From: a virus
Reading direction: 5' to 3' (one strand)
Virus record (IMG/VR): IMGVR_UViG_3300042564_000257
Coordinates: 1-23,421 of that record
Length of the DNA: 23,421 bases
Under the pieces are notes generated by a model. The model worked only from the letters and a program-made list of their open reading frames with translations, made no database searches and had not been told where the DNA came from. The position numbers were made by a program, and so were the translations under genes. Numbering within the stretch: position 1 is the first letter of the stretch; each line of letters starts with the position of its first letter. Below are positions 1-23,421 of the stretch, piece after piece.

Positions 1-303
1 ATCTTCAGAGATGCATATCCAGTTACCCAAGGGCATTTGTTATTTGTGCCTACCCAAGAGTCAAGTAACAATCTCTGGGAGTGTTACAAAGCAGCCTACA
101 AGTTCGGCTACGACGGGATTGAATCGGAACGGTGGGATGGCTTTAATGTCGGGCAAAACTGCGGAGAGGCTGCTGGACAAACAGTAATGTATCCACATGT
201 GCATATGATTCCTAGACGTACAGGAGATATGCCAGATCCACGTGGTGGCGTTAGGCACGTTATTCCAGAAAAAGGAAACTATAAAAATGCAAGTAAGAGT
301 TGA
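1..303 (+). CDS. HIT-family (histidine triad) protein, 5' end outside window
   Basis: The reading frame is open from base 1, so the gene starts upstream; a TTG at 37 is internal, because the residues before it (IFRDAYPVTQGH) fit the HIT family. The visible 100 residues include GQNCGEAAGQTV followed by YPHVHMIPRR, which matches the family signature HxHxHxx with the first His replaced by Tyr. By alignment with Fhit and Hint, the middle (nucleophilic) and last His are kept. HIT proteins are nucleotidyl hydrolases or transferases acting on substrates such as dinucleoside polyphosphates or AMP conjugates. The C-terminal DPRGGVRHVIPEKGNY is typical of a phage/bacterial HIT subgroup. The end overlaps the start of the next gene by 17 nt. 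The family call is firm; the substrate is unknown. Confidence 0.85.
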   Translation: MFRDAYPVTQGHLLFVPTQESSNNLWECYKAAYKFGYDGIESERWDGFNVGQNCGEAAGQTVMYPHVHMIPRRTGDMPDPRGGVRHVIPEKGNYKNASKS

Positions 304-454
304 AGAAAATAAAAAAGATATTGGCAAATGCGGATGCGGACGTAGTCCAACCGGCAAGTGCATCGGCTGGCACGGACTCACTGAAGAAGCTTTTCAAGAA
401 CGTCTTGAAAAATATCAAACTGGTCAACAGGATTTAAGTGGAAAAGATCTCTAA
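287..454 (+). CDS. 55-residue CDGSH-like Cys/His mini-protein
   Basis: The frame is open further upstream, but ATG 287 has an AGGA Shine-Dalgarno at 273-276 and gives a compact protein. Residues 15-29 (CGCGRSPTGKCIGWH) contain C15-x-C17-x7-C25-x3-H29. This resembles the CDGSH iron-sulfur signature CxCxx(S/T)xxxPxCDG(S/A/T)H, but is one residue shorter between Cys 2 and Cys 3 and reads C-I-G-W-H instead of C-D-G-S-H. It could bind a 2Fe-2S cluster or a zinc ion. The remainder is a charged helical tail (LTEEAFQERLEKY). I recall similar small phage and bacterial proteins only as hypotheticals. It overlaps its neighbours at both ends by 17 nt, suggesting translational coupling. Confidence 0.65.
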   Translation: MQVRVEENKKDIGKCGCGRSPTGKCIGWHGLTEEAFQERLEKYQTGQQDLSGKDL

Positions 455-644
455 TACTATTACTGTACTATGGGATAACCAAAATGGATTCTGGTGGAAT
501 GAAACTTGTGCTATGGTATTAGAAGTTTTTGGATTGCCAGGCCATAGGTATGTATCAAAACCTGGTACGGAATGTATGAGTTTTACATTTAAGAATCAAA
601 AGGATGCAGACTTATGTCGTATCTTATTAAGTGAGAGATTATGA
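438..644 (+). CDS. Small protein of unknown function (68 aa)
   Basis: It starts at GTG 438, with AGGA at 428-432 as Shine-Dalgarno; the first in-frame ATG (513) would remove an apparently structured N-terminus (ITVLWDNQNGFWWNETCA). No family is recognised. The protein is compact, rich in aromatic residues and has three cysteines, so a small alpha/beta fold is plausible. It overlaps the preceding gene by 17 nt, and its stop overlaps the start of the dehydrogenase gene (ATGA at 641-644), so it is probably translated as part of this operon. Being a genuine gene rests on the tight packing and the absence of a better frame. Confidence 0.6.
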   Translation: MEKISNTITVLWDNQNGFWWNETCAMVLEVFGLPGHRYVSKPGTECMSFTFKNQKDADLCRILLSERL

Positions 645-1432
645 CAAAGATAGGTATTGTTGGTTTAGGTTTTGTTGGCGAAGCTGTACGCTATGCCTAC
701 GAAACGTTATTTACCAACGTAGTTGTTGTAGACATTGATCCAAAAAAATCTACAGGAACGTATGCAGATTTACAAGACTGCGAGGCTGTATTTGTATGTG
801 TGCCTAGTCCCTCAAAAGATTCAGGCGAATGTGATACTAGCATATTAAACTCTGTGCTGTACATGTTACAGGATTATAAAAATGTAATCATTAGCAAGAC
901 TACTGCAACTCCACAATTTTACGAAAAGATGCAGACAGTCTATCCTAATCTAGTACACATACCAGAGTTCCTAACAGCCGCTAATGCTAAAGAAGATTAC
1001 TTTAAAGAAATTAATGCTATTATAGGTGGTAAGATTGCTGCCTATAGAAATGAAGCTGAACGCATTATTAAACTAGTACAGCCCATAACAATGGTAGAAC
1101 ATTGTTCAATAGGTGAGGCCGCCTTTGTCAAATATACAATCAACTCATATCTAGCCACCAAAGTAGTGTTCATGAATGAGATGTCAGAGCTAGCAGTAGC
1201 ACACGGATACCGGTGGGATGCTATCAGAACGTACCTAGCAGAAGACAACCGTATTGGTTTGAGTCATATGCAAGTGCCTGGACCAGACGGATATTATGGA
1301 TTTGGTGGTATGTGCTTTCCAAAAGACACTACCGCTTGGGTAAAGTATGCAGGTAAATTAGGCGTACAATTGAGCGTATTGAAGTCTGCAATAAAGAAAA
1401 ATGTCCTATTTAGGTTGCAAAAACCTAAATAA
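641..1432 (+). CDS. Short nucleotide-sugar dehydrogenase (UDP-glucose/GDP-mannose dehydrogenase family)
   Basis: The N-terminus has the Rossmann motif GLGFVG (residues 8-13) with an acidic residue ending beta-2 (D31), giving NAD binding. The family segments HIPEFLTAANAKEDYF (107-121) and KYTINSYLATKVVFMNEM (164-181) follow. The catalytic-loop sequence GFGGMCFPKDT puts the thioester-forming Cys at 225 and the PKD triad at 227-229. Family members oxidise UDP-glucose or similar sugars to uronic acids and are usually about 390-450 residues. This one ends at 263 and lacks the C-terminal UDP-binding domain. A hairpin and the folE promoter follow at once, so the truncation looks native rather than a frameshift. 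It may act on another substrate, with a host partner, or be a reduced enzyme for glycan modification. Confidence 0.85.
   Translation: MTKIGIVGLGFVGEAVRYAYETLFTNVVVVDIDPKKSTGTYADLQDCEAVFVCVPSPSKDSGECDTSILNSVLYMLQDYKNVIISKTTATPQFYEKMQTVYPNLVHIPEFLTAANAKEDYFKEINAIIGGKIAAYRNEAERIIKLVQPITMVEHCSIGEAAFVKYTINSYLATKVVFMNEMSELAVAHGYRWDAIRTYLAEDNRIGLSHMQVPGPDGYYGFGGMCFPKDTTAWVKYAGKLGVQLSVLKSAIKKNVLFRLQKPK
1408..1430 (+). terminator. Stem-loop at the dehydrogenase stop codon, possible terminator
   Basis: Perfect 9-bp inverted repeat with arms ATTTAGGTT (1408-1416) and AACCTAAAT (1422-1430) and a GCAAA loop. It spans the last codons and the first base of the stop of the dehydrogenase gene. There is no following T-run, and the stem is AT-rich, so intrinsic termination is uncertain. 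Its loop-proximal bases overlap the proposed -35 box of the folE promoter. Confidence 0.4.
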
Positions 1433-1443
1433 TCGTGTACAAT
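1415..1443 (+). promoter_or_regulatory. Putative sigma70-type promoter of folE with palindromic -10 region
   Basis: -35 TTGCAA (1415-1420, 4/6) is separated by 17 bp from -10 TACAAT (1438-1443, 5/6). A second TACAAT lies at 1445-1450 as part of a GTACAAT direct repeat. The -10 box sits inside the inverted repeat TGTACA-A-TGTACA (1436-1448), which could be an operator. It lies just upstream of folE in one of the few intergenic gaps. Confidence 0.5.
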
Positions 1444-1471
1444 GTACAATAGTCATCCACGACAATAACTC

Positions 1472-1475
1472 GGAG
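1472..1475 (+). promoter_or_regulatory. Shine-Dalgarno supporting the TTG start of folE
   Basis: GGAG lies 7 nt before TTG 1483. The next in-frame ATG (1513) has no comparable site, which favours the rare TTG start. Confidence 0.55.
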
Positions 1476-1482
1476 AATAAAA

Positions 1483-2229
1483 TTGACAAATAAAGAAACA
1501 GGCCTGGACGCAATGGCAGGCGATGGCGGATATCAAGAAGAAAAGTATCTAGGAAACTATCTTCGTTTTAAAATGAAACGTGACAATAAACGTTTCTGGG
1601 CAGGCGACAACATTAGCGAATACGTTACAGACGATTTTAAAGAACGACTAATTGACGAAGCCGCAGAAGCATTTGAAACTGTACTTGATCGTTTGCTTAT
1701 TGATCGAGAAAATGATCCTAACAGTAAAGGCACAGCACGTAGACTGGCCAAAATGTATTTTAACGAAATAATGGCAGGTAGATATGAACAAGCACCCGAC
1801 GCAACAGCATTTCCAAATGATTCGCAAGACCGTTACGAAGGTATGCTTGTTGTACGTAGTGAGTTGCGCAGTATGTGTAGCCATCATCACCAACCCGTTA
1901 ATGGGGTTGCTTATATCGGTATTATTGCTGCTAATAAGCTCATTGGTTTGTCTAAGTATACCCGCATTGCTCAATGGTGCGCCCGTAGAGGCACTCTCCA
2001 GGAGGAACTTTGTAACGACATTGCCCGCGAGATTAGCAAAGCAACTGATTCCGAAAACGTAGCAGTCTACGTGCAGGCGGTACATGGATGTTGTGAGAAT
2101 CGTGGCATTATGGCACATAGTTCTCTAACACAGACAACTGTATTAAAAGGCACATTCAAAGATGACCCGCATACAAAGAAAGAGTTCTTTGACAACATTA
2201 AACTACAGCAGGAGTTTGCACCACGATGA
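1483..2229 (+). CDS. folE: GTP cyclohydrolase I
   Basis: FolE converts GTP to 7,8-dihydroneopterin triphosphate, the first step to folate, tetrahydrobiopterin and 7-deazaguanines. The sequence has the diagnostic block SELRSMCSHHHQPVNGVAYI (127-145 approx.), followed by LSKYTRIAQWCARRGTLQEE. The zinc ligands by family alignment are C132, H135 and C203 (in HGCCENRG). The length, 248 residues, is slightly above bacterial FolE (about 220), because of an N-terminal extension. The TTG start is chosen because of the GGAG at 1472; ATG 1513 is the alternative. With queE downstream on the same strand, it probably feeds PreQ0 synthesis, although supply of folate for thymidylate metabolism (thyX lies at 12077) is also possible. 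It overlaps the next micro-gene by 4 nt (ATGA). Confidence 0.95.
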   Translation: MTNKETGLDAMAGDGGYQEEKYLGNYLRFKMKRDNKRFWAGDNISEYVTDDFKERLIDEAAEAFETVLDRLLIDRENDPNSKGTARRLAKMYFNEIMAGRYEQAPDATAFPNDSQDRYEGMLVVRSELRSMCSHHHQPVNGVAYIGIIAANKLIGLSKYTRIAQWCARRGTLQEELCNDIAREISKATDSENVAVYVQAVHGCCENRGIMAHSSLTQTTVLKGTFKDDPHTKKEFFDNIKLQQEFAPR

Positions 2230-2339
2230 AATATATTACCAACAAGTTTGAAAGCGTTCGCTTGCCAGTTGAAGAGGGCTTGTTAGAGTGGTTGCAGGCA
2301 AAATATCCTGCATCAAAATACGTTATTAAGGAATTATAA
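2226..2339 (+). CDS. Micro-protein of unknown function (37 aa)
   Basis: A 37-residue frame begins at ATG 2226 inside the folE stop (ATGA) and ends at TAA 2337-2339, where the next ATG begins. It reads MKYITNKFESVRLPVEEG at the start and ends KYVIKEL. No family is recognised. The support is purely architectural: start and stop couple exactly with both neighbours, and nothing else fills the gap. It may be a real small phage protein or a translational bridge. Confidence 0.5.
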   Translation: MKYITNKFESVRLPVEEGLLEWLQAKYPASKYVIKEL

Positions 2340-2512
2340 TGGATAACTTTTTTGAATGGTTTGGTCGTTACCGTAAAACGATTGGCTATGTAGTCGGCGG
2401 TGCCAACATAGGGTCAGGTATTGTACAAATTGCCAGTGGAAGTTTTTGGCCTGGCATAGTGTGGTTAGTCTTAGGTGCGGCAATAATTTTAGATACAAGG
2501 ATGTTCAAATGA
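2339..2512 (+). CDS. Small membrane protein (57 aa)
   Basis: It starts at ATG 2339, overlapping the previous TAA, and ends TGA 2510-2512 overlapping the next ATG. The N-terminus is aromatic and basic (MDNFFEWFGRYRK), followed by a hydrophobic Gly-rich stretch (about residues 15-35) and a second strong one (about 38-52, WPGIVWLVLGAAIIL), so one or two membrane spans are likely. No family is recognised. Its place between coupled genes supports expression. Function is unknown. Confidence 0.6.
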   Translation: MDNFFEWFGRYRKTIGYVVGGANIGSGIVQIASGSFWPGIVWLVLGAAIILDTRMFK

Positions 2513-3003
2513 CTGTATATGTAATCAAACCACTGGAAAAGAAAAGCATTGTCTACCATGTAGAAATGTTTCGTGGTAACAAAGACGGTTCTGTAAGTTG
2601 GTTTAACATTGACGAAACTTATCGTTGGGGTCAAGGCTTTGTTGAAGGTGATTTAGATTGCAATCTTCCTTGGGAAGGTGATACAGTTGCCTATGCTCGA
2701 GCTGATTGTGGTTGGGGCTGTGAGTTTGATGACAGCGTCAGCGTCGAGTGGGAATTCAGTGACGACATCGGTGAACTTGAACAACAAGAACTAAAAGAAC
2801 TCTACTACGAAGGTGGAGCAGGTTGGTTATTTGACGGCGCCCATGATTGGGCAGAAGAAGACACTGCCGTACATATTATTGCACCGTATCAAATTGATCT
2901 ATGCAACGATGCCGGAGAAGTTATTGAAGAGAATGTAAAACTAAAATCTCGCCCAGATCCAAATACATCATGGCCGTTTAGCGAAGCATTTCCAAAGGAT
3001 TAA
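2509..3003 (+). CDS. Conserved phage protein of unknown function (164 aa)
   Basis: ATG 2509 is chosen because it overlaps the preceding stop (ATGA) and begins a strand-like MTVYVIKPLEKKSIVYHVEM; the frame is open to 2446 but that would run into the membrane-protein gene. The protein is acidic and rich in Trp and Gly (CGWGCEFDDSVSVEWEF; GGAGWLFDGAHDWAEED). It has no signal peptide or membrane span. I recall similar sequences only as hypothetical proteins of large phages. No catalytic motif is evident. Confidence 0.75.
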   Translation: MTVYVIKPLEKKSIVYHVEMFRGNKDGSVSWFNIDETYRWGQGFVEGDLDCNLPWEGDTVAYARADCGWGCEFDDSVSVEWEFSDDIGELEQQELKELYYEGGAGWLFDGAHDWAEEDTAVHIIAPYQIDLCNDAGEVIEENVKLKSRPDPNTSWPFSEAFPKD

Positions 3004-3005
3004 AT

Positions 3006-3221
3006 ATGAACTCAGTTGATATGGCTAATGATCTAATCTTTCGTGCAAAGAACTTAACTGAGTTTACTATTACTACAGAAGTTCCGGATGAATTCCGATT
3101 TAATGGTGAGATTCCATTTGACATGCAGATTAAAGATAGTATAATAACAGCTAAAGTGTGGGCAGTTGACTTCGACGAGGCTGCAAAAAGATTAGATGAT
3201 TTTTTAGGAACATGTAAATGA
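3006..3221 (+). CDS. Small protein of unknown function (71 aa)
   Basis: ATG 3006 lies 2 nt after the preceding stop and the gene ends in an ATGA overlap with the next. The sequence looks like a small alpha/beta domain: an N-terminal helix (MANDLIFRAKNL), beta-strand-like segments, and a C-terminal helix (FDEAAKRLDDFLG). No family is recognised. It belongs to the folE-queE gene run by spacing. Confidence 0.65.
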   Translation: MNSVDMANDLIFRAKNLTEFTITTEVPDEFRFNGEIPFDMQIKDSIITAKVWAVDFDEAAKRLDDFLGTCK

Positions 3222-3508
3222 AATGGTTTAAAAGACTAGTTGCCGATTGGGCAAGAGAAGGTAGAAATTATGAAGAAGATTGCGCACAGCCTAACAGATT
3301 AATTAGTACTGCCGAATGTGCTTCAATCAATGATGACCCTGTACTAAACTTTAAAGTCTATTCAGCAGTAGGTGGAAAGGTTGTAGAGTTTAGACGATAT
3401 GATCGCAAGAGTGATCGCAACGATTCTACTACCTACATTATTACTAACGATCAAGACTTCGGTGATCGTATTGCTAAGATTGCAACAATGGAAAAATTAA
3501 AATTATGA
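3218..3508 (+). CDS. Protein of unknown function (96 aa)
   Basis: It starts at ATG 3218 within the previous stop and overlaps queE by 4 nt (ATGA at 3505). The N-terminus is basic and aromatic (MKWFKRLVADWAREGRNYEED); the remainder alternates charged and hydrophobic residues and includes VEFRRYDRKSDRNDSTTYII. Bases 3401-3420 contain a short direct repeat of GATCGCAA, which encodes the RKSDR region and is probably incidental. No family is recognised. Coupling to queE hints at coexpression only. Confidence 0.65.
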   Translation: MKWFKRLVADWAREGRNYEEDCAQPNRLISTAECASINDDPVLNFKVYSAVGGKVVEFRRYDRKSDRNDSTTYIITNDQDFGDRIAKIATMEKLKL

Positions 3509-4359
3509 GCAAAATTAAAATTGCAGAGCTGTTCTACTCTATACAGGGCGAGGGTAGATATATGGGGGTACCTAGTGTGTTTCTACGTACATTTGGTTGC
3601 AACTTTAAATGTGCAGGATTTGGTATGCCGCGTGGAGAAGTTAGTCATGAAGCAACTGACATTGCAGCCACACATACTATGATCGAGTCTTTTCAAAAGT
3701 ATGAAGATTTGCCTCTTGTAAGTACAGGCTGTGACAGCTATGCCAGTTGGCATCCAGACTTTAAAGATTTGTCGCCAATGCTTACAAGCGAAGCTATTAC
3801 AGATCGCATTATGGAAATTCTTCCGCAGGATTATTGGGTTGATGAACACTTGGTTATTACAGGTGGCGAGCCTTTGTTGGGTTGGCAACGTGCTTATCCA
3901 GACTTGCTAAACAATACCAAGATGCGTGACTTAAAAGAGATCACATTCGAAACAAACGGTACTCAGAAACTTACTCCAGAATTTAAAGAATACTTGGCCA
4001 AATGGAATAGCGTAGTAGGCAGAGAAATTACATTTAGTGTTAGTGCTAAACTGCCAGCAAGTGGTGAGAAGTGGGAAGAAGCTATTTGTCCAGAAATTGT
4101 TTGCGAATACGAGCAAGTGGGTACAGCGTATCTTAAATTAGTAGTAGCAACAGAAGAAGATATTAAAGATGCAGAACGAGCAGTGGGACAGTTTCGACGT
4201 GCAGGGTTTGATGGACATGTTTATCTAATGCCAGTAGGCGGTGTAGAAAATGTTTACACACTTAACGCAAAGAATGTAGCACTGGCGGCTATGAAACGTG
4301 GATGGCGTTATAGTGATAGACTACAAGTGCCGCTATTTAAAAATGAGTGGGGTACTTAA
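3505..4359 (+). CDS. queE: 7-carboxy-7-deazaguanine synthase (radical SAM), phage type with split cysteine motif
   Basis: QueE rearranges 6-carboxy-tetrahydropterin to 7-carboxy-7-deazaguanine, the precursor of PreQ0. The N-terminus IAELFYSIQGEGRYMGVPSV and FLRTFGCNFKC are typical of the family, as are ITGGEPLL (118-125), FETNGT (148-153) and the C-terminal YSDRLQVPLFKNEWG. Usual QueE has CX3CX2C-D-T. Here C32-x3-C36 is followed not by CX2C but by AGFGMPRGE and an insertion, and the third cysteine appears to be C76 in TGCDSYASW, 39 residues later, where C-D-S takes the place of C-D-T. Length (284) exceeds typical bacterial QueE (about 210-245), in line with that insertion. With folE upstream it implies 7-deazaguanine synthesis; queC and queD are not in this window. 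Confusion with the NrdG activase is unlikely given the QGEG motif. Confidence 0.9.
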   Translation: MSKIKIAELFYSIQGEGRYMGVPSVFLRTFGCNFKCAGFGMPRGEVSHEATDIAATHTMIESFQKYEDLPLVSTGCDSYASWHPDFKDLSPMLTSEAITDRIMEILPQDYWVDEHLVITGGEPLLGWQRAYPDLLNNTKMRDLKEITFETNGTQKLTPEFKEYLAKWNSVVGREITFSVSAKLPASGEKWEEAICPEIVCEYEQVGTAYLKLVVATEEDIKDAERAVGQFRRAGFDGHVYLMPVGGVENVYTLNAKNVALAAMKRGWRYSDRLQVPLFKNEWGT

Positions 4360-4360
4360 T

Positions 4361-4651
4361 ATGACGCTGTGGCAAAAAGTTAAAGACTTCTGGATTAGAA
4401 GTTATACTAGTGATCGTAAGGCATTCTATTACGAAACGGCAGCGAGTGCGGCCGTGTTTGTATCGATGACTTGGATTTCAGTTACTGCCCAACATCCGCC
4501 CATGCATCTTATATACCCAATAAGTTTTACAGGTGCTGTATTAAGTATTTTAGCATTTACAAGACGCGGTGCAGGTTGGCCGCTGGTTATGACTAGTTAT
4601 TTTGCTTGCCTCCATGTGTTTGGATTTGGAAGAGCCATGGGATGGTATTAA
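4361..4651 (+). CDS. Small integral membrane protein (96 aa)
   Basis: ATG 4361 lies 1 nt after the queE stop; an in-frame upstream GTG would overlap queE heavily. After a basic amphipathic N-terminus (MTLWQKVKDFWIRSYTSDRK), three hydrophobic segments are visible at about residues 26-43, 49-67 and 73-90, so it probably spans the membrane three times. No enzyme motif is seen. I do not recognise the family. It could act at the host inner membrane during infection, but that is inference. Confidence 0.7.
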   Translation: MTLWQKVKDFWIRSYTSDRKAFYYETAASAAVFVSMTWISVTAQHPPMHLIYPISFTGAVLSILAFTRRGAGWPLVMTSYFACLHVFGFGRAMGWY

Positions 4652-4660
4652 GGATATTAT

Positions 4661-5104
4661 ATGATAAAGAATTTTTTCAAACGTATTACCGGAATTACAG
4701 CAATCGAAGAAGCAACTGCTAAAGCTATAGCTGTTTCTGAAGCAGCCCAATTAGAAGCAAGTGAAAAAGCGGCTGCGGCAATTAAGGCAGCAGAGGAAGC
4801 AATGTATAGTCCAAAAGAACGTGCAACTGCCAAAGGTGAACCCTGGGTTAGTGTGTTAGACACTCATGTCAATAAAGACAATATTCGCAATGGCTTTTTT
4901 GAGCTTGACTGGAATGACCTATTTGTGTTACAATTGAAACAAGCTGGTTACGGGTTTGATGGTGATCCGGACGAAGAGATTGTAGATCGCTGGTTCCGAG
5001 ACATAGTCAGAAACATGCTAGGCGAAGAAGGGCAGGACATTACCCGAGGTGCAGGTTACATTAACGTGGTTCCGATCACAAAAGATAAATCAGAGGTTTC
5101 ATGA
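4661..5104 (+). CDS. Unknown phage protein with Ala-rich coiled coil (147 aa)
   Basis: ATG 4661 has AAGGATAT just upstream (about 4649-4656). Residues about 12-50 are an Ala/Glu/Lys-rich helix (EEATAKAIAVSEAAQLEAS and on), likely a coiled coil. The second half is a compact domain with DTHVNKDNIRNGFFELDWN and PDEEIVDRWFRDIVRNMLGE, which I recall from hypothetical proteins of T4-like cyanophages. No function is known. The end overlaps the exonuclease gene by 4 nt. Confidence 0.75.
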   Translation: MIKNFFKRITGITAIEEATAKAIAVSEAAQLEASEKAAAAIKAAEEAMYSPKERATAKGEPWVSVLDTHVNKDNIRNGFFELDWNDLFVLQLKQAGYGFDGDPDEEIVDRWFRDIVRNMLGEEGQDITRGAGYINVVPITKDKSEVS

Positions 5105-6093
5105 CATATATTTTAGTTGACACTGCTAACACATTCTTTCGTGCTAGGCATGTAGTAAGAGGCGATGCTGATATTAAACTTGGTATGGCGTTACATATTA
5201 CATTTAACAGTGTTAAAAAAGCATGGCAAGACTTTGGAGGCAAACATGTAGTGTTCTGCCTTGAAGGTCGCTCGTGGCGTAAGGATTTTTACAAGCCCTA
5301 CAAAGCCAATCGTAAAGAAACTCGAGATGCTATGACTGTTCGAGAACAAGAAGAAGATAAATTATTTTGGGAGACGTATGATGCGTTCACCGAATTTGTT
5401 AAAACGAAAAGTAACTGCACAGTCTTGCAACATAAACAACTTGAAGCAGATGATTTGATTGCAGGGTTTATTCAGTCACACCCTAATGACGATCATGTGA
5501 TCATTTCGACAGACAGTGATTTTCACCAGTTGATTGCGCCCAATGTGAAACAGTTCAATGGTGTTGCAGAAACGCTTACTACCATCGAAGGCATCTTTGA
5601 TAAAAAAGGTAAACGTGTAAAAGATAAGAAAACTGGCGAAGATGTTGTGCCTCCTAACCCACCATGGATCCTTTTTGAGAAGTGTATGCGTGGTGATTCG
5701 AGCGACAATGTCTTTAGTGCATATCCCGGTGTGCGTGTTAAAGGCACTAAGAATAAAACAGGCCTAACTGAAGCTTTTGAAGACAAAGGTAAGAAAGGTT
5801 GGGCGTGGAACAATGTCATGCTTCAGCGTTGGGTCGACCACGAAGGTATCGAACACAAGGTCCTAGACGACTATAATCGTAATGTAACACTAGTTGATCT
5901 AACTGCACAGCCTACAGAAATTAAAGAACTTATTGTTGATACAATTAATACTAATGCAGTTCCTAAAGATGTAACACAGGTTGGTATTAGATTATTAAAG
6001 TTCTGTCAATTATATGATATGAAACGTATGATGGATAGTATTGAATCATTCGCACATCCTTTTCAAGCAAGATATCCTGAGATTTCAAAATGA
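5101..6093 (+). CDS. rnh: 5'-3' exonuclease / flap endonuclease, T4 RNase H-like
   Basis: The protein has the acidic metal-binding residues of the PIN-like 5'-nuclease family: D7 (ILVDTANTFF), E115-x-D117-D118 (LEADDLIAGF), D138 and D140 (ISTDSDF), and D199 and D202 in KCMRGDSSDNVF. A basic arch-region sequence (WRKDFYKPYKANRK) lies at 59-72. Length 330 is near T4 RNase H (305). T4 RNase H removes RNA primers and 5' flaps from lagging-strand fragments during replication. A Lys-rich insertion at about 168-183 and another near 213-233 may be lineage specific. ATGA junctions couple it to both neighbours. The symbol follows T4; identity with T5-like exonuclease cannot be excluded. Confidence 0.9.
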   Translation: MTYILVDTANTFFRARHVVRGDADIKLGMALHITFNSVKKAWQDFGGKHVVFCLEGRSWRKDFYKPYKANRKETRDAMTVREQEEDKLFWETYDAFTEFVKTKSNCTVLQHKQLEADDLIAGFIQSHPNDDHVIISTDSDFHQLIAPNVKQFNGVAETLTTIEGIFDKKGKRVKDKKTGEDVVPPNPPWILFEKCMRGDSSDNVFSAYPGVRVKGTKNKTGLTEAFEDKGKKGWAWNNVMLQRWVDHEGIEHKVLDDYNRNVTLVDLTAQPTEIKELIVDTINTNAVPKDVTQVGIRLLKFCQLYDMKRMMDSIESFAHPFQARYPEISK

Positions 6094-6142
6094 AAACTTG
6101 TGCATTTACAGAAACATGTCCTAATAAGACTAACAACTGCCT

Positions 6143-6148
6143 AGAGGT
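6143..6148 (+). promoter_or_regulatory. Shine-Dalgarno deciding the start at 6153
   Basis: AGAGGT lies 4 nt before ATG 6153. The alternative in-frame ATG at 6090 overlaps the exonuclease stop (ATGA), so both starts may be used. Confidence 0.5.
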
Positions 6149-6152
6149 AAAA

Positions 6153-6629
6153 ATGAATTTAAAAGCAAAACCTATTGTAGATGGTAAATTTTGGATTGTA
6201 GAAGCAGACGGCGAAAAAGTTGGTATTCTACATAAGAAAGAAAATAATAAGTTTATGTTGAGTTCAAAAGATGGCGAAGCATACTTTAGCAAAAAAGATG
6301 AACTGACAAAACGATTTGGTAAAGACTTCTTTATTGTAAGTGATAAAGTCAAAATTACTCACGAAGAAGTACGTGACGTATATGACTACCCAACTAGTTG
6401 TAGACCATATAATCCAGTATTCAATGTACAACGCAAACTGCCATTGTTTACTAAGAGTCAAGCAAGTAAAAGTTTGTATTGTGCAGGTTATTACACAATT
6501 AAATTTGACAAAGGGTGGGTTAAATCATTTTGTCCTAAGCTAATCACAGTCGAACGTTATCCAACTAAAGGACCGTTTAAAAGTGAACTTGAAATGAAAC
6601 AGGTACTATCAAATGCCAAGTCCGATTAA
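6153..6629 (+). CDS. Conserved phage protein of unknown function (158 aa)
   Basis: Start 6153 is preferred because of AGAGGT at 6143 and because MNLKAKPIVDGKFWIVEADG begins a well-formed domain; start 6090 would add 21 residues rich in Cys and Thr (MKTCAFTETCPNKTNNCLEV) and keeps the ATGA coupling. The N-terminal part has a VDGKFWIV-EKVGILHKK beta pattern, followed by KKDELTKRFGKDFF and a domain containing RPYNPVFNVQRKLPLFTKS and YCAGYYTIKF. It resembles conserved hypotheticals of T4-like cyanophages as I recall them. No enzymatic motif is visible. The 3' end overlaps the next gene by 17 nt. Confidence 0.75.
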   Translation: MNLKAKPIVDGKFWIVEADGEKVGILHKKENNKFMLSSKDGEAYFSKKDELTKRFGKDFFIVSDKVKITHEEVRDVYDYPTSCRPYNPVFNVQRKLPLFTKSQASKSLYCAGYYTIKFDKGWVKSFCPKLITVERYPTKGPFKSELEMKQVLSNAKSD

Positions 6630-6855
6630 TACTGCGCCTATTCAGCAGTTTATACAACAGGTAAAGGCTGCTGATCTTACACAACAGCGTGAGATTAAAC
6701 TAGATATTAAAACTGCCAAATCACTTGCCTACTGCCTAGGCGAAGTTAGTGCTAAATTACTCGAAGATTACGATACTATATTTCGAAGACTAGAATCAAG
6801 CTCGGGCGGGACCGTTACAGTTCAAATGGATGGTGGCGGCTTTTCTACCAAATAA
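6613..6855 (+). CDS. Conserved small phage protein (80 aa)
   Basis: It starts at ATG 6613, overlapping the preceding gene by 17 nt. The sequence is mainly helical (APIQQFIQQVKAADLTQQRE, then AKSLAYCLGEVSAKLLEDYD) and ends in a short strand with VTVQMDGGGF. It resembles small conserved proteins of T4-like cyanophages with the ADLTQQREIKLDI pattern. No function is known to me. A late-promoter-like sequence and a hairpin follow its stop. Confidence 0.75.
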   Translation: MPSPINTAPIQQFIQQVKAADLTQQREIKLDIKTAKSLAYCLGEVSAKLLEDYDTIFRRLESSSGGTVTVQMDGGGFSTK

Positions 6856-6857
6856 CT

Positions 6858-6865
6858 GATAAATA
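6858..6865 (+). promoter_or_regulatory. Possible T4-type late promoter (GATAAATA)
   Basis: GATAAATA matches 7 of 8 bases of the T4 late consensus TATAAATA and lies 30 nt before ATG 6895 in one of the rare intergenic gaps. If used, transcription would start near 6870, inside the hairpin at 6864-6894. Confidence 0.35.
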
Positions 6866-6894
6866 TATGCGTACTTAACACAAGGACGCATATA
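6864..6894 (+). promoter_or_regulatory. Perfect 9-bp hairpin abutting a start codon, Shine-Dalgarno in the loop
   Basis: Arms TATATGCGT (6864-6872) and ACGCATATA (6886-6894) are exact complements; the 13-nt loop carries AAGG of the AAGGA Shine-Dalgarno, and ATG 6895 follows the stem directly. It may control translation start on read-through transcripts. Confidence 0.45.
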
Positions 6895-7179
6895 ATGTCA
6901 AGACCAAAACCTAAAGTTCTTTTAGAATATATAAACAAAAAGAACTATAAAAGCGAACAGATTTTAGAAGCTGAGGCTATTTGGGCTGTCTTTTATAAAA
7001 AAGCGCCGTTCAATTTAAAATCAGCAAGTAGCATTACTAGTTATCCTGGTCCTAAATACAAAAAAGTGTCATTTAGCAATCCCGGACATGCTCACAATCT
7101 TGCAAAAAAACTCAATCAAATGTTTAACTGCAACGAATTTGAAGTAGTTGAGCTTACCAGCGGTAAGTTTATTAAATGA
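6895..7179 (+). CDS. Conserved phage protein of unknown function (94 aa)
   Basis: ATG 6895 is preceded by AAGGA at 6882-6886. The protein is basic, with a helix (YKSEQILEAEAIWAVFYKK) and the segment YPGPKYKKVSFSNPGHAHNL, then a helix AKKLNQMFN and a terminal strand pair. It resembles conserved hypotheticals of T4-like cyanophages that begin MxRPKPxVxLE. No function is known. The gene has its own possible late promoter and hairpin leader, and overlaps the next gene by 4 nt. Confidence 0.8.
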   Translation: MSRPKPKVLLEYINKKNYKSEQILEAEAIWAVFYKKAPFNLKSASSITSYPGPKYKKVSFSNPGHAHNLAKKLNQMFNCNEFEVVELTSGKFIK

Positions 7180-7583
7180 TATCAAAAGAGACTTTTACCA
7201 AAATCTTTTTGCAACAAAAAGATAAAAGCATAGATAGTGCTAATATCAAACATCATATGTATAAATGGTGGCAAAGTCATAGAAGTAAAGAGTCTGGCGG
7301 CTTACGTCTTAGTGATGACGGTTTCGATTATTTGCTAAACGAATTGGAACTACACAGTTATGAAATTCCATTTACAGAACCGATTGAGCTAAGTCCCCAA
7401 ACTATCATATTTTTTGATAGATCAATGGACGGACCATATTATCTTACAAACCAAAGTATTACTGTATTTTCGGAAAGAAAATCATTTGAGCTGTACATGT
7501 TTTCGGACGATATCCGAAAATACGGTCTAGTCAAAGCAATGAATAAACAAAACAAAGATAGCCAAACAGACGAAAACTCCTAA
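7176..7583 (+). CDS. Conserved phage protein of unknown function (135 aa)
   Basis: It starts in an ATGA overlap with the preceding gene. The N-terminal segment ETFTKIFLQQKDKSID and KHHMYKWWQSHR suggest helices; the second half has repeated strand-like sections with PQTIIFFDRSMDGPYYLT and ITVFSERKSFELYMFSDD, ending in a polar tail. The pattern is one I recall from T4-like cyanophage hypotheticals. No catalytic motif is evident. Its stop lies 8 nt before the -35 box of the moxR promoter, so it closes this transcription unit. Confidence 0.8.
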   Translation: MISKETFTKIFLQQKDKSIDSANIKHHMYKWWQSHRSKESGGLRLSDDGFDYLLNELELHSYEIPFTEPIELSPQTIIFFDRSMDGPYYLTNQSITVFSERKSFELYMFSDDIRKYGLVKAMNKQNKDSQTDENS

Positions 7584-7591
7584 AAAAGCTG

Positions 7592-7620
7592 TTGACGTAA
7601 CGACTGTTAGGCAGTATAAT
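7592..7620 (+). promoter_or_regulatory. Strong sigma70-type promoter of the MoxR gene
   Basis: -35 TTGACG (7592-7597, 5/6), a 17-bp spacer and a consensus -10 TATAAT (7615-7620). Transcription would start near 7627, giving a leader of about 42 nt that holds a small GTTAAA/TTTAAC inverted repeat (7634-7656) and AGGAG at 7659. The spacer has a minor TAAC/GTTA repeat. Confidence 0.8.
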
Positions 7621-7668
7621 AGATACATAGACAGTTAAACTTAAACGCTTTTTAACCCAGGAGTATAT

Positions 7669-8766
7669 ATGAGCGAGATTCTTTCACGTACAGTTGGCCC
7701 TAAGGCAGCAAAAAAATCCCTTCGCCGTGCTTTTAAAGCCAAGCGTCCATTGTTCCTGTGGGGTCCTCCAGGTATTGGCAAATCCGACATTGTTAAACAA
7801 ATGGGCGTTGAGCTCGATGCTCACGTAATTGATATCCGTTTGAGCTTGTGGGAGCCTACCGATATTAAAGGTATTCCTTACTTTAACAGCACCTCTAATA
7901 AAATGGAATGGGCTCCTCCAATTGAATTGCCAGATGCTGAAATGGCTGCAAAGCATAAGCAGATTATCCTGTTCTTGGATGAAATGAATTCAGCGGCACC
8001 CAGCGTACAGGCAGCGGCTTATCAGTTGGTTTTGAACCGTCGTGTTGGTACGTACTACTTGCCAGACAATGTTCTTATTGTTGCGGCAGGTAACCGTGAA
8101 ACTGACAAGGGTGTTACTTATCGTATGCCTGCTCCGTTGGCTAACCGTTTTGTTCACTTGGAAATGAAAGTTGACTGGGAAGACTATTTTGGGTGGGCTG
8201 TTGACAATAAGATCCATAAGGACGTAGTTGGCTTTTTGACTTTCTCTAAAAAGGATCTGTACGACTTTGATCCGAAGTCAGCGTCACGTGCGTTTGCTAC
8301 TCCACGTAGTTGGGCATTTGTATCTGAATTGTTGTTTGATGACGAAGAAGATACAGACACATTGACCGATTTGATCTCGGGTGCGGTTGGTGAAGGATTG
8401 GCTGTTAAGTTTATGGCACACCGTAAGATTAGCTCAAAGTTGCCTGATCCTACAGACATCCTAAACGGCAAGGTTAAGAAAATGGACACTAAAGAAATCA
8501 GTGCCATGTACTCTTTGACTGTGTCATTGTGCTACGAATTGAAGGATGCCGCTGACAAGCAGGACAAGAAGTTTAACGACAAGGTTAACTACTTCTTCCA
8601 GTTTATGATGGACAATTTTGAAACTGAATTGGTTGTGATGGGTACCAAACTTGCATTGACACAATACCAGTTGCCATTGGATCCGGATGAGATCAAGTGC
8701 TTTGATGACTTCCATGCCAAATATGGTAAGTACATTGCGGCAGCTACAGAAAAGCATTCACGCTAA
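7669..8766 (+). CDS. MoxR-type AAA+ ATPase
   Basis: Walker A is GPPGIGKS (32-39), Walker B is ILFLDE (100-105), sensor 1 is near N142 (VAAGNRE), and an arginine finger is likely at R160 (LANRF). The WEPTDIKGIP segment (61-70) and PAPLANRFVHLEM are typical of the MoxR/CbbQ/NirQ branch. MoxR ATPases act as chaperone-like remodellers, usually encoded beside a VWA-domain partner, as here. Start 7669 has AGGAG at 7659-7663. Leu codon use is unusual: 24 of 33 are TTG and none TTA, with no AGA/AGG Arg codons, unlike neighbours rich in TTA/CTA and AGA. It is not a close match to my memory of cyanophage CobS, another AAA+ protein. Substrate unknown. Confidence 0.9.
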   Translation: MSEILSRTVGPKAAKKSLRRAFKAKRPLFLWGPPGIGKSDIVKQMGVELDAHVIDIRLSLWEPTDIKGIPYFNSTSNKMEWAPPIELPDAEMAAKHKQIILFLDEMNSAAPSVQAAAYQLVLNRRVGTYYLPDNVLIVAAGNRETDKGVTYRMPAPLANRFVHLEMKVDWEDYFGWAVDNKIHKDVVGFLTFSKKDLYDFDPKSASRAFATPRSWAFVSELLFDDEEDTDTLTDLISGAVGEGLAVKFMAHRKISSKLPDPTDILNGKVKKMDTKEISAMYSLTVSLCYELKDAADKQDKKFNDKVNYFFQFMMDNFETELVVMGTKLALTQYQLPLDPDEIKCFDDFHAKYGKYIAAATEKHSR

Positions 8767-8782
8767 TTTGAGCTAGCGCCAG

Positions 8783-8811
8783 TTGACAGGAGCTTCGGCT
8801 CCTGTTATAAT
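8783..8811 (+). promoter_or_regulatory. Perfect-consensus sigma70 promoter of the VWA gene
   Basis: -35 TTGACA (8783-8788), a 17-bp spacer and -10 TATAAT (8806-8811), matching both boxes at every base. Transcription would start near 8818. The spacer is almost wholly the TTCG hairpin listed separately. Confidence 0.85.
8786..8805 (+). terminator. TTCG-loop hairpin inside the promoter, probable moxR terminator
   Basis: ACAGGAGC-TTCG-GCTCCTGT is a perfect 8-bp stem with an extra-stable cUUCGg tetraloop, 19 nt after the moxR stop. The following TATAATAT is U-poor, so termination may be partial. The same bases form the spacer, plus the end of the -35 box, of the next promoter. Confidence 0.6.
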
Positions 8812-8842
8812 ATATACATACAGTAAATATTTAGGAGCAAAA

Positions 8843-10018
8843 ATGTCAAGTTATTTAGATCCAATCGTTGATAAAATTATTGTAGCACGAGTCGGTCTGC
8901 TACTACGTCATCCATTTTTTGGCAACATGGCTACACGCCTTAAGATTGAAGACGCAACTGAGTGGTGTGCTACTGCCGCTACAGACGGACGTCACTTATA
9001 TTACAATCGAGACTTTTTTGCAGACTTAACTACTAAACAGGTTGAGTTTGTTGTAGCACACGAAATTCTGCATAACGTGTTTGAGCACATGCTCCGTGTA
9101 GAAGGACGTGATCGTAAGATTTGGAACATTGCCGCTGACTATTCAGTCAACGGTACTCTTGTACGTGACCGTATTGGTGAATCTCCTCCTAAGATTAAAA
9201 TCTTTCACGACACCAAGCACTACGGCAAAAGCTCAGAACAGATCTATGATGAGATTTACGAGTCGATGGATGACGAAGAACTCGATGCTCTTGGTCAGTT
9301 GTTAGACGAGCACATCGATTGGGAAAAGGAAGGCAAGGGTCGTCCTGCATATTCCAAAGAAGAGCTCAAACAAATCCGTGATGAGATCAAAGAAGCTATG
9401 ATGACAGCGGCTCAGGCAGCGGGTGCGGGAAATGTGCCTGCAGAGATTGGTCGTATGATCAAAGAGCTTACTGAGCCAAAGATGAACTGGCGTGAGATCT
9501 TGCGTCAACAAATCCAAAGTACTATTAAGAATGACTACACCTTTATGCGTCCTAACCGCAAAGCATGGCACATGAGTGCCATTTTGCCCGGTACTAACTA
9601 CGACGAGACTATCGATATCTGTATCGGTATTGACATGTCTGGCTCTATTGGGGACGATCAGGCTAAGGATTTTATTAGTGAAATTAAAGGTATTATGGAC
9701 GAGTACAAAGAGTACAAGATTAAACTCTGGTGCTTTGATACTAAGGTCTATAATGAACAAGACTTTGACGGCTACGGTTCTGACATTATGGAATACGAAG
9801 TCAAAGGTGGCGGTGGCACTGAATTTGATGCCAACTGGAACTACATGAAAGAACACGATATCAATCCTAAAAAGTTTATCATGTTCACAGACGGTTATCC
9901 TTGGGGTAGTTGGGGAGATGAAAACTACTGCGATACAGTATTCATCATCCATGGCAATAACACTATTGTTCCTCCATTTGGTGCTCACGCATACTATGAG
10001 TCTAGTAATAAAACTTGA
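8843..10018 (+). CDS. Metallopeptidase-like plus VWA domain protein, partner of the MoxR ATPase
   Basis: ATG 8843 is chosen because AGGAG (8833-8837) precedes it and the promoter covers the upstream part of the open frame. The N-terminal half resembles the putative metallopeptidase domain of the DUF2201 family: HEILH at 73-77 (HExxH) and NIAADYSVN at 95-103, the Asp or H82 being possible further zinc ligands. A charged helical linker covers about 140-215. The C-terminal half is a VWA domain with MIDAS residues D264-x-S266-x-S268 (DMSGS), T326 (GGGGTEFD) and D350 (FTDGYP). Such proteins are commonly paired with MoxR ATPases. Proteolysis is not proven; the domain may only bind metal. The 3' end overlaps the next gene by 23 nt. 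Confidence 0.88.
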   Translation: MSSYLDPIVDKIIVARVGLLLRHPFFGNMATRLKIEDATEWCATAATDGRHLYYNRDFFADLTTKQVEFVVAHEILHNVFEHMLRVEGRDRKIWNIAADYSVNGTLVRDRIGESPPKIKIFHDTKHYGKSSEQIYDEIYESMDDEELDALGQLLDEHIDWEKEGKGRPAYSKEELKQIRDEIKEAMMTAAQAAGAGNVPAEIGRMIKELTEPKMNWREILRQQIQSTIKNDYTFMRPNRKAWHMSAILPGTNYDETIDICIGIDMSGSIGDDQAKDFISEIKGIMDEYKEYKIKLWCFDTKVYNEQDFDGYGSDIMEYEVKGGGGTEFDANWNYMKEHDINPKKFIMFTDGYPWGSWGDENYCDTVFIIHGNNTIVPPFGAHAYYESSNKT

Positions 10019-10565
10019 TCCTGATGCATTCAGTGCCGGCCAAATTGAAAGTAAAGTTTGGGCGGCACGTGAACTAGAAACAGTAGTGGCTCAACAGAAA
10101 ATTGAGCCACTACGTATTGCCATCCTAGGTGGATGGTATGCACTACTACATTTTATTCTGCAGACTAGAGAACGTGTCACAATAGAATACTGTAGATCAT
10201 ACGATGTTGATCCGGGTGCGTGTATGGATGCAAATCTTATCAATAACACTTGGGAAATAAAAGATTGGCAGTTTAGATCGTTTCCTAGAGACGCTAATAA
10301 AGCCGTATATAATGACAACATTAATCTCGTAGTCAATACATCAACTGAACATTTTGCCAGCAAAGAATGGTATGATCGTATACCAGAAGGAACATTGTGC
10401 TTGTTTCAAGGCAATGATCTAATTATAGATGATCACGTACAGCGTCCAGAAAATTTAGAACATTTTAAATCTCTCTGGCCTCTTAAAGACCTGTTTAGTG
10501 GATCGTTGTATTTTGATTTTAAAGATGCGCCTTACACTAGACATATGACAATTGGTTACAAATAA
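9996..10565 (+). CDS. Putative class I SAM-dependent methyltransferase (189 aa)
   Basis: The frame is open from 9918, but ATG 9996 gives a natural start (MSLVIKLDPDAFSAGQ). A glycine-containing motif-I-like turn follows beta-1 (RIAILGGWYALL, 40-51), then an acidic beta-2 end (YCRSYDVDP, 65-73), and NTSTEHF (114-120) at the position of motif IV; later comes LCLFQGNDLIIDDHV. This pattern fits small phage proteins annotated as class I methyltransferases. Target is unknown. It overlaps the VWA gene by 23 nt, so it is likely made from the same transcript. A 12-bp hairpin lies within its early codons. Confidence 0.65.
   Translation: MSLVIKLDPDAFSAGQIESKVWAARELETVVAQQKIEPLRIAILGGWYALLHFILQTRERVTIEYCRSYDVDPGACMDANLINNTWEIKDWQFRSFPRDANKAVYNDNINLVVNTSTEHFASKEWYDRIPEGTLCLFQGNDLIIDDHVQRPENLEHFKSLWPLKDLFSGSLYFDFKDAPYTRHMTIGYK
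10083..10113 (+). other. Strong intragenic stem-loop (12-bp perfect stem)
   Basis: Arms GTAGTGGCTCAA (10083-10094) and TTGAGCCACTAC (10102-10113) pair perfectly around a CAGAAAA loop, 65 nt after the VWA stop and inside the methyltransferase-like gene. No T-run follows, so simple intrinsic termination is unlikely. Roles in pausing, RNA stability or translation are possible. Confidence 0.6.
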
Positions 10566-10843
10566 TGGCATTAAAAAACGGCAAACCTAATGCACTCAAT
10601 GCATTAGATTTAAGAAAAGTCTCTTTCCCAGCACATCATTTTCATTATACACTATTAGAAAAATACACACCCACCTATCATAAAACAATAGATTCGTGGA
10701 TATATCAGAATCTCAATAGTCGTTACTATATTGGTCAAGCAGTTGACCTAGTAGATAATACTATTGTTTATGTTACTAAAATTGGATTTGAGCAGGAAAA
10801 AGAACTTAGTTTTTTCAAACTTGCATGTCCACATTTAAGCTAA
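10565..10843 (+). CDS. Protein of unknown function (92 aa)
   Basis: It starts in a TAATG overlap with the methyltransferase-like gene. The sequence (LDLRKVSFPAHHFHYTLLEK; then WIYQNLNSRYYIGQAVDLVD and TIVYVTKIGFEQEKEL) is rich in aromatics and suggests an alpha/beta domain with a C-terminal beta hairpin. I recall similar short proteins in T4-like marine phages as hypotheticals. No motif supports a function. It ends the run downstream of the VWA gene; 43 nt of AT-rich sequence follow. Confidence 0.7.
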   Translation: MALKNGKPNALNALDLRKVSFPAHHFHYTLLEKYTPTYHKTIDSWIYQNLNSRYYIGQAVDLVDNTIVYVTKIGFEQEKELSFFKLACPHLS

Positions 10844-10874
10844 CAGATAATTAATATACATATATAACTTATAC

Positions 10875-10882
10875 AAGGAGGT
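10875..10882 (+). promoter_or_regulatory. Full-consensus Shine-Dalgarno (AAGGAGGT)
   Basis: AAGGAGGT, 4 nt before ATG 10887, is an uninterrupted anti-16S match, the strongest in the rightward genes. It suggests high expression. The AT-rich gap upstream (10844-10874) has no convincing promoter. Confidence 0.8.
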
Positions 10883-10886
10883 CATC

Positions 10887-11108
10887 ATGACTGAAGAAAC
10901 TAAAGTAGAGCAACCTGCAGAAGCTGTGGCACCACAAGAATCCAATGATTTGACAATCAACGATCTTAACGCAATGAGAACTATTATTGATATTGCTAGT
11001 TCACGTGGTGCATTTAAACCCAACGAAATGGTAGCAGTTGGACAAACATATAATAAACTATCTGCATTTTTAGATACAGTAGCCAAGCAACCAAAGCAAG
11101 GAGCATAA
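10887..11108 (+). CDS. Conserved small phage protein (73 aa)
   Basis: The N-terminus is acidic and disordered-looking (MTEETKVEQPAEAVAPQESN). It is followed by helices containing LTINDLNAMRTIIDIASSRG and VAVGQTYNKLSAFLDTVAKQ. This matches my memory of a small protein conserved across T4-like cyanophages, of unknown function. A perfect Shine-Dalgarno suggests strong translation, compatible with a virion or abundant protein. It lies 1 nt before the next gene, and this three-gene set plus thyX seems a coherent block. Confidence 0.8.
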   Translation: MTEETKVEQPAEAVAPQESNDLTINDLNAMRTIIDIASSRGAFKPNEMVAVGQTYNKLSAFLDTVAKQPKQGA

Positions 11109-11109
11109 T

Positions 11110-11763
11110 ATGCAAACCTTAAAACATGTTGGGCGTATTAAATCTACTGGACGTAGATGTTTAGTAGTGTTCAGAACCCTACCTGGAGATGCATTTAGTT
11201 GTTTAATCATACAAACAGAAAGTCTTGATCCAAGTCAACACGATTCACTAATTAATCTAGTTGAATCAAATTCTGCACAATCAGCAAACGAGTTTAGTGA
11301 AGTATTAGCTAGAGCAGTGTTTAGTGACGGAAGTACTATGTTACCAAGTCTTCATGCAAGAGGCTTATTGGCAAAATTTCCAACTGATGCTATTGAGATG
11401 GTTCCTAACATGCAAGCCACAATTTTGCTGTCAGAGTTAAATCAAGTTATTGCACAGCAGGCCGGAGTTAGTGTACAAGACCTTGCTATTCGTCCTTCTG
11501 CTAAGGAAAGTGCGCAAATAGAAGAACTAGTAAAAGTAAAAGATATCAGTCCTACTACAGGTAATACTGACCCATTGATGGACCAGTACGATGCAGGTAA
11601 AACTACATCAGCAAGTGTAAATGAAGATGGTATTTTAACCGACGACATGTTGGCTAAGAAATATCGTAGCGATGCAGATCGTCTAAGCAAGGAAGCTGCC
11701 CAACTCCGTCGTATGGCTGAAGACCTAGTGCCTGCAAAGAAAAAAGCCGCAGTTAACGAGTGA
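11110..11763 (+). CDS. Conserved T4-like phage protein of unknown function (217 aa)
   Basis: ATG 11110 follows the previous stop by 1 nt, with AAGGAG overlapping that gene's end (11096-11102). The N-terminal region has RCLVVFRTLPGDAFSCLIIQ, then a helical part with SLDPSQHDSLINLVES and FSEVLARAVFSDGSTMLPSL, then MVPNMQATILLSELNQVIAQ. The C-terminal 40 residues form a basic coiled coil (KKYRSDADRLSKEAAQLRRM) ending in Lys/Ala. It resembles conserved T4-like cyanophage proteins, possibly morphogenesis or structural, but that is a guess. It overlaps the next gene by 4 nt (GTGA). Confidence 0.8.
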   Translation: MQTLKHVGRIKSTGRRCLVVFRTLPGDAFSCLIIQTESLDPSQHDSLINLVESNSAQSANEFSEVLARAVFSDGSTMLPSLHARGLLAKFPTDAIEMVPNMQATILLSELNQVIAQQAGVSVQDLAIRPSAKESAQIEELVKVKDISPTTGNTDPLMDQYDAGKTTSASVNEDGILTDDMLAKKYRSDADRLSKEAAQLRRMAEDLVPAKKKAAVNE

Positions 11764-12080
11764 CCACTGGAAAGCCATTTCCTAAAGATGTTATTGAACA
11801 TTGGCCCGAGGTATTTGGAGAGATTACCCTAAACGTAGTACCTCTTAAATATCTCGACTCGGTTACTGTTACATTTAAAAATAAAAAAGTTTGGGAAATT
11901 AAAATATCTTCTAAACAGGCCCAGGAAGATTGGGACTCGTTTGAAACTAATCTCAAAGAAATGTTAGTTTCATACGAGAGCGAAATAGAGAATGTTGATT
12001 TTAAACTCGACACTGAAAGAGTTAAAAAAGACATGATCAATAACACAAACAAATTTTTAAAGAAAAGAAAATTGAAATGA
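11760..12080 (+). CDS. Conserved phage protein of unknown function (106 aa)
   Basis: It starts with GTG 11760 in a GTGA overlap with the previous stop. The N-terminus PFPKDVIEHWPEVFGEITLN and VVPLKYLDSVTVTFKNKKVWEI, then DWDSFETNLKEML and a basic C-terminal helix (DTERVKKDMINNTNKFLKKR), match a protein that I recall as conserved in T4-like cyanophages. No function is known. It overlaps thyX by 4 nt, suggesting coupled translation. Confidence 0.8.
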   Translation: MTTGKPFPKDVIEHWPEVFGEITLNVVPLKYLDSVTVTFKNKKVWEIKISSKQAQEDWDSFETNLKEMLVSYESEIENVDFKLDTERVKKDMINNTNKFLKKRKLK

Positions 12081-12760
12081 ATGTTAAATTAATTAGTTAC
12101 AGTCAACCTACACAAGAATTTGCTGAGATGGGTGTTGACAATGCCCAAGAACTAATTGCATACTGTGCCCGTGTTAGCAATCCTGCTAATCAACTCAACA
12201 CAGAAACAAGTGAAAAACTAATCAAGTATTTGGTTAAACACCAACATTGGTCACCGCTTGAGATGGTGTCTGCTTGCATTGAAATCACAACTACTCGTGA
12301 TATTGCCCGACAAATCCTACGTCATCGTAGTTTTAGTTTCCAAGAGTTTAGTCAACGTTATGCTGATCCAACTAAAGACTTAGATTTTGTAACTCGTGAA
12401 GCAAGACTGCAAGATCCAAAGAATAGACAAAACAGCGTTAGTACTGACGACGAACAACTGCAAGCAGAATGGGAAATGATTCAGCAGGCAGTAATTGGTG
12501 CTGCCAAGGAAGCCTACGAGTGGGCTATTGAAAACGGTATTGCTAAAGAACAAGCTCGCGCTGTATTACCAGAAGGTCTTACAGAAAGTCGTTTATATAT
12601 GAATGGCACCTTACGTAGTTGGATTCATTTTATTGAATTGCGCAGTGCTAATGGTACACAGAAAGAACACCAAGAAGTAGCGGTTGCTTGTGCAAAAGCG
12701 ATTGCTGCCATTTTTCCAATGGCAACTTCTTTAATTACTCAGGACGCATTGGTAACTTAA
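12077..12760 (+). CDS. thyX: FAD-dependent thymidylate synthase
   Basis: ThyX makes dTMP from dUMP using methylene-tetrahydrofolate, NADPH and FAD. The signature RHRx7S is present as R82-H83-R84 with S92 (RHRSFSFQEFSQRY). HQHWSPLE (55-62) matches the upstream HxSPxE block, EQARAVLP (158-165) and LRSWIHFIELR (179-189) are the dUMP- and FAD-binding regions, and length (227) is typical. It is the last rightward gene; its final 26 bp overlap the end of the leftward glycosyltransferase-like gene. FolE in the same genome could raise folate supply, but also serves 7-deazaguanine synthesis. Confidence 0.96.
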   Translation: MNVKLISYSQPTQEFAEMGVDNAQELIAYCARVSNPANQLNTETSEKLIKYLVKHQHWSPLEMVSACIEITTTRDIARQILRHRSFSFQEFSQRYADPTKDLDFVTREARLQDPKNRQNSVSTDDEQLQAEWEMIQQAVIGAAKEAYEWAIENGIAKEQARAVLPEGLTESRLYMNGTLRSWIHFIELRSANGTQKEHQEVAVACAKAIAAIFPMATSLITQDALVT

Positions 12761-13805
12761 CGGTAAGTTTAAACTGCTCATACAACCAGGACCAGTCATT
12801 AATTTTTATTAGTGCGTCTTGATTTCCTTTATTCTCAGTACCATATTGCATACCTAATACAGCTCCGGGAATAACATACTCTCCAAAGCGTCTATCTAAC
12901 CCTTTAGTAGTCCAAGCAGATAAACGGTTGGCATTTTCCTCTCGATCACTTCGTGCAATAGTATTACTGGCTAACTTGGCTGCTTCACGGAATCCGCTGC
13001 GCCAGGCATTCCAAGGACTAGATGCAAATCTGTTGATACTTGCTACTTTAGGTACTATGGTAAGTTTATTACTAAGACTAGTGGTAATGTCAACACCGTC
13101 TTTTGTTATGTCAAATAACATTTTAGGTAGTAGTTTGACAGCACCGTTGCCGTACTCTAGATCATTTATTTCGTTACGACTGTGCCATATGTGTACAAGA
13201 TCAAATGCATAGTCTTCTACATAATGATCAAAGTCAAATGTGTCCAGCACTTCATTATCCCCATCAACTACCCAAAAGTAATCAGTTGTAGTTTGGTCTG
13301 AACAGGCTTTATGACTAAGGTATATGTTAGATTCTCCAAAGACTCTTTTTGCTTGTGGAAATCTTTTACTCAATATTTGCCAGTTTGCCCAACTGTTAGG
13401 TTCGTTGTAAGATAGAAAAAATATATCATATATAGTATCTGCTTGAACAATGTAAGTGTTTATATATTTTAAATCAGAGAAAAATTCTTGACTAGCATCT
13501 ATATAATGATTTTTTGGAATAAGATAACACTGAAATTTATCAGCATACTTTTGAAATAATTTAAACACATGTACAAATTCGCCATCCCATTTCTTAGGCT
13601 CAAACTCTAACATGCTATCTAAGAAGTCGTAACTCGAATCTATAAACCAAAAGAATTTAGTAAGAACATTTTTCTTAGCCAAATTAGCAGTTTTAGCTAG
13701 TGTACTATCGAACTCTACAAATTTAGCGTAAGGATATTTTTCTGTTAAGAACGATTTACGTTCTTCAGATATATGTTTAGAATTATAAAATACTATATCG
13801 TACAT
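12735..13805 (-). CDS. Glycosyltransferase-like protein with internal duplication (356 aa)
   Basis: The C-terminal two thirds is a paralogue of the next gene upstream: YDIFFLSYNEPNSWANW (126-142), RFPQAKRVFG, SHKAC, the acidic motif VVDGDN (179-184), YGNGAVKLLP and NAWRSGFREA all have counterparts there. The first approximately 115 residues look like a diverged copy of the same module (YDIVFYNSKH at 2-11, YPYAKFVEF, FWFIDSSYDFLD at 52-63) in which DGDN has become DSSY. A nucleotide-sugar-binding fold (GT-A-like) is inferred; donor and acceptor are unknown. It is translated in a TAATG overlap with its paralogue. Its 3' end overlaps thyX by 26 bp. Confidence 0.7.
   Translation of the reverse strand: MYDIVFYNSKHISEERKSFLTEKYPYAKFVEFDSTLAKTANLAKKNVLTKFFWFIDSSYDFLDSMLEFEPKKWDGEFVHVFKLFQKYADKFQCYLIPKNHYIDASQEFFSDLKYINTYIVQADTIYDIFFLSYNEPNSWANWQILSKRFPQAKRVFGESNIYLSHKACSDQTTTDYFWVVDGDNEVLDTFDFDHYVEDYAFDLVHIWHSRNEINDLEYGNGAVKLLPKMLFDITKDGVDITTSLSNKLTIVPKVASINRFASSPWNAWRSGFREAAKLASNTIARSDREENANRLSAWTTKGLDRRFGEYVIPGAVLGMQYGTENKGNQDALIKINDWSWLYEQFKLTVKLPMRPE
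12754..12769. terminator. Weak bidirectional stem-loop at convergent gene ends
   Basis: AACTTA-ACGG-TAAGTT forms a 6-bp stem with a tetraloop at the convergence of thyX and the leftward cassette, inside the coding end of the leftward gene. The stem is short and AT-rich, with TTTAAA following rightward. Termination here is plausible from position only. Confidence 0.25.
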
Positions 13806-14716
13806 TATTCTTTATCCAAAAATCCGCTACCTTTACGATACTGGTTAAGGTGCACTGATTTAAAAAATTTACTAGCATCGGCATCTAATGTTGCTATCTC
13901 AAGATCGAGTGCGTTTTTTAAACTAACACCATAGGTCTTGATAGCATCTTCAACGTTCATATACTCTACATCACTGTGCCATAGGCTAGTAAGATAATCA
14001 AAATCTCTAACCTGTACATAGTCCCAATCAGTACAGTTGGTCATATAGCAACCGTGGCGAGCTCCTAAAATAGCCCATAGTCCGTTTGTTGAGTCAGCTC
14101 CGACATTCAGCCAAACTCGCAAACGATCTAAGTTCTTCCAATGAATTTCTTTCTTAAATTCTTTATTAGCAGTACGGACTCCACGCTCAAGTGACATCTT
14201 TACACCTTCACGAAAGCCTGCTCTCCATGCTTGAAAGGCGCTGGCATTATTATATACATCACTAAAACAACTGTTCATCTGTATGTACTCAGCATCCCAA
14301 CAAAAATCTACTTGAGCATTAGGATCATCAGCGGGTGCGTTTTCATGCGTTTTCATGTCTAATACATACTGCTTAGGCCATAACTTTAATCCGCCGTTGC
14401 CATACATAAGTCCGTTGACTACATTGTAACCTGCCCAGCTAATAACACATTTAGACAAGTCTTTATGCTCGTCAAAATCAATTTCTTGATTTAGGAAATC
14501 TTCTCGTACTGTATTATCACCATCTACTGTGACAAAACGGTCTGTATCACTTAGGCGTGCGCAAGCCTTGTGTGCTTCATCGCTGCCTTTAACACCATGC
14601 ACACGTTTTGCCCAAGGTACTTTCTTTAGCAAATCTGCATAATTTTTTTCAGCATTTGGTTCATCATAACTAAGGTAGATAATGTCGTAGTCTAAAATTT
14701 TAACTGTTTGTGTCAT
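13805..14716 (-). CDS. Glycosyltransferase-like protein with DGDN motif (303 aa)
   Basis: The N-terminus YDIIYLSYDEPNAEKNYADL (10-29), PWAKRVHGVKGSDEAHKAC, and TVDGDNTV (63-70) place an acidic DxD-type metal/nucleotide-sugar motif after an alternating beta-alpha region, as in GT-A glycosyltransferases. YGNGGLKLWPKQ, then FQAWRAGFREGVK, and LRVWLNVGADSTNGLWAILG are shared with the downstream paralogue. I recall related proteins in T4-like cyanophages annotated as possible glycosyltransferases. The start is an ATGA overlap with the upstream gene. The acceptor could be virion proteins or modified DNA; nothing in the sequence decides. Confidence 0.7.
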   Translation of the reverse strand: MTQTVKILDYDIIYLSYDEPNAEKNYADLLKKVPWAKRVHGVKGSDEAHKACARLSDTDRFVTVDGDNTVREDFLNQEIDFDEHKDLSKCVISWAGYNVVNGLMYGNGGLKLWPKQYVLDMKTHENAPADDPNAQVDFCWDAEYIQMNSCFSDVYNNASAFQAWRAGFREGVKMSLERGVRTANKEFKKEIHWKNLDRLRVWLNVGADSTNGLWAILGARHGCYMTNCTDWDYVQVRDFDYLTSLWHSDVEYMNVEDAIKTYGVSLKNALDLEIATLDADASKFFKSVHLNQYRKGSGFLDKE

Positions 14717-15330
14717 TTTATAATATAGTATCCTACTGTAGAAAAGAATTGTTTAACATATACTGCAATATTATCAATATCGCCTTCTTTATCAGAATGG
14801 TAGTATACTATTTCTCTGTCTTTTTTAATTAATTCATTGATTGAGACTTTGATAGTCCTGTATATAAAATTCATATTACGCTTGTCAATTATATAAATTT
14901 CAAGCGTAGTATTAAGATTATATTTTTTTAATATTTCTCGTTGGTCGTTGCGTATTTGAAATCCCCACTTTTTAAATGTAGGATAGTTTTCAATAGTAAA
15001 CATGCTATCCCAGTCGGTAACTACTGGGGCACTAGTTAAAAATACAGCAGATATATCATCTTCGTATTTAGAAACAATTCGTGGCGTATTTTGATCAATA
15101 AATGTAACTTGAAAATCTTTAGATCGGCTAGTACCGTTTAAAAATTCTTTAACAATATCAAATTCGAATTCTACAAAACAATCATAGTGTAAGCTGGCTT
15201 CATTAGTAATACTTAAAATATCCCCAGTGTCTTTTTCAAAGTATACTCGATAAGGTAATACCACAGTACTCAATGCTAATGATTGAGCTAGTAATTCATA
15301 GGGGACAATGTCTTCTTCTGGATTATACAT
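14713..15330 (-). CDS. Phage protein of unknown function (205 aa)
   Basis: It starts with an 8-nt overlap with the upstream GT8-like gene and ends in an ATGA overlap. The N-terminus MYNPEEDIVPYELLAQSLAL is followed by a strand-rich, acidic region with YRVYFEKDTGDILSI and SLHYDCFVEFEFDIV. A middle segment (APVVTDWDSMFTIENYPTF) and YIIDKRNMNFIYRTIKVSI come before an acidic C-terminus. No family is recognised. Its place inside the glycosyltransferase cassette suggests a partner or acceptor-related role, or a virion accessory, without direct evidence. Confidence 0.7.
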   Translation of the reverse strand: MYNPEEDIVPYELLAQSLALSTVVLPYRVYFEKDTGDILSITNEASLHYDCFVEFEFDIVKEFLNGTSRSKDFQVTFIDQNTPRIVSKYEDDISAVFLTSAPVVTDWDSMFTIENYPTFKKWGFQIRNDQREILKKYNLNTTLEIYIIDKRNMNFIYRTIKVSINELIKKDREIVYYHSDKEGDIDNIAVYVKQFFSTVGYYIIK

Positions 15331-16147
15331 TTAATTTCTCAATAATCTTGTCAGTAAGGAATGCATCCTCTACATAATGAAACACACCACGTTGTCTAAA
15401 ATTATTTAGATATAATTCTTTAGAGTCTGTAAAATTTACCAGTAATTGACTTAGACAAGATTGTGGAATTGGATCCCATCCTTGCAATGCTGGCTTTAGG
15501 TGTGTGAAAGTAAATGGGCTGTTTTTATTTGTAATAACGTCATCAATTCCCATTAACTTAGCAGCAATGGCTACTGATACATCAAAACTGTAAAAATTCT
15601 GCATATTCTTAGGAGCAACATCATAGAAAACTTTATTCCAATTATTAGTAATAAATTCTAACAGTTTAAAAAAATCTTCTGCGAGTTGAGATTTTTTAAA
15701 ATAACACATACCAGAATATAAATTTGGTAAATCATTAGCCACAAACATTTTTCTATATGTGTTGTCAACAACTGTGCGTGATTTATAATCTACAACCGAT
15801 GATGTAAAAAATAAATCTCGATCGCTGGCGAATTTCCATACATGTTCTATGTTATCTAAAACCAACATGTCTGCATCAAGTACAATAGTTTCATCATAGG
15901 GACTTGATCTATATAGTTTCCATCTGTTTTCTACTTTCCATGTACTATTTGCAGCCGAGTCTCCAAAATAGATTGGAATAACTTTATCAAATGCTTTAGA
16001 AAATCCCGCTGGTAAAGAATCATTAGTAATAATACTAATATTATTGATAGTCGGTTGTGTAGCTTTGATACTCAATGCCAGTGCGTATGCTTGACGCACA
16101 TAGTCAACATCACTATTCTGAGCAAGAACTAAAAATCCCTTACTCAT
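15323..16147 (-). CDS. GT8-like glycosyltransferase (274 aa)
   Basis: The N-terminus (KGFLVLAQNSDVDYVRQAYA) followed by ISIITNDSLPAGF and then SPYDETIVLDADMLVLDNI places a DAD (DxD) motif at residues 91-93 after beta strands, as in glycogenin/GT8-type retaining transferases that use Mn2+ and a nucleotide sugar. LYSGMCYFKKS and a late HLKPALQGWDPIPQS fit donor/acceptor loops of such enzymes. Length is typical of a single GT-A domain. It is a paralogue of the gene immediately upstream, which it overlaps by 8 nt. Substrates are unknown. Confidence 0.75.
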   Translation of the reverse strand: MSKGFLVLAQNSDVDYVRQAYALALSIKATQPTINNISIITNDSLPAGFSKAFDKVIPIYFGDSAANSTWKVENRWKLYRSSPYDETIVLDADMLVLDNIEHVWKFASDRDLFFTSSVVDYKSRTVVDNTYRKMFVANDLPNLYSGMCYFKKSQLAEDFFKLLEFITNNWNKVFYDVAPKNMQNFYSFDVSVAIAAKLMGIDDVITNKNSPFTFTHLKPALQGWDPIPQSCLSQLLVNFTDSKELYLNNFRQRGVFHYVEDAFLTDKIIEKLNV

Positions 16148-16979
16148 TTACTACTCCGTCAATACAACGAGTAAGACTATATTTGTTCATAACGTGTACA
16201 TCTAAATTGCTAGTTTTAACAGCAGTATATTCACCGTTGTAATTTTTCTTTTCCACTAAAAATTTTAATTTTGAGTTATCTATATCTAACAAAATATCTC
16301 TATCTAAAATGTAGTTCATCTTTCCAGGTAACGGGGCTGCAAAATCTTCACCCATCATATGTATAGCAATACTAAATGCAAAATCATTTCTAAATATTCT
16401 AGAATCTATATTGTACAACAATCTATAGTAATTCCAATTTAATTTGATGTTTTTAATTAGGTCAAAGAATGCCCAAGTAGCTGTGGTCTTTTTAAAATAA
16501 AATGCAGTGGCCCAATAGAATGGAATTGAATGTTGATTTAAATATCTAAAACTACGGTCGTCTCGCCAGTTAGCTAGATCAAAACTATCGTTATATATTA
16601 AAAAATCGTTTTGATTATTCCATATATTTTTTAATGTAGTACTACTAATGATAAAGTCACTGTCAATAACTAGCGTCTCATCATAGGGGGACAAATAACA
16701 ACAGTCGCCCCTTGATAAGTTTTTCCATGTTAGTGTCTTTGCAGCCAGTGATCCGTCATAGAATTTTTTAGTCTGATGTGTTTCTGTCCATATTTCTATA
16801 ATCTGATCAAAAACTGATTCTGCGTCAGGTTGACTTTGTTTAAGCCAACTTGCACTATCAGTGATAAGACTTACAGGAACTCCGAGATATTCTTTTACTC
16901 GTTTGGCTGCAAACAAAGATATCTTTGCATAATCAATTTCTGCATTATTTTGTGCAAATATTAAAACGCCACAGGTCAT
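16140..16979 (-). CDS. GT8-like glycosyltransferase paralogue (279 aa)
   Basis: It shares with the downstream gene an N-terminal VLIFAQNNAEIDYAKISLFA, VSLITDSASWL, and SPYDETLVIDSDFIISSTT, putting the DxD motif at D106-S-D108. YWATAFYFKKTTATWAFFDL aligns with the neighbour's YSGMCYFKKS region. The active-site acidic pair is kept, so it is likely functional, but the sequences are diverged enough for a different donor or acceptor. Translation starts in an ATGA overlap with the small gene upstream. Placement right after the tail-fibre genes makes glycosylation of virion parts a reasonable guess. Confidence 0.72.
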   Translation of the reverse strand: MTCGVLIFAQNNAEIDYAKISLFAAKRVKEYLGVPVSLITDSASWLKQSQPDAESVFDQIIEIWTETHQTKKFYDGSLAAKTLTWKNLSRGDCCYLSPYDETLVIDSDFIISSTTLKNIWNNQNDFLIYNDSFDLANWRDDRSFRYLNQHSIPFYWATAFYFKKTTATWAFFDLIKNIKLNWNYYRLLYNIDSRIFRNDFAFSIAIHMMGEDFAAPLPGKMNYILDRDILLDIDNSKLKFLVEKKNYNGEYTAVKTSNLDVHVMNKYSLTRCIDGVVNE

Positions 16980-17323
16980 AGGGCCATTAAATCGCCAACT
17001 CGGCGTTTGGTTTTAATTTGATTATATTTTACCAAATAGTCGTTAGTTGCACTAAAATAGATAGAAATAATCTCGTCTAAAAATGTTTTTAGATCGGGTA
17101 TTTCTACTGGGATGTTGTTGTCGTCAAGTACTACGGCCACTGTAGTTTCACGGGCAACTAGTGTGCTGATAAAAGTAATTAAATTTCTTTCAATAGTGAA
17201 ACTTGCACCTTGAAAATAATAGATAAGACTTTGTTGAAATTCTTCGAGAATAACCTTGCGTTGATTGCTCAACGTGGTCATATAATTGGCTGTTTGAAAT
17301 GCCTTTTCTAATCGTTCGTCCAC
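16976..17323 (-). CDS. Conserved T4-like phage protein of unknown function (115 aa)
   Basis: Start GTG 17323 (minus strand) is supported by GGAGGT whose complement lies at 17328-17333, and by the promoter at 17343-17371. The protein begins MDERLEKAFQTANYMTTLSN and has helices (QRKVILEEFQQSLIYYF), a beta region and a C-terminal IYFSATNDYLVKYNQIKTKR. I recall homologues with the same opening in T4-like cyanophages, all of unknown function. It heads the leftward cassette and overlaps the first GT8-like gene by 4 nt. Confidence 0.82.
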   Translation of the reverse strand: MDERLEKAFQTANYMTTLSNQRKVILEEFQQSLIYYFQGASFTIERNLITFISTLVARETTVAVVLDDNNIPVEIPDLKTFLDEIISIYFSATNDYLVKYNQIKTKRRVGDLMAL

Positions 17324-17340
17324 AGTAACCTCCAGAGCTT

Positions 17341-17359
17341 TTACTATACAGTATAGTAA
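17341..17359. repeat. 19-bp perfect palindrome over a -10 box, possible operator
   Basis: TTACTATAC-A-GTATAGTAA has 9-bp arms about a single central base. It covers the -10 box and the adjoining spacer of the leftward promoter. A protein-binding site is more likely than a terminator, as the possible RNA hairpin is weak and has no T-run. Confidence 0.6.
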
Positions 17360-17371
17360 TTAGCTTGTCAA
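17343..17371 (-). promoter_or_regulatory. Strong leftward sigma70-type promoter for the glycosyltransferase cassette
   Basis: On the minus strand, -35 TTGACA (complement 17366-17371) is followed by a 17-bp spacer and -10 TATAGT (complement 17343-17348). Transcription would start near 17336. It lies between the last tail-protein gene and the GTG-started 115-residue gene. Confidence 0.8.
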
Positions 17372-17382
17372 GAGATTTGAAG

Positions 17383-18279
17383 TTACATTCCTGACTGCGA
17401 TGCGGTAGGTCCAGTGACTGATACGTTTGCACCAGATGGTCGATATTGGCTTACTACACTGTTTAGTGTACCGTCAACGTTTTCGTCATCAATTGGATCT
17501 CCAGAGTCAAGATCTTGGAATTGAATAGTTAAAATTAACTGTGTTGATCCCGCATCTCTACGGGCATAGATGTAATATCTATTTTCTGCATATGAACCCG
17601 ATGGAGCATTTTTTTGACCTACTAGTTGATCAGATGTTGTAAGATCGAACCAGCCGGCCGACGAGCCTATAGCACTTGATCCAGAGTATGTTGTTTGAGT
17701 GTAATCCATAACAAACTCACCTATTTGAGTAAACATTGTGTCCCAGGTTGTATTCTTGCTGCTAGAAGTTCCGCCTGATCTATTGGCAGATATACGAATT
17801 TTGCCGCCGGCATTAAAGAAATATCGCATATTATCAGCAGTATTTGTTAATGTTACAGTATGAGTAAGTGTTCCGTTCCAGGCGGTTGATCGAGATCCAG
17901 TGATTAGTGCCTCACTAGAGAACTGAGCAGCTCCGATTGAAAATTTATCTGAAGTTATAGTGTTTGAAAATAAATTAAATTGATTACGTAATGCTTCAGT
18001 AATTGAAATCCCACTTGCCGGTAGTAATAAGTTTGCTCCGTCTGTTGCACTGCTAGTACCTACTGAAACCCCTGTTTGGTGTTGTCGAGCTTTTACCATG
18101 TCATTACGCAATGCAACCCACTGTGCTGCTGAAATCACTGACCCTGCAGTTACTGCTGGAGAGGTAATAGTCTGACCGTACCCGGTTTGACCTGATCCTG
18201 GACCAAAGACTAAATCTACTTTAGCTTTAATAGTATCATAGTCTGCTTTTTCAATTAATGAGCCTACACCTGCTGACAT
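17383..18279 (-). CDS. Virion structural protein, probably tail fibre-associated (298 aa)
   Basis: The N-terminus MSAGVGSLIEKADYDTIKAK and VDLVFGPGSGQTGYGQ match a protein family that I recall as structural in T4-like cyanophages. The rest is Ser/Thr/Gly-rich with little charge (TSSATDGANLLLPASG; GKIRISANRSGGTSSSK), like beta-rich virion proteins. The C-terminus VSQYRPSGANVSVTGPTASQ is extended and low in complexity. No enzymatic motif is seen. The start has AAGGAT upstream and lies 9 nt from the end of the tail-fibre-like gene, so it probably shares its transcript. Confidence 0.75.
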   Translation of the reverse strand: MSAGVGSLIEKADYDTIKAKVDLVFGPGSGQTGYGQTITSPAVTAGSVISAAQWVALRNDMVKARQHQTGVSVGTSSATDGANLLLPASGISITEALRNQFNLFSNTITSDKFSIGAAQFSSEALITGSRSTAWNGTLTHTVTLTNTADNMRYFFNAGGKIRISANRSGGTSSSKNTTWDTMFTQIGEFVMDYTQTTYSGSSAIGSSAGWFDLTTSDQLVGQKNAPSGSYAENRYYIYARRDAGSTQLILTIQFQDLDSGDPIDDENVDGTLNSVVSQYRPSGANVSVTGPTASQSGM

Positions 18280-18288
18280 GTTCTATCC

Positions 18289-19788
18289 TTATAATACCAG
18301 TGCTTCAACTAGTTTAATACCAGTATCATCACTGTTTTCTAATGCTATTGCAAATACATCATTTGAGTGATGAACTCCTACACTAGCACATCCATTGTTT
18401 GCTGCAATTAGACTGTCACCTTTGCGAACAGCACCAATTACTCTTACAGGAACACGCCCCTTAAGTGCAATGTATGTTCCGCCTTCTAATTCACTATTCA
18501 TCATATATGCCGGATTAGCAGAAACGACACCAATTGCACGTTTACCCCATGTACTTGCTGTTACTTCTTGTTCGCCGCCAATGACAACGACTGTGCCAGT
18601 TTCATACGATGCATCTGCAAGATATTTCTCAGCCAAGTCAGCATATCTAGCTTGTGAGGCAATACCCTGGAATATGTTTGCTGTTAAATCCCCGTTGTTA
18701 TCTCTAGCTGCAACCGTATGCACACCTGCCGCGGCAGTTGCTGTACGATAAATTCCGCCCACATTAAGAGAATCTGCTTGGGTAGCCGGACCGTTAAATG
18801 ACGTTGCATATACCGTTGCATATTTAAAACTGGCAGAGCCAATATTAGATACACTATCAGCACCAGGTAAAATATTATTTCCGCTTAACGTTAATGGAGT
18901 TCTAACAGAACCAGATGTAGTTTGAAATGACATTAACGCAGTAGCTGATTTAAATACAGGATTACTACTAACAGTGTTAATGGTTAGGGTATCTGTCAAT
19001 GCACCAGTAGTACCGCCTACAGTTAATCCGTAGTTGTTAAATCCAACGGCACCGGTAGCTGCTGAAAAATCAAAATCAAGAATACCAATAAAATCATCAG
19101 CAAGATAGCCGCCTAGCCTAAGAGCATTAGTTGCTGTTCCGTGAAATACTTCAGTCAATGAGGTTGTTACTCCATCCTCATTGTTAGTGTCTGCCAAAGT
19201 AATACCAGCTTTGATAATTCCAAAGCCTGTAATGCTATTGCCTGGAACTGCACTATCTATTACAAATGATTCTTTTGAAATAATATAGATAGTAGTGTCG
19301 TCAACAATTGCTTGAATAATTGGCATTAATGCGCCGCCGGTGCCAGCCGTAGCTTTAACACTGCGAGATTTCATCTGTGTAGTGCCGCTGCCTGTTACAC
19401 CCTGCGGGCCAACTAGGATAAATTCAGTACCAGAAAATGCGTATAATTGGTCGTTAGTGTTATCCCACCAAAAATCACCTTCAGTTAATGACGTGGGAGC
19501 AGTACCGCCAATTTCTGCGCCGCCTGTTGTACGCCAGTTATTACCGTCATAAAATTTTAATTTTTTAAGGGCGCTATCAAACCAAATTTGGCCAGATATC
19601 TTACGCTGTGGGCCGTTAGGGCCTGCACTAGAAAAGTGTTCCAATAAATGTAGGAAATTTTCGTTTTGAACTTCACCGTAGCCAGCGTAATTTTTGCCGA
19701 TAAGTTTAATATCGAGCGTATTATCGATGGTACCGTCTTCAACGACGGTTAGTGTTGTTCCATTATATCTATCAATGCTATACGACAT
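18289..19788 (-). CDS. Tail-fibre-like protein with DLAEKY-type C-terminal domain (499 aa)
   Basis: The N-terminal module (about 1-125) is shared with the next two genes upstream: IKLIGKNYAGYGEVQNENFL, HLLEHF, ISGQIWFDSALKKLKFYDG, then a second WWDNTNDQLYAFSG segment. A Ser/Gly/Thr-rich repetitive region follows with GSASFKYATVYATSFNG. The C-terminal ADLAEKYLADASYETGTVVV and GGTYIALKGRVPVRVIG match the terminal domain frequently seen in cyanophage tail-fibre-like proteins, related to peptidase-G2-like or chaperone ends; cleavage is not shown. Minus-strand AGGGGT precedes the start. Confidence 0.82.
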   Translation of the reverse strand: MSYSIDRYNGTTLTVVEDGTIDNTLDIKLIGKNYAGYGEVQNENFLHLLEHFSSAGPNGPQRKISGQIWFDSALKKLKFYDGNNWRTTGGAEIGGTAPTSLTEGDFWWDNTNDQLYAFSGTEFILVGPQGVTGSGTTQMKSRSVKATAGTGGALMPIIQAIVDDTTIYIISKESFVIDSAVPGNSITGFGIIKAGITLADTNNEDGVTTSLTEVFHGTATNALRLGGYLADDFIGILDFDFSAATGAVGFNNYGLTVGGTTGALTDTLTINTVSSNPVFKSATALMSFQTTSGSVRTPLTLSGNNILPGADSVSNIGSASFKYATVYATSFNGPATQADSLNVGGIYRTATAAAGVHTVAARDNNGDLTANIFQGIASQARYADLAEKYLADASYETGTVVVIGGEQEVTASTWGKRAIGVVSANPAYMMNSELEGGTYIALKGRVPVRVIGAVRKGDSLIAANNGCASVGVHHSNDVFAIALENSDDTGIKLVEALVL

Positions 19789-19811
19789 TCGATCTACCCC
19801 TTAACTATTAG

Positions 19812-19819
19812 TATTTAGT
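19812..19819 (-). promoter_or_regulatory. Possible late promoter (ACTAAATA) before a tail gene
   Basis: On the minus strand ACTAAATA matches 6 of 8 bases of TATAAATA, inside the 38-nt gap between two tail-fibre-like genes. It is a weak match, but the location fits late expression. Confidence 0.3.
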
Positions 19820-19826
19820 TTAAAAT

Positions 19827-20954
19827 TCAATTTAAATCTACCCATGCGCCTGCTGCGTATGCTTGAATTTTATCTGTTGTTGTATTATAAATTAGCTCGC
19901 CGTTATTTCCGCTGGTCATAGACCTTGCATCACGATCAGCGGTTGTGTATTTTGGAAGCTGTAATTGTGTGGATGCTCTAAACCCGCCTGTTACATCTAG
20001 TGTATATGCAGGATTATTGTTGAAAACACCAACTTTACTGTCCTGACTGTTTACCAGTAATGCATCTACAATAGTACCAGATGAATTCTTAACTTTAAGT
20101 AAAAAATTCTGAATAATTCCAGTTATTCCATTACATACTATTTGGAATGAGTCAGGAGTAACTCTAAAATCAGTTTCAGAATAAGCACCTAATTTAAGTG
20201 GTTGATCGTTCTGGATTGATAGGGTGCCGAACCCGGTATCAAGATCAGTTGAAATAGTTGAATTCCCAAGAGTTGAAACAAAACTACTTGCTGGTTTAAG
20301 TACGTTTCCGTCTCGTAATGCATCAGCGGCAGAAGAAGTAACACGGAATTTTTGACCTGATAATGTACTTTGATTAAATCCTGGACCAATTTCTCCAGTA
20401 AATCCTCCTAGACCAGGAGTGCCATCACGAGGGGTAAATGGTATAGGGTCTTTGCTGAATATACCAAGTAATGTTTGAGCAACCCACAGTTTAACAATTA
20501 CTCTAGGAGCATTGTTAGTGTCGTATATAGTGTCAACTTCAAACCCAGATAGTCCTTGACTAGATTTGTATATTGGGCCTGCTAATACCCTATTACTGCC
20601 GGTATAAAAGTGTAATTGATTCTCAGCACTATCAATCCAGAAGTCTCCTTGAATAGCCGTTGACGGAGCAGTGCCCGAAACTACAGGACCACTACCGTTC
20701 TTAAAGCCAAGCCCGTCATATACTTTTAATCTGTTTTCACTAGTGTCAAACCATAGTTGTCCAGCTAATGGATTATTGGGTTGGCTGGTATTAGCAAAAT
20801 TTTCAAGTATCTTTACAAAGTTTTCATTAATGAATTTTCCGTATCCGGATACATTTTTACCAATGAGGGTAATATCTGTTGCTGTTTGGTCTATTGCACT
20901 GTCAATAACTTCAGTGATTAGCGACCCATCAGTTTTGTTAATCTTATAAGTCAT
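19827..20954 (-). CDS. Tail-fibre-like protein (375 aa)
   Basis: The N-terminal module (about 1-130) repeats the pattern of its neighbours: ITLIGKNVSGYGKFINENFV, KILENFANT, LAGQLWFDTSENRLKVYDG, then FWIDSAENQLHFYTGSN. A Gly-rich linker (GTPGLGGFTGEIGPGF) and a beta-rich central part follow. The C-terminal YTTADRDARSMTSGNNGEL and IYNTTTDKIQAYAAGAWVDL are the typical end of phage fibre proteins that display an N-G-x-x-Y-N motif. It starts in a 1-nt TAATG overlap with the large collar-domain gene. A role as a baseplate or fibre component is inferred from family and context. Confidence 0.82.
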   Translation of the reverse strand: MTYKINKTDGSLITEVIDSAIDQTATDITLIGKNVSGYGKFINENFVKILENFANTSQPNNPLAGQLWFDTSENRLKVYDGLGFKNGSGPVVSGTAPSTAIQGDFWIDSAENQLHFYTGSNRVLAGPIYKSSQGLSGFEVDTIYDTNNAPRVIVKLWVAQTLLGIFSKDPIPFTPRDGTPGLGGFTGEIGPGFNQSTLSGQKFRVTSSAADALRDGNVLKPASSFVSTLGNSTISTDLDTGFGTLSIQNDQPLKLGAYSETDFRVTPDSFQIVCNGITGIIQNFLLKVKNSSGTIVDALLVNSQDSKVGVFNNNPAYTLDVTGGFRASTQLQLPKYTTADRDARSMTSGNNGELIYNTTTDKIQAYAAGAWVDLN

Positions 20955-23047
20955 TATATAATCCTGCCAGTAAAGATAATGTAGTTAATTGTTAAGTACG
21001 GATTCATTGTATTAAATGGAACTGCTAACGAACCTGAAGTTTGTATAGGGCCGCTGTTGGTTAAGTACTGTCCTGCTGCGGCAGCAGTTGCTCCTAAGCC
21101 GCCGGCTGCATCTGTATCGTCAGGAGCGCCGGGCGTATTTCTAAATGCATAGTATTGTCCGCCGGCATTTCCTTGCAGATTATGTCTGTGTTGTGGGAGA
21201 TTATTTACAATTAATGTTTTATCTTCAGCACCATTAGACATACCAACTGTGTCAGCAGTAACCGAAGTAACTCTATCGGCTGCTGGATCAATTGTTGAAT
21301 TAGACGTTAGGCCATCCGGTAATAAAGGAACAACAGTGCCGTTGTTCATACTGTCTTTACCTAGTGGAAATCTTCCTCTTAGGTCGGGTACTGCAAATGT
21401 TGAAACTCCCACTATATCTACTAACGGCTTATATATGTAGCTAATTGCTGCAAATAATTCTGGATATGAAGAAATTAATTGCTCACTACCGTCGCATAAC
21501 AAATATCCATTAGGAACAGTGTTGCCGGCAAATGGTAGTATTGCTCCTGCTGGTACTGTTGCCACGTTTGATAAAAATGTTTGTTTGTTAGTTTTTCTTA
21601 AACCTGTTCCAATTCTGTTAATAATAAGTTCATCAGTAGCAGTTGAGTCAATTACTGATGTTTTAGTATTAATAAAGTCCGAGCTAAGAACTGTTGTAAA
21701 TGTTGCAACGCCGCCTACTTGAGCTCCAGTAAAGCTAATAGCATTACTAGTCATATCACCTTGCAATTGAAACACGGTCGGACTAGTTAGTCTAGATGCG
21801 GTACCAGTTACTGATCCTGAAAGTTGTCCAACAAATGTTCCGTTAAATGTAGTTGCATTGATTGTAGGTGCAGTTATTGCTCCAGATGATGCAATTACTC
21901 CAGTAACAGTTAGTGCTCCAGTAGATGCAGTGCCTGCAACTACTATATTTTGTCCTACTTGTAGATTTTTTGTAACAGCTACACCGCCTGCAGTTTGTAA
22001 ACTGCCAGTAATTAAGTTGGTAGAGTTAGCAGTGCCGGCAATCAATATACTATCGCTTGCTGTAATTTTTCCAGTTACCTGTAATGACTCTGTTGGATTT
22101 GAGTTGTTGATTCCAACTTTTGATCCAGAAACTGTAATAACATCTTTGTCTGCGCCAGCTTCTTTAACTCTAATAAAAATACTCGAACCTTCGATCTTAT
22201 TATATAAGATAGATTCTCCTACTTGACTAGTAGTAATAGATGTTGCCAAATCTGATCCTACTGTAATTCCTAAATTATTTCTTATACTCAAACCATAATT
22301 AGTAACACTGGCAACATCACTTCTTAGAAAATTTGCAGCAGCAACTGAATTATTTCCCACTAACAAGCTATTGGCAGTTTCAGCTATTCCCCATAATTTA
22401 TTAAGTACAGTTCCGTCACCGTCAAAATCTTTAGTAGAAATGTTGATACCTTGCTTAATTGTTGCAAATCCCTGAATAGTTGTTTTTGGAGTAAATGCAT
22501 CTTTACTAATAATTGCTACAATTTCGTCAGCTACTACTAATGTAATCACAGTATGACCAATACCAATAGGTGCTGTGGTGTCAATTATTGTTTCAATTTT
22601 TGGACCTGTCTGGGTGCCTTCACTAAATTGAGGACCTACAAGAATCCAACTAGATCCTGACCACAAAGATAACTGCTGATTTGATGTGTCTACCCAAAGA
22701 TCACCAAGGACTGCTGTATCAGCACCCGGAGCACTAATTGATTTTTTAACATTACCAGCAGCTACAAATCGTGTACCATCAAATACTTTTAATTGAGGCT
22801 GCGGTGGAACAGAATTAGATCCAGTGTCATACCACAGTTGTCCTTTAACTGCTAATGTTGGCACAGTAGGGCTAGCAAAATTTTCTAGTAAGTGTAGGAA
22901 ATTTTCAGCAATATATTGAGAATAGCCAGTATAATTCTTTCCAACAAATGTCAAATTTGTTTGATCATTGAGGGTTTGATCATCAACAGTAAGAGGAATA
23001 CGAGGATCAGTGCTTGCTGGATCAGTAAAATTGATAGTATATGACAT
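20954..23047 (-). CDS. Large tail-fibre-like protein with C-terminal tail collar domain (697 aa)
   Basis: The N-terminal module (LTFVGKNYTGYSQYIAENFL, HLLENFASP, VKGQLWYDTGSN, then DLWVDTSNQQLSLWSGS) is the same as in its two neighbours. The long centre is Ser/Thr/Gly-rich, with motifs such as VGINNSNPTESLQVTGKITA typical of phage fibre stalks. The C-terminus has a tail collar domain: GAILPFAGNTVPNGYLLCDG and FAVPDLRGRFPLGKD (about 505-580), as in T4 gp12-like short fibres and related proteins. It ends with INYIIFTGRII. It overlaps the next genes on both sides by 1 nt. It probably contacts host receptors or forms the tip. Confidence 0.88.
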   Translation of the reverse strand: MSYTINFTDPASTDPRIPLTVDDQTLNDQTNLTFVGKNYTGYSQYIAENFLHLLENFASPTVPTLAVKGQLWYDTGSNSVPPQPQLKVFDGTRFVAAGNVKKSISAPGADTAVLGDLWVDTSNQQLSLWSGSSWILVGPQFSEGTQTGPKIETIIDTTAPIGIGHTVITLVVADEIVAIISKDAFTPKTTIQGFATIKQGINISTKDFDGDGTVLNKLWGIAETANSLLVGNNSVAAANFLRSDVASVTNYGLSIRNNLGITVGSDLATSITTSQVGESILYNKIEGSSIFIRVKEAGADKDVITVSGSKVGINNSNPTESLQVTGKITASDSILIAGTANSTNLITGSLQTAGGVAVTKNLQVGQNIVVAGTASTGALTVTGVIASSGAITAPTINATTFNGTFVGQLSGSVTGTASRLTSPTVFQLQGDMTSNAISFTGAQVGGVATFTTVLSSDFINTKTSVIDSTATDELIINRIGTGLRKTNKQTFLSNVATVPAGAILPFAGNTVPNGYLLCDGSEQLISSYPELFAAISYIYKPLVDIVGVSTFAVPDLRGRFPLGKDSMNNGTVVPLLPDGLTSNSTIDPAADRVTSVTADTVGMSNGAEDKTLIVNNLPQHRHNLQGNAGGQYYAFRNTPGAPDDTDAAGGLGATAAAAGQYLTNSGPIQTSGSLAVPFNTMNPYLTINYIIFTGRII

Positions 23048-23421
23048 TATGCAACCTCACTTAGCCCAGAAAGACTTTGTATACGTACTGTATAGTCAAC
23101 TTGTATCAAACGATTTAAACTCTTTTGTACAGGATGAAAAATAACATGTGTTAATAGTTTGCCCGCGCCTGATGGACTATATGATCGCAATCCTAATTCA
23201 TCAAACACAAAGTCTGCATTATTGTTAGTTGTATTGTCAAATGCATCTTGACCTTGTGGCTCGCCGTAGTCAAGCAAACAGGTAATAAACACATCAGTAT
23301 AGTTTGTGCCCGTTACATGTCGAGTTTCGATCTTGTTTCTTACAGGATCTAAATTGGTCACTGAGCGATCATCTATTACTTTGCTGTAGGTTTCACTGTA
23401 TAATGTAGCACTTGTACCTGT
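23047..23421 (-). CDS. Virion structural protein, 5' part outside window
   Basis: The frame is open from the window's end to TAA at 23047, so the gene begins beyond 23421; a GTG at 23361 is not the true start, since 20 further codons (TGTSATLYSETYSKVIDDRS) read in continuously. Visible residues include VRNKIETRHVTGTNYTDVFI, LLDYGEPQGQDAF, FVFDELGLRSYSPSG and VIFHPVQKSLNRLIQVDYTV. The position next to tail fibre genes, and my memory of similar cyanophage sequences, suggests a structural (baseplate or fibre-linked) protein. The specific role is not determined. Confidence 0.65.
   Translation of the reverse strand, partial: TGTSATLYSETYSKVIDDRSVTNLDPVRNKIETRHVTGTNYTDVFITCLLDYGEPQGQDAFDNTTNNNADFVFDELGLRSYSPSGAGKLLTHVIFHPVQKSLNRLIQVDYTVRIQSLSGLSEVA

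Follow-up and report, generated by a model that had tools for sequence, protein, structure and literature searches.

The window analysed here, the whole 23,421-nucleotide stretch of IMG/VR virus record IMGVR_UViG_3300042564_000257, carries a MoxR-type AAA+ ATPase gene followed by a partner gene that fuses a zincin-like metallopeptidase domain to a VWA domain. The gene pair itself is ordinary: it belongs to the phage pair typified by gp24/gp25 of phage N4 and is not a new system. The interesting part is a covarying hairpin nested inside the promoter of the partner gene, a feature absent from the account of an earlier note on the same letters. Taken together, the two genes are read with moderate confidence as the MoxR-VWA protein-remodelling machine of a large phage, laid out as two insulated early or middle units around a nested terminator-promoter. 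The features concerned are as follows.

7592..7620, + strand: sigma-70 promoter of the ATPase gene, TTGACG-17-TATAAT, 11/12 match, without hairpin
7669..8766, + strand: MoxR-type AAA+ ATPase gene, 365 aa (motif, Pfam, PHROG and structure-model evidence)
8783..8811, + strand: composite promoter of the VWA gene, TTGACA-17-TATAAT, 12/12 match, extended -10, TGTTATAAT
8786..8805, + strand: inverted repeat in the VWA promoter, ACAGGAGC-TTCG-GCTCCTGT, likely an RNA terminator hairpin ending the ATPase message
8843..10018, + strand: zincin-like metallopeptidase domain fused to VWA domain, 391 aa (Pfam and conserved residues)

The ATPase and its partner

Both genes are preceded by good ribosome-binding sites and are real. 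The earlier note had described a MoxR-branch ATPase with Walker motifs ahead of a protein with HEILH and a MIDAS DMSGS, and the motifs were found at the places claimed. In the translated ATPase, Walker A (GPPGIGKS) spans residues 32-39 and Walker B (LFLDE(M)) residues 101-105, accompanied by AGN at 140-142, R160 and R213 of the PRSW motif, all of which are kept across about 30 diverse members. The protein matches AAA, AAA_3 and AAA_5 of Pfam above cut-off and is placed in phrog_1297 (337 bits, E=1.9e-100). Its AlphaFold model (pLDDT 87, pTM 0.76) has NorQ, NorQ-NorD and CbbQ structures as top Foldseek matches, and by sequence profile Midasin is the best match among solved structures. Matches to the ATPase in PADLOC were generic AAA only and were set aside.

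The partner carries HEILH at residues 73-77 and DMSGS from residue 264 of its translation, with a complete MIDAS in the VWA domain (D264, S266, S268, T326, D350). It matches DUF2201_N (E=1.4e-39) and DUF2201 (E=1.9e-14) of Pfam and is placed in phrog_1314 with 372 bits. Across 31 partner proteins, H73, E74, H77, D99, N103 and all five MIDAS residues are invariant. Judged from its spacing, D99 is a candidate third metal ligand. When the comparison was widened to a set of 13, the partner of phage Atu_ph07 was seen to have Q in place of E74 (HQILH), so peptidase chemistry may be dispensable in some members. The N-terminal half has a weak profile match to MJ1213 (E=0.003); the domain may be described as zincin-like, its peptidase activity as putative. 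An AlphaFold model of the partner (pLDDT 77, pTM 0.53) was obtained, and Foldseek related the VWA half to I-domains and the Midasin MIDAS domain.

Public annotation gives the partner other names: phrog_1314 is labelled 'HNH endonuclease' in PHROGs and in RefSeq phage records, and a 121Q note says 'T4-gp25-like'. Set against domains that read as DUF2201_N and VWA, these labels look wrong and have spread.

A pair widespread in large phages

By tblastn against phage records, the partner was found in 770 and the ATPase in 825, and the host-genus tallies of the two genes nearly coincide. Carriers include N4 (gp24/gp25), the 121Q/RaK2-like jumbo phages, PA5oct, Atu_ph07, phage G and Sinorhizobium phage Phosso; relatives in IMG/VR number at least 598. 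Of the window-clade loci, 77 extend as far as the ATPase gene; in 76 it immediately precedes the partner and in the other (L040) one gene is inserted, so the side-by-side arrangement seen by the earlier note is conserved. Phages of very different hosts, amounting to some 800 records and hundreds of metagenomic contigs, retain the pair, and a literature search found no paper testing its function.

The pair also occurs, at 73% and 62% identity and in a gene order resembling that of the window, on L323 (PBPT01000016.1), a contig of 335 kb assigned to a Neomarinimicrobiota genome bin. This contig has the look of a large phage genome, or a piece of one, that was misbinned with its host. Stop-codon recoding was considered for L331 and L332 and dropped, the suspected codon being the terminal stop only. 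The V18 and K54 genes adjoining the partner proved not to be ATPases. Elsewhere in the window, FolE, QueE-like and ThyX genes (1483-2229, 3505-4359 and 12077-12760) point to possible phage 7-deazaguanine DNA modification and thymidylate synthesis. The minus-strand genes that follow one another at 12735-16979 are without Pfam matches, and the most that any of them has is a hit to an unknown PHROG; two of them, 13805-14716 and 12735-13805, are alike by eye. Rfam and tRNA scans of the window were empty.

Two conserved sigma-70 promoters

Promoter-like sites occur in the whole window at chance level (63 found against 62.7 expected), so a consensus match alone is little proof and conservation is the real evidence. 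That evidence bears out the earlier proposal of a separate sigma70-like promoter for each gene: of about 80 metagenomic relatives, nearly all have retained both promoters (11/12 and 12/12 in the window). Among 81 loci, 80 have the VWA promoter with a match of 10-12/12; in the exception, L040, it sits one gene further upstream. Where a locus extends far enough upstream, the ATPase promoter is nearly always present too, with conserved hexamers and a freely varying spacer. When the regions ahead of the two genes were scored in 12 long relatives, each of the 24 reached at least 11/12, compared with 11 of 243 other ORFs.

The accompanying claim that the surrounding genes are packed with no promoter gaps was overstated. 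A 12/12 promoter-like site (TTGACA-16-TATAAT) lies at 3118-3145 (+), inside the gene 3006-3221 and 72 nt before the next gene, and an 11/12 sigma-70-like site at 17371-17343 (-) stands ahead of the minus-strand gene 16976-17323, beside tail genes. Further, several relatives have an 11/12 promoter upstream of folE, a gene recognised there by size and position. T4 late promoters (TATAAATA) were absent from the window and fewer than in the reversed control in most relatives, so that search provides no argument on the timing of the genes.

A hairpin nested in the partner promoter

In the relatives, a perfect inverted repeat (8-bp stem, 4-base loop) invariably fills the spacer between the -35 and -10 boxes of the VWA promoter. 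Across 31 sequences all 248 of 248 stem pairs are formed, with 54 compensatory double changes distributed over five of the eight pairs, and the covariation score of the stem is 0.535; shuffles give 0.128, and sliding the stem gives no more than 0.173. As the outer ACA/TGT of the stem double as promoter letters (TTGACA and the extended -10), the independent evidence comes only from the five inner pairs and from a single change in the outer part (L078, ACG/CGT). The inner stem turns over quickly, being the same in 29% of pairs at about 10% protein distance and in 15% at about 20%. Among 29 distinct versions of the element, the loop is of the YNMG type on the plus strand in 25 and on the minus strand in two; this one-sided preference indicates an RNA hairpin in transcripts that read through from the ATPase gene.

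These observations suggest that the nested repeat is probably an RNA terminator closing the ATPase message, although the sequence that follows it (TTATAATATATA) is a poor U-tract. An unlikely alternative is that the palindrome works as DNA, either as the binding site of a dimeric regulator or as a cruciform. Every stem pair in the 31 sequences is Watson–Crick, with zero G-U, as this explanation would have it, and a position between -35 and -10 would suit a regulator. However, a protein reading the sequence would not permit so fast a turnover of its half-sites, and the loops are of the YNMG type on one strand only. Template-switch mutation and correction of palindromes, rather than selection, could be partly behind the perfection of the stem.

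A hand-off can be imagined as a long shot: on reaching the end of the ATPase message, polymerase would stop with its active site over the partner -10 box and restart immediately from the partner promoter, so that motor and adaptor would be produced in step although their messages stay separate. As a separate observation, a 13-bp perfect inverted repeat (GTAGTGGCTCAA...TTGAGCCACTAC) lies at 10083-10113, 65 bp past the VWA stop and inside the next reading frame.

When IMG/VR was scanned for the version with a UNCG loop, 112 sites were returned. The inner stem is perfect in 100 of them, and of those 100, 84 are in the ATPase-partner context and 16 elsewhere. Ten large relatives that were searched have at most one nested element each. 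Only in L040 is a gene inserted between the element and the partner gene; the insert (6999-7577, 192 aa) resembles an Fe(II)/2-oxoglutarate oxygenase by eye. Several of the hairpin-in-promoter sites found elsewhere (L124, L223, L276, L289; L220, L232, L233, L265, L299) precede genes that, by eye, resemble those of the T4 gp44 clamp loader and of a gp32-type ssDNA-binding protein.

Many of the more distant carriers arrange the junction differently. An ordinary terminator after the ATPase gene and a separate partner promoter are found in L323, L324, L335, L338, Phosso, PA5oct and phage G, and a terminator is also present at the junction in 121Q, L326 and Atu_ph07. The gp24-gp25 gap of N4 showed no clear terminator and no nested hairpin-promoter. 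This distribution suggests that the window clade packs terminator and promoter functions into 29 bp.

What the pair might remodel

If the pair works like NorQ-NorD, CbbQ-CbbO and RavA-ViaA, the ATPase would form a hexameric ring on which the partner docks. The MIDAS of the VWA domain would then hold an acidic residue of the substrate, ATP hydrolysis would pull the substrate apart or reshape it, and the fused zincin-like domain would clip or bind it. The host sigma-70 polymerase would transcribe each gene as a separate unit, with the ATPase message probably ending at the hairpin inside the partner promoter spacer, a composite of the PeSL type. The two-promoter layout and the covarying hairpin lead to testable predictions on separate expression of motor and adaptor.

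As to the substrate, the phage's own assembly proteins are a tentative best guess, slightly ahead of a widely conserved host machine, which is a possible class as well. The first of these corresponds to a published proposal. Iyer et al. (2021, PMC7824862) described a MoxR and metallopeptidase-vWA pair in jumbo phages as a proposed virion-assembly chaperone; an analogous assembly role has been proposed for the MoxR-VWA pair of an archaeal two-tailed virus. Such a chaperone, folding or processing tail or head proteins, is a plausible if doubtful function here. The pair of 121Q and CBB lies between a tail-sheath and structural block and thymidylate-synthase and tail-fibre genes. Further, the phAPEC6 virion list contains the ATPase as gp265c (49.52 kDa, six peptides), which corresponds to 121Q gp563 (49.51 kDa) by mass and gene order, and the PA5oct ATPase is annotated 'ESI-MS/MS'. 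However, the CBB virion list is without CBB_216 and CBB_217, the expected 54 kDa partner is not listed for phAPEC6, and the partner is absent from every virion list examined. Virion lists also hold replication proteins, so carry-over is possible, and the mass-spectrometry evidence for the pair is mixed. The host-type promoters, with no visible late class, also sit poorly with an assembly role, as do the middle-phase transcription of N4 gp24/gp25 and the retention of the pair in phages with unrelated virions (N4, rV5-like phages and a Thermus phage).

A further candidate function is early host take-over, in which the pair would dismantle or inactivate a conserved host complex. This is rather unlikely, despite near-consensus sigma-70 promoters retained over wide distances, carriers that span a wide host range, and PeSL-type promoters that elsewhere precede genes resembling the gp44 clamp loader and the gp32-type ssDNA-binding protein. 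Promoter type by itself does not establish timing, and a minus-strand gene by the tail genes also has an 11/12 promoter.

Comparison with known systems

NorQ-NorD, CbbQ-CbbO, RavA-ViaA and CobS-CobT likewise place a MoxR ATPase beside a MIDAS-bearing VWA partner, but the window partner carries a zincin-like domain, unlike NorD, CbbO, ViaA and CobT. The HMM search that the earlier note had proposed as a check matched DUF2201_N/DUF2201 and AAA_3/AAA_5, and not the CobS, CbbQ_C or RavA-lid profiles. The impression that the ATPase is not CobS was correct: TIGR01650 does not match it, and the phage cobS-type phrog_249 scores 25.8 bits only, against 337 bits for phrog_1297. The RavA-type lid AAA_lid_8 (PF17868) was found neither in the window ATPase nor in any of 29 members, with a positive E. 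coli control, and CbbQ_C (PF08406) neither in the window ATPase nor in members, with positive control genomes. By these profile tests, on which the separation from CobS, RavA and CbbQ rests, the window pair is not CobS/CobT, RavA/ViaA, CbbQ/CbbO or NorQ/NorD, and its likeness to NorQ and CbbQ is one of fold only. This bears on a further possible function: the pair could load metal into a phage metalloenzyme or activate it, as is known for cobaltochelatase and nitric-oxide reductase. Among solved structures, the ATPase fold comes closest to NorQ and CbbQ, and related MoxR-VWA pairs serve metalloenzymes; however, the missing CobS, CbbQ_C and RavA-type lid signatures, and the lack of a consistent metalloenzyme neighbour among the relatives looked at, make this function improbable.

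The suggestion that the pair may be a distinct system did not hold, as it is already known from N4 and from jumbo phages (Iyer et al. 2021). N4 gp24/gp25 (phrog_1297/phrog_1314) correspond to the two window proteins in kind and in gene order; identity is 28% and 26%, and the Walker, HExxH and MIDAS residues are conserved. The window has the features of this pair, namely a phrog_1297 ATPase, a DUF2201_N and DUF2201 partner, intact HExxH and MIDAS, and adjacency. The jumbo phage pair of Atu_ph07 has the same domains and is closer (41% and 40% identical), but differs in its HQILH and in having an ordinary terminator between the genes.

For the nested element, the comparison is with PeSLs, the composite promoter-terminator motifs that Comeau et al. 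2014 (a reference in PMC5931544) name in their title. In the RB49 sequence, a hairpin is nested between TTGAC and TATAAT/TATACT at several places, and the window element is like these PeSLs in combining a strong sigma-70 promoter with a stem-loop. PeSLs are mobile, multi-copy cassettes in variable regions. In contrast, the element of the window clade occurs once per record and is fixed at one gene junction in more than 80 contigs. In this clade, a relative of the jumbo phage PA5oct, a PeSL-type element known from T4-type phages is found settled at a single junction.

Follow-up and report, generated by a model that had tools for sequence, protein, structure and literature searches.

The window analysed here, a 23,421-nucleotide stretch of viral DNA, is a piece of a large tailed phage genome, and its ATPase gene places it nearest, among annotated phages, to PA5oct, GAP32, 121Q and other jumbo phages. 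This gene (7669-8766, + strand) encodes a MoxR-like AAA ATPase of 365 aa, which matches the Pfam families AAA, AAA_3 and AAA_5 above cut-off and PHROG 1297, an ATPase family, with an E-value of 1.9e-100, and it is preceded by a promoter of its own, TTGACG-N17-TATAAT (7592-7620, + strand), which is devoid of a hairpin and provides a control from the same genome. The next gene on the same strand encodes a VWA-domain protein of 391 aa counted from the ATG at 8843 (8843-10018, + strand), composed of a DUF2201_N metallopeptidase-like and a DUF2201 VWA-like domain (PF13203, E 1.4e-39; PF09967, E 1.9e-14); these matches speak against the label HNH endonuclease carried by PHROG 1314, in which the protein is grouped. 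Its ribosome binding site is probably AGGAGC (8834-8839, + strand), and relatives often have a GGAGC-type site. Rfam and tRNA scans of the whole window gave no match. The ORF following the VWA gene contains a perfect 13-bp inverted repeat, GTAGTGGCTCAA/TTGAGCCACTAC, with a 5-nt loop (10083-10113), which is terminator-like on the minus strand only.

Between the two genes the window reads TTG ACAGGAGC TTCG GCTCCTGT TATAAT (8783-8811, + strand), and direct reading agrees exactly with the original prediction of a TTGACA at 8783, a TATAAT at 8806, a 17-bp spacer and a perfect 8-bp stem with a TTCG loop at 8786-8805. The terminator-like hairpin ACAGGAGC-TTCG-GCTCCTGT (8786-8805, + strand), for which covariation, the moxR tree and loop asymmetry provide the evidence given below, occupies the spacer with its arms at 8786-8793 and 8798-8805 and its loop at 8794-8797. 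The -35 box TTGACA (8783-8788, + strand), which is the same in all 25 distinct junctions, contributes its ACA as the 5' base of the stem, and the TGT of the extended -10 element TGT-TATAAT (8803-8811, + strand; TATAAT at 8806-8811) forms the 3' base; in RNA the stem can be extended to 10 pairs through G-U and U-A. The adjoining TATAATATATAC (8806-8817, + strand), which relatives keep either as TATAATATATAC or as TATAATATAAGT, comprises the -10 element and would in read-through RNA be a poor stand-in for a U-tract. The promoter agrees with the consensus at 12 of 12 positions besides having the extended -10, and exact TTGACA-N14-20-TATAAT occurs twice in the window against an expectation of 0.10, the other case being TTGACA-N16-TATAAT with a hairpin-free spacer, enclosed by an ORF (3118-3145, + strand; ORF 3006-3221). 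Among hairpins of the TTCG or GNRA type, that of the element is the only one in the window with more than 7 pairs, and the 91-nt fold around the element has a z-score of -2.6.

The element is strongly conserved among relatives. A moxR-like ATPase protein search, which is blind to the hairpin, gave 80 viral contigs (set 1), and TTGACA-hairpin-TATAAT/TATACT with a 17-bp spacer is present in 79 of the 79 junctions that could be read fully, L003 being excluded because the contig end cuts its junction. A divergent moxR, used as query in a further search equally blind to the hairpin (set 2, in partial overlap with set 1), gave 78 assessable junctions, and the element is found in all 78, following the strict pattern in 76 (72 perfect and 4 with the innermost pair open); the remaining two are L550, which has TACAAT, and L518, in which a two-sided change, TTGACG matched by CGT, affects the pair containing the last -35 base. 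Contigs in IMG/VR that come from related samples cannot be treated as independent, and for this reason distinct sequences were counted and a tree was used. The boxes are invariant or nearly so across relatives, and what the original prediction had named as contrary to it, namely boxes kept and stem lost, is not the pattern found: the stem letters vary among junctions (GGAGC, GGACC, GGGTC, GGGAC, CCTCC, CCGCC, also CCACC and GGGCC), yet pairing is complete in the 25 distinct homologous junctions, where pairs are formed in 200 of 200 stem cells and 40 two-sided changes occur. The covariation score of these junctions is 0.51 as compared to 0.13 in shuffles, none out of 500 being that high, and the moxR tree implies at least 13 stem state changes and 18 loop changes. 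The promoter of moxR itself, TTGAC-N17-TATAAT (or TATACT), is present 46-60 nt before moxR in 26 of 26 relatives checked, and the best stems in its spacers have 2-5 pairs, mostly 2-4; as this spacer is unfolded in the same genomes, the fold belongs to the VWA promoter and not to the promoters of these phages generally. The gene order, with moxR upstream and VWA downstream, is constant in all junctions read across the lineage. We can conclude that the promoter-spacer hairpin is a real and selected feature.

The loops are informative as to the level at which this selection acts. YNMG loops are found in 15 of the 21 distinct stem-loop combinations of set 1 (10 of them UNCG) and in 21 of the 22 distinct perfect combinations of set 2 (11 of them UNCG), the latter with a C-G closing pair. 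UNCG and YNMG are classes of unusually stable RNA tetraloops. The predicted TTCG loop is borne out as the commonest loop but it is not invariant among relatives. In IMG/VR, at least 119 viral stretches contain the pattern TTGACA-N4-CTTCGG-N4-TGTTATAMT and none contain its counterpart with the mirror loop CCGAAG, and the 30 CTTCGG contexts beyond the moxR locus comprise 21 perfect stems, 8 with a single sense-strand G-U and none with A-C (sign test p 0.008). Furthermore, 37 of the 39 hairpins with an upstream gene sit behind a co-directional gene, a difference from non-hairpin promoters that has the expected direction (Fisher p 0.06). Other phage contexts outside the moxR locus add 31 stem-loop combinations with perfect inner stems. 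Since loop class, loop orientation and wobble are all strand-asymmetric, and a cruciform or dimer site predicts no bias, these observations favour selection at the RNA level.

This bears directly on three explanations in which the RNA hairpin has no function. That the inverted repeat arose by chance inside an ordinary strong promoter has nothing in its favour beyond the single sequence, and can practically be discarded in view of the covariation in 25 junctions and the conservation in both search sets; indeed, among 30 exact N17 promoters of a 383-kb relative, only the one at the moxR-VWA locus scores as a hairpin. Quasi-palindrome correction, in which template switching at replication copies one arm onto the other, is a known mutational mechanism that could act without selection and predicts two-sided changes without G-U intermediates, and such intermediates are indeed lacking at the moxR locus. 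It leaves unexplained, however, the fixed C-G closing pair, the loop length of 4 nt and the YNMG loops, as well as the missing mirror loop and the persistence of the element throughout about 150 junctions. Relatives with complementary arms but free drift in stem position and in the length and class of the loop would be in its favour and are not seen, and the mechanism appears highly improbable. A slightly better but still very poor prospect is that the repeat controls promoter opening at the DNA level, either as a cruciform, as the original prediction had considered, or as a palindromic site for a dimeric regulator. The placement of the repeat exactly between both boxes and the nearly exclusive Watson-Crick pairing of the stems at the moxR locus, as in a two-strand palindrome, would agree with such a role, but a stem that exists in at least 8 sequences is an unlikely target for sequence-specific binding, and loop orientation, G-U asymmetry and the position behind co-directional genes all indicate RNA. 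As a separate matter, GCTCCT in the right arm could in the window act as an anti-Shine-Dalgarno sequence towards AGGAGC, and this reading was rejected because the pairing is lost in relatives with other stems.

If the hairpin is selected as RNA, the question is what it does after the moxR gene, and here the corresponding junction of relatives is instructive. In PA5oct, GAP32 and 121Q an ordinary intrinsic terminator follows the ATPase gene, and a search with the PA5oct ATPase gave 17 distant contigs, in 13 of which this gene is directly followed by a GC hairpin with a T-run, several of these 13 having a separate promoter-like site further downstream of the terminator. Of the same contigs, L459 has a fused terminator-promoter form, L462 has a junction hairpin without a full T-run, and a terminator is missing from the junction of L458 and L460. 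An element CCTTGTGCGCCTACCTATGTTACTCCCTACCTA is conserved in L462-L473 after the ATPase gene and just before the terminator. In the 383-kb relative, T-tract terminators are built on an AGGACC-TTCG-GGTCCT core, as in AAAAAGGACC-TTCG-GGTCC-TTTTTTTT, with a TTCG loop in 8 of 18, and in Morganella phage MP1 the core GGACC-UUCG-GGUCC is annotated as a rho-independent terminator. Like intrinsic terminators with C(UUCG)G, the window element is a GC-rich hairpin with a stable loop following a stop codon, and it has the hairpin core in common with them as well, but where these have a T-tract the window element has TGTTATAATATAT, since the -10 box occupies that position. Because the same junction and the same core carry T-tract terminators in relatives, the spacer hairpin looks like the terminator hairpin of the lineage with the U-tract exchanged for a -10 box. 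A BLAST search of the hairpin-promoter sequence against annotated phages, which is insensitive with so short a query, gave no full-match isolate among the matches listed, and the three matches inspected are plain T-tract terminators.

In the window the stem is not immediately followed by the U-tract of about 7-8 nt expected in an intrinsic terminator, the tail TATAATATATAC having 4 T in its first 8 positions. The d'Aubenton-Carafa D, calculated with newer energies, is 0.4 for the window element, near the classical cut-off, and ranges from -3.9 to 11.2 with a median of 0.9 in relatives, whereas two canonical terminators of the 383-kb relative, calculated likewise, reach 37-50. With a poor U-tract and such a score, termination may therefore be partial, and partial termination would seem as likely as complete termination. 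These properties could also be expected if, instead of truly terminating transcription, the hairpin mainly protected the 3' end of the moxR mRNA by blocking 3' exonucleases, marked this mRNA for processing, or attenuated read-through in part, with the promoter being independent of it; the very stable UNCG and YNMG loops would suit a barrier too. Classical T-tract terminators nevertheless hold the same position in distant relatives and the hairpin core is that of the lineage's terminators, and we consider this explanation rather unlikely, albeit the most serious of the rivals weighed here.

The 29-bp element is instead probably a fused intrinsic terminator and sigma70 promoter, which would end or cap the moxR mRNA and start the VWA mRNA. 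The original prediction that one sequence does both is favoured by the strong sigma70-type promoter and by an RNA-selected hairpin where relatives terminate, while with the weak U-tract termination may be inefficient; it is the best reading because the RNA-selected hairpin in the promoter spacer occupies the position of the relatives' ordinary terminator. Polymerase coming from the moxR promoter at 7592 would transcribe the spacer into a very stable C(UUCG)G hairpin just past the moxR stop codon, where the hairpin would end, or at least stall and cap, the moxR mRNA, so insulating the two genes. For the VWA gene, host-type RNA polymerase would begin transcription near 8818, about 7 nt past TATAAT, and as this is downstream of the hairpin, the latter should be absent from the VWA mRNA and present only in RNA reading through from moxR. 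The end of the moxR RNA, the efficiency of termination and the VWA start site are what we infer from the sequences in this scheme. The base of the stem would be made of the promoter itself, the ACA of the -35 box pairing with the TGT of the extended -10, and stop and start signals can therefore fit one site. With a separate moxR promoter present in every relative checked, it is plausible that the element sets the ratio of ATPase to VWA protein.

Fused stop and start signals are already known as the promoter early stem-loop (PeSL) cassettes of T4-like phages such as RB49, phi1, PST and nt-1 (Arbiol 2010 and Comeau 2014, via PMC4503421), which the latter study by its title describes as 'Composite conserved promoter-terminator motifs' that mediate shuffling (cited in PMC4503421). 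The window element has in common with them a strong sigma70-type promoter that forms one unit with a GC-rich stem-loop, and the layout is as in RB49. This phage, in which PeSL cassettes were reportedly described, has within the 134 kb examined 9 promoter-like sites whose spacer can form a stem of 6 or more pairs, for example TTGACA-ggggatcaccgatcccc-TATACT, and we infer that these are the published PeSLs. PeSLs are however multi-copy shuffling cassettes spread across hypervariable regions, whereas the element described here sits at a single fixed spot: the 383-kb relative has 37 consensus promoters and a perfect GC-rich spacer hairpin in just one, at the moxR-VWA locus. Genes are shuffled between PeSL copies, but the moxR-VWA order is constant and there is no second copy for recombination, and on account of this single copy and fixed synteny a mobile cassette was rejected. 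Unlike in PeSLs, furthermore, the ACA and TGT of the boxes are the stem base and the loops are UNCG/YNMG. The window element may thus work like a PeSL, but it is not classed as one, because the layout is common to both and the multi-copy and shuffling features are absent. The virion RNA polymerase promoters of phage N4 likewise contain a hairpin, but there the hairpin acts as DNA and sigma70 boxes are absent, whereas the evidence for the window element favours RNA. The haloarchaeal virus HGTV-1 has an inverted repeat with a promoter-like motif before many genes, which its authors compare to PeSLs (PMC3950731); by description this joining resembles the window element, and the archaeal TATA-like box and the many copies set it apart.

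More speculatively, these elements may belong to a widespread and uncatalogued class of composite signals in dsDNA phages that save space, in which the -35 ACA and the extended -10 TGT of sigma70 boxes are the base of an RNA terminator hairpin. Compensatory change, and not mobility as a cassette, would keep them at fixed loci, they could terminate without a real U-tract, and the same solution would have been reached independently before the tRNA-Ser genes of Eubacteriaceae; we hold this to be possible, though doubtful as a whole. If true, a single 29-bp sequence performs the two opposite jobs of starting and stopping transcription, and would be the fixed-locus counterpart of the mobile PeSL cassettes. 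Its evolution would furthermore be a clean natural experiment, in which the same bases are under constraint both from the promoter boxes and from RNA pairing, and strand asymmetry lets RNA constraint be told apart from DNA constraint. How an intrinsic terminator can function with a -10 box as its U-tract would become a question open to direct test.

Similar layouts were also seen elsewhere. On bacterial chromosomes of Eubacteriaceae and relatives (L328, L336, L337, L350, L361, L365 and L376), TTGACAGGGGC-GAAA-GCCCCTGTTATAAT, with GCAA or TTCA as alternative loops, lies just ahead of a tandem pair of tRNA-Ser genes (tga, gct), and has the hairpin-in-spacer layout with a GNRA-type loop. In another phage group (L087, L135, L191, L256, L259, L265 and L325) hairpin-spacer promoters are followed by a similar leader, ttatgatgatgtggataatacgactatacaa. 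Finally, an 11-kb part (87-98 kb) of G001, the contig of L172, holds a cluster of about 18 consensus promoters, all on the same strand, several of which have TTTGGGC/GGCAG-like letters in common in their spacers, perhaps constituting a family of early-gene promoters with a motif of its own.
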